Source: Aquibium oceanicum
GTDB lineage: Bacteria; Pseudomonadota; Alphaproteobacteria; Rhizobiales; Rhizobiaceae
Assembly: GCF_001889605.1 (NCBI RefSeq)
Contig: NZ_CP018171.1
Span: 4,114,501 to 4,178,500, forward strand
Length of the DNA: 64,000 nt
Direction: 5' to 3'
Part shown: in pieces, positions 1-64,000 of the stretch
Layout of the letters: every line of letters begins with the position of its first letter
Position numbering within the stretch: the stretch's first letter is position 1
Position numbers and translations under genes: made by a program
The notes under the pieces: generated by a model
What the model was told of the DNA's origin: nothing
Databases searched by the model: none
What the model saw: only the letters and a program-made list of their open reading frames with translations

Positions 1-513
1 CCCGAGCAGCGGGCCGCGATCCGCATCGACCGCGATGCGCTTATGGACGGCGACAACATGGAGCGGCTGTTCGAGCTGCGCTGCATCCTGGAAGCGGAGG
101 CGGCGGGGCTGGCCGCCGAGCGACGCACATCGGAACATCTCGTAGCCATCAAGACCGCGCTCGACCGCATGAGCGGTGAAGAGCGATGGGAAGACGGCAG
201 CATCGAAGCGGACCTCGCTTTCCATCGGGAGATCGCGCGAGCAACCGGCAACAGCTACATCCATACGTTCATTTCCTTCATCTGCGAGCAGATAAGGCGT
301 TCGATCCATTATGCGCGCGCGGTGAACCCGCTGCACGATCTCGTGGATGTCAATGTCGGCGAGCACGTGCTGATCTACGAGGCGCTCGTTGCCGGTGAGG
401 CCGACGCCGCCGCGGACGCCATGCGCAGCCATATCATCAGCGCCGCCGAGCGGGTTGGCGTGCGCCTAGGGAACACCAGGAACGGCCAGGAAACCAGGAG
501 CAGCCAACCATGA
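1..513 (+). CDS. GntR/FadR-type transcriptional regulator, C-terminal FCD domain (5' end outside window)
   Basis: The reading frame is open from base 1 with no stop upstream, so the start and the N-terminal winged-helix DNA-binding domain lie outside the window. The visible 170 residues look like an FCD ligand-binding domain: an all-helical segment with ERLFELRCILE, a D..FH motif (ADLAFHREIARATGN) and a late H (EHVLIYEAL, then MRSHI). In this family these Asp/His residues bind a metal or small carboxylate effector. The stop overlaps the next ATG (ATGA), so it is translationally coupled to the VOC gene and may control the importer that follows. The effector is unknown. Confidence 0.8.
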   Translation, partial: PEQRAAIRIDRDALMDGDNMERLFELRCILEAEAAGLAAERRTSEHLVAIKTALDRMSGEERWEDGSIEADLAFHREIARATGNSYIHTFISFICEQIRRSIHYARAVNPLHDLVDVNVGEHVLIYEALVAGEADAAADAMRSHIISAAERVGVRLGNTRNGQETRSSQP

Positions 514-947
514 CATTCGGAACCGAGCAGCGCATTTCCGACATCTGCCTGCTGGTGGAGGATATCGAGCGCACCGTCGATTTCTATGTCGACAAGCTCG
601 GCTTCCGGCTGCGCCGCCGGGCTGAAGGCTTCGCGGATTTCCACGGGGTCGGCGTCACGCTTGCCGCCTGGGAGATCGACCACATCAACCGCCACACCGG
701 CGTGTCCAACGCGCGCGCTCCACGCTCTGTCCACAAGGCGTGCGTGGCGGTAAATCTCGCATTGCCCGCCGATATCGACCGGATCCATGGCGAGCTGTCG
801 GCGAAAGGCGTCCCCTTCTACAGGCCGCCGGCCGACTACGTCTGGAACGCGCGATGCGCCTATTTCACCGATCCCGATGGCACACTCTGGGAGCTCTACG
901 CCTGGCTCGACGGCGGCCCCGGCGACTATCACGACGAACAGCCGTGA
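510..947 (+). CDS. VOC (glyoxalase/bleomycin-resistance fold) family protein
   Basis: The 145-residue protein has the paired beta-alpha-beta-beta-beta units of the vicinal oxygen chelate fold. It opens with the characteristic ISDICLLVEDIERTVDFYVDKLGF and ends with FTDPDGTLWELYAW, whose final Glu is a usual metal ligand. Members include glyoxalases, extradiol dioxygenases and resistance proteins, so the reaction cannot be named. The start overlaps the regulator stop by four bases, and an ABC importer follows after 56 bases, which suggests a catabolic or detoxifying role for the imported compound. That role is inference from context. Confidence 0.75.
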   Translation: MTFGTEQRISDICLLVEDIERTVDFYVDKLGFRLRRRAEGFADFHGVGVTLAAWEIDHINRHTGVSNARAPRSVHKACVAVNLALPADIDRIHGELSAKGVPFYRPPADYVWNARCAYFTDPDGTLWELYAWLDGGPGDYHDEQP

Positions 948-1003
948 CCCACACCGCCGGACATGGGACCGGCGGGACGCAACAATGACAAAGGGGAAAG
1001 ATC

Positions 1004-2058
1004 ATGACAGGACATTTCTACCACCGCATTGACCGCAGAATCCTCCTCAAGACCGGCGCGGCGGCAGGCCTGCTCGCCGTTGCGCCGGGCATCCAGCTCC
1101 TCTCCGCGACATCCGCGAGGGCCGCTGCCAAGCTTGTCATCCAGTATGACTGGCTGATGTCGAACGGCCAGATCGGCGACATCGCGGCCATGAAGAACGG
1201 CTACTTCGAGGAAGCCGGCTTCGAGGTCACGTTCAGCCCCGGCGGACCGAACTCGGCGACCGTGCCGCCGGTGATCTCGGGCTCGGCCCAGCTCGGGCAG
1301 TTCTCCGAAACACCGCAGCTCTTCGCCGCCCGTGCGAGCGGCGTGCCCGTCCGCATCATCGCCTGCGGCTTCCGCACCGGCCCCTATGCGCTGACCTCCA
1401 AGCCAGGCAAGCCGATCAATGGCGTGGCCGACCTGAAGGGCAAGACGATCGGCATACAGCCGACGGCGCGTTTCCTGATGGACGCCATCCTGTCCAAGAA
1501 CGGCATAGCGCCCGCCGACGTGAACGTCATCAACGTCGGTTTCGACAAGGGGCCGCTGGTGCGCGGCGAGGTCGACGCCATCGGTGGCTGGATCACCAAC
1601 ACCCAGGCGCTCTCCGTGGTCGGCGAGGATCGCGTCGATCTCCTCGTCCGCGACCTTGGTCTGGACTCCTACGCCAACGTCTACTCGCCACCGACAGCGC
1701 GATCGACAGCGACGCCGACACGCTGGCGAAGTTCATTGGCGCGGTGGCGAAAGGCTGGGGCTGGGTGCACGCCAACCCGCAGGAGGCCGTCCAGACGATG
1801 GTCGGCGCCTATCCGGAAATGGATCTCGGCTGGGAGGAGAAGACGATCGACCTGATCCTCAAGCTCTCCTTCGACGAGAACACCGCCGCCGGCGGATGGG
1901 GCACGTTCAGCCCCGAGTCGCTCGACAGCCAGCTGTCGCTGCTCGACAAGGTCGGCCAGTATCCGAACGGTCGGCCGAAGACCGAGGACGTCCACACGAC
2001 GGCGATCCTCGACCTGACGGCCGACAGCCGGCCGAAGCTCGCCGCGCCCGGCGCCTGA
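1004..2058 (+). pseudogene. ABC transporter substrate-binding protein (NMT1/THI5-like), frameshifted
   Basis: The first frame gives a Tat-type signal (DRRILLKTGAAAG followed by a hydrophobic stretch and an ARA cleavage region) and an NMT1/THI5-like periplasmic binding domain that is good up to about base 1684 (DSYANVY). The rest of the domain (from ATDSAIDSD through GWGWVHANPQEAV to the stop at 2058) continues only in the frame one base over. One T appears to be missing near 1685 (TAC-TC-GCC where TAC-TTC-GCC would be expected). Adding one base gives 351 residues, normal for the family. ATPase and permease genes follow at once, so this would be the binding component of a nitrate/sulfonate/taurine-class importer. 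It is either a recent pseudogene or a sequencing error. Confidence 0.8.
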
Positions 2059-2062
2059 GCCG

Positions 2063-2836
2063 ATGCCGCAAGCCGTTCGGACGGTCGGTCTCGACGTCGG
2101 CTATCCGACGGCCAGGGCACCCGTCATCGTCATCACCGGCCTCGACCTCACCGTCGAGGCCGGTTCCTTCCTGTCGATCCTCGGCCCCTCGGGATGCGGC
2201 AAGTCGACCCTGCTTCGCGTGGTGGCGGACCTCCTGCCGCCGCTCTCCGGAACCGTCGAGGTGCTCGGCGAAACCGCCGCCTCCGTGCGCAGCCGGCGCG
2301 ACGTCGCCTTCGTCTTCCAGGATTCCACGCTGCTGCCCTGGCGCTCGGTCAGGGAAAACGTCTGTCTGCCACTCCAGGTCGGACGGGCGAGCCTGACACG
2401 CGCGATCTCCGACCAGAGCGAAGCCCTGCTCGACCTGATGGGTCTGTCCGGCTTCGGCGACCGCTATCCCAACCAGTTGTCCGGCGGACAGCGGCAACGC
2501 GTCGCGATCGCGCGGGCGCTGATGGGCGAGCCCAAGCTGCTCCTCATGGACGAGCCGTTCGGTGCGCTCGATGAGATCACTCGCGACCGCCTGAACGACG
2601 AACTGCTCAACCTCTGGCGACGGACGGGAACGACGATCCTGTTCGTCACGCACTCGATCGCCGAGGCGGCCTACCTCGGAGAGCGCGTCATCGTGCTCGC
2701 CGCCAACCCCGGGCGCATCTGTCTCGACCGCGACCTGAAGCCCATCAAGCAAGCGCAAAACCGCTGCAAGCGCGAGGACCCCGCCCTGGTCGCCGCGATG
2801 GCGGAGCTGCGCGCCGCGCTGGCGGAGGCATTGTGA
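2063..2836 (+). CDS. ABC transporter ATP-binding protein (SsuB/TauB-like)
   Basis: The 257-residue cytoplasmic ATPase has Walker A GPSGCGKST at about residue 41, a Q-loop (FVFQDSTLLPWRSV), the signature LSGGQRQR at about 141, Walker B LLLMDEP followed by the D-loop GALD, and the H-loop His in FVTHSIAEA. The LLPW segment after the Q-loop is typical of the nitrate/sulfonate/taurine subfamily. It starts four bases after the binding-protein stop and its own stop overlaps the GTG of the permease (GTGA), so the three form one operon. The substrate cannot be told from the ATPase. Confidence 0.92.
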   Translation: MPQAVRTVGLDVGYPTARAPVIVITGLDLTVEAGSFLSILGPSGCGKSTLLRVVADLLPPLSGTVEVLGETAASVRSRRDVAFVFQDSTLLPWRSVRENVCLPLQVGRASLTRAISDQSEALLDLMGLSGFGDRYPNQLSGGQRQRVAIARALMGEPKLLLMDEPFGALDEITRDRLNDELLNLWRRTGTTILFVTHSIAEAAYLGERVIVLAANPGRICLDRDLKPIKQAQNRCKREDPALVAAMAELRAALAEAL

Positions 2837-3585
2837 CACCGCTCCCGCCCCTTGCCCGGACCGTGCTGCCCGTCGCGGGAGCCGCCTCCCTCGTCGTCGC
2901 CTGGCAATATCTCCTTCCGATGGCCGGCGTGCCCGCCTACATCGTGCCTACGCCGACGGCGGTCTTTGCCGTGCTGGCACGCGACGCGGCCCTCCTGTCG
3001 GGCCACTTCTGGCCGACCGCCATCGAAGCCGGCGCCGGCTTCCTCATCGGCAATCTCGCCGCGATCCTGCTGGCGGTCGTCTTCGTCCACAGCCGCGTGC
3101 TGCAGGCGGCCTATTTTCCCGTCGTGCTGTTCTTCAACACGATTCCGGTGCTGGCGCTCTCGCCCATCATCATCCTGATCTTCGGCTTGGGCATGACGCC
3201 CAAGATCGTCATCGCAGCAGTCATCTGCTTCTTCCCGACGCTGATCAACATGATCAGGGGCCTGGATTCGGCGGGGACCAACGAGCACGAACTGTTCCGC
3301 ATGCTGTCGGCCAGCCGCTGGGAGGTATTCTGGCGCCTGCGCCTGCCTCGCTCCATGCCGCTGCTCTTCTCCTCGCTCCGGATCAGTTCGGCCACCGCCG
3401 TCATCGGCGCGATCGTCGGCGAGTGGATCGGCTCCGACAAGGGGCTCGGCGCGCTGATCATCCAGGCGACCTTCAACTACCAGTCCGACCGCCTGTATGC
3501 CGCGATCGTGCTGTCATCCCTGCTGGCCATCGGCATCTTCGCCATGGTCGTGGCGGCCGAGAGGCTCGTCGTCCGGGAGCCCTGA
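2833..3585 (+). CDS. ABC transporter permease (SsuC/TauC-like)
   Basis: The 250-residue inner-membrane protein has about six hydrophobic helices and the cytoplasmic EAA-type loop (DSAGTNEHELFRMLSASRW, then RLRLPRSMPLLFSSLRI) that docks on the ATPase. The GTG start overlaps the ATPase stop. It is the last gene of the importer operon and converges on hsdR, whose stop lies 45 bases away. Length and motif order match the BPD_transp_1 permeases of sulfonate/taurine/nitrate type. Confidence 0.9.
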   Translation: MTPLPPLARTVLPVAGAASLVVAWQYLLPMAGVPAYIVPTPTAVFAVLARDAALLSGHFWPTAIEAGAGFLIGNLAAILLAVVFVHSRVLQAAYFPVVLFFNTIPVLALSPIIILIFGLGMTPKIVIAAVICFFPTLINMIRGLDSAGTNEHELFRMLSASRWEVFWRLRLPRSMPLLFSSLRISSATAVIGAIVGEWIGSDKGLGALIIQATFNYQSDRLYAAIVLSSLLAIGIFAMVVAAERLVVREP

Positions 3586-3629
3586 TCCCGAGGAGGGCCT
3601 GTCCCTCCGCCTTCGGGTGTGGAGTGTTC

Positions 3630-6600
3630 TCACCCCGCCTGCGCAGGCGGCACGGCGGCGAGATCGAAGCCTCGGATCACCTCGACCAGCCGCTTCGTCT
3701 TCTCGATGTCGAAGACCTGCTGCGGCCCCTCCGGAGCCTTGTCGATGAACGGGCTTTCGTAGAGCAGACCCGGGTCCATCGCCCCCTTCTCGGTCAGATG
3801 CTCGATCACCATGTCGATGAACTCGATCTGCTCCGCCGTCGCCGCGCTGTCGCCCAGGAACTCTCCGAAAGCCTCGACGACGGCATGGCGGTCGAGGCCG
3901 ACGAGCGCGCGGATGAAGGCGGCAAAGCCGTGGGCCAGCTGCGTTGCCTTCTCGAAGTGCCCGGCATCGCCGATGCCGGCGGCAAGCAGCATCTGCTGCA
4001 GTTCCTCGATGTCCGTCGGGGTGAGAGGTTTGCCGTGCCGGAGCTTGGCGATGGCGATGTGGTCTTCGTGCTCGCGCAGGAAATGCCGGGCCTTGCGCTT
4101 GAAGCGGGTGAAGTCGACCTCGCCCACCTGCGGCAGGTCGAGTTCGGTGCCTTCGCCGAGTTCGTCGATGAAGTTGGTGTAGACGATCGCCTTCCGGCGC
4201 TTCTCGATATGGTGGACGAGCCCGCGCAGGCGCAGCCGCACCAGTTCGAGCAGCGGCACGGTTATCCCCTCCCACCAGATGTCGGAGAGGACGTCGAGGA
4301 TCAGCGCATGCTGGGCGGCAATCGCCGGAATGGCCGTCTGCTCGTCCAGCGCCGAGGCGATCTCGACCAGCTGCCTCTTCAGCCTGTCGAAGCGCTTCGA
4401 GCCCTTCATCAGCGCGATCTGAAGATTGAACATCAGGAGGTCGAAGCGCTTGGCCTCTTCCGGCTCGCTCTTCATCTGGTTCGGCAGCGGCGCGATCTTG
4501 TCGACCAGTTCCTCACGCATCGCCTCGGAGAGCGTCGCCCAGGCGTCGGGCGCCTGATATTTCTCGACCAGCTTGCGCTTGCCGCGCACGATGAAGTTGT
4601 CGAGGTTCATCGTCGCGACATAGGTCTTCAGGAAATCGAGCGCCCCGGCGCGGATCGTCTCCTCGCTCGGCGGCGCATCCTGGCCTGCGTCGTATCCGGT
4701 TCCCTCTTCCTGGAACGAGCCCTGCACGAGGAGACTGTGCTTCTCGTCAAGAGCGCGGACCAGATCGAAGCGCGCGGCAAACAGCCGCTCGCTGAGGGAT
4801 CGGGCGTTCTTGCCCTCGTCGGGCTTGGGGTTCTGGCGGAAGAATTCCAGGTTCTGGCAGTAGTCGAAGACGCGGAAGAACTCCTTGTCCTCGCCGGGGC
4901 CGAAGAGATCCGGGCACAGCCGGGTGCCGCGGCCGATGATCTGCCAGAACTTGGTCTTTGAGCGGATCAGCTTGAACAGGACGAGGTTCACCACCTCCGG
5001 CACGTCGATGCCGGTATCGAGCATGTCGACGGAGATGGCGATGTGCGGCGCGCCGTCCTTCTTCGAGAAGTCGTCGATCAGGCTCTGGGCGTAGTCGGTC
5101 TTGAACGTGATGACGCGGGCGAAATGCCCGGCGAGATGCGGATAGGCCAGGTTGAACCGCTTCTCGATGAATTCGGCATGGGCCTGGTTCTTGGCGAAGA
5201 CGATCGTCTTGCCCAGCCGGTCGCCGCCCGCGACCTTCAGGCCGTCGATCATCACGTGCTTCAGCACCTGGTCGACCGTGTCGGCGTTGAACAGCCATTT
5301 GTTGACCGCTTCGGGGTCGACACTGTCGGGCGGGTCGCCGTCCTCCTCGTCCCATTCCAGCATGTCCCAGGCTTCCTTCTCCGCCTCGGAGAGATCGTCA
5401 TAGGCAATGCCTTCGCGCACGAATTTGAGCGGCACGGAGACCGCGCGCGGCGGCACGAGGAATTCGTCCTCCACTGCCTTGTCCAGCGAATAGGCGTCGG
5501 TCGGCACGCCGTCCTCGAGGTCGAACAGGCCGTAGGTGTTGTGGTCGACGTCCTCCTTCGGCGTTGCCGTCAGGCCGACGAGCAGCGAGTCGAAATAGGA
5601 AAAGATCGCGCCGTAGCGCTGGTAGACCGAGCGGTGGGCCTCGTCGATGATGACGAGATCGAAATGGCCGGGCCCGAAGCGGGCGGTCCCGCCCTTGCGC
5701 TCGTCGATGAGGTTCATCATCGTCGGATAGGTGGAGAGGAAGACGCGGCCCTCGGCACCCTTCTCCGTCACCAGATTGACCGGCGACGTCTCCGGCAGGT
5801 GCGCCTTGAAGGCTTTCGCCGCCTGGTTCACCAGCGCGACGCGGTCGGCAAGGAAGAGCACGCGTTTCACCCGGCAGGCGCGCATCAGCATGTCGACCAG
5901 CGCGATCACCGTGCGCGTCTTGCCCGAGCCGGTCGCCATGACGAGCAGCGCCTTGCGCTGGCGCTTCGCCTCGAAGCTGTCCTTGACGCGGGCGATGGCC
6001 CGCTCCTGGTAATAACGGTCGGCGATCTTCCGGTTCAGCGGGATCGTCGCCATCGGCTTGACCGACGTGCGCCGCTGGATCGCAAGTTCCAGCTCGGCCT
6101 TCTTGTAGAAGCCGGAGACGGCGCGCGGCGGATAGGCGGCGTCGTCCCAGATGAAATGCTCGTAGCCATTGGTGTAGAAGATCACCGGCCGCTGGCCGAA
6201 CTGCGCTTCCAGGCAGTCGGCATAGAGTTTGGCCTGCTGCTGTCCGGCGGTCGCATCCCGCTTGGTGCGCTTGGCCTCGATGACGGCGAGCGGCTTGCCG
6301 TCGTCGCCCCACCGCACGTAGTCAGCAAAGCCCTTGCCTTCGGCGTTGGGCATGCCGGTGACGGGAAATTCCCGGTCCCGCGCCGCGCTCAGCGGCCAAC
6401 CGGCTTCCTTCAGCAGGAGGTCTATATAGAGGTCGCGGGTCTGTGCTTCCGAATAGTCGTGATGGTCCGGCCGCGCCTCATTGGCGCGGCGGATCCGGTC
6501 GCGCTCGGCGCGGGCGGCGTCAAGCTCGGCGTCGAGATCGTCCTTGTTGCGCAGGAGATCGGCAAAGGCCTTGTCGCGCGCCTCCATCTCGGCCTTCAGC

Positions 6601-7064
6601 CGGGTCAGCTCGGCAAAGGCCTTGCGGACGAGATCGTCCTTGCGGGTGAGCAGGTCAGCGTCGAAGGCGAGCCCGTCCGGCGGCGGCGCCTTGGCATAGG
6701 TGCGGGCGAGCCAGAAGGTCAGGTGGAAGAGTTCGCGCACGGCATCCGCCGCGTCCCTGGCCGAGGTGTCCTTCGTCTCGTGCACCGCGCGGTTGCCGAT
6801 CCGGATGATCAACCTGGCCTTGGTGAACACGGCCTGGCCGGCGCGCTGGACGAAGCTCGGTTCGTGGATCAGCGCCGAGATGCGGTCGTCATAGGGAAAG
6901 TGCAGGCCGCCGTCGTTCCTGTAGGCCCACTGCACCGCCAGCTCGACCGTGCGCCGGGCGTAGAAGGCGGCCGAGCGCGGATCGCCGGCAGCATGACCCT
7001 CCGCCCGCTTCGCGCTGTCGAAGATCTCGGGAAACTCGGCGGCGAGGAAGGCGAAGTTGGACAT
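3630..7064 (-). CDS. hsdR: Type I restriction enzyme R subunit (EcoEI-like HsdR)
   Basis: This 1144-residue protein is the motor and nuclease subunit of a type I restriction-modification system. It has an N-terminal helical domain like DUF4145 (about residues 1-110), then a PD-(D/E)xK nuclease core with VIEAKRTKRD near residue 260. Next is an SF2 helicase/translocase with Walker A MATGSGKT near 375, DEAH-type IIDEAHRSVYQRYG near 475 and QIIGRGTRL in motif VI. The C-terminal region (about 900-1140) resembles the EcoEI R_C domain. Length is normal for HsdR. Its ATG is four bases after the stop of the unknown upstream gene, so it is the last gene of the hsdM-hsdS-ORF-hsdR operon. No disruption is visible. 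Confidence 0.95.
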   Translation of the reverse strand: MSNFAFLAAEFPEIFDSAKRAEGHAAGDPRSAAFYARRTVELAVQWAYRNDGGLHFPYDDRISALIHEPSFVQRAGQAVFTKARLIIRIGNRAVHETKDTSARDAADAVRELFHLTFWLARTYAKAPPPDGLAFDADLLTRKDDLVRKAFAELTRLKAEMEARDKAFADLLRNKDDLDAELDAARAERDRIRRANEARPDHHDYSEAQTRDLYIDLLLKEAGWPLSAARDREFPVTGMPNAEGKGFADYVRWGDDGKPLAVIEAKRTKRDATAGQQQAKLYADCLEAQFGQRPVIFYTNGYEHFIWDDAAYPPRAVSGFYKKAELELAIQRRTSVKPMATIPLNRKIADRYYQERAIARVKDSFEAKRQRKALLVMATGSGKTRTVIALVDMLMRACRVKRVLFLADRVALVNQAAKAFKAHLPETSPVNLVTEKGAEGRVFLSTYPTMMNLIDERKGGTARFGPGHFDLVIIDEAHRSVYQRYGAIFSYFDSLLVGLTATPKEDVDHNTYGLFDLEDGVPTDAYSLDKAVEDEFLVPPRAVSVPLKFVREGIAYDDLSEAEKEAWDMLEWDEEDGDPPDSVDPEAVNKWLFNADTVDQVLKHVMIDGLKVAGGDRLGKTIVFAKNQAHAEFIEKRFNLAYPHLAGHFARVITFKTDYAQSLIDDFSKKDGAPHIAISVDMLDTGIDVPEVVNLVLFKLIRSKTKFWQIIGRGTRLCPDLFGPGEDKEFFRVFDYCQNLEFFRQNPKPDEGKNARSLSERLFAARFDLVRALDEKHSLLVQGSFQEEGTGYDAGQDAPPSEETIRAGALDFLKTYVATMNLDNFIVRGKRKLVEKYQAPDAWATLSEAMREELVDKIAPLPNQMKSEPEEAKRFDLLMFNLQIALMKGSKRFDRLKRQLVEIASALDEQTAIPAIAAQHALILDVLSDIWWEGITVPLLELVRLRLRGLVHHIEKRRKAIVYTNFIDELGEGTELDLPQVGEVDFTRFKRKARHFLREHEDHIAIAKLRHGKPLTPTDIEELQQMLLAAGIGDAGHFEKATQLAHGFAAFIRALVGLDRHAVVEAFGEFLGDSAATAEQIEFIDMVIEHLTEKGAMDPGLLYESPFIDKAPEGPQQVFDIEKTKRLVEVIRGFDLAAVPPAQAG

Positions 7065-7067
7065 GGT

Positions 7068-8003
7068 TTATCCCCGGTAGACCACGGCCGAATCCATCCC
7101 TGCATGTAAATACGGATACAGCCCGGCCAACATGCAAGAAATTGCTATAAAATCTTTCAAGTCGACGTCTCGTAGCGTCGCGTTCGGATTACCTGCATGG
7201 CCGAGGCCCGGGTAATCGGAGCGAAACCCATAAAGCTTCTTTCCTACTTCCTTTATTGTTGCATGTGGCCAAAGATTTATCTGGTCACAAATCGCCCCAA
7301 GGGTTGTGCCGCTTACATTAAATGTCTGCTTTGCAACGCCCTCTACCAGAATAAACTGTTTTTGTATGCAGCTCTTTATTCGCCCCGACGTGGGTTCTGT
7401 ATTAAGGTCTATGCAAGATTCTTCGTATTCACCATGTAACTGCTGCAAATGAGGATCATTATACGTAAGACGCCTCATCTCCTGAAAAAGTCTGGAAACC
7501 ACTCCAGGAACAGTAGGCACCAATACAAATGGTTCTACTAATACATAACCAAGGCTGTATGTGTCGATTGCCTCAATTATGAGACTTCTAAATCTTAGGA
7601 CAAGTTCGGGATCTTCTAAGTCAACGAGCGTCGAATAGGTCTTCGCAAGGCATACCACGGCATCAAGCTCCGTATCGGCTTTGCTCCGCAGGAGATTTCT
7701 GAGTGCTTCCCTTGATCCTTGTCCAGTCGATGCGAGTTCAAAGTCGGACCTATCTTTCTGATATTCGTCGAGCAAATTTCTGTATGAATCGAACTTTGCT
7801 TTCACGACTGGGTCGGCCAAGTTCCCGCCGGCATCGAAGGCGTCAGCGGAAGGCTGTTCCGGCTCTTCTGGCGGAGATGGTGGACGTTTGAGGCCGCGAT
7901 AGATGTCCGCAAAAAGCAATTCCGGGTGGGGACGATTATCCGCGAGAGGGATCCAGAGCTCACTCCAGAGTCGTTTCCATACGTGCTTGAAATCACCATT
8001 CAT
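7068..8003 (-). CDS. Unknown protein inside the type I R-M operon (possible abortive-infection-like C terminus)
   Basis: I do not recognise this 311-residue protein with certainty. Its ATG overlaps the hsdS stop (ATGA) and its TAA is followed after three bases by the hsdR start, so it is part of the restriction operon. It has no signal peptide or clear membrane segment. The last 80 residues (TLGAICDQINLWPHATIKEV, then GHAGNPNATLRDVDLKDFIAIS) recall the C-terminal region of abortive-infection family proteins that end in a glycine/histidine-rich RHGG-like turn, but the usual Arg before His is Gly here. That resemblance is weak and from memory. The DNA is visibly richer in A+T than hsdR and hsdM, as is hsdS, which suggests a separately acquired cassette. 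Confidence 0.8.
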   Translation of the reverse strand: MNGDFKHVWKRLWSELWIPLADNRPHPELLFADIYRGLKRPPSPPEEPEQPSADAFDAGGNLADPVVKAKFDSYRNLLDEYQKDRSDFELASTGQGSREALRNLLRSKADTELDAVVCLAKTYSTLVDLEDPELVLRFRSLIIEAIDTYSLGYVLVEPFVLVPTVPGVVSRLFQEMRRLTYNDPHLQQLHGEYEESCIDLNTEPTSGRIKSCIQKQFILVEGVAKQTFNVSGTTLGAICDQINLWPHATIKEVGKKLYGFRSDYPGLGHAGNPNATLRDVDLKDFIAISCMLAGLYPYLHAGMDSAVVYRG

Positions 8004-9121
8004 TGGTCGTCGGCCTCTCTCGAGAAAAGAGTATGTTGAAGCGACCTGAAAAGCCCCTCGCTTTCGAATAATGCCTCGTTCGATATAGCCAATGAGCGCA
8101 AGATTTTATCGTGATGATTTGTAAATACCTTCTGTAAATCTATGGGAGGACATAATACAGGGATCTTGGATAGAGCGTCCATATCCAACCGTTTTGTGCC
8201 GTGTGCGGCAGTCGATACTTCTTGTAAGATTGCAGATCGCTGAGAGAGCAAGTTCCAGAGCCCGAAACGTGGATCAATGCCTTCGTGGAACACGATCGAT
8301 TTGATGTCTTGGTTGAAAGCAGCTTCCCGGGCAAGGATTCCCACTGGCACGGAATGGGCAAGAATCATCCCGCGCACCACAATCAGCACTGCGTTTGCGG
8401 GGGCAAGTTTAACAGCGGACTGTCTGACTGCCGTTTCGCTGATATGATCTATGGCGTTCCGGATGATCACCGTTTTCATGTCTTTCGGAGAAACCCAAGG
8501 AATCTGACCTACCCAAAAGCTAGGGGAGGATTTTGATGGCGTCCCGCCGCTCAGGAAATCTGCAACGTCAGCAAGCTTCTCTTTAGCCCATTCCTTGGGA
8601 TTGCTCACCGGATCCCCAAACATCTCCAGAAAGATCGACTGCGTGAGACTGTCGAGCAGCGCGATGGCCTGGCGGCGCTTCTGCCGGAGTTGATCGGCCT
8701 TATCGAGGATCGCCGCAATCCGCTTCTGCTCGTCGAGGGGCGGGAGGGGGATGGCGACCCTGTCCAGATTCTGGCGAGTGATTTGCGGCTGCGCTGCACC
8801 AGTGACGGCATCACCAAGGCCACGGTGCTCAAGGCAATGTCGTAGATACTTCTGATCAACTCTTTTCTCATCGAGCCTGTCGAGCGCCATTGCATTCCCG
8901 CTGATGTATGAGAATGGCTCAGACAAATTTATAGTCCCGCAGGTCGCCCCACGGCATGTGATCATGAGAGTTGGTTCTGCGTGCGTATACTCAGAATAGT
9001 ATCCGATTTTACCGTTTGCTCCATAAACGGGATACCCCGTGGATGTCAGTTGGCTATTGGGGACGATTTTCCACTGTCTTGGGTAGCAGACGTCCAGTAG
9101 TCGGACGAAAGGAAAACTCAC
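8000..9121 (-). CDS. hsdS: Type I restriction-modification specificity subunit HsdS
   Basis: The 373-residue protein should determine which split DNA sequence the methylase and nuclease recognise. It shows two target-recognition domains joined by conserved helical spacers. The first half ends with LPPLDEQKRIAAILDKADQL followed by a coiled helix (RQKRRQAIALLDSLTQSIFLEMFG). The second half begins PKEWAKEKLADVADFLSGGTP and ends with ICPP-like CPPIDLQKVF and a final helix. It is slightly short for HsdS (usually about 400-450) but both halves are present. The GTG start overlaps the hsdM stop, and the gene is AT-richer than hsdM. TRD exchange is the usual source of such a composition change. Confidence 0.93.
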   Translation of the reverse strand: MSFPFVRLLDVCYPRQWKIVPNSQLTSTGYPVYGANGKIGYYSEYTHAEPTLMITCRGATCGTINLSEPFSYISGNAMALDRLDEKRVDQKYLRHCLEHRGLGDAVTGAAQPQITRQNLDRVAIPLPPLDEQKRIAAILDKADQLRQKRRQAIALLDSLTQSIFLEMFGDPVSNPKEWAKEKLADVADFLSGGTPSKSSPSFWVGQIPWVSPKDMKTVIIRNAIDHISETAVRQSAVKLAPANAVLIVVRGMILAHSVPVGILAREAAFNQDIKSIVFHEGIDPRFGLWNLLSQRSAILQEVSTAAHGTKRLDMDALSKIPVLCPPIDLQKVFTNHHDKILRSLAISNEALFESEGLFRSLQHTLFSREADDQ

Positions 9122-10668
9122 AACATCGCCTCCAGCTCTTTCAGCCCGGCGGCGATCTCGTCCTCCAGCGTCAGCAGTTCCGCTATGATCTCCTTCGGAG
9201 GCCGGTGGTCGGCGGCTTCGTGCACAACTTCCTTGTAGCGGTTGATCGAAAGATCGTAATCGGCCGCCGCGATCTCCTCGCGCGGCACGGTAAAGCTTTG
9301 GCCGGTGCGCGGGTTCTCCCGCTCAGGCCCGTCGCGCTTTGACCAGCGGGCCAAGACGTCCGGCAGGTTGTTCCTGGCATGCTCGTCCGCGCTCAGGGTC
9401 GCCTTCGGCACCGGCCCGAACTTCTCCTCCGGCACCAGCATCTGGCGCTTGTCGTCGAGGCTCATGCCGTCGGCCTGGACGGCGTAGAACCAGACGTCGC
9501 CGGTGCCGCCGGAATTGGTCTTGGTGAAGAAGACGATGGCCGTGGACACGCCCGCATAGGGCTTGAAGACGCCGGAGGGCAGTTTGACGATGGCGTCGAG
9601 CCTGTGGTCGTCGACCAGCATTTTGCGGATCGCCTTGTGGGCCGTCGAGGAGCCGAAGAGGACGCCGTCCGGCACGATCACCGCCGCGCGGCCGCCGGGC
9701 TTCAGCAGCTTCAGGAACAGCGCCATGAACAGGAGCTCGGTCTTCTTGGTCTTGACGATGGCCAGCAGGTCGCCCGACGTGGTCTCGTAGTCCAGCGAGC
9801 CGGCAAAGGGCGGATTGGCGAGGATGAGGGAATATTTGTCGGCGTCGTCGGCATGGCCCGAAGCGAGGGAATCCCGGTAGCGGATATCGCCGCCCTCGAC
9901 GCCGTGCAGCTGCATGTTCATCGAGCCGATGCGCAACATGGTCGCGTCGAAGTCGTAGCCGTGGAACATCGTCTCGTGGAAATGCTCGCGGCTTTGCTTG
10001 TCCATCAGCATCTTCGGGTGATGCGTTCGCAGGAATTCGCCGGCGGCGACGAGGAAGCCGCAGGTGCCGCTCGCCGGGTCGCAGATCACGTCCCTCGGGC
10101 TTGGCGCGGTCATTTCGACCATCAGCTTGATGATGTGGCGCGGCGTGCGGAACTGGCCGTTCTGCCCGGCCGACGCGATCTTGCCGAGCATGTATTCGTA
10201 GAGATCGCCCTTGGTGTCGCGGTCCTCCAGCGGAATCTCCGCCAGCATGTCGACCACCTTGGCGAGAAGGCCGGGCGTCGGGATGGTGAAGCGCGCGCCC
10301 TTCATGTGCTCGGCATGGGCAGTGCCCTCCTCGGCCATCTCGCGCAGGAAGGGGAAGACGAACTCCGAGAACAGGAGAAACATGCGCTGCGGGTCCTGGT
10401 TCTTCAGCTTCGACCAGCGCAGTTCCTCATAGGTGACGTCCCTCCCGTCGCGGTCCTGCCGGTAGACGCCGGCTGGATAGATCACCCGCTCGATCGGCCG
10501 GCCGAGCATGGCGGCCTTTGCCTCCGCTCGGTTCTGGACGTCGTCCAGTCCGCGCAGGAAGAGGAGGTAGGTGATCTGTTCGATCACCTCCAGCGGATTG
10601 GCGATGCCGCCCGCCCAGAAGGCGTTCCACACGGCGTCGACCTTTGAACGGATATCTCCTGTCAGCAC
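9118..10668 (-). CDS. hsdM: Type I restriction-modification N6-adenine methyltransferase HsdM
   Basis: The 516-residue modification subunit methylates adenine in the HsdS target. An N-terminal helical HsdM_N domain (DAVWNAFWAGGIANPLEVIEQ) precedes the SAM-binding motif I (DPASGTCGFL) near residue 200 and catalytic motif IV NPPF (LILANPPFAGS) near 286. A GTG start is chosen because AAGGAAT sits just upstream on the minus strand and no earlier start fits better. It is the first gene of the R-M operon. The 370-base gap upstream should hold the operon promoter. Confidence 0.95.
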   Translation of the reverse strand: MLTGDIRSKVDAVWNAFWAGGIANPLEVIEQITYLLFLRGLDDVQNRAEAKAAMLGRPIERVIYPAGVYRQDRDGRDVTYEELRWSKLKNQDPQRMFLLFSEFVFPFLREMAEEGTAHAEHMKGARFTIPTPGLLAKVVDMLAEIPLEDRDTKGDLYEYMLGKIASAGQNGQFRTPRHIIKLMVEMTAPSPRDVICDPASGTCGFLVAAGEFLRTHHPKMLMDKQSREHFHETMFHGYDFDATMLRIGSMNMQLHGVEGGDIRYRDSLASGHADDADKYSLILANPPFAGSLDYETTSGDLLAIVKTKKTELLFMALFLKLLKPGGRAAVIVPDGVLFGSSTAHKAIRKMLVDDHRLDAIVKLPSGVFKPYAGVSTAIVFFTKTNSGGTGDVWFYAVQADGMSLDDKRQMLVPEEKFGPVPKATLSADEHARNNLPDVLARWSKRDGPERENPRTGQSFTVPREEIAAADYDLSINRYKEVVHEAADHRPPKEIIAELLTLEDEIAAGLKELEAML

Positions 10669-10833
10669 GTCGCATTCCTTGGTTGCAGTGTCGATTCGAG
10701 GGGTAGCACAGGGACGCGGTGACGATGAAGTGTGCCGTGGATCGCGACACTCACGACCCCGGGACGTTCACCGGCGGGAAAAGAGGCAGATTACGGCCAA
10801 GACATAGGGCGGAAGGCGCGCTCGTTCAGGTAG

Positions 10834-10965
10834 TCAGCACATCCGGTTCATGTGATGGAACTGGATGTGCAGATGAACGGCCCCAACGGTAAGGGCGACG
10901 GCTATCAATGATATGTCGAAGAAAAAATCCAATTCCATCTCCCATCTACTTGCCGCAAGATCCAT
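10834..10965 (-). CDS. Possible 43-residue single-pass membrane peptide
   Basis: A minus-strand frame starting at an ATG at 10965 encodes a short peptide with one hydrophobic segment (FFFDISLIAVALTVGAV) and a His-rich tail ending HHMNRMC. A second ATG lies at 10938 with GGGAG directly in front of it. The stop codon lies at the edge of the inverted repeat 10837-10870. No homologue is recognised, the ribosome site is poor, and the frame may be fortuitous. Confidence 0.2.
   Translation of the reverse strand: MDLAASRWEMELDFFFDISLIAVALTVGAVHLHIQFHHMNRMC
10837..10870. repeat. 13-bp inverted repeat with 8-nt loop
   Basis: GCACATCCGGTTC (10837-10849) is followed after eight bases by GAACTGGATGTGC (10858-10870). 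Twelve of 13 positions pair and the odd one would be a G-T wobble in one strand. There is no T-run on either side, so it is not a standard intrinsic terminator. It could be an operator or a structural end of a transcript. Confidence 0.6.
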
Positions 10966-11040
10966 ACTGCCAGGAAATTCAAATTCAAAAGTCCAGTATG
11001 ACGTGCTACGTTTCCACTTCGGTAAATGAAGGGAGAGAAG

Positions 11041-11547
11041 ATGATTGCATATGAGCGATCCTATGGGACCGGACGATCCGTCTGTTCTGTCCTCGAGTTT
11101 TTCGGCTGGGTAGTGGTTGTTTTCGGAATCCTTGCCGCCTTCGTTGGAGTGGTCAGTGGCGGCTTCCTTGGAGCTATGTCCCGTGGATTCGGCGAGAGGG
11201 ATCCCCACTTCATGGTGCGCGTCATTGCGATGATCCCCGGTCTGCTGATGGTCGTAGCCGGCCTGATTTCAGTGACCCTAGCACAACAGTCCCGTGCGAC
11301 ATTGGATACGGCAGAAATGACGCGCGACCTTCTTGATCTCGCGAAAAGGCAGTCGCTGCCGAGCCTGAGAACTTCGGCCGTCCAAGATGCCGATCCGCCC
11401 TTCGAGGACCATGAAACCGTTGTTGCTGCAGGTCGTGAATGGCGACGGACCGCGGCTGGCGGATACACGATCATCAAGGGCAAAGGCGTAGGTTTGACAT
11501 TCGGGTCGATCGACGAACTCAAGGCTTACCTCTTGGAGAATCCGTGA
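11041..11547 (+). CDS. Hypothetical two-pass membrane protein
   Basis: The 168-residue product is not recognised. It has two hydrophobic segments (about residues 15-40 and 65-85; VVVVFGILAAFVGVVSGG and MIPGLLMVVAGLISVTLA) followed by a soluble C-terminal half ending in a predicted beta-rich stretch (AGGYTIIKGKGVGLTFGSIDELKAYLLENP). I chose the ATG at 11041 because GGGAGAG lies eight bases ahead; an earlier in-frame ATG at 11026 lacks a site. It lies between the restriction operon and the integrase, so it is probably island cargo. Confidence 0.65.
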   Translation: MIAYERSYGTGRSVCSVLEFFGWVVVVFGILAAFVGVVSGGFLGAMSRGFGERDPHFMVRVIAMIPGLLMVVAGLISVTLAQQSRATLDTAEMTRDLLDLAKRQSLPSLRTSAVQDADPPFEDHETVVAAGREWRRTAAGGYTIIKGKGVGLTFGSIDELKAYLLENP

Positions 11548-11728
11548 TCCCCTAGGGAACCGAACCCGAATGCAAGATTCGGGAATAGCGACGATTATCG
11601 GTTCCTCATCCTGCGGGTGGACGAGGCATCACGCACACGGGGTTGACCGGGCGAATTTCGAGCCGGGAGCTTTTTTCATGCATGCCTTCTTACGTTCGCT
11701 ATAACGCACGCAGAAAGGAGCTTTCCTC

Positions 11729-12031
11729 GTGCCCATAGCCAGTCTCATCCATGTCTTGCCCCTCGACCAACGCCGCGGGATCAACCGCCGGGAGGCGGCC
11801 GACATCTGGGGCGTGTCGCCGACATTCTTCGACAGGCTTGTGAGGGACGGGGTGGCGCCGAAGTCGCGCCGCCTGCATGGTCGCCAGATCTGGCACCGGC
11901 ATGAGGTGGAGGAGGCCTTCGACCGTTGGTTCGAACCCGCGCCGCCGAAGAGAGGTCATGAACTCACCGCCGACAACGACGACCTCGATGCCGAACTCGC
12001 TGCCTTCGAGGCCAGGCATGGTTACGCTTGA
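11729..12031 (+). CDS. Excisionase/AlpA-like helix-turn-helix protein
   Basis: The 100-residue protein has a MerR-type winged helix in which NRREAADIWGVSPTFFDRLV would be the helix-turn-helix and GRQIWHRHEVEEAFDRW the wing and following helix. Such small proteins next to integrases are often recombination directionality factors or excision activators. The GTG start is supported by AAAGGAG nine bases upstream. Its end overlaps the integrase start by 14 bases, so the two are co-translated. The function as excisionase is inferred from the neighbour. Confidence 0.7.
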   Translation: MPIASLIHVLPLDQRRGINRREAADIWGVSPTFFDRLVRDGVAPKSRRLHGRQIWHRHEVEEAFDRWFEPAPPKRGHELTADNDDLDAELAAFEARHGYA

Positions 12032-13034
12032 ACTGAAAGGAGTGCACCGAGTCCGCGTCAAGGGCCGGACTTACTGGTATGCTTGGCGTGGCGGACCTCG
12101 TCTCAAGGGTGAGCCTGGGACTCCCGAATTCGTGGCGTCATACAACGAGGCGGTCGCCGACCACCGCGCGCCCGATGCCACCCGCTTCCGCTCCGTGATC
12201 CTCGCCTACAGGGCCAGCGCGGATTTCCAGAAGCTGGCGGAATCGACGAGACGGCAGTGGTCCCGCTGGCTGGACCGTATCGACGAACACTTCGGCGAAC
12301 TGCGGACGGCGCAGTTCGACCGAGCGGAGAAGATCCGCCCCATCATCCGCAAGTGGCGCAGCACCTATGCCGACAGACCCCGCACGGCAGATTACGCCAT
12401 GCAGGTCCTGTCACGAGTGCTCTCATATGCGGTCGATCCCATGGGAAAGATCGCGGCCAATCCTGCCGAAGGGATCAAGCAGCTCTACACGTCTTCCCGG
12501 GCGGAGATCATTTGGACCGATGAGGAGATCACGGCGCTGAAGGCCAGCAATTCGGAAGAAATAGGACATGCCGTCGACCTGGCCGCACACACCGGCCTTC
12601 GACTCGGCGATCTCTTGCGGGTCTCCTGGAGTCACATCGGCGAACACGAGATCACGCTGCCCACCGGCAAGAGCAGCGGCAAACGCCACGCAGTGATCCC
12701 ACTCTATGATGATCTCCGGGAAATTCTGTCGCGCATACCTCGTCGCGCGACCACCGTGCTGACGTCGAGCAAGAACAGGCCGTGGACCACCGACGGCTTC
12801 GGCAGCTCGTTCAACAAGGCCAAGGCGCGTGCCGGCCTCGCTGACCGGGATCTCCATTTCCACGATCTCCGCGGCACCGCCGCGACCAAGTTCTACAAAG
12901 CCGGTCTCTCGGAACGAGTTATCGCCGAGATCATGGGTTGGGAAGAGCAGAGCGTCTCGAGGATTATCCGCCGCTATGTGGGTCGAGCGGCGGCGACTCG
13001 AGCCGCAATCGAGCAGCTCGCGAAGGGCAAATAA
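12018..13034 (+). CDS. Tyrosine-type site-specific integrase
   Basis: The 338-residue recombinase has a short N-terminal DNA-binding part, a core-binding helical domain (about 60-160) and a catalytic domain. Visible catalytic residues are Arg in HTGLRLGDLLR, Lys in TGKSSGKRHAV, HxxR in HFHDLRGTAATKFY, Trp replacing the second His in MGWEEQS, and the Tyr nucleophile in IIRRYVG. I use the ATG at 12018 inside the end of the excisionase-like gene rather than the longer upstream frame. It ends about 80 bases from the 3' end of tRNA-Gly, the usual placement of an integrase at its attachment site. Confidence 0.92.
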   Translation: MVTLELKGVHRVRVKGRTYWYAWRGGPRLKGEPGTPEFVASYNEAVADHRAPDATRFRSVILAYRASADFQKLAESTRRQWSRWLDRIDEHFGELRTAQFDRAEKIRPIIRKWRSTYADRPRTADYAMQVLSRVLSYAVDPMGKIAANPAEGIKQLYTSSRAEIIWTDEEITALKASNSEEIGHAVDLAAHTGLRLGDLLRVSWSHIGEHEITLPTGKSSGKRHAVIPLYDDLREILSRIPRRATTVLTSSKNRPWTTDGFGSSFNKAKARAGLADRDLHFHDLRGTAATKFYKAGLSERVIAEIMGWEEQSVSRIIRRYVGRAAATRAAIEQLAKGK

Positions 13035-13115
13035 GGAACGTAGTTTGTAAAACCGGCTGTAAAACCGCCTCTCCCACGGGAGGCTCGTATGGCTCTAACA
13101 CATTGAAAAGACAGC

Positions 13116-13189
13116 TGGAGCGGGTGAAGGGAATCGAACCCTCGTATGCAGCTTGGGAAGCTGCCGTTCTACCATTGAACTACACCCGC
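13116..13189 (-). tRNA. tRNA-Gly (anticodon CCC)
   Basis: The minus strand gives a complete cloverleaf: acceptor GCGGGTG/CACCCGC, D arm with AGTTCAATGGTAGAAC, anticodon stem GCAGC/GCTGC closing the loop TTCCCAA (anticodon CCC), and T arm GGGTTCGATTCCC. An encoded CCA follows (13116-13118). The integrase gene ends next to its 3' end, which marks it as the likely integration target. Confidence 0.95.
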
Positions 13190-13631
13190 GACCCGTCATT
13201 GAATCGTCCAACGCGGTCGCGCTGTCAAGAGACGGGGCATCGGGTTCGTCAAGGCAATTGAACGCAACTCTAGGCTTGCCATCATTGAACCTCACGCGAG
13301 TGGAGGTGGCGATCTGCATGACGGGAAAGTTGCTGGTCCTTACGGTCCTGACGGCGAGCCACGCCCGATGGGGGGTGTAGACGACGCAGGCTCAATCTTT
13401 GGCCGGCAAAGTCGGCGAGCGCGAGAGTACGGCCCTCTTTCCGGCCGAACGTCGGAGACGAACTGTCAAGCCGGGCGAACCGATCCGACCGCGTGCTCGC
13501 GACGGGAACTTGTTGCGACATCGGCGGCGCCCGGCGAGGGATTAACCGATGGTTCACCATGCCGAAAGACGCAGGTGAACGGGAACTGTACCGGTGAGTT
13601 AACGGGCAGGTTGAAAGGTCAAGAGACTCTC
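13190..13631. other. Intergenic region after the tRNA; nothing clear
   Basis: This stretch of about 440 bases has short open frames on both strands but none with a good ribosome site or recognisable protein. It may include the tRNA promoter (minus-strand transcription starting just beyond 13189). I see no repeats or strong hairpins apart from a short CTTTG/CAAAG dyad near 13398. Confidence 0.4.
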
Positions 13632-13850
13632 ATGCTGCGAGTAGAGCGAGGCCAGGAGCGAGATCGCGACGATACGGATATGGACGTCAACGTGGACTCA
13701 TACGAGGTGTGGCGGGCATACAAGGACGTCGAACGGCTTGCCTTCATGTTTCGGGCGACACGGCAACGCCCCCCGGCGGAACTCGAAAGGCTACAGGCCT
13801 GGGTCAGGCGAATGGCTGCCGCGAACAGCATCAATCTGCACAGCCAGTAA
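13632..13850 (+). CDS. Small hypothetical protein (72 residues)
   Basis: The product is a short, charged, mostly helical protein (VWRAYKDVERLAFMFRATRQ and AELERLQAWVRRMAAAN) without a signal or membrane segment. The ATG at 13632 is chosen over a longer upstream frame because the upstream part has no protein-like character. No family is recognised, so the call rests only on the sensible helical composition. Confidence 0.45.
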   Translation: MLRVERGQERDRDDTDMDVNVDSYEVWRAYKDVERLAFMFRATRQRPPAELERLQAWVRRMAAANSINLHSQ

Positions 13851-13956
13851 CGGCAGTGCTGCCGGCGCAATTTCCAAGGTTCCATGCGACGAACGAGCCA
13901 CCTTGGCGCCTTCCCCTGCCCCTCCCGCTTGACGGGTCCGGCACGGGAGACCACTT

Positions 13957-14781
13957 GTGCGGGAGTTTCGCCGATCCATCCGGAGCCTCCCCGCCGTGCC
14001 CGCCCTGAAGCGCCTCATCGAATCGCGCCGTTTCGATCTCGTCATCACCGTTCTCATCATCGTCAACGCCATCACGCTCGGGCTCGAGACCTCGCAGGCC
14101 GCGATGGCCGAATGGGGATCGGTCTTGCTGTTCCTCGACCGCGTGATCCTCGCCGTCTTCGTGGTCGAACTTTTGGCGCGCTTCGCGGTGTACAGACTCG
14201 CCTTCTTCCGCGATCCCTGGCGCATCTTCGATCTCGTCGTGGTGGGTATCGCCCTGTTCCCGGCGACCGGCAACCTCTCGGTACTGCGCGCGCTGCGCAT
14301 CCTGCGGGTGCTGCGACTCGTCTCGATGGTGCCGTCGCTGCGCCGCGTTGTCGGGGGCCTTGTTGCTGCCCTTCCGGGAATGGGCTCGATCATGCTCCTG
14401 CTCACGCTCGTCTTCTACGTCTTTTCGGTCATGGCCACGAAGCTCTTCGGCGCTGCCTTTCCCGAATGGTTCGGCACCATCGCCAGTTCGGCCTACTCGC
14501 TATTCCAGATCATGACGCTGGAAAGCTGGTCGATGGGTATCGTGCGTCCGGTCATGGAGGTATTCCCTCTGGCCTGGCTGTTCTTCATCCCCTTCATCGT
14601 GTGCACGACCTTCACCGTGCTCAACCTGTTCATTGGCATCATCGTGTCGGCCATGCAGGAGGAGCACGACGCAGAGGCCACCGCCGAACGCGCCGCCCTG
14701 CAGGGCGAACAGGAGATGATTCTCGCCGAGATCAGGGCGCTGCGGGAAGAACTGCGCGCGATGGCGAGCGAGCGGCGGTAG
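13957..14781 (+). CDS. Voltage-gated ion channel of the bacterial Na+ channel (NaChBac) type
   Basis: The 274-residue inner-membrane protein has the six-helix plan of a single-domain voltage-gated cation channel. S1 starts at FDLVITVLIIVNAITLG. S4 carries regularly spaced arginines (LRALRILRVLRLVSMV). The pore loop contains TLESWS, matching the TLESW selectivity filter of bacterial sodium channels, and S6 is followed by a charged cytoplasmic coiled coil (EEHDAEATAERAALQGEQE). A GTG start precedes the N-terminal RRSIRSL. Na+ selectivity is inferred from the filter. Confidence 0.88.
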   Translation: MREFRRSIRSLPAVPALKRLIESRRFDLVITVLIIVNAITLGLETSQAAMAEWGSVLLFLDRVILAVFVVELLARFAVYRLAFFRDPWRIFDLVVVGIALFPATGNLSVLRALRILRVLRLVSMVPSLRRVVGGLVAALPGMGSIMLLLTLVFYVFSVMATKLFGAAFPEWFGTIASSAYSLFQIMTLESWSMGIVRPVMEVFPLAWLFFIPFIVCTTFTVLNLFIGIIVSAMQEEHDAEATAERAALQGEQEMILAEIRALREELRAMASERR

Positions 14782-14786
14782 GGCCG

Positions 14787-15872
14787 TCAGCGAAAGTGTT
14801 TCGACAGCTTCAGGCCCTGCGCCTGGTAGTTGGAGCCGAGATCGGTCCCGTAGAGCGCCTTCGGCTTGGAGAGCATGTGCTCGTAGACAAGCCGGCCGAC
14901 GATCTGGCCGTGCTCCAGAATGAAGGGCACCTCGTGGCTGCGCACCTCCAGCACGGCGCGGCTGCCGGTGCCTCCGGCGCCGGAATGCCCGAAGCCGGGA
15001 TCGAAGAAGCCGGCATAGTGCACCCGGAACTCGCCCACCAGCGGATCGTAGGGCGTCATCTCGGCGGCGTATCCGGGCGGCACGTGAACGGCTTCGCGCG
15101 AGACGAGGATGTAGAATTCGTCCGGATCGAGGATCAGTTCGCGGCTGCCATGCGCGTGCAGCGGCTCCCAGAATTCGAGCACATCGTGGGCCGCGCGCCT
15201 GTCGACGTCGACCAGCGCCGTATGGTGCTTGCCACGATAGCCGATCGGCCCCTGCGCACTGCCTTCGAGGTCGATCGACAGCGCGATGCCCCCACCCGTC
15301 ACGTTCGGCTGCTCCGACGCGACCAGCACGTCCGTGCGGTGCAGCGCTGCCAGTTCCGGCTCGGAGAGGATCGAATTGCCTTTTCGGAACCGGATCTGCG
15401 ACAGCCGGGAGCCGGTGCGGGCGACGATCGGAAAGGTGCGAGGGCTCACCTCGAGATAGAGGCCGCCTTTGTACCCCGGAGCGATCTTGTCGAATTCCGG
15501 CCCGTGGTCGGTCATCACGCGGGTGAAGATGTCGAGCCGGCCCGTGGAGCTCTTCGGATTGGCCGAGGCCGCCACGCCGTCCGGTAGCGCCAGGCTTTCC
15601 AGCAAGGGCACGATGTAGACGCAGCCGGTCTCCAGCACCGCGCCCGCCCGAAGGTCGATCTCGTGCAGCTTCAGCCGGTCGAGCTTGTCGGCGACCTTCT
15701 TTTCCGGGCCGGGCAGGAAGCTCGCACGCACGCGGTAGGCCGTCTCCCCCAGCCTCAGGTCCAGGCTCGCCGGTTGGATCTGGTCGGCGTCAAGCGGGCG
15801 CGGCGTCGACAGGGCACCGGCCTCGAAAAGGGCCGCTATCTCGTGATCGGGAAGGATGCCTGTCGTACGCAA
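14787..15872 (-). CDS. dcd: 2'-deoxycytidine 5'-triphosphate deaminase (two-domain form)
   Basis: The 361-residue enzyme should convert dCTP to dUTP for thymidylate synthesis. It is about twice the length of E. coli Dcd and shows two dUTPase-fold halves: the first with NPKSSTGRLDIFTRVMTDHG and YKGGLYLEVSPRTFPI, the second with PPGYAAEMTPYDPLVGEFRV, HYAGFFDPGFG and VPFILEHGQIVGRL. This long form is usual in Rhizobiales. A TTG start is chosen because GGAG lies seven bases ahead and no ATG fits. It converges with the ion-channel gene (five-base gap) and diverges from metZ. Confidence 0.88.
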   Translation of the reverse strand: MRTTGILPDHEIAALFEAGALSTPRPLDADQIQPASLDLRLGETAYRVRASFLPGPEKKVADKLDRLKLHEIDLRAGAVLETGCVYIVPLLESLALPDGVAASANPKSSTGRLDIFTRVMTDHGPEFDKIAPGYKGGLYLEVSPRTFPIVARTGSRLSQIRFRKGNSILSEPELAALHRTDVLVASEQPNVTGGGIALSIDLEGSAQGPIGYRGKHHTALVDVDRRAAHDVLEFWEPLHAHGSRELILDPDEFYILVSREAVHVPPGYAAEMTPYDPLVGEFRVHYAGFFDPGFGHSGAGGTGSRAVLEVRSHEVPFILEHGQIVGRLVYEHMLSKPKALYGTDLGSNYQAQGLKLSKHFR

Positions 15873-15943
15873 GTCTTCGCTCCGGTCGGCCCTGTCGCGG
15901 CCGCGTGGCGCATCGGGCGATTCGACGTTTCACACGCAGGCGA

Positions 15944-15972
15944 TTGACGCAAGCCCGCCCCGGGTTTATGGG
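15944..15972 (+). promoter_or_regulatory. Candidate sigma-70 promoter for the metZ leader
   Basis: TTGACG at 15944-15949 and TATGGG at 15967-15972 are separated by 17 bases. A start point about seven bases on would place the SAM-II aptamer at the very 5' end of the transcript. The -10 box is a weak match. Confidence 0.5.
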
Positions 15973-15983
15973 ACCGTTTATCC

Positions 15984-16036
15984 CGTGGTGATTTGGCCGG
16001 TCGGCTTGCAGCCACGTTAAACAAGTCGCTAAAGGG
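15984..16036 (+). ncRNA. SAM-II riboswitch
   Basis: The segment carries the SAM-II hallmarks: CGTGG (15984-15988) pairing with CCACG (16012-16016), the conserved GTGATTTGG and CTTGCAGCCACGTTAAA, then AAGTCGCTAAAGGG that folds back as the pseudoknot. SAM-II aptamers are known upstream of metA, metX and metZ in alphaproteobacteria, where S-adenosylmethionine binding lowers expression. It lies 55 bases before metZ, with an intrinsic terminator in between. Confidence 0.93.
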
Positions 16037-16046
16037 CCGAACGCAA

Positions 16047-16079
16047 GACCGGCATGCGACTTTCGCGGCCGGTTTTTTT
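16047..16079 (+). terminator. Intrinsic terminator between SAM-II aptamer and metZ
   Basis: ACCGGC (16048-16053) pairs with GCCGGT (16068-16073), and inside it GCGA pairs with TCGC around a three-base loop. A run of seven T follows (16073-16079). Its place right after the aptamer suggests control by transcription termination as well as, or instead of, masking of the ribosome site. Confidence 0.85.
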
Positions 16080-16090
16080 GTGCGTGAGGC

Positions 16091-17290
16091 ATGACGACGA
16101 TGAACGAGACGAAGCGAAACTGGAAACCGGCGACGGCGCTGGTGCACGGCGGCACGGCACGGTCGGCCTTCGGAGAGACGTCTGAAGCGCTCTACCTGAC
16201 TCAGGGCTTCGTCTACGAGACCGCCGAGGCCGCGGAAGCCCGCTTCAAGGGCGAGGAACCCGGCTTCATCTATTCCCGCTATGCCAATCCGACCGTGGAC
16301 ATGTTCGAAAAGCGCATGTGCCTGCTGGAAGGCGCCGAGGATGCCCGCGCCACCGCGTCCGGCATGGCTGCGGTTTCCGCCGCCCTTCTGTGTTCGGTCA
16401 GGGCCGGCGATCACGTGATCGCCGCACGCGCGCTCTTCGGCTCCTGCCGCTGGGTCATCGAGACCCTGATGCCGCGTTACGGCATCGAGACGACGCTGGT
16501 CGACGGCACGAAGATGGCGGAATGGGAGGCTGCGCTGCGGCCGAACACGAAGCTCTTCTTCCTGGAAAGCCCGACCAACCCGACGCTGGAAGTGATCGAC
16601 ATCGCGGCCGTCGCAGCCATTGCCAACGGCATCGGCGCGCGGCTCGTGGTCGACAACGTCTTCGCCACGCCGCTGCAGCAGAAGCCGCTGGAACTCGGCG
16701 CGCACGTCGTCGTCTATTCCGCCACCAAGCACATCGACGGTCAGGGCCGCTGCCTCGGCGGCGTCGTCCTGTCGGACAAGAAATGGATCGACGAGAATCT
16801 GCACGACTACTTCCGCCACACCGGCCCGAGCCTGTCGCCGTTCAACGCCTGGACGCTGCTGAAGGGCCTGGAGACGCTGCCGCTGCGGGTTCGCCAGCAG
16901 ACGGAGAGCGCGGCGCGGCTCGCCGGCCATCTCGCCTGCCACTCCGGCATCGCGAAGGTCATCTATCCCGGCCGGAACGACCATCCGCAGGCCGACATCA
17001 TCGCCCGGCAGATGAAGGGCGGCTCGACGTTGATCTGCTTCGAGGTCAAGGGCGGCAAGCAGGGCGCCTTCCGCATGCAGAACGCGCTGGAGACCATCCG
17101 CATCTCCAACAACCTCGGCGACGCCAAGAGCCTGATCACGCACCCCGCGACCACCACCCACAAGAATCTGACCGACGAGACGCGCGCGCAACTCGGGATC
17201 AATCCCGGAACGGTGCGGCTTTCGGTGGGCCTCGAGGACGCGGACGACCTGATCGAGGACATCGACAGGGCGCTGGACCAGGCGGCGTAG
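16091..17290 (+). CDS. metZ: O-succinylhomoserine sulfhydrylase
   Basis: The 399-residue cytoplasmic PLP enzyme should make homocysteine from O-succinylhomoserine and sulfide in methionine synthesis. It has the Cys/Met metabolism PLP fold with YSRYANPTVDMFEKR, GMAAVSAALL for cofactor phosphate binding, ESPTNPTLEVID, and the PLP lysine in YSATKHIDGQGRCLGG near residue 213. The C-terminal part contains TTTHKNLTDETRAQLGI and RLSVGLED. The SAM-II riboswitch upstream supports a methionine-pathway enzyme rather than a catabolic lyase. A second ATG at 16100 is also possible. Confidence 0.93.
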   Translation: MTTMNETKRNWKPATALVHGGTARSAFGETSEALYLTQGFVYETAEAAEARFKGEEPGFIYSRYANPTVDMFEKRMCLLEGAEDARATASGMAAVSAALLCSVRAGDHVIAARALFGSCRWVIETLMPRYGIETTLVDGTKMAEWEAALRPNTKLFFLESPTNPTLEVIDIAAVAAIANGIGARLVVDNVFATPLQQKPLELGAHVVVYSATKHIDGQGRCLGGVVLSDKKWIDENLHDYFRHTGPSLSPFNAWTLLKGLETLPLRVRQQTESAARLAGHLACHSGIAKVIYPGRNDHPQADIIARQMKGGSTLICFEVKGGKQGAFRMQNALETIRISNNLGDAKSLITHPATTTHKNLTDETRAQLGINPGTVRLSVGLEDADDLIEDIDRALDQAA

Positions 17291-17390
17291 GCGTAGTCGC
17301 CCCTCGTAGCGCGAGAATCGACCGGAGGATAACACGTCTTCCTTGCAGAAGGATCCTGGTCTATGTCTGCGACGATCAGGGAGTTCCGCC

Positions 17391-18881
17391 ATGCGTCGTG
17401 TCCTGCCATACGTAGTAGTCCTCGCGGCGGTGACGCCCGTATCGGCGCAGACGGTGGACGAGGTGAGCGCCGACGGGATCGCGAGAAGCCTGTCTCGCTA
17501 CATCGGCTCAAGGTCGTTCGAGACGGGCATATTCAAGGTCTCAGCCGAGGGGGACGCATACCGTATCGCCGTGAATCTGGATCGGTTCGCCGCGATGATC
17601 CCCCAAATCGACGCGTCGTCTTTCGATTTGGCGCCTTTCGAACTGCGCGTGAAGCCGCAGCCCGACGGGACCTTCCTAGTAGACAGCGACCTGATGCCAA
17701 CAGGCGCGTTCAATTTCCAATTGGCGAGTACGGAGGCATCACCGCCCCTCCGCTCGCACGTCGAATGGCGCGCACAGGAGAGCCAGTTTACCGGAATGTT
17801 CGACCCCGAACTTGCCATGTACTCGTCGTTGTCTGGGACCTTGCGCGGCGTGAATGTGCTGTCGCACGATGACAGTCAGCGGATCGAGTACTCTATCGGC
17901 TCGTCGACGGTCGAGATGACCGCGAGGAAGTCGAAAGGGCCAGGGCTTGATCTCGAGACGACCCAGACCATGCTCGATCTCGTTGAAACCGTCACCGTGC
18001 CGGCTGCGCCGGATGGACCGCCGACCGCTATCACCCTCAGGTCGCCGAAGATCACAGTCGCCTCGAACACCACGGGAATGCAGTGGAAGCCGATGCTGGA
18101 TCTTCTCGCATTCGGCGTGGCTCAGGCTGGGAAAGACATCGAGGCGGCTGATCGGACCGAATTGAAGCGGCTGATCCTGGCCACGCTGCCACTATGGGAA
18201 ACGGTCCGAGGCGGCTACGACTTCACCGATCTGACCGTCGGCACACCGGCCGGACTGTTTCGCCTTGCAAACTTCGGAATCGACGTCACGATGGACGGCA
18301 TCCGCAAGAGCGGCTCGCTCGACTATGGCGTCGATCTTGCCGGTATCGCTCTTCCCCAAGGCGTCGCCCCGGTCTGGAGCAATCCGCTTCTGCCCACGGA
18401 TATCAACCTGAACTTCGGCGTTCGGAATCTCAATTCGGAAGACCCCGTGCGGCAGTTCATCGAGGCCTTCGACTTCGACCGTGAACCGCCGATTCCGGAC
18501 GAGGTAGGCGAAAAGATTCTGGCGGACTTCATGGCCAACCCGCCGACATTCGTCATGGAGCGGAGCATCATCCGCAATGCCGATATCGAAGTCGTCATGT
18601 CAGGGGAGATGCCATTTTCGCTGGGCAAACCGACGATAGGCGCGACGATCGAAGTCGCGGGGTTCGACGCCGCCATTACCGCGTTGCAGACCGCGGCAGC
18701 CTCCGACGCTCGCGCGCAACAGGCATTCCCTCTGCTTCTGGCAGCCAAGGGACTTGGGAAGATGCTGCCGAACGGCCGGCTGCAATGGATCGGCGAACTC
18801 AAGAGCGACGGATCGGTCCTGGTGAACGGCGCGACGCTGAAAGGGCCGGATCCGATCGAAGTGCCGTTGCCACGGCTGTAA
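17391..18881 (+). CDS. Hypothetical secreted protein (DUF2125-like, uncertain)
   Basis: The 496-residue protein starts with a signal peptide (MRRVLPYVVVLAAVTPVSA, cleavage before QTVDE), so it is probably periplasmic. The mature part looks beta-rich with repeated strands and no cysteine-rich or catalytic motif that I can name. It resembles the large periplasmic DUF2125-type proteins of Rhizobiales only in general character. I chose the ATG at 17391 because the signal begins there. It stands alone between metZ and a convergent phospholipid-synthesis gene. Confidence 0.65.
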   Translation: MRRVLPYVVVLAAVTPVSAQTVDEVSADGIARSLSRYIGSRSFETGIFKVSAEGDAYRIAVNLDRFAAMIPQIDASSFDLAPFELRVKPQPDGTFLVDSDLMPTGAFNFQLASTEASPPLRSHVEWRAQESQFTGMFDPELAMYSSLSGTLRGVNVLSHDDSQRIEYSIGSSTVEMTARKSKGPGLDLETTQTMLDLVETVTVPAAPDGPPTAITLRSPKITVASNTTGMQWKPMLDLLAFGVAQAGKDIEAADRTELKRLILATLPLWETVRGGYDFTDLTVGTPAGLFRLANFGIDVTMDGIRKSGSLDYGVDLAGIALPQGVAPVWSNPLLPTDINLNFGVRNLNSEDPVRQFIEAFDFDREPPIPDEVGEKILADFMANPPTFVMERSIIRNADIEVVMSGEMPFSLGKPTIGATIEVAGFDAAITALQTAAASDARAQQAFPLLLAAKGLGKMLPNGRLQWIGELKSDGSVLVNGATLKGPDPIEVPLPRL

Positions 18882-18909
18882 TGAGGCCTGCGGACTGTTC
18901 CCAGTCCCC

Positions 18910-19515
18910 TCACCCAAACTGCCGCACCGCCAGGATGATGCGCGACAGCGCGGTGTAGAGGCAAACGGCTGCGAACGGATAGGCGATCACGGCAAACCAG
19001 CCCGGCAGGAGACAGAAGGCGACGAAGACCGCGAGCGTCTCGGTCGCCTCCGCGAGTCCGGTCGTGAAGAAGATGGACTTCTCCCCGCGCGCGAGCGTCG
19101 AGAGCTTCCGCCTCTCCGCCAGCACGGAGAAGGCGAGGAAGCTCGCTCCGTTGACGTAGAAGGAAAAGATCAGGGCGGCGGCTGGAAGCGCGTTGGCCTG
19201 CGGATCTGCGACCGCGAAGCCGAGCGGTATCGCGCCGTAGAAGAAGAAGTCGAGCAGGATGTCGAGATAGCCGCCGAGATCGGTCTTGCCCCTGATCCGT
19301 GCCACCGCTCCGTCAAGCCCGTCTCCAAGCCGGCTCACCAGGATCAGGACGAGACCGGTCGCCAGATGCCCGGCCGCGATTGTGGCCGCCGCAGCCATGC
19401 CGATGGCGAAGGAGGCGAGCGTGACGGCGTTGGCGGATATGCCGGCGGATGCCAGCCCCGCAGCCAGGCGATCGAGCGCGGGATCGAGTTTGCGCCTCGC
19501 CCAGCCGTCAAGCAT
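18910..19515 (-). CDS. CDP-alcohol phosphatidyltransferase family protein
   Basis: The 201-residue membrane enzyme has the family signature DG-x2-AR-x7-G-x3-D-x3-D (DGAVAR, then GGYLDILLD), whose aspartates bind Mg2+ and the CDP-linked substrate. Five or six hydrophobic segments follow the pattern of phosphatidylglycerophosphate or phosphatidylserine synthases, but the acceptor alcohol cannot be told. I prefer the ATG at 19515 (MLDGWARRK) to a GTG at 19536, because the usual N terminus begins near there. Confidence 0.82.
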
Positions 19516-19645
19516 GGCGGCCCGCCGGTATCGCACGGTCGGGAAGCGACCGGATTTCGGCCATCATCGCGCGAAAATCTCGGCGGTTGACCGGTCGGCG
19601 CGGTTCGTTGAAGGTTCCCCCATCGAGTCACCCGGAGCTTGTCTC

Positions 19646-20038
19646 ATGTATCGGGCAATAACACGCGATATCGAAGTCAGCGTCGAGCCCTTCTATCTCG
19701 ACGACCGTTCAGACCCGGACGATAGCCATTATGTCTGGGCGTACAGAGTCACGATAGCCAATCACTCGGATGATCACGTGCAGTTGCTGTCGCGCTACTG
19801 GCACATCACCGACGCCACCGGCCGGGTGGAAGAGGTCCGTGGCGCCGGCGTCGTCGGCGAGCAGCCGCAACTCGGGCCCGGCGACAGCTATCAGTACACG
19901 TCCGGCTGCCCCCTCTCCACTCCGTCGGGCATCATGGTCGGCCGCTACACAATGCGGGACACGCAGGGCGAACAGTTCGACGTGGCGATCCCCGCCTTCT
20001 CGCTCGATCTTCCCAACGGCATGCGCACGGTGAACTGA
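19646..20038 (+). CDS. apaG: ApaG protein
   Basis: The 130-residue protein matches ApaG along its whole length. It has the fibronectin-III-like fold with [30 protein letters not shown], the [22 protein letters not shown] loop typical of the family, and [13 protein letters not shown] near the end. ApaG is linked to Co2+ resistance and Mg2+ efflux in enterobacteria, but its biochemical role is unsettled. The ATG at 19646 begins the conserved domain. It converges on hslO with a five-base gap. Confidence 0.92.
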
Positions 20039-20043
20039 GGCCG

Positions 20044-21036
20044 CTATTCCTGGCTCTTCGCGAACTCTGAGGGATCGAAAGTGTATTCGGTCGAGCAGAA
20101 CTCGCAGGTGACGCGGATCTCTCCGTCCTCGATGCTTTCGGCGATCTCCTCGTCCGAAAACCCGTCCAGCACGGACCGGATCTTCTCGCGCGAGCAGGAA
20201 CAGTCGTCCGCGACCGGCACACCGGGGTAGACCACGACACCATGTTCGTGGAACAGCCGGTAAAGCAGCCGTTCCGCGCCGATGGTGGGGTCGAGCAGTT
20301 CGTCGGCTTCGATCGTGGCGAGCAACGCGAGCACCTCCATCCACGATCCGTCGATGACGCTCTCGTCGACATCGCCCTCGTCGCCGTCCCCGCCGGGCAG
20401 GTCCGGCAGCCGCAGACGTTCAGGCGCCTCGGGCAGGAATTGCGCCAGCACGCCGCCCGCGCGCCAGTGCTCGCTGCCTCCGTCGGCGCCGGGAATGATC
20501 TGCCGGGCGACGGACAGGCGCACTTCGGTCGGAATCTGCTCCGACTGGCGGAAATAGATGCGTGCGACCTCTTCGAGCGAGGCGCCATCCAGCTGCACGA
20601 TGCCCTGGTAGCGCTGCGTATGGGCACCCTGGTCGATCGTCATGGCGAGAATGCCGCCGCCCAGCAGCTCCGCGGGCGACGTACGTCGCGCGGCTTCCGC
20701 TTCGGCCAGGCGCTCGGCGTCGTAGCGTGCATAGGCGCGCATCGAGCCCGGCGTGGAAAAATCCGCCACCAGCATGTCGACCGGCCCGTCGGTCTGGGTC
20801 TGCAGGATGAACTTGCCGTCGAACTTGACGGAACTTCCGAGCAGCGCCGTCAGAACTATGCACTCGGCGAGCAGCCGCGCGACGGGCTCGGGATAGGCGT
20901 GGCGTCCAAGCATCTGGTCGAGCATCGGCCCGAGCTGGACGGCGCGCCCGCGCATGTCGAGCGGCTCCACCTGGAACGGCACCACGACGTCGTCGCCGGC
21001 GAAGCCGAATTCGCCGAGCCTTGGTTCATTGGTCAA
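20044..21036 (-). CDS. hslO: Redox-regulated chaperone Hsp33
   Basis: The 330-residue protein is a holdase that becomes active when oxidants release zinc from its C-terminal cysteines. The four zinc ligands are present as CSC (DDCSCSREK, about residue 270) and CEFC (VTCEFCSTEY, about 305). The N-terminal domain shows QTDGPVDMLVADF and GGGILAMTIDQG, which are typical. The start is four bases downstream of the argF stop, so it is the last gene of the argD-argF-hslO operon, an order usual in Rhizobiales. Confidence 0.95.
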   Translation of the reverse strand: MTNEPRLGEFGFAGDDVVVPFQVEPLDMRGRAVQLGPMLDQMLGRHAYPEPVARLLAECIVLTALLGSSVKFDGKFILQTQTDGPVDMLVADFSTPGSMRAYARYDAERLAEAEAARRTSPAELLGGGILAMTIDQGAHTQRYQGIVQLDGASLEEVARIYFRQSEQIPTEVRLSVARQIIPGADGGSEHWRAGGVLAQFLPEAPERLRLPDLPGGDGDEGDVDESVIDGSWMEVLALLATIEADELLDPTIGAERLLYRLFHEHGVVVYPGVPVADDCSCSREKIRSVLDGFSDEEIAESIEDGEIRVTCEFCSTEYTFDPSEFAKSQE

Positions 21037-21040
21037 TCGT

Positions 21041-21967
21041 CTATGCTCCGGAAAGACACCAGGCGAGCACGGCCTTTTGCGCGTGCAGCCGGTTTTCCGC
21101 CTCGTCGAAGACCACGGATTGCGGTCCGTCGATCACCTCGTCGGTGACCTCCTCGCCACGATGGGCGGGCAGGCAGTGCATGAAGAGCGCGTCCGGCTTG
21201 GCGTGGCGCATGAGGTCGGCGTTCACCTGGTAAGGTAAGAATACATTGTGGCCGCGTGCGCGGTGCTCCTGGCCCATGGAGATCCAGGTGTCCGTCATCA
21301 CGCAGTCGGCTCCGCTGACGGCGTCGGCGGCATCGTCGAAGAAACGTATGCGGGCACCCTCGCCTTTCGCCCAGTCCACGAACCGCGTGTCGGGCTCGCT
21401 GCCGCCGGGCACGGCGATGTTCAGGTCGAAACTGAAGCGGGCCGCGGCCTCGATCAGGGAATGAAGAACGTTGTTCCCGTCGCCCGACCAGGCGAAAAGC
21501 CTGCCCGCCACGTCTCCGCGATGCTCCTCGTATGTAAGAACGTCGGCCATGATCTGACAAGGGTGGGTCTCGTCGGTGAGCCCGTTGATCACTGGTACGG
21601 TCGCATTCTCCGATAGTTCCACCAGGCGGTCGTGGGAGGTGGTGCGGATCATGATGATGTCGACGTAGCGCGACAGCACCTTGGCCGTGTCGGCGATGGT
21701 TTCGCTGCGGCCGAGCTGCATCTCCGTGCCCGTCAGCATGATCGTCTCGCCGCCAAGTTGGCGCATGCCGACGTCGAAGGACACGCGGGTGCGCGTCGAC
21801 GGCTTGTCAAAGATCATCGCCAGCACCTTGCCCTCGTAGGGCTTGCTGCGCTTGCCCGCCTTCGTGTCCGCCTTGCGGACCTTCGCATCCTCCAGCATCG
21901 AGCGCAGGCTGTCGGTCGGTATCGCCGACAGATCGGTGAAATGGCGCGGCTTGCCGTTCGTCATCAT
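21041..21967 (-). CDS. argF: Ornithine carbamoyltransferase
   Basis: The 308-residue enzyme makes citrulline from ornithine and carbamoyl phosphate in arginine synthesis. It carries the carbamoyl-phosphate loop STRTRVSFD near residue 55, HPCQIMADV near 133, and the ornithine-binding [11 protein letters not shown] near 270. I use the first of two adjacent ATGs (21967), ten bases after the argD stop; a longer frame runs back into argD and is not needed. Length is normal. Confidence 0.95.
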
Positions 21968-21977
21968 GCTTCTTCCG

Positions 21978-23168
21978 CTAGTTCCCGCCGGCCTTGGACG
22001 CCAGCTTCGACGCGGCGGCACGGATCCGCTCAAGGCCGGTCCGGATCTCCTCGTCCGTCACCGTGAGAGGGGGAAGGAGCCGCACGACGTTGTCGCCGCC
22101 CGGAACCGTCAGGAGCTTCTCCTCACGGAAGGCCATGTTGACCCCCGCATTGGGGATGCGGCATTTGATGCCGAGGATCAGTCCGACGCCGCGGATCTCC
22201 TCGATGACCGACGGATACTCGTCCGCGATCGCCGCGAGGCCTTGCTTGAACAGCAGCGACTTACGGCTGACCTCGTCAAGGAACCCCTCTTCGAGCACCA
22301 CGTCGAGCACGGCATTGCCCACCGCCATGGCGAGCGGGTTGCCGCCGAAGGTGGTGCCGTGAACGCCGGCCGTCATGCCGACCGCCGCCTCGTCGGTCGA
22401 AAGGCAGGCACCCAGCGGGAAGCCGCCCCCGATGCCCTTGGCGATGGCCATGATGTCGGGTTCGGCGCCCGACCACTCGTAAGCGAAGAGCTTGCCGGTC
22501 CGGCCGACGCCGCACTGGACCTCGTCGTAGATCAGCAGCAGTCCGTTGTCGTCGGCGAGCTTGCGCATCAGCTTGAGCATCTCGGCCGGAACGACGCGGA
22601 TGCCGCCCTCGCCCTGCACCGGCTCTACGAGGATCGCCGCGGTCTCGGCCGTGATCGCCTTCTTGAGCGCCTCGGCGTCACCGAGCGCAATCTGGTCGAA
22701 GCCCTCGACCTTGGGGCCGAAGCCTTCGAGATACTTCGGCTGTCCGCCGGCCGCAATCGTGGCCAGGGTGCGGCCGTGGAAGGCGCCCTCGAACGTGATG
22801 ATGCGGTAGCGCTCTGGATTGCCGTTCACATGATGATAGCGCCGCGCCGTCTTGATGGCGCATTCCAGCGCCTCCGCGCCGGAATTGGTGAAAAAGACCT
22901 TGTCCGCGAAGCTGTTGGCGACGAGGCGCTCGCCCAGGCGCCGCTGTCCCGGGATCTCGTAGAGGTTCGACACGTGCCATAGCTTGCCGGCCTGTTCCGT
23001 CAAAGCCTCGACGAGATGCGGATGGCCGTGGCCGAGCGAGTTCACCGCGATGCCGGCCGCGAAGTCCAGGTATCGCTCGCCGTCGGTCGTGACCAGCCAC
23101 GTTCCCTCGCCGCGATCGAAGGCCAGGGGCGCCCTGGCGAATGTCTCGAATAGCGCCGAACCGCTCAT
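21978..23168 (-). CDS. argD: Acetylornithine aminotransferase
   Basis: The 396-residue class III PLP aminotransferase makes N-acetylornithine in arginine synthesis. It shows [19 protein letters not shown] for cofactor phosphate contact, [15 protein letters not shown] with the cofactor Asp, and the Schiff-base Lys in [14 protein letters not shown]. The ATG at 23168 has GGAGC nine bases before it. The frame stays open for 79 more codons upstream, through an arginine-rich segment and a terminator-like hairpin described separately. It leads the argD-argF-hslO operon. Confidence 0.95.
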
Positions 23169-23241
23169 GCGAAGTTGCTCCGGATGGGCCTGTGCATGCG
23201 GAGGTTCCCGCCATTCCCATGCATGCGCGGGTCCGCAAACT

Positions 23242-23263
23242 AAAAAGCCGCCCCCGGGGCGGC
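23242..23263 (-). terminator. Terminator-like hairpin upstream of argD
   Basis: A seven- or eight-base-pair GC stem (23247-23253 with 23257-23263) around a tiny loop is followed on the minus strand by TTTTT (23246-23242). It lies inside the transcript leader of argD rather than after a gene, since the gene beyond it (gcrA) is on the other strand. Confidence 0.6.
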
Positions 23264-23276
23264 CTCTTCGACGCAT
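23242..23276 (-). promoter_or_regulatory. Candidate argD leader: Arg-codon run overlapping a terminator-like hairpin
   Basis: On the minus strand, 108 bases before argD, an ATG (23276) opens a frame beginning ATG CGT CGA AGA GGC CGC CCC, that is four arginine codons in the first six. It runs directly into a hairpin (GCCGCCC/GGGCGGC, 23247-23263) followed by five T and an A. A terminator-like structure between the promoter side and an arginine-synthesis operon, with Arg codons at its foot, is the layout expected of attenuation. No stop codon precedes the hairpin and the frame is continuous with argD, so the classical mechanism does not fit exactly. A ribosome site before the ATG is poor. Confidence 0.4.
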
Positions 23277-23374
23277 ATTGGATTTTTTCGCTTGCAAGTC
23301 AACGGGAAGCTCCGTTCCGGCGATTTCTCCCGGCCGGCATGCGGGTCGGCAAGTTGGGGAAAACCGAAAAAACA

Positions 23375-23414
23375 GATTCGGCTGACTCAGGGTGACTCTT
23401 GTCACTGAGTCACC
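23375..23414 (+). promoter_or_regulatory. Cluster of four GANTC (CcrM) sites upstream of gcrA
   Basis: GATTC (23375-23379), GACTC (23384-23388), GACTC (23394-23398) and GAGTC (23407-23411) lie within 37 bases. The last two are part of an 8-bp inverted repeat GGTGACTC/GAGTCACC (23391-23398 and 23407-23414). GANTC is the target of the cell-cycle methylase CcrM in alphaproteobacteria, and methylation state is known to affect cell-cycle promoters in Caulobacter. The cluster lies about 150 bases before the gcrA start codon. Confidence 0.75.
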
Positions 23415-23562
23415 GGGTATTGTAGCTTGCGCCTACGAAACAACTAGATTTCGTGCGGCGGACTAAAAATTCTCCCGAGTATCTGTGGCGTCCTCCTGGC
23501 GGCAGCCAGGGCGGGTATGGATTCGGATTCCGCCGGATGTGGCACCACCAGGAGCATACGGC

Positions 23563-24072
23563 ATGAACTGGACAGACGAGCGGGTGGAACTCCTCCGCAA
23601 ACTTTGGGCCGAGGGACTGAGCGCGAGCCAGATCGCGGCACAGCTGGGAGGCGTGAGCCGCAACGCCGTCATCGGCAAGGTTCACCGGCTGAAGCTCTCC
23701 AGCCGCGGGCGCGCGGCCCCGGCGCAAACGCGCCAGAAGAAGCCGAAGCCCGCCGGCACGAAGGCGCAGCGGCCGGCTGCCGCGCCGCGCGCGATGCCGC
23801 AGACCGTCGGCGCCACCGCGCTCAAGGTCGACTACGAGGCCGAACCCGCTGTTCGCCCGTCTGCGCGCCCGGCGGAGAACGTGGTCGTTCCGATCTCGCG
23901 TCACCTCAAGCTGGCGGAGCTGACCGACAAGACCTGCAAGTGGCCGAACGGCGACCCGCTTACCGAGGAATTCCATTTCTGCGGCAACGACTCTCTGGAG
24001 ACGGGCCCCTACTGCACCTACCACGCCAGACTCGCCTTCCAGCCCGCGTCCGAGCGTCGCCGGCAGCGCTGA
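23563..24072 (+). CDS. gcrA: GcrA cell-cycle regulator
   Basis: The 169-residue DNA-binding protein begins with the GcrA signature MNWTDERVELLRKLWAEGLSASQIA and NAVIGKVHRL (helix-turn-helix, residues 1-45). A Pro/Ala/Lys-rich linker follows, and then the C-terminal sigma-70-interacting region (TCKWPNGDPLTEEFHFCGN and YCTYHARLAF, with paired cysteines). GcrA acts with sigma-70 at promoters bearing methylated GANTC. CAGGAG upstream supports the ATG at 23563. The GANTC cluster in its own upstream region suggests methylation-dependent control. Confidence 0.95.
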   Translation: MNWTDERVELLRKLWAEGLSASQIAAQLGGVSRNAVIGKVHRLKLSSRGRAAPAQTRQKKPKPAGTKAQRPAAAPRAMPQTVGATALKVDYEAEPAVRPSARPAENVVVPISRHLKLAELTDKTCKWPNGDPLTEEFHFCGNDSLETGPYCTYHARLAFQPASERRRQR

Positions 24073-24105
24073 GCCGCGGCGGCCGGTGCATCCGCGAGGG
24101 AAGAC

Positions 24106-24819
24106 TTACTCCCCGGACAGGACCACCCGGTGGCTCTTGTCTTCCTTCGGCCGGTCGAGCGGCATCTGGACGCCGGTGATGATGTAGTGGACGGTTTCGG
24201 CGATGTTGGTCGCGTGGTCGCCGATGCGCTCGATGTTCTTGGCGCAGAACAGGAGATGGGTACAGGCGGCGATGTTGCGCGGGTCCTCCATCATGTAGGT
24301 GAGCAGTTCGCGAAAGAGCGACGTGTACATCGCGTCGATATCGTCGTCGCGGTCGCGGACGGTGCCGATGCGCTCCACCGAACTCGTCGCGTAGCAGTCG
24401 AGCACTTCCTTGAGTTGCACCAGGGCGAGTTGCGCCAGCGCTTCCAGCCCGCGCGACAGCCGCACAGGCTGTGGCGTTTCCAGGATTGAGAGCACGCGCT
24501 TGGCGATGTTCTTGCCGAGGTCCCCGACGCGTTCCAGGTCGGATGAGATGCGGATGGCGCCGATGATCTCGCGCAGGTCGTCGGCCATCGGCTGGCGTCG
24601 AGCGATGATGACGATCGCCTTGTCGTCGATCTCCCGCTGGCCTTCGTCCAGCAGGACGTCATCGGCGATCACCTTGCGGGCCAGCGCGGGATCGTGATGA
24701 ACGAGCGCCTTGACGGACTCGTCCACCATTCGCTCCGCAAGCCCCCCCATGCTGGCAATACGGCTCGCCAGGAACTTCAACTCCTGGTCGTAGGCGTTCA
24801 TGATATGCACTGTGGGCAT
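24106..24819 (-). CDS. phoU: Phosphate signalling protein PhoU
   Basis: The 237-residue cytoplasmic protein has two PhoU three-helix repeats, each with the E/D-rich metal-binding face (LLDEGQREIDDKAI, SDLERVGDLGKNIAKRV in the first; IERIGDHATNIAETV in the second). PhoU links the Pst phosphate importer to PhoR kinase activity. The ATG at 24819 follows GGGGGAG. It lies 85 bases downstream of phoR with no pst genes between, unlike the common phoR-pstSCAB-phoU order. Confidence 0.95.
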   Translation of the reverse strand: MPTVHIMNAYDQELKFLASRIASMGGLAERMVDESVKALVHHDPALARKVIADDVLLDEGQREIDDKAIVIIARRQPMADDLREIIGAIRISSDLERVGDLGKNIAKRVLSILETPQPVRLSRGLEALAQLALVQLKEVLDCYATSSVERIGTVRDRDDDIDAMYTSLFRELLTYMMEDPRNIAACTHLLFCAKNIERIGDHATNIAETVHYIITGVQMPLDRPKEDKSHRVVLSGE

Positions 24820-24904
24820 CTGTCCGACTCCCCCGCGAATCACGATTGTATACGGCAGCCACATGACCGAAAGACGAAAACCGGTTCCGTCGACTAAGAA
24901 ACGG

Positions 24905-26167
24905 TCAGTTGGTGGGGAAGTTGACCGTGAAGGTGGCACCTTCGCCGATCTTCGATTTGATCGTCAGCCGGGCGTTGTGTCTTGTCAGGATGTGCTTGAC
25001 GATGGCGAGGCCGAGGCCGGTCCCCTTCTGGGAGCGGCTCGTCTCGACGTCCACGCGATAGAAGCGCTCCGTGACCCGCGGGAGGTGCTCTTCCGCGATG
25101 CCCGGACCATGGTCGGTGAAGCTCACCCGCGGCCCGGTTCCCGGCTCCGCGGGCAGGACGGATACCTCGACCCGCCCGCCGGACTGGCCGTACTTGATGG
25201 CATTCTCCAGCAGGTTCTCGAAGACCTGGGTGAGTTCGTCGCCGTTGCCCCGCACCTCGACGGGGCCGGAAGGAATGTCCTTGACGATGTCCACGCCATT
25301 GTCGGCCGCGAGATGCCTCAGCGCGTCGATCACCCCCTCGACCAGCGGCCGGACGTCGATCGTTCCAGAGGCCGGCGCGTAGCTCTTCATCTCCAGCCGC
25401 GACAGCGACAGCAGGTCGTCGATGAGGCGCGCCATGCGCGCCGTCTGGTTCTGCATGATCTGGAGAAACTGTTCGCGCGCCTTCGGATCGTTGCGGGCGG
25501 GGCCCCGCAGGGTGTCGATGAAGCCCGCCACGGACGCCAGCGGCGTGCGCAGTTCGTGACTGGCATTGGCAATGAAGTCGGCGCGCATGCGGTCGATGCG
25601 GCGGATCTCGCTCTGATCCTTGAAGACCAGCACGAAGAGCCCGCTGCTCTCGCCGACCGACGTGCCCGCGATGCGGAACCACCGCTCGATCGGCACACGC
25701 TCGACATACTCGCAGCTTAGCGGCCCCTCGCCGCCGGCCAGCAGCGCCGCGAGCAAGTCCTGGAACTCCGGGGTTCGGAAGCGAAGGTTGAGCAGCGTCC
25801 CTGCATCCAGCTTGCCGAAGGCGGTTCGCGCGGCTTCGTTGCGGGTCACGACGATGCCATGTGGGTCGAAGACGATCATCGGGTCCGGCACGGCTTCGGC
25901 GAGCGCCTGCGCCGATAGCCCTTCGAAACCGAGGCTCGCGGCGGCGTCGGCCTCCGCCCTGACGCGCCGTGCCGTCTTCCTGCGCGCCAGCGCCGCCACC
26001 AGAACCACGAAAGCGATCGCAAGCGCGATCCACGCAATCGAGAGCCCCCCCGCGTAGCCGAGCGCCACGATCGCCACGGCGGCCGCCATGAGCACCCACC
26101 GCGCCTCGGTCAGACGTCTGCGCACGATGCCGGCCGTGCCCGCTCCCGCCTCCTCCGTTTCGCTCAT
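24905..26167 (-). CDS. phoR: Phosphate-regulon sensor histidine kinase PhoR
   Basis: The 420-residue membrane kinase has two adjacent N-terminal hydrophobic segments, a PAS-like sensor domain (AEAVPDPMIVFDPHGIVVTRNEAA), the phospho-acceptor His in FIANASHELRTPLASVAGF, and an ATPase domain with N box ENLLENAIKYG, DHGPGI and GTGLGLAIVKHI. The arrangement matches PhoR of the phosphate two-component system; the partner phoB is not in the window. I prefer the ATG at 26167 (AGAGGAC upstream) to a GTG at 26200. It diverges from ppk2. Confidence 0.9.
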   Translation of the reverse strand: MSETEEAGAGTAGIVRRRLTEARWVLMAAAVAIVALGYAGGLSIAWIALAIAFVVLVAALARRKTARRVRAEADAAASLGFEGLSAQALAEAVPDPMIVFDPHGIVVTRNEAARTAFGKLDAGTLLNLRFRTPEFQDLLAALLAGGEGPLSCEYVERVPIERWFRIAGTSVGESSGLFVLVFKDQSEIRRIDRMRADFIANASHELRTPLASVAGFIDTLRGPARNDPKAREQFLQIMQNQTARMARLIDDLLSLSRLEMKSYAPASGTIDVRPLVEGVIDALRHLAADNGVDIVKDIPSGPVEVRGNGDELTQVFENLLENAIKYGQSGGRVEVSVLPAEPGTGPRVSFTDHGPGIAEEHLPRVTERFYRVDVETSRSQKGTGLGLAIVKHILTRHNARLTIKSKIGEGATFTVNFPTN

Positions 26168-26279
26168 CGTGGTCCTCTGAAGCACCAGGGTTTCGTCCAC
26201 GCCCCGTCACCCGACGGCGGCTGGACGCCGTTCCATACGCTCAATAGCATGGCTGGCCAGTCATCGAGGAGAAACAGGA

Positions 26280-27182
26280 ATGACGACCTACAGCCATATG
26301 CGGAACCTGCCGGACACGGAACCGGTGCGCATCACCGTGGCGGGAACAGAACGCGTCTTCGACATCGACGACCCCAAGCTCCCCGACTGGATCAAGGACG
26401 CCGCGATGGCCTCCGGTGGCTACCCTTACAAGAAGAAGATGGACAAGAAGGACTACGAGGAGACGCTGGAGCGGCTGCAGATCGAACTCGTCAAGCTCCA
26501 GCTCTGGCTCCAGGCAACGGGCGAACGCGTCATGGCGATCTTCGAGGGGCGCGACGCGGCCGGCAAGGGCGGCACCATCTTCGTCCTGCGCCAGTACATG
26601 AACCCGCGCAGCGCCCGCAACGTCGCCCTCCCCAAGCCGACCGACCGCCAGCTCGGACAATGGTACTACCAGCGCTATGTCGAGCATTTCCCGACGGCCG
26701 GCGAGTTCGTGACCTTCGACCGCTCCTGGTACAACCGCGGCGTCGTCGAGCCGGTGAATGGCTTCTGCACCGAGGAGCAGTGCGAACGCTTCCTCGACGA
26801 GACGCCGACCTTCGAGCGCATGATCGTCAACGAAGGCATCCACTTCTTCAAGTTCTGGCTCAACATCGGGCAGGAAATGCAGCTCGAGCGTTTTCACGAC
26901 CGCCGCCACGATCCGCTCAAGATCTGGAAGTTCTCGCCGATCGACATCGCGGGCATGTCGAAGTGGGACGAGTACACGCAGGCGCGTGACAGGATGATGA
27001 AGCGCACCCACACAGAACACGCCCCCTGGATCCTGCTGCGCGCCAACGACAAGCGCCGCTCCCGGCTGGAGGTGATCAGGCGCATCCTCAAATCGCTCCC
27101 CTACGAGGGCCGCAACGACGACGCCATCGGCGAGGCGGACGAAAAGATCATCGGCAGCGGACCAGAAGGCATCGGCACCTAA
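26280..27182 (+). CDS. ppk2: Polyphosphate kinase 2
   Basis: The 300-residue cytoplasmic enzyme moves phosphate between polyphosphate and nucleotides. It has the PPK2 Walker A ([13 protein letters not shown], about residue 90), the Walker B-like [15 protein letters not shown] near 145, and lid-module residues in [31 protein letters not shown] before the ATG supports the start. The single-domain length fits class I PPK2. It diverges from phoR and shares its promoter region, so phosphate-dependent control is plausible. Confidence 0.93.
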
Positions 27183-27862
27183 ACCGCGCCCGCCGGTGCC
27201 GCACGCCCGGCGGCTGTCTTCTCCCCTGCCGCCTTCCTCAGTCCCCGGCTCCGTCGAAACCGCCGGTGTGGCGTCTTTTCCCAATAATGGGGGCGCCACA
27301 CGAGTTGGCCGATGGCGCGGTAGGCCGCGACCGACATCAGCAGCCAGTAGGGCACCGTCGAGAGGGCCGTCTTCCAGTAGCCGGCGCGGTCCCTCGGCGG
27401 CAAGCAGCGCCATCCCAACAGCAGGAACGATCCGTATCCCGCGGCGATGTTCATTCCCGACAGTCCGAGCAGCCAGCGCTCGTTCGGCACGAGAACACCC
27501 CACAGGGCCGACTTCCCGCACAAGAGGAGCGTCGTGCCCCACAGCAGCGGATGCAGCAGCGCCGACGCGATCAACCCGCCGAACAGGATCTGGAAGATGA
27601 GGAAGGAGCCAGCGCCAAGATCGCGATAGAGCCGGACCGGCTGACGCATGTGGACGAGCCACGTCTGCATCCAGCCCTTGTACCAACGGGTCCGCTGCCT
27701 GAGCCACACCATGATTTCCTCCGGTGCGTCCTCCAGGGTCGGCAGCGAGATGGTTGCGGTCCTGTACCCGAAGCGTTGCAGCCGCACGCCGAGATCGGCG
27801 TCCTCGGTGACGTTGTGCGGATCCCACCCGCCAACGTCGACCAGGGCTTCGCGGCGGAAATG
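27179..27862 (-). pseudogene. Glycosyltransferase family 2, C-terminal fragment (split by IS1595 element)
   Basis: The fragment encodes the C-terminal third of a processive-type family 2 glycosyltransferase: DADLGVRLQRFGYRTA (acceptor-site TED/DAD region), the QRTRWYKGWMQTW motif of the QxxRW class, then several membrane helices and a basic tail. The N-terminal part is at 32120-33447. The mobile element 27863-32119 lies between them. Joining the pieces with one copy of the 8-bp target duplication gives an uninterrupted frame of 667 residues. The fragment alone lacks the nucleotide-sugar site and should be inactive. Confidence 0.9.
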
Positions 27863-27887
27863 CGGCCTTATGTATCAAGAGCACCAA
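27863..27887 (+). repeat. Left terminal inverted repeat of the IS1595-type element
   Basis: The 25 bases match the reverse complement of 32095-32119 exactly. The matching stops at 27888 (G here, A in the other end). Confidence 0.95.
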
Positions 27888-27972
27888 GCCCGGCGATCAC
27901 CTCGCCGAAGGGCGGTGAGGCGTGAGCGCGCTGGCGGCACTGGCCGCGTTGGGCAATTCATGCAGTAGGCTT

Positions 27973-29049
27973 CTAAGCTTCAACTCCCCTAAATTGGCGA
28001 TCGTAATTGTAAGCCTCATTTTGAGCTACGGAACCGGCAATGCGAAATCTTCCGTTCTCGTATTTGAAGCAATACCCCCTCACGAAATCGCCACCAGCGA
28101 TGCCAGAATATATGACGTAGCCAATCAGGAAGGTTGGCTTCACAAAAATTCCGTCCAGTTCTTTCGGGGGCGAGCGAATAGGTGGTGCGTCAAATACACC
28201 GATGAACTCTGCTGTACCCTTGTTGTTTCGAAAGACCTTCGTTTTCTCGCCGGCTTGGCCTTCGAATCGCTTCCCGTACTTGATGAACGGGCCGCCTGTA
28301 AGAGGTTCCGACAGCCCTCCATCGGGCGGTACAACTTCTCCATTAGGTATCAGACGACCATGCTTGTCATCCGGCTCTATGACGGCGGGCAGCGCATTTT
28401 GTTCGTCTATGACCACCACCTTTTGGTAGTCACGCCGCAGGATGGCCGGCATCCTTCCATAGTTGGCGTAGCAAAATGCCAACGGGGATTCGCTCCCGTC
28501 CTCATGTACTTTCGGTACTTCCAATATCTCTATGATGATGAAAGGGCGTTCTATTCCGATGAGCGCCGCTTTCGTTATCTCAACAGAGTCTTCTGCAGCC
28601 TTGGTGGCGGCAGCAGCTTGAATCGCCATGTCCTCGGCGGAGTCAGCAGCCCGCCTCGTGTGGTGCAGAGTGCCTATGATGGCAACGAGGGCCGCAGCGG
28701 TCAGCCCGACCGTCATCGCAGTCGCGATGAGCATCCACAGCCCCCACAAGGCCATTTCCTGCTGGGCCTGCAAATCTTCGCTGGATTCGTTTTCGCGGTC
28801 GTGGGCTGCTATCTTTTCATCGAGGCAAGCGATGAAAGCGTCCCCCGGTCGGAGGCCGCACGTTTGAACTATATCGTCGCGGGTAGCCTGTCTTTGGCGC
28901 TCAGCGTGTTCCTGATAGCGCTCATAAACTTCGTTCTGTTCTGACCAGTGTTGAAGAACGATCCCGTAGAGAATTCCGATGACGCACAGAGCGCCAACGC
29001 CTAAAACTATCGCAGATGTAAGTTTTCCGAACCAATCGCGTTTAGGCAT
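27973..29049 (-). CDS. Passenger gene: hypothetical two-pass membrane protein
   Basis: The 358-residue protein has an N-terminal hydrophobic helix (LTSAIVLGVGALCVIGILYG), a charged helical stretch with two cysteines (QTCGLRPGDAFIACLDEKI), a second membrane segment (LWGLWMLIATAMTVGLTAA) and a soluble beta-rich C-terminal domain of about 200 residues. No family is recognised with confidence. Its start lies inside the end of the upstream small HTH-like gene (43-base overlap), so the two are one operon. The DNA is AT-richer than the host genes, consistent with cargo of foreign origin. Confidence 0.7.
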   Translation of the reverse strand: MPKRDWFGKLTSAIVLGVGALCVIGILYGIVLQHWSEQNEVYERYQEHAERQRQATRDDIVQTCGLRPGDAFIACLDEKIAAHDRENESSEDLQAQQEMALWGLWMLIATAMTVGLTAAALVAIIGTLHHTRRAADSAEDMAIQAAAATKAAEDSVEITKAALIGIERPFIIIEILEVPKVHEDGSESPLAFCYANYGRMPAILRRDYQKVVVIDEQNALPAVIEPDDKHGRLIPNGEVVPPDGGLSEPLTGGPFIKYGKRFEGQAGEKTKVFRNNKGTAEFIGVFDAPPIRSPPKELDGIFVKPTFLIGYVIYSGIAGGDFVRGYCFKYENGRFRIAGSVAQNEAYNYDRQFRGVEA

Positions 29050-29249
29050 TGAAGCAAGAATGCAGCACTGAAGCCCCCCCGGCTTATCTTGTTGTTCAGG
29101 TTACGCTCGGTTTCGTGAATGTCCATAGCCGCCAGTTTCTCGGCTAGCTGGGCATAGGTCACGCCCTTCCGCTTCAACTCCCCCTTGAGCAGATTCTTCG
29201 CCCGCGTCTCGTATTCCACGTTGACGGGGTTGTCCTTGCGCGTCGCCAT
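29007..29249 (-). CDS. Passenger gene: small DUF6471-like helix-turn-helix protein
   Basis: The 80-residue protein matches what I know of DUF6471: NVEYETRAKNLLKGELKRKG, then TYAQLAEKLAAMDIHETERN and NNKISRGGFSAAFLLQCLNAIG, which reads as a Cro-like helix-turn-helix. The ATG at 29249 follows TGGAGG. Two dyads lie just upstream in the gap before the divergent transposase, so it may repress itself and the transposase. That role is inference. Confidence 0.7.
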   Translation of the reverse strand: MATRKDNPVNVEYETRAKNLLKGELKRKGVTYAQLAEKLAAMDIHETERNLNNKISRGGFSAAFLLQCLNAIGSENLHLR

Positions 29250-29263
29250 GCCGCTACCTCCAG

Positions 29264-29301
29264 ATATCATCATTTTCGATGATATACACCATTGACAATG
29301 G
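29264..29301. promoter_or_regulatory. Two dyads between the passenger operon and the transposase
   Basis: ATATCATC/GATGATAT (29264-29271 and 29278-29285) and CCATTG-A-CAATGG (29289-29301) are perfect inverted repeats in the 102-base gap between divergent genes. They are likely operators, possibly for the HTH-like passenger protein. Confidence 0.6.
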
Positions 29302-29351
29302 GGACGTAAACCATCATATCAGGTGAAGAACATCACCGGATACGATGACAA

Positions 29352-30317
29352 ATGGCACAGCACTTCCTCCTTTCCGCCGAAGCCCGAACCCTCTCCCTCA
29401 AGGACATCTACAAGGGTGGCGAGGCAAAGGCTTATGAGGCGTTCAAGCGTCTCCGCTGGCAGGAGACCGAGGGCGAGCCGGTTTGCCCGAAGTGCGGATG
29501 CCTGGACCATTACGAGATCAGCACCCGCCGCAAGTTCAAGTGCGCTGCCTGCGGTGCGCAGTTCTCCGTTACGTCCGGCACGATCTTCGCTTCCCGCAAG
29601 ATGGCCTTCACCGATCTGCTGGCCGCGATCTGCATTTTCGTCAACGCCGCGAAGGGCCTTTCCGCCCTCCAGCTCTCGCGCGATATCGACTGCCAGTACA
29701 AGACGGCCTTCGTTCTGGCGCACAAGCTTCGCGAGGCTCTTGCCGCCGAGACGGCCGGCATGGACCTGTCAGGCGAAGTCGAGATCGATGGCGCCCACTT
29801 CGGCGGCCACGTCCGCCCGGAGAACCGCAAGGAAGACCGGAAGGACCGTCGCGTGAAGGAAAACCAGTCCGACCGTCGCCGCGTCGTGGTGGCCCTTCGC
29901 CAGCGCGGCGGACGCACCCTGTCCTTCGTTCGCCACTCGGAAGCGGAAGGCGTCGAGATCGCCCGCGCTCGCATGGTTGCCAAGGCCGAACTGTTCGCCG
30001 ATGAGGCTAGCCACTGGGATGCGCTGGAAATCGATTACAAGAGCACCCGCATCAACCACAGCGTCTCCTACAGCGACGGCCACGGCAAGCATACCAACTG
30101 GGTTGAAAGCTACTTCTCCCGCCTTCGCCGCATGGTCGGTGGCCAGCACCACCACGTCAGCCACAAGTACCTGTACCAGTACGCCAACCACGCCGCTTGG
30201 CTGGAGGACCATCGTCGCCGCTCGAATGGTGGCAACGCCTCGGCGCTACTCGGTGGTGCGCTCAATCATCCGGTGTCGCGCGTGTGGGCGGGATATTGGC
30301 AGCGTTCCGCAGCGTGA
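29352..30317 (+). CDS. IS1595 family (ISXO2-like) transposase
   Basis: The 321-residue protein has the N-terminal zinc ribbon of IS1595/ISXO2 transposases (CPKCG and CAACG) and the catalytic domain. The latter shows the first Asp in VEIDGAHFGGH near residue 145, the DEAS segment, and the C-terminal HTNWVESYFSRLRRM that supplies the last acidic residue. SYSDGHGKHTN precedes it. The gene is complete and uninterrupted, so the element is probably still mobile. Confidence 0.93.
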   Translation: MAQHFLLSAEARTLSLKDIYKGGEAKAYEAFKRLRWQETEGEPVCPKCGCLDHYEISTRRKFKCAACGAQFSVTSGTIFASRKMAFTDLLAAICIFVNAAKGLSALQLSRDIDCQYKTAFVLAHKLREALAAETAGMDLSGEVEIDGAHFGGHVRPENRKEDRKDRRVKENQSDRRRVVVALRQRGGRTLSFVRHSEAEGVEIARARMVAKAELFADEASHWDALEIDYKSTRINHSVSYSDGHGKHTNWVESYFSRLRRMVGGQHHHVSHKYLYQYANHAAWLEDHRRRSNGGNASALLGGALNHPVSRVWAGYWQRSAA

Positions 30318-30389
30318 GAATAGGTGTGGAAAGACTTGCCGGATTGCAACTCTAGGATTCGACAGCCGCGACAGAATCGCTGAAATAGA

Positions 30390-30422
30390 AAGGTCGATGC
30401 GAGGTTCAGTCGCATCGACCTT
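30390..30422. repeat. Perfect 13-bp inverted repeat downstream of the transposase
   Basis: AAGGTCGATGCGA (30390-30402) and TCGCATCGACCTT (30410-30422) pair perfectly around a seven-base loop. No T-run follows. It may protect or end the transposase transcript, or act as a recombination or replication signal within the element. Confidence 0.7.
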
Positions 30423-30530
30423 GGAAGTAACCAGCCGGTAGGGGCTGGCCGCGTGATCACCGCCCCACAATTAGACGTGTGGCGGGAGCAGTCAATCCCC
30501 TGCCGGCCCTATTCAGCGAAAGGGCCGATC

Positions 30531-30731
30531 ATGGCTTTAGATTATCCACAACCGTATCAACTGACGTTTGATGATGCCGTCGATATCTGGCTCCGCCATT
30601 GGGCGGGCGAGTATCAGCATCACATCGCCGGCTCGTTTCGGGTGAACCCCGGCCGGGTGAACGATGTCCTGAAAGGACGGAAACATGCCGGGAGCGAGCA
30701 GGTAGCCGCCTCAAAAAGGAGGGCTGCCTAA
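30531..30731 (+). CDS. Passenger gene: small hypothetical protein (66 residues)
   Basis: The product is a short protein with two helices around a basic HTH-like turn (LTFDDAVDIWLRHWAGEYQHHIAGSF, then VNPGRVNDVLKGRKH). The pattern recalls small phage-type DNA-binding proteins in which the segment before GRVNDVLKG is a recognition helix. Its stop overlaps the ATG of the next gene (TAATG), so they form an operon. No specific family is claimed. Confidence 0.6.
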   Translation: MALDYPQPYQLTFDDAVDIWLRHWAGEYQHHIAGSFRVNPGRVNDVLKGRKHAGSEQVAASKRRAA

Positions 30732-31018
30732 TGGCTGGTGATGTTCACACTATCCTTTGCGGCGTCTGCAAAGTGCCGCTCCAAGGACCTAGTGACGGCA
30801 AGGACGACAACGTGTTCTCCTGCCCCTCTTGCGGGGCCAGCGACACACGTAAGGAAGTCCTTCGCATTGTGACTGAGCATGTAGAGGAAGTCACGGCGCG
30901 CGCCTTTCAGGAAGGCTTCCGAAAGGCGCTTCGGGGCAACAAGTTCGTGAAGGCCACGGGAAAGCCCGTCCCAAAGCGATTCCACAAGTACATCTCGGAC
31001 TTCAACCCGAAGATCTGA
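30731..31018 (+). CDS. Passenger gene: small zinc-ribbon protein
   Basis: The 95-residue protein has two CxxC knuckles (LCGVCKVPL and FSCPSCGAS), expected to bind one zinc, followed by a helical, basic C-terminal half (RAFQEGFRKALRGNKFVKATG). It is coupled to the preceding gene by start/stop overlap. A GC hairpin with TTCG loop follows its stop. Function is unknown. Confidence 0.6.
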   Translation: MAGDVHTILCGVCKVPLQGPSDGKDDNVFSCPSCGASDTRKEVLRIVTEHVEEVTARAFQEGFRKALRGNKFVKATGKPVPKRFHKYISDFNPKI

Positions 31019-31030
31019 CATAGCACTACC

Positions 31031-31048
31031 GGCGGGCTTCGGCCCGCC
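31031..31048 (+). terminator. GC hairpin with TTCG loop after the zinc-ribbon gene
   Basis: GGCGGGC (31031-31037) pairs with GCCCGCC (31042-31048) around a TTCG tetraloop, 13 bases past the stop codon. The following sequence is only moderately T-rich, so termination may be imperfect. The rest of the gap to 31344 shows no gene I can support. Confidence 0.55.
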
Positions 31049-31344
31049 GCCTTCTATCTCTGATTATCATGTGCTATCGCTAGGCGGTGGCGGGTCTGAG
31101 TGATGACGCGCGAAAATTGTTACGTCCAGAACGTGCCGCCCTGGGGCGGTCAGGCCCGCCGCTCCCACATCACGTTCCCCTTCGCATCCGCAACGCCAAG
31201 ACCCGTATTGGTTCGCTATCCCTGACAACCCGTGTTAAGTTTCGGCATCGTCGGCGACTTGCACAGGCAAGCTGACGCTTGAGAGACACCCCCTTTTTGC
31301 AGAACGGGTTTGCGCTCCCGCCTCATGGTATGAGGAGCTTTTCC

Positions 31345-31545
31345 ATGCCCACAATCTCTATTCGATGCCTTCATTGCGGCGTGTCCAACGATCTTACGGT
31401 TCAGGGCGAAATCCTCAAAAGCGAGGAGGTCTCATGCTCCAGCTGCCACGGCTCGCTCGGAACGTGGGGGAAGCTGACTGAGACGATGGTTCTCAACCCC
31501 GCCGCTCCCATCGAAGATTCCCATTCTTATCAGTTGCCGACTTAA
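31345..31545 (+). CDS. Passenger gene: second small zinc-ribbon protein
   Basis: The 66-residue protein contains two CxxC knuckles (RCLHCGVS and SCSSCHGS), a pattern of a small zinc ribbon like that in the gene at 30731. GGAG lies nine bases before the ATG at 31345. Its last 53 bases overlap a convergent gene. Function is unknown. Confidence 0.5.
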   Translation: MPTISIRCLHCGVSNDLTVQGEILKSEEVSCSSCHGSLGTWGKLTETMVLNPAAPIEDSHSYQLPT

Positions 31546-31942
31546 CCTCCCCAGCCTCCCGCATAGCCCGTAGGGCCTTCCCCACTCGCCTTGTGAGATC
31601 GGCGAGGTACTTGCGGTCCCGCGCATCCTCGCCGCGTATGGCGACGATCTCTCGGGCGATGTCGCGGCTGGATAGCGGGCCTTCCGCGTGCCGTAGCTCG
31701 CCATAGATGGCCTTGGACAGTTCACCCTTGCCGAAGAGCACCTCGCGCTTCTGGCGGGGCATGGCGGCGTCCAGATCGCCGGTATAGCCGAGCACGTTCA
31801 AGGTTCGATCCATTGCGCCGATGTCGTTCTTGATCTCGGCAAGGCGGTCCCGAATGCGCTCCGCTTCGTTGAACAGATCGGCGCGCTTTTTGAGCAGGCC
31901 GGTGATCGTATGTTCGAAGGTATCGGTGCGCGCTGGTCTCAT
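31493..31942 (-). CDS. Passenger gene: coiled-coil protein with winged-helix-like C terminus
   Basis: The 149-residue protein begins with a coiled coil (TITGLLKKRADLFNEAERIRDRLAEIKNDIGAM) and ends with a winged-helix-like region (SSRDIAREIVAIRGEDARDR, then LTRRVGKALRAMREAGEVK). Similar proteins are, as I recall, common hypothetical genes in rhizobial accessory DNA. A longer start at 32008 is possible; I prefer 31942 because the recurrent part starts there. It is convergent with, and overlaps, the small zinc-ribbon gene. Confidence 0.6.
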   Translation of the reverse strand: MRPARTDTFEHTITGLLKKRADLFNEAERIRDRLAEIKNDIGAMDRTLNVLGYTGDLDAAMPRQKREVLFGKGELSKAIYGELRHAEGPLSSRDIAREIVAIRGEDARDRKYLADLTRRVGKALRAMREAGEVKSATDKNGNLRWERRG

Positions 31943-32094
31943 GTAATAATAATCTCGGTGCGACTGGTTAAGTCGCCAAATGCACTCGGCTGACAGGTGT
32001 TCTGGCATAAAGCCCCAGTTCAGGGGACCTGTCAGCCGTCAGTGAGGCCACGCGCGGATTGTAGGGGAATCACGGCCTTTCCGCTTCCGGATGT

Positions 32095-32119
32095 TTGGTG
32101 CTCTTGATACATAAGGCCG
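32095..32119 (-). repeat. Right terminal inverted repeat of the IS1595-type element
   Basis: These 25 bases are the exact reverse complement of the left end at 27863-27887 and are followed by the second copy of the 8-bp duplication (32120-32127). Confidence 0.95.
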
Positions 32120-33447
32120 CGGAAATGATTGGAGGTTCCGCCGAGCGGGATGAGCAGGTCGTTTGACGACAGCCAGGGGAGGATGCCCCGGAACAGGGCC
32201 GCGTATTCGAGCCGGAACATGAAGGGCAGGATGCCGTAGCGCCCGTTGGTGATCGAAAGCGGCGCCTGCACGCAGGCGAGATCGTCGCCTTCGTCGCGGA
32301 ACCGCGCCCATGCCTCGCGAAGCTGCATGGGATGCGGCCTGTCTTCCGCGTCGTAGAGCGCGATCAGTTCTCCGCCGGCGAGCGGCAGGGCGAAGGAGAG
32401 CGCCTTCGGTTTCGTGCGGGGCTCGCTCGGTGGCACTTTGATGACTTCCACCCAGGGACGGAGCGTCTGTCGCCCGATCGCCGCGAGCGTCGCCTCGTCG
32501 TCCTCCTCGCAGACCAGCTTGATTTCCAGCTTGCTGCGCGGCCAGTCGAGCCCGGCAAGCGCTGCGAGCAGGTCGGGGATCACCTCGGCCTCGCTATGGA
32601 GCGCGACGAGCACCGTATAGGCGGGAAGATCGGCGTCCGCGGGACGGGCGCCGAGGCGGACCTCGTCGCCGATCGTTTCCGATACGGCCGATGCCAGCCG
32701 CAGGCCGATGCAGCCCAGGAACAATGTGGAGAAGCAGGCATAGACCGAAAGCGCGGTCACGACCGGCGCGAGGAAAAGGAGCACGGGCACGGCGACGATC
32801 GCAACGCCGACGAAAAACGCCTGCCAGGAATCGGTGATAAACCGGGCCGACATGGCAGGCCACACATTGAACAGACCGCGGCACGCCTCCCGCAGCAGAT
32901 GCGCGTGCACCCGTGCGAGAAGCGCTGCCCTCAGCGTGGACGGACTGGCGACCACGAGGCGCGACGCGAGCCGCGGCCGGCGCGCCAGCAGCGCCTTGAA
33001 CGCGATGATGTCGAGCTTCACCGGCGCGATCACAAGGAGCGTTTCGGCGCCTCCGTTTTCCAACAAAGACATGCCGCTGCCGCGCGCGCTCCTGAGCGCG
33101 GCCAGCGCACCGGCTTCTCCCGTCAGCAAGCGGGCCGGGTCGATCGCGTCCAGAAACGGCAATCCGAGTTCGGCGGAGAGTGCCCGAAAATGCGCGTCCT
33201 CCGGCACGATGCCGGACGAAAGCAATTCGGAATGCAGGCACGTCCGGTTGACCCGGGCGCGCTCCGCCAGCCGCATGGCGACGTCGTCCGTCAGCCTGAG
33301 CCTCGCCAGGAAACCGTCCCAGCCGTTCAGCAGGCGCAGACGATCAAGAAGCCGAACGCCCTCCGACCAGCCACCGATCCCCGGTGGCGGGCCGGCAGCC
33401 GGATCACGCCGGCGGCCAAGGCCGGGCGGAAGACCCCTGTCCCCCAT
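32120..33447 (-). pseudogene. Glycosyltransferase family 2, N-terminal fragment with MshEN-like domain
   Basis: The N-terminal two thirds of the interrupted glycosyltransferase. Residues about 30-140 resemble the MshEN (GspE N-terminal) domain (LRLTDDVAMRLAERARVNRT, then LSAELGLPFLDAI), a domain known to bind cyclic di-GMP in some ATPases. Two membrane helices follow, then the GT-A domain start YTVLVALHSEAEVIPDLL and the DxD-like ALYDAEDRPHP. The frame runs into the element and ends there. The acceptor and QxxRW parts are in the fragment at 27179-27862. Confidence 0.9.
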
Positions 33448-33525
33448 CCTGTTCCCCCGAACAGCACTCCGACGCCCGACCGGACCGGCGAGCGCCCCTC
33501 AGCACTCACCGATACGGCCGACGGT

Positions 33526-34275
33526 TCACGCGGCCATGCGCGATACGCGTTTCAGCCGCCGGATCGTTGCCTCATCCTGCAACGCATTGTGGAACAGGGA
33601 TATCTCCCTGTCTATACGGTTGCACAACTCTGCGCTGTCGCCCTTGAGCAGCATCCTCGTCTGCGAAAGCGCCCGTGCAGGCTTCTTGGCAAGACGTCGC
33701 GCTGTTTGGCGTGCCCGCGTCTCGGGATCGGTGTCCTCGACCAGATCCGATATGAGACCGAGCTTCAGCGCAGCGTCCGCCTTCAGGGTCTCTCCAAGGC
33801 AAAAGAAGCGGAAGGCCGAGGCATAGCCGAGCTTTTCGGGCGCAAGCAGGCTCGTCGCCGCATCGGGGACCAGCCCCAGATCCACGAAGGGGACGCGGAA
33901 CGTGCTCTTGGGCGAGGCGTAGACGAGGTCGCAGTGGAACAGCACCGTGCACCCCACCCCGATGGCGTCGCCATCGACGCAGCCGAGCATCGGCTTCGAG
34001 AACCTCGCCAGGCGCCGGAACATGCCCGAGACGGCCTTGATGAGCGTCTCGTGCTTGGACGGGTCGAGGAACTCCGAAAGGTCGCCGCCCAGGCAGAAAC
34101 ACCCCGAAAGCCCTTTCAGGATGACCACCCGGACTTCGTCGTCGGCCTCGGCGCGGTCCAGTTCGCGCGAAAGCCGCTCGTAGGCGCTGTGGTCGAGGAT
34201 CGGGCGGCCGCCGTCGCCCGACAGGGTCAATGCCAGCGTGTGGTTGCGGAATTCGGATTCGTGCAGGATCTCCAT
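33526..34275 (-). CDS. Enoyl-CoA hydratase/isomerase (crotonase) family protein linked to luxI
   Basis: The 249-residue protein has the crotonase fold: oxyanion-hole segment CFCLGGDLSEF near residue 70 and DGDAIGVGCTVLFHCDLVYAS near 110. The active-site stretch FVDLGLVPDAATSLLA has Asp where hydratases and isomerases usually have Glu. The ATG at 34275 with GGAGAAAG ahead is preferred to a GTG at 34329. It lies 54 bases after luxI on the same strand. Crotonase genes beside luxI homologues are, as I recall, reported in Mesorhizobium with unusual unsaturated acyl-homoserine lactones, which fits a role in shaping the acyl chain. That role is inference. Confidence 0.85.
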   Translation of the reverse strand: MEILHESEFRNHTLALTLSGDGGRPILDHSAYERLSRELDRAEADDEVRVVILKGLSGCFCLGGDLSEFLDPSKHETLIKAVSGMFRRLARFSKPMLGCVDGDAIGVGCTVLFHCDLVYASPKSTFRVPFVDLGLVPDAATSLLAPEKLGYASAFRFFCLGETLKADAALKLGLISDLVEDTDPETRARQTARRLAKKPARALSQTRMLLKGDSAELCNRIDREISLFHNALQDEATIRRLKRVSRMAA

Positions 34276-34329
34276 GGATTCTTTCTCCGATATCTTCAGC
34301 TTCTCGTGAGGCAGTCGATCTGCAGGCAC

Positions 34330-34968
34330 TCAGGAAGCTTGCTTGTAGGAAAACGCGTCCGGCAGTCCGTTGCTCAGGACCGGAGCGTGCTGGTTGCGGC
34401 GGTTGCGGACGACGTCGAGCGTGTTGTCGTTGAACGTCAGCAGCGTCGCCACGACCTGCTGGCGGCCGTAGGTCCGCTGGTAGCCGAGCGGACGGGCGAG
34501 GAAGCTCAGTTGCAGCGCCCGCAGCACCCACATCGGCTCGAACTCGATGATCACCTGGTCCACCTCGTTCCGCAGACCCCATTCGACGAAGCCGGCGATG
34601 AGTTCCGTTCCGACGGTCGACACGCCGCGCCGGCCGTCGCGGAAGGCGGGCGCGACCGCGTAGCGCGTCAGTTCGTAGATGTTGGGTCCCTTCGGCGAGG
34701 TCCCTTCGCACAGATCCTGCAGCACGTCGGTCAGGAGATGCGGCTGGGTCGTGGGAAGCATCCGCTGGTACCCCGCAAGGCGGCCGTTGCGCATGCACAG
34801 ATGATGGACCGCCTCATCGTGATCGAACTGGTCGATCTCCATCTGGTCGGGCCGGCGCAGATCGTCCCATCCCATTTCCTCGACGAAGATCTGGTGGCGG
34901 AGGCGGTGGACCTCCTCCCACAGGTCGGGACGTTCGGTCAGTTCGGTCGTGGTCATTGCATAGATCAT
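34330..34968 (-). CDS. LuxI-type acyl-homoserine-lactone synthase
   Basis: The 212-residue protein is an autoinducer synthase that joins S-adenosylmethionine with an acyl chain. The invariant family residues are visible: R, F and W in LRHQIFVEEMGW, the two Asp of DQFDHDEAVH, R in GYQRMLPT, and E/R in YELTRYAV. AAGGAG lies seven bases before the ATG at 34968. It is transcribed away from dyads at 35025-35066 and lies between luxR and the crotonase gene, all on the minus strand. Confidence 0.93.
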   Translation of the reverse strand: MIYAMTTTELTERPDLWEEVHRLRHQIFVEEMGWDDLRRPDQMEIDQFDHDEAVHHLCMRNGRLAGYQRMLPTTQPHLLTDVLQDLCEGTSPKGPNIYELTRYAVAPAFRDGRRGVSTVGTELIAGFVEWGLRNEVDQVIIEFEPMWVLRALQLSFLARPLGYQRTYGRQQVVATLLTFNDNTLDVVRNRRNQHAPVLSNGLPDAFSYKQAS

Positions 34969-35024
34969 GGCGATCGCTCCTTGGTTGTGGCGCAAAAAAA
35001 CTACGATGCGCATCGCAACCGAGT

Positions 35025-35066
35025 ATTACGTGATCGCGTAATCAGGTTTCACCGGACCGGTGAAAC
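35025..35066. promoter_or_regulatory. Two dyads upstream of luxI, candidate lux box
   Basis: ATTACG-N6-CGTAAT (35025-35042) is an 18-bp dyad of lux-box size centred about 65 bases before the luxI start. GTTTCACCGG-A-CCGGTGAAAC (35046-35066) is a perfect 21-bp dyad next to it, in the gap after luxR. Either could bind the LuxR protein. The second could also be a transcript-end hairpin, but no T-run follows on the minus strand. Confidence 0.65.
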
Positions 35067-35166
35067 GGACGCTCGCGAAACATCGCGACGCACGAAGAAA
35101 CTCCGTCCGACAAATGCGGGCGAAGCGAGTGAAGATCGGGAGTTGGAGGCCCTTGGAGCGCGGAGG

Positions 35167-35898
35167 CTAGGAGATGTAGCCGAGCCGGATCGCTTCGGCG
35201 ACGGCATGCACGCGGTTCACCGCGCCGAGCTTGCGCTTGGCGTTGAGGAGATGCTTCTCCGAGGTATGTTCGGAAATTCCCAGTATCTGGGAAATCTCCC
35301 ACTCGGATTTCCCTTCCGCCGCCCATTTGAGACATTCCGTCTCGCGCGGCGTGAGGTCCGGCCGCCGGGCGAATATCTCATGGGCGTTCTGCAACTGGAG
35401 AGCCCGTCCAACCGCGTAGGTCGCGGCGAGTTCGATGACGCCGAGCGCTTCCGGCGAGATGTCGACCATCTCCCCGCCGAGCGACACCATCACGACCGTT
35501 CCCTCCAGGGTGATCAGAGGAAAGGCCAGCCCGTCGTTCAACTTGAACTCGCCGGCATCGCCCATGACGCGCTTCCCGCTGCGACCGACCTGCAGCCTGT
35601 CGGCCGCCGCGCTCCAGCGCACCAGCGAGGGTTGGCGCTTCATGTAGGTGACGACCGGGTCCTGGTCGACGTAATTGCGTGCAACGTAGCGCTCGAGCCA
35701 CGATTCGGGCCATTCGCACAGCATCGCATGGCTTCGCTGCCGCGACTTCGGCGTACCGGGGGAAGGCACCGTCCCGGCCATGAGCGCGGTGAGGCCGTAG
35801 TTTCCGGTCAGCCGGAGAAGGAGCCGGCTGACGCCCTCCGGCGTGGAGGCGTGCTCCAGGTCGTCGATGAACTGCAAAGTGTCGTCGAATTGCCCCAT
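35167..35898 (-). CDS. LuxR-type quorum-sensing transcriptional regulator
   Basis: The 243-residue protein has an N-terminal autoinducer-binding domain with the conserved W, Y and DP residues (WPESWLERYVARNYVDQDPVV) and a C-terminal LuxR helix-turn-helix (LTPRETECLKWAAEGKSEWEISQILGIS, then TSEKHLLNAKRKL). It should bind the signal made by the adjacent LuxI and act at dyads near luxI. The ATG at 35898 has GGAG seven bases upstream. Confidence 0.93.
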   Translation of the reverse strand: MGQFDDTLQFIDDLEHASTPEGVSRLLLRLTGNYGLTALMAGTVPSPGTPKSRQRSHAMLCEWPESWLERYVARNYVDQDPVVTYMKRQPSLVRWSAAADRLQVGRSGKRVMGDAGEFKLNDGLAFPLITLEGTVVMVSLGGEMVDISPEALGVIELAATYAVGRALQLQNAHEIFARRPDLTPRETECLKWAAEGKSEWEISQILGISEHTSEKHLLNAKRKLGAVNRVHAVAEAIRLGYIS

Positions 35899-35911
35899 CA
35901 ATGTCTCCGAC

Positions 35912-35933
35912 GCTATAGAAATCGATTTATAGC
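35912..35933. promoter_or_regulatory. 22-bp imperfect dyad upstream of luxR
   Basis: GCTATA and TATAGC flank GA plus the palindrome AATCGATT, 14 bases before the luxR start codon. The position at the ribosome site suggests an operator or a translational hairpin. It does not resemble the dyads before luxI. Confidence 0.45.
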
Positions 35934-36079
35934 GGGTGTGGCACCCAATGTTCCATTAACCCAAGGTTGCATTCGCGCGTGAACCACTCGAAATCATGAC
36001 ATCTCGCGGTTAGTTTCTATCTTGCGCCTCTGTGAACCCGATGGCAACGGAGTATTAGCTTGACGCGAAGGAATGGAAG

Positions 36080-36913
36080 TTGAAGCGAATAGTCTCGGCA
36101 CTGGCCCTCCTGGCAGCACTTCTGGGCCCTTCCGGGTCTGCCGAACCGACGATCCCGCATTTCTGGGATTCGCGCGAACGGCAACCGAAGCCGGAACTGT
36201 CGAATCTCCCGCGGCTCCGCTTCCTGACCACGATCGATTTCCCTCCCTTCAATTTCCTGGACGAGAGCGGGCGGCTGACCGGCTTCCACGTGGATCTCGC
36301 CCGCGCGATCTGCGCCAGGATAGACCTCACCGACACCTGCCAGATACAGGCGGTGCCATGGGAGGAACTGCCCCAGGCGCTGCGGGCCGGTGACGGTGAA
36401 GCCATCATCGCCGGACTTGCCATCAGCGCGGAGTCGCGCCAGCGCTTCGCCTTCTCGCGCCCCTATCTGCGACTGCCCGCCCGCTTTGTCATGCACAAAG
36501 GCAGCGCGGCCGAGGAACCGGTCTATGCCGGGCTCGAGGGCAAGCGCGTCGGCGTGATCGACGGTTCAGCGCACGAAAGGGCCCTGAGGGACCTCTTTCC
36601 CGGCGTCAGGGTCGTCACATACAGCCGGTCGGACTGGATGCTCGACGATCTTCGCGAAGGCAAGACCGATGCCGTGTTCGGCGACGGAATGCGGCTCTCG
36701 TTCTGGCTGGCCGGGACTGGCTCGCAGACCTGCTGCAGCTTCGCCGGCGGCCCCTATCTCCTTCCGGAGTACCTGGGAACGGGAATGGCGGTCGCCGTGG
36801 ATCCGGGAGACGAGCAACTGCTCGCGGCGATCAACTATGCGCTGCGCGAGATCGAGGCCGAAGGCACGTTCGCGGAACTCTACTTGCGATATTTTCCCCT
36901 CGGGTTCTTTTGA
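36080..36913 (+). CDS. Family 3 extracellular solute-binding protein
   Basis: The 277-residue protein begins with a signal peptide (MKRIVSALALLAALLGPSGSA) and has the amino-acid-type binding fold: LRFLTTIDFPPFNFLDESGRLTGFHVDLARAICARI, then IIAGLAISAESRQRFAFSRPYL, and a late Asp in GKTDAVFGD. No permease or ATPase lies beside it, so it is an orphan binding protein or a signalling receptor. It is divergent from luxR. Confidence 0.85.
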   Translation: MKRIVSALALLAALLGPSGSAEPTIPHFWDSRERQPKPELSNLPRLRFLTTIDFPPFNFLDESGRLTGFHVDLARAICARIDLTDTCQIQAVPWEELPQALRAGDGEAIIAGLAISAESRQRFAFSRPYLRLPARFVMHKGSAAEEPVYAGLEGKRVGVIDGSAHERALRDLFPGVRVVTYSRSDWMLDDLREGKTDAVFGDGMRLSFWLAGTGSQTCCSFAGGPYLLPEYLGTGMAVAVDPGDEQLLAAINYALREIEAEGTFAELYLRYFPLGFF

Positions 36914-36940
36914 CCGCTTGGCTAAACCCCGTACGTGGTT

Positions 36941-37357
36941 TCAGACGAGCGTCCGATGCCTGATGACGGCCGCCCTCTCGATGGCCGCCGCGGTCAGCGT
37001 GTCGATGCCGAGATGCCCTCGCAGGATCTGGAGGATGCGCAGTTCCTCCGGCCTGACGCGGCGATCCGCTGCGGCTATCTCCACCGCCACGGAATAGGCC
37101 GTGTCCCTAAGCCGGGCCGGTATGGCCTCGACGATCGAAGCCACGATGTCGTTGAGCGTCTCGTCCTGCTGAAGCACCTGGTGGCTCCTGCGGGCGACGT
37201 CGAGGAGGCTTTCGGGCTCGAAGTCGACGAACACCGGCATGGTCCGCACCACGGTTCCCATCTTTGCCAGTTCGCGGTCCGTCATGTTGCTGTCGGACGC
37301 GGACACCGCCACCATGATGTGGACGAGCGCTTCCTGAACGTTGGCCGGCTGGATCAA
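36941..37357 (-). CDS. TerB-like tellurite-resistance family protein
   Basis: The 138-residue all-helical protein resembles TerB: VQEALVHIMVAVSASDSNMTDRELAKM at the start and YSVAVEIAAADRRVRPEELRILQIL near the end, each with the acidic DxxxxxxE spacing that can bind metal. I use a TTG at 37357 because GAGGAG lies just upstream; the next ATG (37318) would cut the first helix. TerB domains occur in stress-response proteins; resistance to tellurite is not implied for a lone copy. Confidence 0.7.
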   Translation of the reverse strand: MIQPANVQEALVHIMVAVSASDSNMTDRELAKMGTVVRTMPVFVDFEPESLLDVARRSHQVLQQDETLNDIVASIVEAIPARLRDTAYSVAVEIAAADRRVRPEELRILQILRGHLGIDTLTAAAIERAAVIRHRTLV

Positions 37358-37489
37358 GATCGACTCCTCGGGTCTGCTGTCGTGGCGGGTACGTAGGAAC
37401 CGCACCCGCGTGCCGCAAGCAAAAACGCCCCGCGCGATTGACGCTTCGGCCGGCCATGCATAGACGAGGGCACAATCCGGATTGACGCC

Positions 37490-39142
37490 ATGACTGACAC
37501 GACCGAACACCTCGACCTCTCGCCCGCCATGCTGGAGGCCGCGGCCGAAAGCAAAGCCTGGCCCTTCGAGGAAGCGCGCAAGATCGTCGCCCGCTACGAC
37601 GGCAAGGCGTTCCCCGAAACGGTGCTGTTCGAGACTGGCTACGGCCCATCCGGGCTGCCGCATATCGGCACGTTCGGCGAGGTGGCGCGCACCACCATGG
37701 TCCGTCACGCCTTCCGCGTGCTGACTGGAGACAAGGTGCCGACGCGGCTGCTCTGCTTCTCCGACGACATGGACGGCATGCGCAAGATCCCGGACAACGT
37801 TCCCGACCGCTCGTTCCTGGAACCCCATCTGCACAAGCCGCTAACCGTAGTGCCCGACCCGTTCGGCGGCGGTTTCGAGAGTTTCGGCCACCACAACAAC
37901 GCCATGCTTCGCCGTTTCCTCGACGCCTTCGGCTTCGACTACGAGTTCGCCAGCGCCACCGACTACTATCGGTCCGGTCGCTTTGACGCGATCCTGAAGC
38001 GCGTGGCCGAGCGCTACGACGCCATCATGGCGATCATGCTGCCGACGCTCGGTGAAGAGCGCCGCGCCACCTATTCGCCCTTCCTGCCGATCTCGCCGAA
38101 GAGCGGCCGCGTGCTCTACGTGCCCATGAAAAAGGTCGATGCGCAGGCCGGCACCATCACCTTCGACGATGAGGACGGCACCGAGACCACGCTTCCGGTC
38201 ACCAGCGGCAATGTGAAGCTGCAGTGGAAGCCTGATTTCGGCGCGCGCTGGGCCGCCCTCGGTGTCGATTTCGAGATGTTCGGCAAGGACCACGGGCCCA
38301 ACATGGGCGTCTACGACCGCATTTGCGTGGCACTGGGCGGCAAGGCCCCCGAGCATTTCGTCTACGAGCTCTTCCTCGACGAGAACGGCCAGAAGATTTC
38401 CAAGTCGAAGGGCAACGGTCTCACCATCGACGAGTGGCTGACCTACGCCCCGACCGAGAGTCTGGCGCTCTACATGTTCCAGCGGCCGCGCCAGGCCAAG
38501 AAGCTCTATTTCGACGTCATTCCGCGCGCCGTCGACGAGTACTACCAGTTCCTCGCCGCCTATCAGCGCCAGGACTGGAAGGAAAGGCTCGGCAACCCGG
38601 TCTGGCACATCCATTCGGGCAATCCGCCGGCGATCGAACTGCCTGTCTCCTTCGCGCTGCTGCTCAATCTCGTCAGCGCGTCGAACGCGCACGACAAGTC
38701 CGTGCTATGGGGCTTCATCGCGCGACACGTGCCGGGCGTGACGCCGCAGACCCATCCGGAACTCGACCGGCTGGTCGGACATGCGATCCGCTATTTCGAG
38801 GACTTCGTCAAACCCGCCAAGACCTTCCGCGACCCTGACGGCGTCGAGGCGGCGGCACTCGAAGCGTTGTCGCAGAGGCTCGCGGCATTGCCGCCGGACG
38901 CCGACGGCGAGACGATCCAGAACGCCGCCCTCGACGTAGCGCGCGGGATCGAACGCTACCAGGATCATTCCAAGAAGAGCCCGACTGGCGGACCGGGCGT
39001 ATCGGTCGCCTTCTTCCAGATGATCTACCAGGTGCTTCTCGGGCAGGAACGCGGCCCGCGCTTCGGCTCGTTCGCGGCGCTCTACGGCATTGCCGAGACC
39101 CGCAACCTGATCAGCGAGCGGCTCGCTTCGGTGGCTGCCTAA
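37490..39142 (+). CDS. lysK: Lysyl-tRNA synthetase, class I
   Basis: The 550-residue enzyme charges tRNA-Lys. It is the class I form, which most alphaproteobacteria have in place of the class II enzyme. The nucleotide-binding motifs are [10 protein letters not shown] (HIGH-like) near residue 55 and KISKSKGNG (KMSKS) near 302. The zinc-free helical anticodon-binding part fills the C terminus. The stop overlaps the convergent nuclease-fold gene by four bases. Many databases call this gene lysS or lysK. Confidence 0.95.
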
Positions 39143-39963
39143 TAGAGCCCCTTGGGCTCGCGCAGGAACGGCTCGATCGCGGCCGGGCGCGGCGCCGGCT
39201 CTTCGGCCGACGGGGCAGGAACGGCGTCGACGGCTCCATCCGTTGCGGCAACGGGCGGCAAGGGCTGCCCCTCCGCGACGGGCTCTTCCGGTTGCCCGCT
39301 TCCGGGAAGCTTTTCGGGACCCGGCCCGAAGATGCCGCGGCGCTCGGCGAGCGCCTCGTTCTGCTGCGCGGCATAGGGGCCGGTACTGGACACCTTGGCC
39401 CAGCCATTTGCCACCAGCCAAGCGCCGAGGTCCTGCGAGCCGAGCCGGCAGGCGACTGAAAGGCGGGCGGGAAGCTCGCCTTCGGGAATGTCGCAATCGA
39501 GCGCGCGCCCGCGCAGCAACGAACGGAACGCGGTGCGGGCCGCCATTCCGCAAGGCCACTCACCGTTGCTGCCCTGACACATGTGATCCGGCTCGACGAT
39601 CTCGATGCCGGCGATCGCGATGACCATGCCTTGCGCCTCCACCCGGCCGGCGGCCGTCGCGACCGGGCGGAAGATCATGTTCCTGTCGTCCGCCTCCCCG
39701 CCGCTTCTCTTCGCCGCAGCAGGCGAAGGCGGTGCGGCCGGACCGATGTCGCTCAGCGGCGCGCGCGGATCGGTCCGCCGCAGTTCACCGCCGACCTCGG
39801 GCGGTGCGATGAGATCCGGCGCGATCTGGCGGACTCGGGGCGAAGCGCCGCGTTCAGCCTGCGCCATCTGGAACACTTGCAGGTCCCCATCATGAGGCTG
39901 CCCGGCCAATGCCGCAGAGGCTGTCGCGGCCAGGAGTGCCGTCACAAGCAGTTTTTGAAGCAC
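39139..39963 (-). CDS. Thermonuclease-fold (SNase-like) secreted protein, probably degenerate
   Basis: The 274-residue protein has a signal peptide ([20 protein letters not shown]), a Pro/Ala-rich linker, an SNase-like OB-fold (about residues 105-210) and a Pro/Ala/Glu-rich tail. In the segment [12 protein letters not shown], equivalent to the usual R-L-x-GIDxPE of staphylococcal nuclease relatives, the catalytic Arg appears to be Ala, so nuclease activity is doubtful. The GTG at 39963 begins the signal peptide and lies two bases after the stop of the upstream S24 gene, so the pair is coupled. Confidence 0.75.
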
Positions 39964-39965
39964 GT

Positions 39966-40631
39966 TTACTGGCTCGCCCATACGATGCGCGCGATCCATT
40001 CCACCTCGCCCATCGGCACGGTCCTGCGCGGATGCTCGCGGTTGAGCGAAAGAAGTTCGACGCTCTTGCTGGTCTGCCTGGCGAGAATCTTGGCCGTCAC
40101 CTCACCGGCGGTGGTCTTGACGACGACACGATCGCCCTTGCGGATCGTCGCCCCCGGCTCCACGATCAGCACGTCGCCGTCGCGATAGAGCGGCAGCATG
40201 GAATCGCCCTGCACCCCGAGCGCATAGGCGCCCTCGCTGGAGCGTTCCGGGATCTCCACCAAGTCCCAGCCCTGCCCCGCCGGAAAACCGGCATCGTCGA
40301 AGAAGCCGCCGGCGCCGGCCTGCGCGAAACCGATCAGCGGCACGGACGGACGCTGCACGGGCAGCGGGCGATCCGGAACGGCATTCGCCGGTTTGGGCCG
40401 CGCCGGTTCGACCAGTTCCATGAACTCGTCGAGCGTCGCCCCGGTCGCCTCCATGATCTTGGCAAGCGATTCGGTCGATGGCCAGCGCGGACGTCCGTCG
40501 GCCGAAAGCCGCTTCGACTTGTTGAAGGCGGTCGAATCAAGCCCCGCCCGCTTCGCCAGTCCCGAAGCGGAGAGGGAATAGCGCTCGGCAAGCGCGTCAA
40601 TCGCGGCCCACACGCGGTCATGCGAGAGCAT
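39966..40631 (-). CDS. S24 (LexA-like) helix-turn-helix regulator
   Basis: The 221-residue protein joins an N-terminal helix-turn-helix (LSASGLAKRAGLDSTAFNKS) to a C-terminal LexA/signal-peptidase-like domain. The Ala-Gly cleavage site is visible in GFAQAGAGGF, the Ser nucleophile in VQGDSMLPLYRDGD and the Lys base in RVVVKTTAGEV. Such proteins cleave themselves under stress or act as phage-type repressors. No phage genes are near. GAGGGAG precedes the ATG at 40631. It is widespread in Rhizobiales as a host gene. Confidence 0.88.
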   Translation of the reverse strand: MLSHDRVWAAIDALAERYSLSASGLAKRAGLDSTAFNKSKRLSADGRPRWPSTESLAKIMEATGATLDEFMELVEPARPKPANAVPDRPLPVQRPSVPLIGFAQAGAGGFFDDAGFPAGQGWDLVEIPERSSEGAYALGVQGDSMLPLYRDGDVLIVEPGATIRKGDRVVVKTTAGEVTAKILARQTSKSVELLSLNREHPRRTVPMGEVEWIARIVWASQ

Positions 40632-40713
40632 GCGACTCCCTCGATTCCACAGGAAAAAATACCTTTTCGCGAGTTCTAGCGTCCCGGTCCCGCCTTGTCC
40701 ATACGAGCCGTGG

Positions 40714-41337
40714 CTAGACGTCGGAACTGAAAGGCCTCCGCCCGCTCGCCAGGGCCCGGTCCAGCATGTCGAGCCGGTCCTGGCCCCAGAAGGGCTCGCC
40801 GTTGAGGACGAAAGACGGCACGCCAGTGGCGTCACGGGCGATAGCGTCCTCGGTGTTCCTGGCACGCATCGCCGCGATCTCGGGCGTCTGCGCCCGCTCC
40901 AGAACCGCCGCTGGATCGAATCCCGAATGCGCCAGCAGCGGCGACAGCGTCTCTTCCTCGGCGATGTCCTTCTCCTGCGCCCAGACCGCCGCGAAGACGT
41001 GGCCCATGTAGTCCATGGGATCGCCGCCATCGGCCAGGATGGCGCAGATTGTGTGGTCGGCCAGCGCGGGATTGGTCGGAAAATGCTTCGGCTTCAGGTT
41101 TAGCGTCTTGCCGCGAAGCTCGGCGTAGCGTTGGAGTTCGATGAACCGATAGCGCTGGCGCACCGCCGCCCGGTCGGCAAGTCCCACCTGCCCCGAAACC
41201 TTGAACATCTCGGCGAGGTTGAGGGGGCGCGGCACGAGGGTCGCCCCACGCCGAGCCGCGATCTCGCGTGCCGCCTCATGCCCGAGATAGGCCCAGGGCG
41301 ACACGCAGGTGAGAAAGTAGTCGATGGTGACGGGCAT
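40714..41337 (-). CDS. 2-hydroxychromene-2-carboxylate isomerase family (DsbA-like thioredoxin fold)
   Basis: The 207-residue protein has the kappa-class GST/DsbA fold: IDYFLTCVSPWAYLGHEAA with Ser-Pro-Trp in the place of the thiol motif, a helical insert, and TGVPSFVLNGEPFWGQDRLDML at the end, where cis-Pro binds glutathione in relatives. Members isomerise 2-hydroxychromene-2-carboxylate in naphthalene breakdown, but no such pathway is visible here, so the substrate is open. Confidence 0.82.
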   Translation of the reverse strand: MPVTIDYFLTCVSPWAYLGHEAAREIAARRGATLVPRPLNLAEMFKVSGQVGLADRAAVRQRYRFIELQRYAELRGKTLNLKPKHFPTNPALADHTICAILADGGDPMDYMGHVFAAVWAQEKDIAEEETLSPLLAHSGFDPAAVLERAQTPEIAAMRARNTEDAIARDATGVPSFVLNGEPFWGQDRLDMLDRALASGRRPFSSDV

Positions 41338-41397
41338 GGATGGGTTTCCTTTGATTTCGGGCGCACCTTAGGAGGTGCGGGCCCACCTCGCAAAGCC

Positions 41398-41943
41398 TCA
41401 GGTGGCTACTTTTGCCAGTTTCCGCAGCCCGGTATGCGAGGCCATGAAGATCCGCTCCTCCTCGCTCGGCGGGCGCGGCTGGATATCCTGCCCCAGGGTA
41501 TGCACGATTTCCTGGATCGGCACGAAGCGACGGTTGCGGAAATCGTAGACGCCGGCCGTCGTCATCACCAGCGCTGCTGTCTGTCCGTCCTCCAGCACGA
41601 AGCGGTGGCGGCCGATGACCTGCGTGTCCTCCCAGGTCTCCACCGTGGATACGACCTCGAAGCGCTTCCAGAGCCTGACCTCGCGGACGTACACCGCCTG
41701 CAGCCCGCCCATCATCGGCGCCCAGCCATTCTTGCGCGCCAGCCCCAGCAGGCCGGCGCGCAGGAAGATGTCGATGCGGCCGACGTCGGCCAGCATCATG
41801 TAGCGCGCGTTGTTGAGGTGGAGATTGGAATCGATGTCGGTCGGCAGGCAGCGGAATGTCAGCCTGCTCTCCTCGCCCATGCGGTAGGGTCCGCGCGAGC
41901 GCGCTGTCAGCACCATGCGGGCCAGACGTGCCCAGACATACAT
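41398..41943 (-). CDS. Hotdog-fold thioesterase
   Basis: The 181-residue protein shows the 4HBT pattern of the THEM6-like group: FRCLPTDIDSNLHLNNARYMMLADVGRIDIF, with the NN and Asp of the active region, then FEVVSTVETWEDTQVIGRHRFV. AAGGAG before the ATG at 41943 sets the start; the longer frame upstream is excluded. It probably hydrolyses acyl-CoA thioesters. It is the last gene before the beta-oxidation block. Confidence 0.82.
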   Translation of the reverse strand: MYVWARLARMVLTARSRGPYRMGEESRLTFRCLPTDIDSNLHLNNARYMMLADVGRIDIFLRAGLLGLARKNGWAPMMGGLQAVYVREVRLWKRFEVVSTVETWEDTQVIGRHRFVLEDGQTAALVMTTAGVYDFRNRRFVPIQEIVHTLGQDIQPRPPSEEERIFMASHTGLRKLAKVAT

Positions 41944-42172
41944 GAACTGCTCCTTGCATGGCGCGACGCGCTTCCCTCCGACTTGTGGAGAGTGGCCAGG
42001 GGTTGGGGGGGCGGCCCGAAGGGCCAACCCGAAAACCAACCCCGCTGCGCTTTTGAAGTCTGATCCCGCACTGGCGGTGCGGCGCCCCCCCTGCCTTCCT
42101 GCAACCGGAGGAAGTGGTCGGCGCCGAGCCAGGTCGTCCGGCCTGGCTCGGCGGAGGAACGTCAGCGGCGGC

Positions 42173-44386
42173 TCAGGCCGCCTTCTTCTGGTCCTTGTAG
42201 GGATCGAAGCGGCCGTAGAAGGTCTGGCCTTTCTCGGCCATCTCCACCAAGAGCTTCGGCGCCTTGTACTGCGCGCCGTACTTCTTCTGGAGCTTCTTGG
42301 CCAGCGCCACGAACTCCTTAACGCCCATGCCCTCGATGTAGGACAGCGCGCCGCCCGTGTAGGGCGCGAAACCGAAGGCGAGGATCGAGCCGACGTCCGC
42401 CTCGCGCGGGTCGGTGACGATGCCCTCTTCCATCACGCGCGCGGCTTCGAGCGCGATGGTGACGAGGAAGCGCTGCTTCAGTTCCTCCACGTCGATCCTG
42501 TCGGGATCCTGCTGCGGGTAGAGGTCCTTCAGTTCGGGCCACAGGTGCTTTTTGGCGGGCTTGGCCGGGTAGTCGTAGAACCCCTTGCCGTTCTTGCGGC
42601 CGTGGCGTCCGTGGGTATCGACCATGGTGTTGATCAGCTTGAACTGCTCGGCGTCGACGGCCTTCTCGCCGAGGTCGCGGATGGTCTGCTTCATGATCTT
42701 CTGTGCGAGGTCGATCGCCGTCTCGTCGGTCAGCGCCAGCGGTCCGACCGGCATGCCGGCCATCTTCGCCGTGTTCTCGATCATCGCCGGCGGAACGCCC
42801 TCGATCAGCATCTGGAACGCCTCGGCCATGTAGCGCAGCACGCAGCGATTGACGTAGAAGCCGCGTGTGTCGTTGACCACGATCGGCGTCTTCTTGATGG
42901 CGCGAACATAGTCGATCGCCACCGCCAGCGCCTCGTCGCCGGTCTTCTTGCCCAGGATGATTTCGACCAGCATCATGCGGTCGACCGGCGAGAAGAAGTG
43001 GATGCCGATGAAATTCTTCGGCCGCTTCGAGTTCTTCGCCAGCCCGGTGATCGGAATGGTCGAGGTGTTGGAAGCGAAGATGGCGTCCTTGGCGATCACG
43101 GCCTCGGTCTGCTCGGTGGCGCCCTTCTTGACTTCCGAATCCTCGAAGACGGCTTCGATCACGAGGTCGCAGCCGTCGAGATCGGAATAGTCGACCGTCG
43201 GCGTGATCAGCGACAGGAGCTTCTCCTTCTCCTCCGCCGTGGAGCGGCCTTTCTTCATCGCCGCGTCCACCAGACTTTCCGAATGGGCCTTGCCCTTCTC
43301 GGCCGAGGGCATGTCGCGGTCGAGGAGCACCACGGGGATGCCCGCCTTGGCGGTGACATAGGCGATGCCCGCGCCCATGAAGCCGGCGCCCAGCACGCCG
43401 ATCTTCTTGAACTTGGTCTCCTTGACGCCGACGGGACGGCGCGCGCCCTTGTTGAGTTCCTGCAGCGAGATGAACAGCGAGCGGATCATCATCGCCGCTT
43501 CCGTCGTCTGCATGATCTCGGTGAAGTAGCGCTGCTCGATGCGGATCGCCGTATCGAAGGGCACCAGCAGGCCTTCATAGACGCACTTCAGGATCGCGCT
43601 GGCTGCCGGATAGTTTCCGTAGGTCTCGCGGCGCAGGATGGCGATTGCCGGCGGCCACAGATTGGCGCCCGCGGCCGAATAGACCGGGCCGCCGGGCAGC
43701 TTGAAGCCCTTCACGTCCCACGGGGCGACAGCCTTCAGCCCGTCCTTGATCAGCCCCTTCGCCGTCTCGACGAGTGCCTCGGGCGCGGCGATCTCGGTGA
43801 TCAGGCCCATCTGCTTGGCTTTCTTCGGCGACAGCGACTGGCCGGAGGTCAGCATCTGGAGCGCGCTCTGACCGTCCGTCAGCCTGGGCACGCGCTGCGT
43901 GCCGCCCGCCCCCGGGAACAGGCCGACCTTCACTTCCGGCAGGCCCATCTTGACCTTGTCACTGTCGGCCGCGACGCGGGCATGGCAGGCGAGCGAGAGT
44001 TCGAAAGCGCCGCCCATGCAGGTGCCGTTGATCGCGGAAACCCAGGGCTTGCCCGAGGTCTCGAGCTTGCGGAACAGCCAGCTCATACGGCCCGCGCCGT
44101 CAAACAGCATCCTGATCGCTGCGTCGGCGTCCTTGGCCTTCTCGTCCTTGAACAGCTTCAACATGCGCTGCAGCATCGTGAGATCGGCGCCGCCGGAGAA
44201 GCTTTCCTTGCCCGACGTGATGACCGCGCCTTTGATCGCATCGTCGGAGGCGACCTGGTCAACGATCTTCTCGAGCTCGTTCATCACCTCTTCGGTGAAG
44301 ACGTTCATCGACTTTCCGGGCATGTCCCAGGTGACGAGCGCTATGCCGTCGGCATCGGTAGCGATGGTGAAGTTAACATATGACAT
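42173..44386 (-). CDS. fadB: Fatty-acid oxidation multifunctional enzyme (enoyl-CoA hydratase / 3-hydroxyacyl-CoA dehydrogenase)
   Basis: The 737-residue protein fuses an N-terminal crotonase domain (about 1-200; GGADLTMLQRM, then CMGGAFELSLACHARVAAD and EVKVGLFPGAGGTQRVPRL with both catalytic Glu) to a NAD-binding 3-hydroxyacyl-CoA dehydrogenase. The second half has the Rossmann loop GVLGAGFMGAGIAYVTAKAG near 330, IGIHFFSPVDRMMLVEII with the catalytic His, and two C-terminal 3HCDH domains. It does steps two and three of beta-oxidation. The thiolase is upstream but separated by an EAL gene on the other strand. Confidence 0.94.
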   Translation of the reverse strand: MSYVNFTIATDADGIALVTWDMPGKSMNVFTEEVMNELEKIVDQVASDDAIKGAVITSGKESFSGGADLTMLQRMLKLFKDEKAKDADAAIRMLFDGAGRMSWLFRKLETSGKPWVSAINGTCMGGAFELSLACHARVAADSDKVKMGLPEVKVGLFPGAGGTQRVPRLTDGQSALQMLTSGQSLSPKKAKQMGLITEIAAPEALVETAKGLIKDGLKAVAPWDVKGFKLPGGPVYSAAGANLWPPAIAILRRETYGNYPAASAILKCVYEGLLVPFDTAIRIEQRYFTEIMQTTEAAMMIRSLFISLQELNKGARRPVGVKETKFKKIGVLGAGFMGAGIAYVTAKAGIPVVLLDRDMPSAEKGKAHSESLVDAAMKKGRSTAEEKEKLLSLITPTVDYSDLDGCDLVIEAVFEDSEVKKGATEQTEAVIAKDAIFASNTSTIPITGLAKNSKRPKNFIGIHFFSPVDRMMLVEIILGKKTGDEALAVAIDYVRAIKKTPIVVNDTRGFYVNRCVLRYMAEAFQMLIEGVPPAMIENTAKMAGMPVGPLALTDETAIDLAQKIMKQTIRDLGEKAVDAEQFKLINTMVDTHGRHGRKNGKGFYDYPAKPAKKHLWPELKDLYPQQDPDRIDVEELKQRFLVTIALEAARVMEEGIVTDPREADVGSILAFGFAPYTGGALSYIEGMGVKEFVALAKKLQKKYGAQYKAPKLLVEMAEKGQTFYGRFDPYKDQKKAA

Positions 44387-44546
44387 GATCTACCACTCCA
44401 GAGAGAATATTGGGAAAGCGCTGAGGCTGAGTCATCGCTTTTTTAGCTCAACCGAACGGAAGGTCGGGCTGATGTTCACGCTTCGGCAAGGGATTGCGGC
44501 TTGAACTGACCTCGACCGCAATCGCAACTTGCCCGTTGGAACGACG

Positions 44547-45323
44547 ATGACCAGACAATGTGAAGGCTGCCAGACCGGAGAGCCGCTCGACTTTGAATTC
44601 TCGATGGCTTTCCAGCCGATCGTCGATACGGCGGACAACCGCATCTGGGGCTACGAGGCCCTGGTACGGGGCCGCTCCGGAGAGGGCGCGCCGTCCATCC
44701 TGTCCAGGGTTCGGCCCGATCAGAAATACAAGTTCGACCAGGCCTGCCGGGTCAAGGCGATCGAACTTGCCGCAAGGCTCTACCCGCGCGACGGAAAGCT
44801 GCCCAAACTCTCGATCAACTTTCTTCCGAATGCCGTCTACGAGCCGGCCGCCTGCTTGCGGGCGACGCTGGCCGCGGCCCGCAAGTCCGACTTTCCGCGC
44901 GACGCCATCATGTTCGAGTTCACGGAGAACGAAACGGTGCGCGACACGAGCCACCTCCAGGCAATCATCACCGAATATCGCCGGCAGGGTTTCACCACCG
45001 CGCTGGACGATTTCGGCGCCGGCTTCGCCGGGCTTGGGCTGCTGGCGGACTTCCAGCCCGATCTCATCAAACTGGATATGGACCTGGTCCGCGGCGTCGA
45101 AGGCAGTCGCGCCCGTCAGGTCATCATCGCGGGTATCATGCACATCGCGCGTGAACTCGACATCACGGTTCTTGCCGAAGGCGTCGAGACCGAAGCCGAA
45201 TTCACGGTGCTGAAGAGCGCGGGCATCACGCTCTTCCAGGGCTATCTGTTTGCCAGACCCAGCTTCGAAACGCTGCCGGGTATAGGCGGCGCCTTTGGCG
45301 GCGCGTTCCGGAGCGCCGCCTGA
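44547..45323 (+). CDS. EAL-domain cyclic di-GMP phosphodiesterase
   Basis: The 258-residue protein consists of one EAL domain with no sensor domain attached. The metal and catalytic residues are present: YEALVRG (EAL), Asn in SINFLPNA, EFTENE, the DDFGAGFAG loop, Lys in IKLDMDL, and AEGVETEAEF with QGYLFARP at the end. It should therefore be an active c-di-GMP phosphodiesterase. The ATG at 44547 is preferred to a TTG at 44529. It sits on the plus strand between the divergently placed fadB and the convergent thiolase gene. Confidence 0.9.
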   Translation: MTRQCEGCQTGEPLDFEFSMAFQPIVDTADNRIWGYEALVRGRSGEGAPSILSRVRPDQKYKFDQACRVKAIELAARLYPRDGKLPKLSINFLPNAVYEPAACLRATLAAARKSDFPRDAIMFEFTENETVRDTSHLQAIITEYRRQGFTTALDDFGAGFAGLGLLADFQPDLIKLDMDLVRGVEGSRARQVIIAGIMHIARELDITVLAEGVETEAEFTVLKSAGITLFQGYLFARPSFETLPGIGGAFGGAFRSAA

Positions 45324-45352
45324 AGAGCGCCGACAGCGGTCGCCCATGACGA

Positions 45353-46561
45353 TCACACCCGCTCGATGATCGTCGCCGTGCCCATGCCGGCGCCGATGCA
45401 CAGCGTCACCAGCGCGGTGTTCAGGTCCCGGCGCTCCAGTTCGTCGAGCACCGTGCCGAAGATCATCGCGCCGGTGGCGCCCAGCGGATGGCCCATCGCG
45501 ATGGCGCCGCCGTTGACGTTCATCTTGTCGTGCGGAATGTCGAAGGCCTGCATGTAGCGGAGCACCACAGAGGCGAATGCCTCGTTGAGCTCGAACAGGT
45601 CGATGTCCGACAGCTTCATCTTCGCCCGCTTCAGGAGTTTCTCGGTGACGTCGACCGGGCCGGTCAGCATGATCGCCGGCTCGGAGCCGATGTTGGTGAA
45701 GGCGCGGATGCGCGCGCGCGGCTTCAGCCCCATCGCCTTGCCGCCCTTCTTGGAGCCGAGCAGCACCGCGGCTGCGCCGTCGACGATGCCGGAGGAATTG
45801 CCGGCGTGGTGCACGTGCTTGACCGCCTCGACCTCCGGATAGCGCTGGACGGCGACAGCATCGAAGCCGCCCATCTCGCCAGGCATCACGAAGGACGGGT
45901 TGAGCGAGGCCAGCGACTGCATGTCGGTCGAGGGGCGCATGTGCTCGTCATGGTCGAGGATCTTTAGGCCGTTCTGGTCCTTGATCTCGATGACGGAGTT
46001 CTTGAACCAGCCCTTCTCCCAGGCGTTGGCCGCCCGCTTCTGGCTCTCCACCGCGTAGGCGTCCACGTCGTCGCGCGAAAAACCATACTTGGTGGCGATC
46101 AGGTCGGCCGAAACGCCTTGCGGCACGAAGTAGGAAGGCAGGCCCACCGACGGATCCATGAACCAGGCGCCGCCCGACATGCCCATGCCGACGCGCGACA
46201 TGGATTCCACGCCGCCCGCGATCACGATGTCGTCCGAGCCGGCCGCGATCTTGGCCGCGCCAAGATTGATGGCGTCGAGGCCCGACGCGCAGAAGCGCGA
46301 CAGCTGGATGCCGGGCGCCTCGGTCGCGTAGCGCGCCTCGAAGGCGGCGGCCCTCGGGATCACCGAACCGGCCTCGCCGACCGGATCGACGCAGCCGAAG
46401 ACGATGTCGTCGACGGTCGAGGTGTCGAGCCCGTTGCGGTCGCGCACCGCTTCCAGTGCCTTCGCCGCGAGCCGGACGGCCGGCACCTCGTGCAGCGATC
46501 CGTCCTTCTTGCCGCGACCGCGCGGCGTGCGCACGGCGTCGTAGACATATGCATCTGCCAT
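45353..46561 (-). CDS. fadA: Acetyl-CoA C-acyltransferase (thiolase)
   Basis: The 402-residue enzyme carries out the last step of beta-oxidation. The acylated Cys is in [16 protein letters not shown] near residue 90, the His in [18 protein letters not shown] near 350, and the second Cys in [16 protein letters not shown] near 385. The start [19 protein letters not shown] is typical; the longer open frame upstream is not coding. It may act with the FadB-like protein, though the two are separated by the EAL gene. Confidence 0.94.
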
Positions 46562-46578
46562 TGTGGCGTCTCCTCTAT

Positions 46579-47034
46579 TCAGACTTGCGGTTCGACGAGC
46601 ACTTGCGTGCTCACCGAGTTCGCTATGAAACAGGCGTCGTGCGCCTTGTGGTGCAATTCCGCGAGCGCGGCCGCATCGGCCTCGCACTCCGCGCGCGGGC
46701 GTAACGTCACCTTGAGGATGGCGGTGCGCCCCTGCGCGTTTTTTCCCATCTCGCCCACCGCCTGGTCGCGGTATGAGCGGACGTCGAGCCCCGCCCGGCG
46801 GGCGAAATCCAGAAACCACAGCATGTGGCAGGATGCCAAGGAGGCGACGAACAATTCCTCGGGATCAACCGAGGTCTCCGACGAGAACTGGGCCGGCACG
46901 TTCTGCGGCGCTCCCGAGGCCTGGATCGTCGTGCCCCCGTCGAAGGCGATCTCGTGCACGCGCGTATAGCGCCCGAGGGTGAAATGGTCGTCCTCGTCCT
47001 GTTGCCAGCGTATGTCGGCGGTGTGCGTGGACAT
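46579..47034 (-). CDS. OsmC family peroxide-detoxifying protein
   Basis: The 151-residue protein has the two redox Cys of OsmC/Ohr proteins, in VASLASCHMLWFL and AHDACFIANS, and the typical FTLGRYTRVHEIAFDGG start with TSVDPEELF. These proteins reduce organic or fatty-acid hydroperoxides with thiol donors. Its place between thiolase and acyl-CoA dehydrogenase genes, with a ten-base gap to the latter, suggests protection against lipid peroxides during fatty-acid breakdown. GGAGAC precedes the ATG. Confidence 0.9.
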   Translation of the reverse strand: MSTHTADIRWQQDEDDHFTLGRYTRVHEIAFDGGTTIQASGAPQNVPAQFSSETSVDPEELFVASLASCHMLWFLDFARRAGLDVRSYRDQAVGEMGKNAQGRTAILKVTLRPRAECEADAAALAELHHKAHDACFIANSVSTQVLVEPQV

Positions 47035-47044
47035 GCCTGTCTCC

Positions 47045-48217
47045 TCAGAGGCTCCTGGCGATCAGGAGCTTCATGATCTCGTTCGTGCCGCCGTAGATGC
47101 GTTGCACGCGTGCATCGCGCCACATGCGCGCGATCGGATACTCGTTCATGTAGCCGTAGCCGCCGTGCAGCTGCAGGCACTCGTCCATGATTTTGCCCTG
47201 GAGATCGCTGAGCCAGTACTTGGCCATCGAGGCGGTGACGGGATCGAGACCGCCATCGATGTGGCGCGCCACGCAATCGTTGTAAAAGACGCGGCCGACC
47301 GTCGCCTCGGTCTTCAACTCGGCGAGCTTGAACTGGGTGTTCTGGAACTCCATCACCGCCTTGCCGAAGGCCTTGCGCTCCTTGACGTAGTCGATCGTCA
47401 GCGCAAGCGCACGCTCGATGGCAGCGATCGCCGTGCCGCCGATCTGGAGCCGCTCCTGCGGAAGCTGCTGCATCAATTGCACGAAGCCCTGGCCCTCTTC
47501 GGTGCCGAGCAGGTTCGACGTCGGCACGCGCACATCGTTGAAGAAGAGTTCGGACGTGTCGTTCGACTTCAGCCCGACCTTGTCGAGGTTGCGACCGCGC
47601 TCGAAGCCCTCCACCTCGTCGGTCTCGATTACGATCAGCGACGTTCCCTTGGCACCCTTCGCCGGATCGGTCTTGGCGACGACGATGATCAGGTTGGCGA
47701 GCTGTCCGTTGGTGATGAAGGTCTTGGAGCCGTTGACCTTGTAGTGGTTGCCGTCCTTCTCCGCGCGCGTCTTCACCCCTTGCAGGTCGGACCCCGCGCC
47801 CGGCTCTGTCATGGCGATGGCGCCGATCAGTTCGCCCGAGGCCATCTTGGGCAGCCACTTCTTCTTCTGCTCCTCGGAGCCGTAGTGAAGGATGTACGGG
47901 GCCACGATCGAGTTGTGCAGCGCGATCCCGAAGCCGTCGACACCGACATGGCTGATCGCCTCGATGATGGCGCTCTCATGCGCGTAGGTGCCGCCCGAGC
48001 CGCCGTATTCCTCGGGCATGGAGGCGCACAGCAAACCGTTCTCGCCCGCCTTGCGCCAGCTTTCGCGGTCGAAGATCTCGGCCTTCTCGAATTCCTCGTA
48101 GCGCGGTTCGATCTCCGTCTCGAGGAACTTGCGCGCCATGTCGTAGAGCATGCCGACGTCCTCGCCGGCCCAGGGGGCCTTCGGCAGGCCCAGGACGGAT
48201 GCGGGATCGTGCGACAT
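47045..48217 (-). CDS. Acyl-CoA dehydrogenase
   Basis: The 390-residue FAD enzyme does the first step of acyl-CoA oxidation. It has the family signatures AIAMTEPGAGSDLQGVKT and QLHGGYGYMNEYPIARMWRDAR with IYGGTNEIMKLLIAR at the end. The catalytic Glu is expected in the latter (GTNEI). GGAGGAC lies seven bases before the ATG at 48217, so the upstream extension (MNFLAIAADTEDLF) is dropped. It lies downstream of a second, larger dehydrogenase gene on the same strand. Confidence 0.93.
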   Translation of the reverse strand: MSHDPASVLGLPKAPWAGEDVGMLYDMARKFLETEIEPRYEEFEKAEIFDRESWRKAGENGLLCASMPEEYGGSGGTYAHESAIIEAISHVGVDGFGIALHNSIVAPYILHYGSEEQKKKWLPKMASGELIGAIAMTEPGAGSDLQGVKTRAEKDGNHYKVNGSKTFITNGQLANLIIVVAKTDPAKGAKGTSLIVIETDEVEGFERGRNLDKVGLKSNDTSELFFNDVRVPTSNLLGTEEGQGFVQLMQQLPQERLQIGGTAIAAIERALALTIDYVKERKAFGKAVMEFQNTQFKLAELKTEATVGRVFYNDCVARHIDGGLDPVTASMAKYWLSDLQGKIMDECLQLHGGYGYMNEYPIARMWRDARVQRIYGGTNEIMKLLIARSL

Positions 48218-48289
48218 GAACAGGTCCTCCGTGTCGGCCGCTATAGCAAGAAAGTTCAAGCTTGAACAGACGGGGCAATGCCCGTCCGG

Positions 48290-50074
48290 TCAGAAAGCCT
48301 CCGCGGGAAGCGCCATCATCGTCTCCGAACCGGCGGAGATGCGGGCGAGATGCGCGGCGGTTTCGGGCATCACCCGTTCCATGAAGAACTTCGCCGTCAC
48401 CAGTTTGGTTTCGTAGAAGGACCCTTCGCCGTTCGCGCCCTCGGCAAGCTTTGCCTGCGCCACCTTGGCCATCTGCGCCCACATGTAGCCCAGCGCGACA
48501 AGGCCGAACAGGTGCATGTAGTCGGTCGAGGCCGCGCCCGCATTGTCGGGGTTCTTCATGCCGTTCTGCATCAGCCACATGGTGGCCGCCTGGAGATCGT
48601 TGAGGCCTTTCTTCAGGCCCTTTGTGTAGCCCGACATCTTGTCGTCGGAGCGGTTTTCCTCGCAGAACTCGCCGACTTCCTTGAAGAAGGCCTGCACGGC
48701 GCGGCCGCTGTTCAGCGCCAGCTTGCGGCCGACGAGATCGAGAGCCTGGATGCCGTTCGCGCCCTCGTAGATCATGGCGATGCGGGCATCGCGCACAAAC
48801 TGGCTCATGCCCCATTCCTCGATGTAGCCGTGGCCGCCATAGACCTGCTGCGCCATCACCGCGTGCTCGAAGCCCTTGTCGGTAAGCACGCCTTTGATGA
48901 TCGGCGTCATGAGACCCATGTGGTCGTCCGCCGTCTCCCGCTCCTTGTCGTCGCCGGACCGGTGCGCGACGTCGGACTTGATGGCCGTCCACAGGATCAG
49001 CGCGCGCCCCGCCTCGTTGAAGGCCTTCATCGTCATCAGCTTGCGGCGGATGTCGGGGTGCACGATGATCGGGTCGGCCTTCTTGTCCTTTTCCTTGGCG
49101 CCGGTCAGCGAACGGCCCTGCAGGCGTTCGCGGGCATAGTCGGCGGCGTTCTGGTAGGCGACTTCCGACACGGAGAGACCCTGCAGGCCGACGCCGAGGC
49201 GCGCCTCGTTCATCATCACGAACATGGCCTTCAGGCCACCGTTCTCCTGGCCGATCAGATAGCCGGTCGCCTCGTCGTAGTTCATGATGCAGGTCGAGTT
49301 GCCGTGGATGCCCATCTTCTCTTCGATGGAGCCGCAGGAGACGCCGTTGCGCTCGCCCGATTCGGGATCGAACTTCGGCACGATGAACAGCGAGATGCCC
49401 TTCACCCCTTCCGGCGCGCCCTCGATGCGTGCCAGCACCAGATGGACGATGTTTTCGGCCATGTCGTGCTCGCCGGCCGAGATGAAGATCTTCTGGCCGG
49501 AAATCTTGTAGGCGCCGTCGCCGGTGGGGACGGCCTTGGTGCGCAACAGGCCCAGATCCGTGCCGCAATGCGGCTCGGTCAGGTTCATGGTCCCCGTCCA
49601 AACGCCTTCGGCCATCTTCGGCACGTAGGTCTGCTTCTGCTCCTCGCTGCCGTGCGCCAGGATCGCCGCAATGGCGCCCTGAGTGAGGCCGGGATACATC
49701 ATCAGCGCCATGTTCGCCGAAGACATGTACTCACCGACGGCCGAGTGCACGGTGTATGGCAGCCCCTGCCCGCCATATTCGGGCGGCACCGGCAGCGCCA
49801 GCCAGCCGCCCTCGCGATACTGGTCGTAGGCTTCCTTGAAGCCCTTGGGCGTCGTCACCGACGCATCGTCATGGCGTACGCAGCCCTCTTCGTCACCCAC
49901 CCGGTTCGTCGGCTGGATGACGTTCTCGGCGAGCTTGGCACCTTCGGCGAGGATCGCCTCCAGAATGTCAGGGGTCGCATCCGAGAAGCCGGGCAGGTTG
50001 GAGTATCGCTCGTAGCCCAGGACTTCATTGAGAACGAACAGCGTGTCCCTGACGGGAGCGCGGTATGTCGGCAT
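48290..50074 (-). CDS. Acyl-CoA dehydrogenase, long form with extra C-terminal domain
   Basis: The 594-residue protein begins [20 protein letters not shown], typical of the longer FadE-type dehydrogenases. It contains [44 protein letters not shown] and [18 protein letters not shown], where Glu of YEGAN is the expected base. A C-terminal helical domain of about 120 residues follows. It is the first enzyme gene downstream of the MerR regulator, and a 22-bp dyad (50153-50174) lies 79 bases before its start. Confidence 0.92.
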
Positions 50075-50152
50075 GGGAGTCCTCCAGAAAATCGAACGCT
50101 GTCCCGATATCACCGGGACAGTCAAATCTCATCGGCGCGTGCCTATCAAATA

Positions 50153-50174
50153 TTGACGTTTGCGTAAACGTCAA
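50153..50174. promoter_or_regulatory. 22-bp dyad before the acyl-CoA dehydrogenase, candidate MerR operator
   Basis: TTGACGTTT-GCGT-AAACGTCAA has perfect 9-bp arms and lies between the MerR gene and the dehydrogenase. MerR-family proteins bind such long dyads inside promoter spacers. The ACGTAAACGT-like core resembles, from memory, the sites of LiuR-type MerR regulators of acyl-CoA and branched-chain catabolism. Confidence 0.75.
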
Positions 50175-50229
50175 TTCGATGACGCAGAAGATTTTTACAA
50201 CGTGAGCTTCGAGCGCTCCACGAGCAAGA

Positions 50230-50685
50230 TCACGCCGCCGACAGCTTCTGACGCTCTTCGAGCGCGTCACGGACCACGTTCATTGCCTCGCGCAACTGTG
50301 CGATCGCCTCGTCGAGCTGTTGCCGCTGCCTTTCGAGGCGCGACAGCTGTTTTTCCGATTTCTCGAAGGCAACCCGAAGCTGCTTGGTGTTGGTCCCGTG
50401 CGGATCGTACAGATCCATCATCTGCTTGACCTCCCGCAGCGAGAAGCCGACGTTTCGTCCGAGCAGGATGAGTTGAAGGCGCGCCCGCTCGCGGCGGGAA
50501 TAGAGACGCGTATTCCCTTCCCGCTTCGGCTGGATGAGCCCCTTGTCTTCGTAAAAGCGAAGCGTACGGAGCGTTACGCCAAAATTCTTTGCCATGTCGC
50601 CGATCCGCACATAGTCATCGTGCGGTTCTGCGAAAGCGTCGGATGCATTGGCCATTACCTCGATGGCCGAGACTCTCTTCATCAT
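50230..50685 (-). CDS. MerR-family transcriptional regulator of the acyl-CoA dehydrogenase block
   Basis: The 151-residue protein has the MerR winged helix (YVRIGDMAKNFGVTLRTLRFYEDKGLIQPKR) and a dimerising coiled coil (KQLRVAFEKSEKQLSRLERQRQQLDEAIAQLREAMNVV). No Cys-rich metal-binding loop is seen, which argues against a metal sensor and for the acyl-CoA/LiuR-like group. The ATG at 50685 is chosen; 50655 is also possible. It is upstream of the dehydrogenase genes and probably acts at the dyad 50153-50174. Confidence 0.88.
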   Translation of the reverse strand: MMKRVSAIEVMANASDAFAEPHDDYVRIGDMAKNFGVTLRTLRFYEDKGLIQPKREGNTRLYSRRERARLQLILLGRNVGFSLREVKQMMDLYDPHGTNTKQLRVAFEKSEKQLSRLERQRQQLDEAIAQLREAMNVVRDALEERQKLSAA

Positions 50686-51169
50686 GAGTTGTGGTATCCC
50701 TTGGCGTCGCCGCCACGCGGCACGCACATCTTTCTCAGCCCAGCGGGCTACTTCGTTCCGTCAGATTTTCTGAGACGGGTCGCGCCACGACGCTCTGTCT
50801 TACGTAGTGTGACGCTCGGGTGACGGGGAGCTAGTGATTTGCGCTCGGGAAATCAACTGACGTTTGAATACAAACTGTTTCAAATCTTCGACAACGTCGA
50901 TGCCGTAGGCCGCGCCAGGGGAGATCGCGCCAGATTTGGTAAGCTTGGTTAACGCCTTGTTTACCACGTCTGGAGAATTGTGCGTCTGTCGATTTCCCGT
51001 GGTTATCCTGTCTCGTGTTCCTCAGGGCTGTCTGCATGCAGGAGAGGAAGGGCGCAATGGCCGCCACCGCGACAAAGAGCATCACCCCCGGACCGACATC
51101 CGTTTCCCACGGGTCATTCCGCGCGACGTTTGACCGCAGCACGCGCAGCTTTTCCAGACAGGCGTTCCC
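50686..51169. other. Intergenic region between merR-like and podJ-like genes
   Basis: About 480 bases separate two divergent genes and should contain both promoters. The clearest element is TTAA-N7-TTTAC at 50949-50964, one base off the CtrA consensus TTAA-N7-TTAAC. A single TGACGTTTG half-site occurs near 50860, like the arms of the 22-bp dyad. No gene is supported here. Confidence 0.5.
50949..50964 (+). promoter_or_regulatory. CtrA-box-like sequence upstream of the podJ-like gene
   Basis: TTAACGCCTTGTTTAC matches TTAA-N7-TTAAC with one mismatch, about 205 bases before the start codon. CtrA is the master cell-cycle regulator in this order. One site this far from the start is weak evidence. 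Confidence 0.35.
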
Positions 51170-54100
51170 ATGAGCAGCAACTGGTCGTATCTCGATAATC
51201 TGAACCAGGGCAGGCAACGCCGCCCGCGTACCTCGCTCGAGGACCTGAACCGCACGCTTGACGACCTCGAATCCAGAATTGGAGGCGACCGGCCCGGCCA
51301 GGGCGCGTCGCGCGAGCAGGACCGGCGGACGCGCCGCCTGACCGGCGAATACGAGAGCGGTCTCTTCCACGATAAGGCCGCACACGCTCCCAGGGAAAGC
51401 GCGCGCTCGTCCGACCTCGAACACTCTCTGGCCGAACTCCGCCAGGAATTGCAGCGCTCGCGCCAGCATTCCGGCGGATCGCCGCTCGCCCTGTCCGACG
51501 TCTCGGGGGAACTGAAAGCCTTGCGGGAGGAGATGCGCACCCAGATGGCATCCGGCATGCGCAAGGAATTTGACGTGCTGCGCAAGGATATCGAGCGCGC
51601 GTACGGCAATTCCGGTCCCGACGGGCATGAACTCGCCGCAGAGATGGAGCGGCTCTCGAACACCATCCATTCCATGGCAGAGCGCAGCGACGAGCGCGGG
51701 CTCGACCTTCTGCGAACCGAGATGGAACAGGTGCGCCAGACGCTGGCCGAACTCGCCCGCGAGGAAACGGTCCGCTCGATGGACAGCCGCTGGGAGCGGC
51801 TGGAACAGCGCTCCTTCGGCCGCGAGGGACCCGATCCGGAAGTCGCGGCGCTGAGGGAACGGCTCGAACAGATCGGCGAAGCCGTCGGGAATCTGCCTGA
51901 TTCGCGTTCGCTGCTGTCGCTGGAAGAAAAGGTCCGCACGCTGGCGACGGCGATCGATCATTTCTCTCGCAACAACGACCGCAACTCGCCCGCTTCGATC
52001 AAGAACGTGGAGAGCCGCCTCGACGAGATCTCGCGCGCCATCGCGTCGTCTTCGGCCAGTGCCCAGGCCTATCGGACCGAACCGTTCGAACGCATCGAGG
52101 CCCGTATTTCGGCACTCGCCCATCAACTCGACCAGCTTGCCGAAGAGGCCTCCGCCTCCGACGTGTCCGAACGGCTGAACAACCTCACCCACCGTGTCGA
52201 GGACATCGCCCATATGGCGGCGCGTCCCGACGAATCCATCGAACTGCTTCACCGCCAAATCGCCACGATCGCGGAACGCCTTGAAACCAACTCCAGCGAG
52301 GTCGAGCGCGAGCAGATCGTCGACAGCCTCGAGCGGCGATTTGCCGAGATCGCGACGCTGTTCGAGGAGCGCCACGACCGTGCCACCACGCTCGGTCAGG
52401 CGATGTTCCGCGACATGGAACAGCGCATCGACGGACTGGCCGAAAGGCTGGAGAACCGCCGCGAGCCCGAACTCGGCATCGACGTGGCGCTCCTCCAGGC
52501 GCTCGACGAGAAGTTCGCCGACCTCTCCGAACGCATCGATTCGCGGCATCGCGAAGGCGTAGATCCGCGCCTCCTCGAAGAGTTCGACCGGCGGCTGGAA
52601 AGCATGGCCGACCGTCTCGATTCGACCTTCCGCAACGCCGCCGACCTCGATCCCTCGCTCCTCCAGGCGCTCGACCGCAAGTTCGCCGACCTGTCCGAGC
52701 AGATCGAATCCGGCCGCGGTACCGAGCCCGACGCGAAATCCATCGTGACGCTCGAGCGCCGTCTCCAGGAAATCGCCGAGAAGCTCGACAATTCCACCAG
52801 CCACACGGCGGACGCGGACCCGCAGCTCATCGCCAATCTGGAGCGGCAGATCGCGGGCCTCGCCGAGCACCTGTCGAAACCCTCCCGCCAGACCGAACAG
52901 CAAGCGGAACTAGCGCCGCGGCTGGACAACATCGAGCGTTCGCTCGTCGACCAGCGCGACGCCATTGTCGCCGCCGCGCAGGAAGCAGCCGAGAACGCGG
53001 TGCGTTCGATGCGCGACGGCGGACTGGACGACGAAGACATCGCCGCCCTGGCAAGCGAACTGAAGACGCTCGAAATCCTGGCGCGGAAGTCCGACGAGCG
53101 GAACTCCCGCACCTTCGAAGCGATCCACGATACGCTGCTGAAGGTCGTCGAACGCCTCGGTTCCCTGGAGGTGCGCAACGGAGATTTCGCCTCTTCCTAC
53201 CGCAGCCGCATTCCCGACGCGGACGTGCCGCCAATGGCCCCCGTCTCGCCGGAGCCGCAGATGCCGCCCCCGGCAAACGTGACCCCGGCCGCGCTGTCCG
53301 CCTCGACGGCCATGCCGCCCCGCGCCCCCCTGCCCGCCAAGAAGTCACCGGCGCAGGCCGCGGCGGAAGCCGCGGTCGCCGCCGGTGCGAGCGACGTCGC
53401 GATAGAGGAAGAGGAAGAGCCCGTCCGCAAGTCGATGCTCGGCGGCCTTGCCCGAGCCTTTTCCGGCAAGAAGCAGGCGCGCCCGGTCCGCCAGCAGCCC
53501 GATCCGGTCATGCCCGGCATGGAGCAGGTCCAACTCGACGCGCCTCTGGACGGCCCTGTAGCCGACAAGCCCCTGGAGCCCGGCTCGGGTGCGCCGGACC
53601 TGAACGCCATCATCAAGCGCGTCCGTGACGAACGCGGTACCCCCGGCCAGGTGGCGGACCCCGCCGCGGGCAAGGCCGACTTCATCGCGGCGGCACGGCG
53701 CGCGGCACAGGCCGCCGCCGCCGAGGCCCAGACCTTCAAGCAAGGCGGATCTCCGGCTGGCCCGAAGGGGAAGCTCAGCGCGACGGATTTCCTCCGCGCC
53801 AAGCGCAAACCCATCCTCATGGCGGCGGCCGCGATCATGATCGCTCTCGCCAGCCTGCAACTGGGCAAGGCATTCTTCGGCGACGAAGCGCAGATGGCCG
53901 AGATCGAGCCGCTCCCGGCGAAGAACGCTCTCGTGGCAAGCGCCACCGATACCGCGTCGATCGACGGACAGGACGATGCCGCTGGAACCGTGCGCATGGT
54001 CGACGGAACCGCGGGCACCCCCGCCGCCGCTGACGACGGCATGGAGCCCGCGCAGGAGGTCGACGTCCTTCCCGCCGCGGACGAAGCGGATGTTGGCGAT

Positions 54101-55060
54101 GACGGACTGGCGGCACTGCCCGAGGACGAGATCGGACCGGACGAAGCAACGGAAGTCGCCGCGCTGCCGGAAATCGACGGCGGCGGAACCACGTCCGAAA
54201 CCACCTTCGAGGCGCCGCCCGTCGAGGCCGGGCCGATCGCCCTGCGCGAAGCGGCCGAAGCCGGCGATCCGAAGGCCATGTTCGAGATCGGCAACCGCTA
54301 CGACACCGGCCGCGGCGTGGACTCCGACCGCGCGGTCGCCGCGAAGTGGTACGAACGCGCCGCGGAACAGGGCTTTGCGCCCGCGCAGTACCGGATCGGC
54401 AGCTTCTACGAGAAGGGCATCGGCGTCGAGCGAGACATCGCCCGCGCCAAGACCTGGTACCAGCTGGCCGCCAACCAGGGGAATGCCAGCGCCATGCACA
54501 ATCTGGCGGTGCTCTTCGCCATGGGCAGCGACGGCGCGGTCGACAATGACTCCGCCGCGCGCTGGTTCCAGAAGGCGGCCGAACTCGGCGTGAAGGACAG
54601 CCAGTACAATCTGGGCATCCTGGCGGCGAAGGGCCTCGGCGTCCCGCAGAGCCTGGAAGAGTCCTACAAGTGGTTCGCGCTGGTGGCCAAGACGGGCGAC
54701 AAGGATGCCGCCGCCAAGCGCGATGAGGTCGCCAACTCGCTGCGGCCTGAACAGCTCGCCAAGGCCCGCGCGACCACCGAACTGTGGAAGCCGAAGCCGG
54801 TCGTGGAAGAAGCCAACGTCGTCGAGATCCCGGAGTCCTGGCAGGAGAGCGAAGGAACGACGGCCAGCATCGACATGAAGAAGGCCGTCCAGAACATCCA
54901 GCTGATCCTGAACAAGAACGGCTACAACGCGGGCTCCCCGGACGGAATCATGGGCCAGAACACCCGCAACGCCATCATGGCCTTCCAGAAGGACAACGGA
55001 TTGCCGGCCGATGGCGAGGTCAGCGACGAACTGGTGAAGGTTCTTCTGAGCCGGAAGTGA
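51170..55060 (+). CDS. podJ: PodJ-like polar localisation protein (coiled coil, TM, SEL1 repeats, peptidoglycan-binding domain)
   Basis: The 1296-residue protein has a long cytoplasmic coiled coil with repeated LDEKFADLSERI/ LERRLQEIAEKL-type units (about 30-680), a Pro/Ala-rich linker, one membrane helix (KPILMAAAAIMIALASLQLG, about 882-902) and a periplasmic part. The latter holds SEL1 repeats (about 1020-1180; AMFEIGNRYDTGRGV, AQYRIGSFYEKGIGV, SQYNLGILAAKGLGV) and a C-terminal peptidoglycan-binding domain (GSPDGIMGQNTRNAIMAFQK). This order matches PodJ, which marks the new pole in Caulobacter and Agrobacterium. The symbol rests on architecture only. Confidence 0.8.
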   Translation: MSSNWSYLDNLNQGRQRRPRTSLEDLNRTLDDLESRIGGDRPGQGASREQDRRTRRLTGEYESGLFHDKAAHAPRESARSSDLEHSLAELRQELQRSRQHSGGSPLALSDVSGELKALREEMRTQMASGMRKEFDVLRKDIERAYGNSGPDGHELAAEMERLSNTIHSMAERSDERGLDLLRTEMEQVRQTLAELAREETVRSMDSRWERLEQRSFGREGPDPEVAALRERLEQIGEAVGNLPDSRSLLSLEEKVRTLATAIDHFSRNNDRNSPASIKNVESRLDEISRAIASSSASAQAYRTEPFERIEARISALAHQLDQLAEEASASDVSERLNNLTHRVEDIAHMAARPDESIELLHRQIATIAERLETNSSEVEREQIVDSLERRFAEIATLFEERHDRATTLGQAMFRDMEQRIDGLAERLENRREPELGIDVALLQALDEKFADLSERIDSRHREGVDPRLLEEFDRRLESMADRLDSTFRNAADLDPSLLQALDRKFADLSEQIESGRGTEPDAKSIVTLERRLQEIAEKLDNSTSHTADADPQLIANLERQIAGLAEHLSKPSRQTEQQAELAPRLDNIERSLVDQRDAIVAAAQEAAENAVRSMRDGGLDDEDIAALASELKTLEILARKSDERNSRTFEAIHDTLLKVVERLGSLEVRNGDFASSYRSRIPDADVPPMAPVSPEPQMPPPANVTPAALSASTAMPPRAPLPAKKSPAQAAAEAAVAAGASDVAIEEEEEPVRKSMLGGLARAFSGKKQARPVRQQPDPVMPGMEQVQLDAPLDGPVADKPLEPGSGAPDLNAIIKRVRDERGTPGQVADPAAGKADFIAAARRAAQAAAAEAQTFKQGGSPAGPKGKLSATDFLRAKRKPILMAAAAIMIALASLQLGKAFFGDEAQMAEIEPLPAKNALVASATDTASIDGQDDAAGTVRMVDGTAGTPAAADDGMEPAQEVDVLPAADEADVGDDGLAALPEDEIGPDEATEVAALPEIDGGGTTSETTFEAPPVEAGPIALREAAEAGDPKAMFEIGNRYDTGRGVDSDRAVAAKWYERAAEQGFAPAQYRIGSFYEKGIGVERDIARAKTWYQLAANQGNASAMHNLAVLFAMGSDGAVDNDSAARWFQKAAELGVKDSQYNLGILAAKGLGVPQSLEESYKWFALVAKTGDKDAAAKRDEVANSLRPEQLAKARATTELWKPKPVVEEANVVEIPESWQESEGTTASIDMKKAVQNIQLILNKNGYNAGSPDGIMGQNTRNAIMAFQKDNGLPADGEVSDELVKVLLSRK

Positions 55061-55236
55061 CCCCGGCTTTCTTCGGCCCCGGACACGGAACACTCATGTC
55101 GCAATTGCGACCGGCGGCGGCGTCATAGGACTTTGACTCCGCCGCAATGTCGGCGCAAGAACCCCTTAAGCACCCGTGTGTTACATACATCGCGGGACGG
55201 GGTGTTTGTCTCAGGCAAGATGGTCTGGTTGGTCGC

Positions 55237-56160
55237 GTGGGTATTTATCTCCCCATCGCTGAGATGTCTGTCAATCTGTTCGTTCTGCTCGCAATGGGCG
55301 CGGCGGTCGGATTTCTGTCGGGCCTCTTCGGGGTGGGCGGTGGTTTCCTTATCACGCCGCTCCTGATCTTCTACAACATCCCGCCGGCCATTGCCGTCGC
55401 GACGGGCGCCAACCAGGTCATAGCGTCCTCCTTTTCCGGCGCTCTGGCCCACTTCAAGCGTGGTACGATCGACTTCAAGCTCGGCAGCGTGCTGCTGGTC
55501 GGCGGCGTCTTCGGCTCTTCGATCGGCATTTACGTCTTCAAGCTGCTGCGCCAGATCGGCCAGCTCGATCTCTTCGTCTCGCTGCTCTACGTGGGCCTGC
55601 TCGGCACCGTCGGTGCGCTGATGCTCATCGAGAGCGTGAACTCGCTGCGCGCCGCGCGCGGCGGCGGCTCGGCGAGCCTGCGCCGCCCCGGTCAGCACAA
55701 CTGGATCCACAAGCTTCCCCTCAAGATGCGCTTCCGGGCATCGAAACTCTTCGTCAGCGTCATTCCGGTTCTGGGTCTGGGCGCGGCGATCGGCTTCCTG
55801 GCCTCGATCATGGGCGTCGGCGGCGGTTTCATCATGGTCCCCGCCATGATCTACCTGCTGAAGGTCCCGACCAACGTCGTCATCGGCACCTCGCTATTCC
55901 AGATCATCTTCGTGTCCGCCTACACCACCATCGTTCATGCCACGACCAACAAGACCGTGGACATCGTCCTGGCGCTGGCGCTGATGGTGGGCGGCGTCGC
56001 GGGAGCCCAGTACGGAGCGAAGGCGGGGCAGAAGCTGCGCGGCGAACAGCTGCGCGCGCTGCTTGCCGTCCTGGTACTCGCGGTGGCGATCAGGCTGGCC
56101 TTCGACCTCTTCGTGCGGCCGGCCAATCTCTATTCGCTTTCACCGCTCGAGGTGTTCTGA
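55237..56160 (+). CDS. TauE/SafE-type sulfite or anion exporter
   Basis: The 307-residue inner-membrane protein has the two TauE/SafE repeats, each starting with a glycine-rich turn (GLFGVGGGFLITPLLIFY and SIMGVGGGFIMVPAMIYLL), and about eight hydrophobic helices. The GTG at 55237 (giving GIYLPIAEMSV) is chosen because homologous proteins begin in this way; the ATG at 55264 is an alternative. It is followed after five bases by the TIGR02186 gene, a common pair in alphaproteobacteria. The substrate is not known. Confidence 0.88.
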   Translation: MGIYLPIAEMSVNLFVLLAMGAAVGFLSGLFGVGGGFLITPLLIFYNIPPAIAVATGANQVIASSFSGALAHFKRGTIDFKLGSVLLVGGVFGSSIGIYVFKLLRQIGQLDLFVSLLYVGLLGTVGALMLIESVNSLRAARGGGSASLRRPGQHNWIHKLPLKMRFRASKLFVSVIPVLGLGAAIGFLASIMGVGGGFIMVPAMIYLLKVPTNVVIGTSLFQIIFVSAYTTIVHATTNKTVDIVLALALMVGGVAGAQYGAKAGQKLRGEQLRALLAVLVLAVAIRLAFDLFVRPANLYSLSPLEVF

Positions 56161-56165
56161 CCGCC

Positions 56166-57002
56166 ATGCGGCGCCAGCTCCTCCATCTCGCGACCGCAGC
56201 CGCGCTCCTGGCCACGGGTTCGATCGCGACAGCGCAGGATGCGGCGCCTGGCGGCCAGCAGGAGGCGCAGCCCCTGCAGTTGCCCGCGCCAATCACGGAA
56301 AGCATCCAGATCGGGCTGTCGACCGATCGTATCTCGATCACGTCGGATTTCTCGGGCGCGGACCTGACGATCTTCGGCGCCCTCGACAATGCCGATCCGC
56401 TCATCAACCGCCAAGGCCGCTACGACGTGATCGTCGTCCTCGAGGGGCCTGCACGCCCCGTGGTCGTGCGCAAGAAGGACCGGATACTGGGCGTATGGAT
56501 CAACATCCATTCGCAGACCTTCGTGAACGTCCCGGCCTCCTACTCGGTCGCCACCACGCGGGCGATGCAGGACATCACCGACCAGGTGAATTTCCGTCAG
56601 CTCGCGCTGGGCAGTGAAAACATCTACATGCAGCCGCTCGACCGCACCGAGGATCCCGTGACGATCAAGGACTTCGAGACCGCGCTGCGCGGGCTGAAGA
56701 AGCTGAGGGGGCTCTACACCGAGAACATCGGCGGCGTGCAGTTCCTGACGCAGAGCCTTTTCCGCGCAACCGTGCGACTGGCGCCCAATGTCCCGGTCGG
56801 CACCCACAAGGCGCGCGCCTTCCTGTTCCGTAACGGCGTCTTCATCAAGGAGAACTCCGCCAACCTGGCGATCCTCAAGGCCGGCTTCGAACAGTCGATC
56901 TTCCGGTTCGCCAATGACAACGGCTTTTTCTACGGTCTGCTTGCCGTCCTGCTGGCGATGGTGACGGGTTGGCTGGGCCGTGTCATCTTCCGGCGGGACT
57001 GA
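56166..57002 (+). CDS. TIGR02186-family membrane-anchored periplasmic protein
   Basis: The 278-residue protein has a signal peptide (MRRQLLHLATAAALLATGSIATA), a beta-rich periplasmic domain (ESIQIGLSTDRISITSDFSGADLTIFG, YDVIVVLEGPARPVVVRKK) and one C-terminal membrane helix (FYGLLAVLLAMVTGWLGRVIF). This layout and its place after a TauE/SafE gene match TIGR02186, whose function is unknown. It probably assists the exporter. Confidence 0.85.
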   Translation: MRRQLLHLATAAALLATGSIATAQDAAPGGQQEAQPLQLPAPITESIQIGLSTDRISITSDFSGADLTIFGALDNADPLINRQGRYDVIVVLEGPARPVVVRKKDRILGVWINIHSQTFVNVPASYSVATTRAMQDITDQVNFRQLALGSENIYMQPLDRTEDPVTIKDFETALRGLKKLRGLYTENIGGVQFLTQSLFRATVRLAPNVPVGTHKARAFLFRNGVFIKENSANLAILKAGFEQSIFRFANDNGFFYGLLAVLLAMVTGWLGRVIFRRD

Positions 57003-57474
57003 AACCTTGCACTCTCCGGCGCACGAGACCGGCACGGGCGCGATAAGCCGCACCGCGCGTCTTCTGGCACTACTCGGATTCATCCCCTTCGCCGCTCTGT
57101 CGCTCTGGTTGTTCGGCATCGCGCAGGACCATCCCTGGCGCCCGGTGACGATCCTTCTCCTGAAGTCCTACTCGGTCGTGATCCTGTCGTTCCTGGGTGG
57201 AATCCGGTGGGGCTTGGGCATGAAGACGGAGCCCCGCGACGGCCGCCGCGATCTCGTGGCGAGCTGCGCGCCTGCGCTCGCAGGCTGGGCCGGGTTCTTC
57301 GTCCCTGTTCCCTTTGCCTTCGCCCTGTTCGCGGTCGCCTTCGCCGCGCAGGGAGCCTGGGACGCCTTCGCCGTCCACCACGACGTTGCGCCGCGCTGGT
57401 TCGGATCGACACGCATATTGCTGACGGTGCTCGTCGTGTCGGCGATGATCCTGTCCTTCGCCGCGACCGCCTGA
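56980..57474 (+). CDS. DUF3429 membrane protein
   Basis: The 164-residue protein has about four hydrophobic helices with the DUF3429 features LLALLGFIPFAALSLW, SYSVVILSFLGGIRWGLGM and PFAFALFAVAFAAQGAWD. Function is unknown. The GTG at 56980 overlaps the previous gene; a TTG at 57007, just after that stop, is equally possible. It converges on pdeM. Confidence 0.8.
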   Translation: MSSSGGTETLHSPAHETGTGAISRTARLLALLGFIPFAALSLWLFGIAQDHPWRPVTILLLKSYSVVILSFLGGIRWGLGMKTEPRDGRRDLVASCAPALAGWAGFFVPVPFAFALFAVAFAAQGAWDAFAVHHDVAPRWFGSTRILLTVLVVSAMILSFAATA

Positions 57475-57479
57475 AGCTC

Positions 57480-58187
57480 TCAGCCCGGATGGAGCATCGA
57501 GCCGGCGATGGGATAGACCCGCGTGCGCCCGAGCATCAGCGCCCTGAACAGGCCCCAGTCGAAGAGTTTCGAAAAGGCCCGGTCGCGTACGTTGAGCGCT
57601 CCGGTATAAGCTCCGAAGGCGGGCATCACGAGGCGCCGCCCGTCGGTGGCGAAACAGGGCCGGCGGACGGACCTGCCGCGCCGCACGATCCTTGCGCCGG
57701 GGTGGAGGTGTCCGGCGATCTCGCCGTCGCACGCGGCTCCCGTCGGCTCGTGGCGCATCACGATGCCGCCGACCGCCAGTTCGCGCACCGTCTCGCCCGG
57801 CAGCCCGGCAGGAGGTTCGGGATCATGATTGCCAGCCACCCAGAACCAGTCGCGGCCCGTCATCATGGCCAGCAGTTCGTCGCGGAAGATGTCGGGCATG
57901 CGCTCCGCGCCCCAGCCATCGTGAAAACTGTCGCCGAGGCTGACCACGATCGAGGGACGGAAGGTGCAGATGGACGCCGCCAGCTTCGACAGCGTCGCGG
58001 CGGTGTCGTAGGGCGGCATCATGGCGCCGCGCCGCGCGAACGCCGAACCCTTCTCCAGGTGCAGGTCTGACACGACGAGCAGGCCGAGCGCGGGGAAGAA
58101 CAACGCCCCGCTGCGGTCGCAGACGGCATGCTCCCCGGCTATCGATATCGTTTCGGCGCCTTCGGTGGCGATGTCTGCTGCCTGCAT
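57480..58187 (-). CDS. pdeM: Ligase-associated DNA-damage-response endonuclease PdeM
   Basis: The 235-residue calcineurin-like phosphoesterase has the metal-binding motifs in order: VVSDLHLEKG, SLGDSFHDG, VAGNHDPEP and the late His pair GEIAGHLHPGA. It is the endonuclease regularly found beside the ligase-associated DEXH helicase, as here, where it follows on the same strand after 13 bases. The partner ATP-dependent ligase and exonuclease are not in the window. Confidence 0.92.
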   Translation of the reverse strand: MQAADIATEGAETISIAGEHAVCDRSGALFFPALGLLVVSDLHLEKGSAFARRGAMMPPYDTAATLSKLAASICTFRPSIVVSLGDSFHDGWGAERMPDIFRDELLAMMTGRDWFWVAGNHDPEPPAGLPGETVRELAVGGIVMRHEPTGAACDGEIAGHLHPGARIVRRGRSVRRPCFATDGRRLVMPAFGAYTGALNVRDRAFSKLFDWGLFRALMLGRTRVYPIAGSMLHPG

Positions 58188-58200
58188 GTCTTCCCGGTGC

Positions 58201-60759
58201 TCAGTCGAGGCCCATGGCCTCCTCGATCAGTTCGTCCGCCGCTTCGCCGAGCAACGCGTCGCTGGCGTCGCCATTTACCGATTCCTTCCCGATCTCCAGC
58301 ATGATCGGGACCGCGAGCGGCGAAATCCGCTCCAGGTTCTTATGCACGATTCGCCCCTTGATCCGCGACAGCATTTCGCCGAGCCGGGCGACGTCCAGCA
58401 GACCGGTCGCCGCATCGGCCCGCGTCGCCTGCAGGAGGATGTGGTCGGGCTCGTGCTCGCGCAGAACGTCGTAGATCAGGTCGGACGAGACGGTGACCTG
58501 GCGGCCGGTCTTCTCCTGCCCCGGATGGCGCCGCTCGATCAACCCGGCAATGACGGCGCAATTGCGGAAGGTGCGCTTGAGCAGCCAGCTCTCGGCGAGC
58601 CATGCCTCGAGATCGTCGCCCAGCATGTCCTCGTCGAACAGCTGCCCGAGCGACAGTCCCGGCGTCTTGAACATCGCGCCCAGGTCTCGTAGTCCCCAGA
58701 TGGCCAGCGCGTAGTCCGTGGCGACGAAACCGAGCGGCTGCGCCCCGGCGCGTTCCAGCCGGCGCGTCAGGAGCATGCCGAGCGTCTGGTGCGCTAGCCG
58801 CCCCTCGAAGGGATAGGCGATCATGTAGAAGCGCCTGCCGCGCGGAAACGTCTCGATGAGCAGGTCCCCGTGCTTCGGCAACACGGACTTGTCGCGCTGG
58901 ATACGCAGCCAGTCGGCGACCTGGTCCGGCAGGGCCTGCCACCGGTCGGGATCGGCAAGCATGCCGCGCACCTGGTCGGCGAGATAAGTGGAAAGCGGAA
59001 ACTTGCCGCCGGCGTATGAGGGCACCATCGCATCGTTTCCGGCGGCGTTGGAGACGAAGGCCTCGTTCTCGCGGATGCCTTCGAAGCGGAGCACCTTGCC
59101 GGAGAACATGAACGTGTCGCCGGGCGCGAGCGATTCGAGAAAGTACTCCTCGACCTTGCCAAGCAACGGGCCGCCGCGCGAGGCGGTGCCGCGCCCGCCG
59201 CGGACGTAGCGCACGTTGAGCATCGGCGCCTCGATGATCGTGCCGACGTTCAATCGATACTGCTGCGCGAGGCGGGGATGGCTGACCCGCCACAGTCCCT
59301 CCTTCGTCTGCCTGATCCGCGCATATCGCTCGTAGGTGCGAAGCGCGTATCCGCCGGTCGCCACGAAGTCGACGATCCGGTCGAACGTCCGGCGGTCGAG
59401 GTCCGCATAGGGTGCGGCCGACCTCACCTCAGCGAAGAGTTCGTCGGCTGAGAAGGGTTCGGCGCAGGCACAGCCCATCACGTGCTGGGCCAGCACGTCG
59501 AGCGCGCCGATCACCAGCGGCGGCGTATCCTGCGCGCCGAGATAGTTCGCCTCGATCGCGGCGCGGCATTCCATCACCTCGAAGCGGTTGGCCGGCACCA
59601 GGATCGCCTTTGACGGCTCGTCCATGCGGTGGTTCGAGCGTCCGATGCGCTGGGCGAGCCGGCTCGCGCCCTTTGGCGCCCCGACATGCACCACGAGATC
59701 GACGTCGCCCCAGTCGATGCCGAGGTCGAGCGTGGACGTGGCGACGATGGCGCGCAGGGCGTTCGTCTCCATCGCCTTCTCGACCTTGCGCCGCTGCCCC
59801 ACGTCGAGCGAACCGTGGTGCAGCGCGATCGGCAGAACGTCCTCGTTCACCCGCCACAGTTCCTGGAACAGCATCTCGGCCTGGCTGCGGGTGTTGACGA
59901 ACAGAAGCGTCGTACGGTGCCGTCGGATCTCCTCGTAGACCTCCGGAATGGCATAGCGGGCCGAGTGCCCCGACCACGGCACGCGCTCGCGCGATTCGAG
60001 GATGGTGATCTGAGGCTTGGCGCCCCCACCGACGGTGACCACATCGGCCATGTCACCGCGCGTCTCCTGTGAGACGAGCCATCGGCGCAATTCCTCCGGC
60101 TCCGCGACGGTCGCCGAGAGCCCGATCGCCTGAAATCCCGGCACGAGCGCGCGCAGCCGCGCCAGCCCCAGGGCCAGCAGATGTCCGCGCTTGGAGATCA
60201 CCAGCGAATGCAATTCGTCGAGCACGACGTAGCGCAGCCCGGAGAAGAACCGCGCCGCGTCCTTCGAGGCGATCAGGAGCGCAAGCTGCTCGGGCGTGGT
60301 GAGCAGGATGTCGGGCGGCGATACCTTCTGCCGCTGCCGCTTGTGCGAGGGCGTGTCGCCGGTTCGCGTCTCCATCGTTACCGGCAGGCCGATTTCCGCC
60401 ACAGGCTTGGCGAGGTTGCGCTCGATGTCGACCGCCAAGGCCTTGAGCGGCGAAATGTAGAGCGTATGCACGCCCCGGAACGCTTCGCCAGGCTTGCGCT
60501 TCGGCCGTTCCGCCAGATCGACCAGGCTCGGCAGGAAGCCGGCCAGCGTCTTGCCGGCGCCGGTCGGCGCGATCAGCAGCGCCGATCTGCCATTCTGGGC
60601 CTTGGCCAGAAGATCGATCTGGTGCGCGCGTGGCGACCATCCCTTTTCCGCGAACCACCGGATGAAGGGCTGCGGCAGACGGGCGGATGAGATCTCTGTT
60701 CCGAGGTCGGGCTGATCGGTCACGAAGTTAGAACTAAACCAGAACAACGAACGCGCCAA
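58201..60759 (-). CDS. Ligase-associated DEXH-box DNA helicase (Lhr-type)
   Basis: The 852-residue SF2 helicase starts with the Q-motif region, then Walker A APTGAGKTLAG near residue 65, DELH box VVLDELHSLVISKRG near 180, LSATVAEPEEL (motif III) and QRIGRSNHRMD (motif VI). C-terminal Lhr-type winged-helix and DEAD/DEAH-associated domains follow (ESLAPGDTFMFSGKVLRFEGI). It unwinds DNA in a repair pathway with PdeM, a pair conserved in Rhizobiales. Length matches the family. Confidence 0.93.
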   Translation of the reverse strand: MARSLFWFSSNFVTDQPDLGTEISSARLPQPFIRWFAEKGWSPRAHQIDLLAKAQNGRSALLIAPTGAGKTLAGFLPSLVDLAERPKRKPGEAFRGVHTLYISPLKALAVDIERNLAKPVAEIGLPVTMETRTGDTPSHKRQRQKVSPPDILLTTPEQLALLIASKDAARFFSGLRYVVLDELHSLVISKRGHLLALGLARLRALVPGFQAIGLSATVAEPEELRRWLVSQETRGDMADVVTVGGGAKPQITILESRERVPWSGHSARYAIPEVYEEIRRHRTTLLFVNTRSQAEMLFQELWRVNEDVLPIALHHGSLDVGQRRKVEKAMETNALRAIVATSTLDLGIDWGDVDLVVHVGAPKGASRLAQRIGRSNHRMDEPSKAILVPANRFEVMECRAAIEANYLGAQDTPPLVIGALDVLAQHVMGCACAEPFSADELFAEVRSAAPYADLDRRTFDRIVDFVATGGYALRTYERYARIRQTKEGLWRVSHPRLAQQYRLNVGTIIEAPMLNVRYVRGGRGTASRGGPLLGKVEEYFLESLAPGDTFMFSGKVLRFEGIRENEAFVSNAAGNDAMVPSYAGGKFPLSTYLADQVRGMLADPDRWQALPDQVADWLRIQRDKSVLPKHGDLLIETFPRGRRFYMIAYPFEGRLAHQTLGMLLTRRLERAGAQPLGFVATDYALAIWGLRDLGAMFKTPGLSLGQLFDEDMLGDDLEAWLAESWLLKRTFRNCAVIAGLIERRHPGQEKTGRQVTVSSDLIYDVLREHEPDHILLQATRADAATGLLDVARLGEMLSRIKGRIVHKNLERISPLAVPIMLEIGKESVNGDASDALLGEAADELIEEAMGLD

Positions 60760-60813
60760 GCCGGTAGTCGCGTCCCGAGCGACTGCCGCCGATCTGCGGG
60801 CCGCCGACCAGAC

Positions 60814-61791
60814 TCAGTTGAGCGCTTCGAGTACGACGGGAAGCGGCACGGTCGTGGTCTCCACCGCGCCTTCCCGGACATCCTGCCCGCGCCGCGCGAT
60901 CACGATCAGCCCCTCGATCGGCTCGCCGCGATCCATGCGGATCGCCGCTGGTTCTATAGAGACGACCTGGTATCCGCTCGCGGCCAGGAGATCGCGCAGA
61001 TAGCGTTCCGAATGCGCGTAGCGTCGGGACGCACGCAACACGAGGGGCTCGGGCCCGGCGTGGTGTTCGACGGAGAAAGCGAGAAAGCCCCCTTGGGTGC
61101 AGACCACCGCCGTCGCGGCAAGCAGGCGCTCCAGTGCGCCGACATAGAGGAACACGTCCGCAGCCACCACTAGGTCGGCGCGCAGTTCCCCCGGCGCGAA
61201 CGTCTGGAGATCCTGAAGGGTCAGCCTGTCGTAGACGCCCTTGGCCTGCGCCCTCTTCAGCATCTGCGCGGAGAGGTCGTAGCCCTCGATGAAGCTCGCG
61301 ACATGACGCAGGCGCTCGCCCATAAGTCCGGTGCCGCAGCCAAGATCGACCACGTGCGCAAAGCTGCCGGCACCGGCCTGCACGAGCGCCTGTGCGATCA
61401 ATTCGGGCACACGGTATGCCAGCTTCTCGACCAGCGACTGGTCGAAGCGCTCGGCATACTGATCGAACAGCGCTGCCACGAAGGCGCTCGGCGGCGCGTC
61501 GATCTGATGCGCGGCGCCGATAAGACCGAGTTTCATGCTGGCGCCGAGCCGGTCGTTCGGGTCCTGGCGCAGGGCCTCGGTCCAGGCATCGGCCGCACCG
61601 GCCAAGTCACCAGCCGTCTCCCGCATCTCGCCGAGGCGGTACCAACCCGCGGCCCAGCCGGGTACCAGCTGCAGCGTCTCAGCCAGTAGATCGGCTGCCG
61701 CCGCTTGTTCGCCGCTTGCGAAAAGCATCTCGGCGTAGTCCGCACGCCGGTCCGCGACGAGGTCGCCCGAGGAAAGCTGCATCGATGTCAT
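60814..61791 (-). CDS. TPR-containing SAM-dependent methyltransferase
   Basis: The 325-residue protein has N-terminal TPR-like helices (about 10-90; MLFASGEQAAAADLLAETLQ, GDLAGAADAWTEALRQDPND) and a class I methyltransferase domain with motif I VVDLGCGTGLMGERL near 147 and AADVFLYVGALERL near 215. It matches proteins annotated as predicted TPR methyltransferases. The target is not known. ATG at 61791 begins the TPR part; the longer frame upstream is dropped. Confidence 0.88.
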   Translation of the reverse strand: MTSMQLSSGDLVADRRADYAEMLFASGEQAAAADLLAETLQLVPGWAAGWYRLGEMRETAGDLAGAADAWTEALRQDPNDRLGASMKLGLIGAAHQIDAPPSAFVAALFDQYAERFDQSLVEKLAYRVPELIAQALVQAGAGSFAHVVDLGCGTGLMGERLRHVASFIEGYDLSAQMLKRAQAKGVYDRLTLQDLQTFAPGELRADLVVAADVFLYVGALERLLAATAVVCTQGGFLAFSVEHHAGPEPLVLRASRRYAHSERYLRDLLAASGYQVVSIEPAAIRMDRGEPIEGLIVIARRGQDVREGAVETTTVPLPVVLEALN

Positions 61792-62090
61792 GAAAGATCG
61801 GTCCGGGAACCCGGATATTCCGGGCGGCGGCTTATTGCCCAGTCCGGGAGAACTTGCAAGCGGCATTCCACTGCTTCGAGCGGGCTTCTCCGACGAAGGA
61901 TCGAACGTCAGTCATCTTGAAGTAATTATTGTGGGTGTTCTTATATTATAGTTTATGATATTTGATCACTTCTTACATATTAGAACGTTTTGAAGCTTGC
62001 GCGAAGCTTGCGCCGACACTTTGCCCAAGATTGAATTCCGAAGCCCCTCGATATACTCTTTCACGACGAATTCTCGCGAAGGAGGCACTG
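61792..62090. other. Divergent intergenic region with AT-rich tract
   Basis: About 300 bases separate the methyltransferase start from the repeat-protein start. From 61917 the sequence is strikingly AT-rich for about 65 bases, with TTGAAG (61917-61922) and TATATT (61942-61947) as a loose promoter, followed by the 11-bp tandem repeat at 61992-62013. Confidence 0.5.
61992..62013 (+). repeat. Tandem 11-bp direct repeat upstream of the repeat-protein gene
   Basis: GAAGCTTGCGC occurs twice head to tail. Its period is one DNA turn, as in sites for response-regulator dimers. It lies about 80 bases before the ATG at 62091 and downstream of the AT-rich tract. Confidence 0.6.
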
Positions 62091-62630
62091 ATGACCTTGA
62101 CGACGGTGATTTCACAGCCGAGGCCCGTGGGCAGCGCGACGTCTCAAGCCAGGAGAGAAATGGCGGACCCGAACGCTTTCTCCGACGCCATGGGTGCGCA
62201 GTCGAATCAGGCGGCGAACGACGACGGCGGGTCCGAAGGTACCTCGCCGACCGTCACCGCGACCTGGTCCGTCCCCACTGCCGGACTTGGTCCCGAGGAT
62301 GTCGGCGGTCTGCCGGTCGAACCCGAGGATCAGTTGAGCGGTCTGCCCTTCGAGGAAAGCGACGAACTCAGCGGCCTGCCCGTGGAGCCGAAGGATGAGA
62401 TCAGCGGATTACCCTTCGAACCGGAGGATGGACTCAGCGGATTGCCGGTAGAGGCGGAAGCGCCTGTCGCAGAAGGTCCGGTCGTGAGGGACAGATGGGT
62501 CAGCGAGGCGACCGCTGCATCCTCCGGTCAGGGCGTGTTCACGGGCGACATGGCATTCGAGACGATGTCGAGCCTGTTGGGCCGCTACGCGGCATCTCCG
62601 GCGGTACCCTATCAGGCAGCCACCAAGTAG
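62091..62630 (+). CDS. Hypothetical protein with five tandem 11-residue repeats
   Basis: The 179-residue protein is not recognised. AAGGAGG lies six bases before the ATG at 62091. Residues 72-126 are five repeats of the form (S/G)GLP(V/F)E-x-(E/K/S)D-x-(L/I), the fifth decayed, in which VE and FE alternate. The flanks are low-complexity and polar, with no signal peptide or membrane helix. Because bases as well as residues are close between copies, the repeats grew recently. It converges with gspJ, which ends 15 bases beyond its stop, and might be a substrate of that secretion system or a scaffold; this is speculation. Confidence 0.7.
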   Translation: MTLTTVISQPRPVGSATSQARREMADPNAFSDAMGAQSNQAANDDGGSEGTSPTVTATWSVPTAGLGPEDVGGLPVEPEDQLSGLPFEESDELSGLPVEPKDEISGLPFEPEDGLSGLPVEAEAPVAEGPVVRDRWVSEATAASSGQGVFTGDMAFETMSSLLGRYAASPAVPYQAATK

Positions 62631-62645
62631 CCGCGTCTCAAAGGG

Positions 62646-63299
62646 TCAGCGCGGTTCTGCGAAGCGTTCCATGCACGCCTGGAACGCTTCAGTCGTTCCG
62701 CAATTGGCCGGCATGTCGACCCTGAGGCGTGCGACGGCGAATTCCTTCCACGGTCGCGGCTCCGTACCCGAAATCTCGACATTGATGAGTCCCGGCAGGG
62801 TCGAGCGGTTGTGCCATTCCCCATAGGTCTCGCCGTTCGCGGCGGTATAGGTGAAGGCAAGCTTGATCGGGCCGCGGATCAGCGGCAGGTCCTCGCCGCC
62901 GGAGCGCTGGTCGCCATGGTCGCGCCGCGACCGCACGATCGCCTGATCTCCGCCGACGTTTGTGCGCAGATAGGTGACGCGGTCGATGCCTGCCCGCGCG
63001 TTGAAGCCCAGCGCCGGACGCAGGAAGGTGATCGTGTTCGCTCCGCCTTCGAAGAGCACCGCGGTACTCTTGTCGTCCTTGGCGAAGGGTTGCGCGGCTT
63101 CGAGATCCTCGACCAGCCGATCGAGGATGATGGCGGCCATGTCCGTACGGCTTCCCGACGCGATGAGATCCTGCCAGCGCTGCAGCCAGCTTCCCGTGTA
63201 GAGGGAAATGCCGCCGAACAGGATGCTTGCCAGCAGCAGCGCCACGATGGCCTCCAGCAGCGAGAACCCGCTGCGCGAGCGGCGCAGGCGCCTCCTCAT
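62646..63299 (-). CDS. gspJ: Type II secretion pseudopilin GspJ
   Basis: The 217-residue protein has a prepilin-type N terminus: basic leader RRRLRRSRSG, cleavage before F, then the hydrophobic FSLLEAIVALLLASILFGG with the conserved Glu at position +5. The rest fits GspJ (TLPGLINVEISGTEP, WKEFAVARLRVDMP). Its ATG overlaps the gspI stop (ATGA). It is the last gene on this strand; no gspK follows. Confidence 0.85.
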   Translation of the reverse strand: MRRRLRRSRSGFSLLEAIVALLLASILFGGISLYTGSWLQRWQDLIASGSRTDMAAIILDRLVEDLEAAQPFAKDDKSTAVLFEGGANTITFLRPALGFNARAGIDRVTYLRTNVGGDQAIVRSRRDHGDQRSGGEDLPLIRGPIKLAFTYTAANGETYGEWHNRSTLPGLINVEISGTEPRPWKEFAVARLRVDMPANCGTTEAFQACMERFAEPR

Positions 63300-63673
63300 G
63301 GCCGCCCGATCCGCACCGTCTCGAACAGTGGCTCGGAACCCAGGCCCAAGCCGCTGTTCGCGGTGAGAACCGAAACCAGGTACAGTCGCCATCCCGCGAC
63401 ATCAAGATCGTCTTCGCGGCCCCAGTCGTACGGTTCGACGCGAACCAGGAAGTCGCCGACCGTGCGTTCCCCTTCGCGCAGCGGTTCCAGCCCCATAGCC
63501 ACTGTGGCGGCGTCCTGCTGCTCCTGGCGCCGTTCTGCCGAGCGTTCCAACCCCCCGAACGATCCGGCGACGCCCCCGATGATCGCTGTAACCGGTCCCA
63601 TCATCAGCAGCGCTATGACGAAGGCGGCCAGCACCTCGATCAGCATGAAGCCGCGCTTCGGACGGAGCGTCAT
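63296..63673 (-). CDS. gspI: Type II secretion pseudopilin GspI
   Basis: The 125-residue protein has the prepilin signature PKRG/FMLIEVLAAFVIALLMMGP with Glu at +5. Its small size and place between gspH and gspJ fit GspI. Start and stop overlap both neighbours by four bases, so the pseudopilin genes are translated together. The mature protein should join the tip complex of the pseudopilus. Confidence 0.82.
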   Translation of the reverse strand: MTLRPKRGFMLIEVLAAFVIALLMMGPVTAIIGGVAGSFGGLERSAERRQEQQDAATVAMGLEPLREGERTVGDFLVRVEPYDWGREDDLDVAGWRLYLVSVLTANSGLGLGSEPLFETVRIGRP

Positions 63674-64000
63674 ATGGAGGCCATCTCCACGCGTCCGGTC
63701 AGCCAGTCGACGCGCAGTTCCATGGATCGTCCGCCACCTGTAAGCGTCAGCACACCGCCACACGAGCGGCCGTCTGAGAGGTAGCGCAACGCCCGCTGCC
63801 CCGCGATGAGGGGGCAAAGGTTCGAGGTGACCCATCGCAGGCCGATGCCGTTGCGGATGGTGAGCGGCTCGCCTCCGGCGACGCTGATGCGTCCGCGCTG
63901 CGCGTCCACCTCGATGTCCACCGCGCCCTGCTGCCGGACGGCCAGCGAACGGCCTTCCCGGAACGACGCGGCCACCTTTACGGCCTCCGCCTCCAGATCG
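63670..64000 (-). CDS. gspH: Type II secretion pseudopilin GspH-like, C-terminal part (5' end outside window)
   Basis: The frame is open to the window end, so the prepilin leader is not seen. The visible 109 residues are beta-rich (VDIEVDAQRGRISVAGGEPL, RYLSDGRSCGGVLTLTGGGR) and match the globular domain of GspH. The identification rests on this and on its place directly before gspI and gspJ with a four-base overlap. Confidence 0.72.
   Translation of the reverse strand, partial: DLEAEAVKVAASFREGRSLAVRQQGAVDIEVDAQRGRISVAGGEPLTIRNGIGLRWVTSNLCPLIAGQRALRYLSDGRSCGGVLTLTGGGRSMELRVDWLTGRVEMASI

Follow-up and report, generated by a model that had tools for sequence, protein, structure and literature searches.

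The stretch of Aquibium oceanicum DNA analyzed here, called the window, is 64,000 nucleotides long and contains an intact transposon of 4257 bp at positions 27863-32119, with both ends and the target-site duplication present. Its features, in window coordinates, are as follows.

27855-27862 and 32120-32127: left and right copies of the 8-bp target-site duplication, CGGAAATG
27863-27887: IRL, 25-bp left terminal inverted repeat, 25/25 identical to IRR
27922-28944, plus strand: G, antisense ORF of 340 aa, GTG start, hydrophobic N-terminus, in the frame exactly complementary to f2
27973-29049, minus strand: f2, left-bay membrane protein of 358 aa, with a 43-nt overlap between its start and the 3' end of DUF6471
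29007-29273, minus strand: DUF6471 protein, a putative HTH repressor encoded by a core gene (Pfam 2e-32), conserved start probably at 29249
29264-29285: palindrome ATATCATCATTTTCGATGATAT, putative operator 1, in the divergent promoter region
29312-29347: second set of related half-sites, putative operator 2, upstream of the transposase gene
29352-30317, plus strand: IS1595-family transposase, 321 aa
30531-30731, plus strand: C, small HTH-like protein, 66 aa; a longer reading from GTG 30453 is possible
30731-31018, plus strand: D, zinc-ribbon protein, 95 aa, its start overlapping the C stop (TAATG)
31031-31048, 3' of D: GC-rich hairpin GGCGGGC-TTCG-GCCCGCC, read directly from the sequence
31345-31545, plus strand: E, putative second zinc-ribbon protein, 66 aa, the least certain gene
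31493-32008, minus strand: F, right-end core protein with a coiled coil and a winged helix; start probably at 31942 (149 aa)
32095-32119: IRR, 25-bp right terminal inverted repeat, 25/25 identical to IRL

An earlier note on this DNA had described an IS1595-type element of 4.3 kb with perfect 25-bp ends and an 8-bp duplication, and both the coordinates and the ends proved correct. Joining the flanks with a single copy of the repeat restored one continuous frame (frame 2), which therefore marks a real insertion; judged by eye, the restored host frame reads like a glycosyltransferase. The transposase matched Pfam DDE_Tnp_IS1595 (2.9e-34), the IS1595 zinc ribbon, and the NCBIfam IS1595 model, and these domains, together with the 8-bp duplication and the terminal repeats, are those of the IS1595 family. 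Passenger genes unrelated to transposition lie between the ends, as in a transporter IS. The ISNha5 subgroup of IS1595 has ends of the form CGGnnTT and a size of about 3.4 to 7.9 kb (ISfinder). With ends reading CGGCCTT and a size of 4257 bp, the element fits that pattern and is probably of the ISNha5 type, an assignment made by size and end pattern; its relatives range down to 2346 bp.

A search for relatives found 124 loci, of which 80 were kept. Both ends were present in 65 of the 80, and these, together with the window element, form the set of 66 complete elements; the 15 loci without both ends were left out. Sizes in the family run from 2.3 to 6.6 kb, a perfect 8-bp duplication flanks 60 of the 65 relatives with both ends, and the sample found here is mostly alphaproteobacterial. 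The end matrix was built from 54 relatives, and protein profiles were built from 43 of the 66 called F proteins, 27 f2 proteins, and 22 DUF6471 proteins. The DUF6471 gene and the IS1595 transposase gene were each present in 66/66 complete elements and winged-helix F in 65/66. Two of the six genes that the earlier note had counted as passengers, DUF6471 and the coiled-coil/winged-helix protein F, are thus core genes. The "HTH-like protein" of that gene list exists and is DUF6471 (2e-32); the large antisense ORF had been missed.

The resulting layout is a three-gene core with two cargo bays, each bounded by the 3' ends of core genes. Across 178 pairs of elements with transposase DNA at least 80% identical, the alignable share averaged 1% in the left bay and 0.6% in the right, and homology ended 0 to 13 nt before the transposase stop in the 12 pairs listed. 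Even among pairs whose transposases are identical at 90% of positions or more, only 6/91 had a right-bay family in common, which bears out at the family level the expectation that cargo would vary while the transposase stayed constant. Cargo turnover is near-complete while the transposase is retained. The analysis of cargo proteins covered 86 of 95 right-bay ORFs (9 under 55 aa were left out) and 66 of 82 left-bay ORFs (16 under 90 aa were left out). The right-bay sharing counts depend on the gene caller used, which did not pick C or E of the window, so that neither is among the 95; the family of C was added by hand, leaving the class of at least 90% identity unaffected. No boundary motif shared by the elements was evident by eye among the listed flanks of the 66 elements, and a loose GACTCCAC was seen, again by eye, at some left ends lacking f2. 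Bays may be swapped by recombination between elements within the shared core.

A reading in which the passengers are fixed residents of the chromosome, picked up fortuitously and with no bay system behind them, we regard as scarcely credible. All 66 complete elements follow the same plan, its boundaries are sharp, and tblastn placed D in four elements (the window, L073, L139, and L141) and otherwise in a single distant viral-contig protein without element markers; D had no match in plasmids, and in 289 genomes of the class only its own copy was found. The idea draws some strength from f2-like proteins outside elements, since 8 of 15 foreign f2 loci lacked any element marker and 7 had one; no f2 was found in plasmids. 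It also draws on C, for which one of two plasmid records, in R. gallicum, has no element around it; 230 genomes of the class gave the window copy of C and one weak match. The earlier note had named passengers occurring mostly as fixed genes without these ends as the observation that would refute its reading. That description applies partly to the membrane protein and also to the R. gallicum record of C. It fails for winged-helix F, where 14/15 foreign loci have a transposase and/or an element end.

The DUF6471 and transposase genes diverge from a shared promoter region holding both putative operators. An element's own distal and proximal operator halves share 8.56 6-mers, compared with 4.90 when halves were permuted among 77 elements (maximum 6.25 in 500 permutations). 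Palindromes alone, with arms of at least 7, occurred in 26/77 elements versus 59/308 dinucleotide shuffles, a modest excess. The permutation and the dinucleotide shuffles replaced mononucleotide shuffles, and L009 and L029, in which no DUF6471 was found, were left out. We infer that DUF6471 would repress the shared promoter through the element's own matched operators; transposition would then be released on entry into a cell without the matching repressor type and afterwards be shut off. F, starting just inside IRR, may be a DNA-binding accessory protein or regulator. Its fold comparison gave generic winged-helix similarity only, with nothing at E <= 0.001, its sequence profile had no convincing solved relative, and no F was found in phages.

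The left bay of 29/66 complete elements carries an f2 gene. Members are highly diverged, at 15 to 28% identity to the window f2 among 26 compared and a mean column identity of 19%. In the structural model, a pair of long helices with hydrophobic segments at the N-terminus is followed by a beta-rich C-terminal part, and we make no claim of fold because the C-terminal half is of low confidence (mean pLDDT 64.9). In 29/29 f2-bearing complete elements, an ORF of 254 to 340 codons, G, starts near the left end and runs exactly antisense to f2. The codons TTA, CTA, and TCA, which place stops in the antisense frame, occur in the f2 genes of complete elements only in codons 1 to 36, that is, up to the G stop. 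After codon 36 they number 0 in 7780 codons of 29 distinct genes (the f2 gene of L020, identical to that of L129, was counted under L129), whereas 122.3 would be expected from own-element codon use and 94.9 from transposase codon use. The nominal log10 P for this absence is -57, with own-element codon use and codons taken as independent. Counted by frame, the exact antisense frame had 0 stops in 7458 codons, and the other four alternative frames had 241 to 451. Both frames are thus open beyond codon-use expectation.

The obvious objection is that the element is an ordinary transporter IS and G a shadow ORF, open since GC-rich coding rarely uses TTA, CTA, and TCA. Shadow ORFs in the exact-antisense phase are indeed common in GC-rich genes, and the transposase genes are also poor in these codons, at 1.09 per 100. 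However, the remaining bay and core genes of these elements have 2.6 to 3.2 per 100, and in f2 the codons are confined to the first 36 positions, with none later against some 95 to 122 expected. Homologues of f2 also speak against it. The search for them accepted uninterrupted f2 frames of 120 codons or more, so that stop-broken f2 frames were not counted, and frames under 180 codons were left out of the test of openness. All 52 f2 ORFs with an adjoining element end, or with a transposase and full DUF6471, were antisense-open after codon 40, versus 1 of 6 homologues without any marker (Fisher P 1.3e-6); the single open one is L176, and the other five have antisense stops. Nine homologues beside incomplete markers or remnants divided into 4 open and 5 not. 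An earlier two-way split that was blind to DUF6471 remnants (55 open and 1 stopped among linked ORFs; 2 and 9 among unlinked) was superseded by this three-way sort. The sort shrinks the control group and leaves the codon-absence evidence (0/7780) unaffected.

Several properties of G were examined directly. Its N-terminus is hydrophobic (11-residue mean of at least 1.7, a cut-off picked after the values were seen) in 28/29 cases, the remaining one scoring 1.67, compared with 18%, 42%, and 24% of controls. A Shine-Dalgarno-like motif precedes 9/29 G starts, against a 6% background, leaving 20/29 without the strict motif; with two weaker motifs also admitted, the count is 16/29 against 11%. Over the overlap, the identities of f2 and G in five close pairs were.79/.53,.80/.68,.63/.49,.59/.55, and.57/.37, so that G amino acids were less conserved than those of f2 in 5/5. 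In the three pairs that have both genes, third positions of f2 (.41,.32, and.42) change at about the pace of those in the transposase (.31,.41, and.38), which also counts against constraint on G. The G profile alignment has a mean column identity of 14%, and G had neither a Pfam match nor a solved-structure relative. The openness of G is preserved, its sequence much less so. This weak constraint on the amino acid sequence is what a shadow ORF would predict; given the codon evidence, we nevertheless consider that explanation improbable.

The reverse arrangement, with G the sole real gene and f2 its shadow, is less probable still. In its favor, G starts at a conserved position with a conserved type of N-terminus, and many elements without f2 likewise have a plus-strand left-bay gene starting near IRL. 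Against it, f2 homologues with many antisense stops exist, such as L167 (no marker, E 6e-28, 11 inner antisense stops) and L158 (beside a DUF6471 remnant, E 9e-40, 3 inner antisense stops), although the search took open f2 frames only. Third positions of f2 change fastest, and the f2 N-terminus beyond the overlap is alike across many members.

We therefore consider f2 and G together a well-supported candidate, on comparative sequence evidence, for an antisense overlapping gene pair; the element carries what looks like a rare case of two long genes sharing a stretch of DNA, one per strand. In the proposed scheme, f2 would be read with DUF6471 and G inward from IRL, both being translated, which would tie two membrane or exported proteins to the same segment. 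With their transcripts converging in antisense, expression of either one would oppose that of the other. It is likely that both are functional membrane or exported proteins, exactly antisense over about 250 to 330 codons, having arisen by overprinting within the lineage of the transposon and stayed open in numerous, widely diverged copies, which would make them an unusually widely conserved long antisense pair for bacteria. If so, f2 and G form an inbuilt module of two proteins that recombination cannot separate; the two might, for instance, antagonize each other, behave like an addiction system, or mediate exclusion.

Assigned toxin-antitoxin families lie in the right bays of 16/66 elements, and BstA-like proteins in those of 4. 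Pfam families among the 86 right-bay proteins were SocA_Panacea (9), ParE (2), RelE (2), HicA (2), and Gp49 (1). BstA (PADLOC PDLC02356) was full-length in two right bays, those of L026 (9.5e-118) and L075 (2.9e-122), and partial in two more. The abortive-infection protein BstA is known from prophages, whereas here it lies inside a small transposon, in members other than the window element. Separately, a Cas2-like reading of L011:7442-7726 was considered and dropped; no Pfam match was found there. Cargo of this kind would stabilize or protect, through toxin-antitoxin or anti-phage action, and in the window element the C-D pair fills the slot. The suggestion that the cargo is an accessory or defense module thus agrees with the family, while f2, C, and D of the window gave no PADLOC match.

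The C family (f8) is present in 8/66 elements. C and D overlap as a two-gene unit and occupy the position that relatives use for toxin-antitoxin pairs or BstA, the same order recurs in L073, and the GC-rich hairpin after D is possibly the end of a C-D transcript. It is conceivable, at somewhat less than even chances, that C-D (with E) is an as yet undescribed type of defense or toxin-antitoxin module. Against this, the pair matched neither PADLOC nor any Pfam toxin or antitoxin family, and relatives of C occur without D in L013, L061, and L063. Of the two zinc-ribbon proteins claimed as cargo, D occurs in four elements, the window element included; for E, tblastn at E <= 0.01 gave no relative among the other 80 loci.

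Taken as one explanation, a complete IS1595-family transposon, probably an ISNha5-type transporter IS, with a three-gene core, two bays, the f2/G pair, and the proposed regulatory and cargo roles, accounts for the locus, and we hold it with good confidence. The transporter IS itself is already known: the class within IS1595 is credited to Siguier, Gagnevin, and Chandler (2009) in an excerpt of PMC3129680, and an ISNha5 group is named in part of PMC8101967. The present element shares with that class the transposase and zinc-ribbon domains, the 8-bp duplication, the terminal repeats, and passengers between the ends. It differs from the class as described in its fixed core, two bays, and antisense gene pair and, in some members, in toxin-antitoxin and anti-phage cargo. 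The largely open-access literature searched contained no prior description of a plan with a fixed core, two bays, and an antisense pair, nothing on DUF6471, and nothing on BstA with IS1595.

Tn7-like transposons are rich in toxin-antitoxin modules and anti-MGE defense, according to Benler et al. (2021, PMC8649781), and some members of the present family carry similar cargo. Unlike them, these elements use an IS1595-type transposase, measure 2.3 to 6.6 kb, and have two small bays delimited by the 3' ends of core genes; a compact transposon with a constant transposase and exchangeable bays would be a simple vehicle for toxin-antitoxin and anti-phage genes. The functionality of long antisense overlapping genes in bacteria is debated, and f2/G bears on that question, which many diverged natural replicates, antisense-stop depletion, and overlap-free homologues as a control make directly testable. 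Bacterial antisense overlapping genes are described, in PMC7457138 and PMC9927249, as long ORFs embedded opposite a protein gene and thought to be born by overprinting, with faster evolution of the embedded gene noted for viruses. The f2/G pair is likewise a long ORF embedded antisense to a protein gene. It is known by evolutionary evidence alone, whereas the evidence for the cases described there includes transcript and ribosome data; and unlike them, it is transposon-borne and recurs in 29 of 66 diverged elements.

The element occupies 27863-32119 (4257 bp), exactly the coordinates proposed in the earlier note, and its ends are perfect, as was claimed there: the left and right terminal repeats (IRL and IRR) show 25/25 identity in inverted orientation. 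Both flanks carry the 8-bp target duplication CGGAAATG. Excision with one repeat copy retained gives a continuous minus-strand frame, and the interrupted host gene (27179-27862 plus 32128-33447, minus strand, joined flanks in frame) reads by eye like a glycosyltransferase. The host genome (5.32 Mb, 2 contigs) has one full copy of the element. It also contains a distant IS1595-type transposase (32% identity) at C1:4949601-4950470 and a 34-residue transposase fragment (68%) at C1:4919027-4919128. The element is laid out as follows.

Left bay, between IRL and DUF6471: f2, a membrane protein (27973-29049, minus strand), and G, an ORF antisense to it (27922-28944, plus strand)
DUF6471, minus strand: putative HTH repressor
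29352-30317, plus strand: transposase, with an IS1595 DDE domain and a zinc ribbon
Right bay, between the transposase and F: C (small, HTH-like), D (zinc ribbon) and E (possible second zinc ribbon, uncertain as a gene)
F, right end, minus strand: coiled coil plus winged helix

A species-genome scan found 124 transposase relatives, 80 of which were taken further (L numbers denote individual related loci from other genomes or viral contigs). Both element ends, located with a score matrix, were present in 65 of the 80; these two-ended relatives measure 2346 to 6623 bp (median, 3480), 60 of the 65 have a perfect 8-bp duplication, and with the window element they make up the set of 66 complete elements. 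Within the order, 30 of 199 genomes, the host's own included, have transposase matches at ≤1e-30, with one to three matches each, some merely distant (28 to 37% identity), and 25 of 72,556 plasmid records have a match at 1e-20. Three target duplications recur, CAGATCTG in L033, L039, L072, and L082, GATATTTC in L032, L040, and L071, and CAAATACC in L038, L042, and L054, which suggests a preferred, partly palindromic target site. Other transposase genes lie inside L046 and L069 (Pfam tallies DUF4096 and DUF772/DDE; placed by sequence), so the elements serve as landing sites too.

For 178 pairs whose transposase DNA matched at 80% identity or more, the mean aligned fraction was 1% for the left bay, 0.6% for the right bay, 37% for DUF6471, and 17% for the F region. 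At the protein level, a right-bay family was common to 6 of 91 pairs at transposase identity of ≥90% and to 25 of 977 pairs at 60 to 70%. Median identities in these two classes were 65% and 59% for DUF6471 and 34% and 28% for F; by this measure, DUF6471 and F reassort as well. In the 12 pairs examined, homology at the left edge of the right bay stops 0 to 13 nt before the transposase stop; it returns within about 76 nt of the F 3' end in 11, one of these being a 24-nt match only. The sequence evidence shows a bounded transposon with a fixed core and exchanged cargo, and recombination within the core would be the means of bay exchange.

Among 86 right-bay proteins scanned against Pfam, nine matched SocA_Panacea, three matched Peptidase_M78, and two each matched HicA, Phd/YefM, RelE, ParE, MqsA-like, and DUF1902; left-bay proteins were Peptidase_M78 in 3 of 66 scanned. 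Direct scans assigned toxin-antitoxin families to 16 of 66 elements. The cargo is a mixture, with no family match for many bay proteins, and it may stabilise or protect. The assigned loci are listed here.

SocA right bays: L004, L005, L014, L027, L035, L036, L048, L049, L059
ParE right bays: L006, L021
Gp49 right bay: L008
RelE right bays: L019, L079
HicA right bays: L042, L069
BstA: full-length in L026 and L075, partial in L039 and L058
PDC-S05 candidate defence protein: L053

The largest element, L064 (1569-8191, 6623 bp), has a 1063-aa type IIG restriction-modification enzyme in its left bay; about 1 kb beyond the element is a second locus related to the DUF6471-transposase pair.

In the window's own right bay, the C stop and the D start overlap in TAATG, and a GC-rich hairpin comes after D. 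The C-D order recurs in L073 (69% identity for C, 50% for D), and D is encoded by L139 and L141 as well, two elements on viral contigs that have perfect duplications; a distant D relative (31%) occurs in viral contig L120, which has no element markers. D was found neither in the 288 other genomes of the class nor in any plasmid record searched, and C has one plasmid relative, in R. gallicum, without element markers. f2, C, and D matched no PADLOC model, nor did Pfam or NCBIfam yield any toxin or antitoxin family for them.

The core is regular in its arrangement. DUF6471 is divergent from the transposase in all 66 complete elements (by tblastn it is found in 77 of 80 loci, and not in L009, L029, or L074), and F is close to the right end in 65, the sole exception being L033, where by eye a similar protein lies 3' of the transposase on the opposite strand. 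F is predicted to form a long helix and then a winged helix (mean pLDDT, 88), with generic winged-helix structural neighbours. It is a marker of the element: among 15 foreign F loci, spread over 14 of the other 288 genomes of the class, a transposase is close by in 11, an element end adjoins F in another 3, and 1 has neither. The DUF6471/transposase intergenic region holds two half-site sets that match better within than between elements (8.56 shared 6-mers versus 4.90 when permuted; maximum of 500 permutations, 6.25; n = 77). The pattern is consistent with each element having a specific repressor for its own promoters. DUF6471, a putative DNA-binding protein, is the natural candidate; it would repress the element's promoters, and the block would be lifted when the element enters a naive cell.

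Present in 29 of 66 complete elements, f2 is opposed in all 29 by an ORF of 254 to 340 codons in the exactly complementary frame, beginning 26 to 80 nt from the left tip. TTA, CTA, and TCA, the f2 codons counted as antisense stops, are confined to codons 1 to 36; beyond these there are 0 in 7780 codons (29 distinct genes), where the codon use of the element itself predicts 122.3 and that of the transposase 94.9, the probabilities assuming independent codons. In 7458 codons, stops number 241 and 451 in the two remaining antisense frames and 267 and 409 in the same-strand off-frames. Per 100 codons, the three triplets number 2.6 to 3.2 in other genes of f2 elements and 1.09 in the transposase. 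In the loci collected, each distinct f2-like ORF with 180 codons or more was called open if it had no antisense stop after codon 40. All 52 with an adjoining element end, or with transposase and full DUF6471, are open, versus 1 of 6 without any marker (Fisher P = 1.3e-6); 4 of 9 with incomplete markers (DUF6471 or part of it in eight, a transposase fragment in one) are open. The sequences thus show an antisense frame that is kept open across f2.

The case for f2 as a gene in its own right, apart from G, rests on homologues that have many antisense stops and yet an open f2 frame (L167 has 11 inner stops), in a set gathered from open f2 frames only. Beside partial DUF6471 remnants in L156, L158, L164, and L170, antisense stops are present and f2 is open, as if G were lost first during element decay, a lead only, drawn from open f2 frames. 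The G N-terminal hydrophobic segment has an 11-residue mean of at least 1.67 in 29/29 and at least 1.7 in 28/29, with 18%, 42%, and 24% reaching 1.7 in three controls, a cut-off fixed after the values were seen. A strict Shine-Dalgarno-like motif precedes 9 of 29 G starts, against a 6% background. Counting against the pair, f2 is better conserved across the overlap than G in five close pairs, and third codon positions change at about the same rate in f2 and the transposase, so that selection on the G amino acid sequence is either weak or diversifying; as a noise check, over the 36 codons preceding the overlap, which G does not reach, conservation was higher for the antisense reading than for f2 in 2 of 4 pairs. 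What is preserved is the openness of the G frame. G matched no Pfam family, and no related solved structure was found for it; f2 and G may both be translated. DNA similarity is limited to one half of f2, C- or N-terminal, in L034/L037 and L058/L059, which suggests domain exchange within the overlap. A derivative without transposase, on viral contig L144 (4639-7225), has an internal deletion, perfect ends, and an 8-bp duplication; it retains F, f2/G, a gene that looks SocA-like by eye, and a fused remnant of DUF6471, and viral contig L145 is identical across the 4-kb stretch compared. Such a derivative possibly moved in trans or was deleted after insertion.

The element may belong to the ISNha5 subgroup, whose end pattern and size it fits. 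The window element is a member of the IS1595 family and a transporter IS, a term used in PMC3129680. No account of this element plan was found in the literature searched, which includes few subscription papers. The closest parallel for the cargo is the Tn7-like family (PMC8649781), and that for f2/G is the antisense overlapping genes covered by a review (PMC7457138) and described in PMC9927249.
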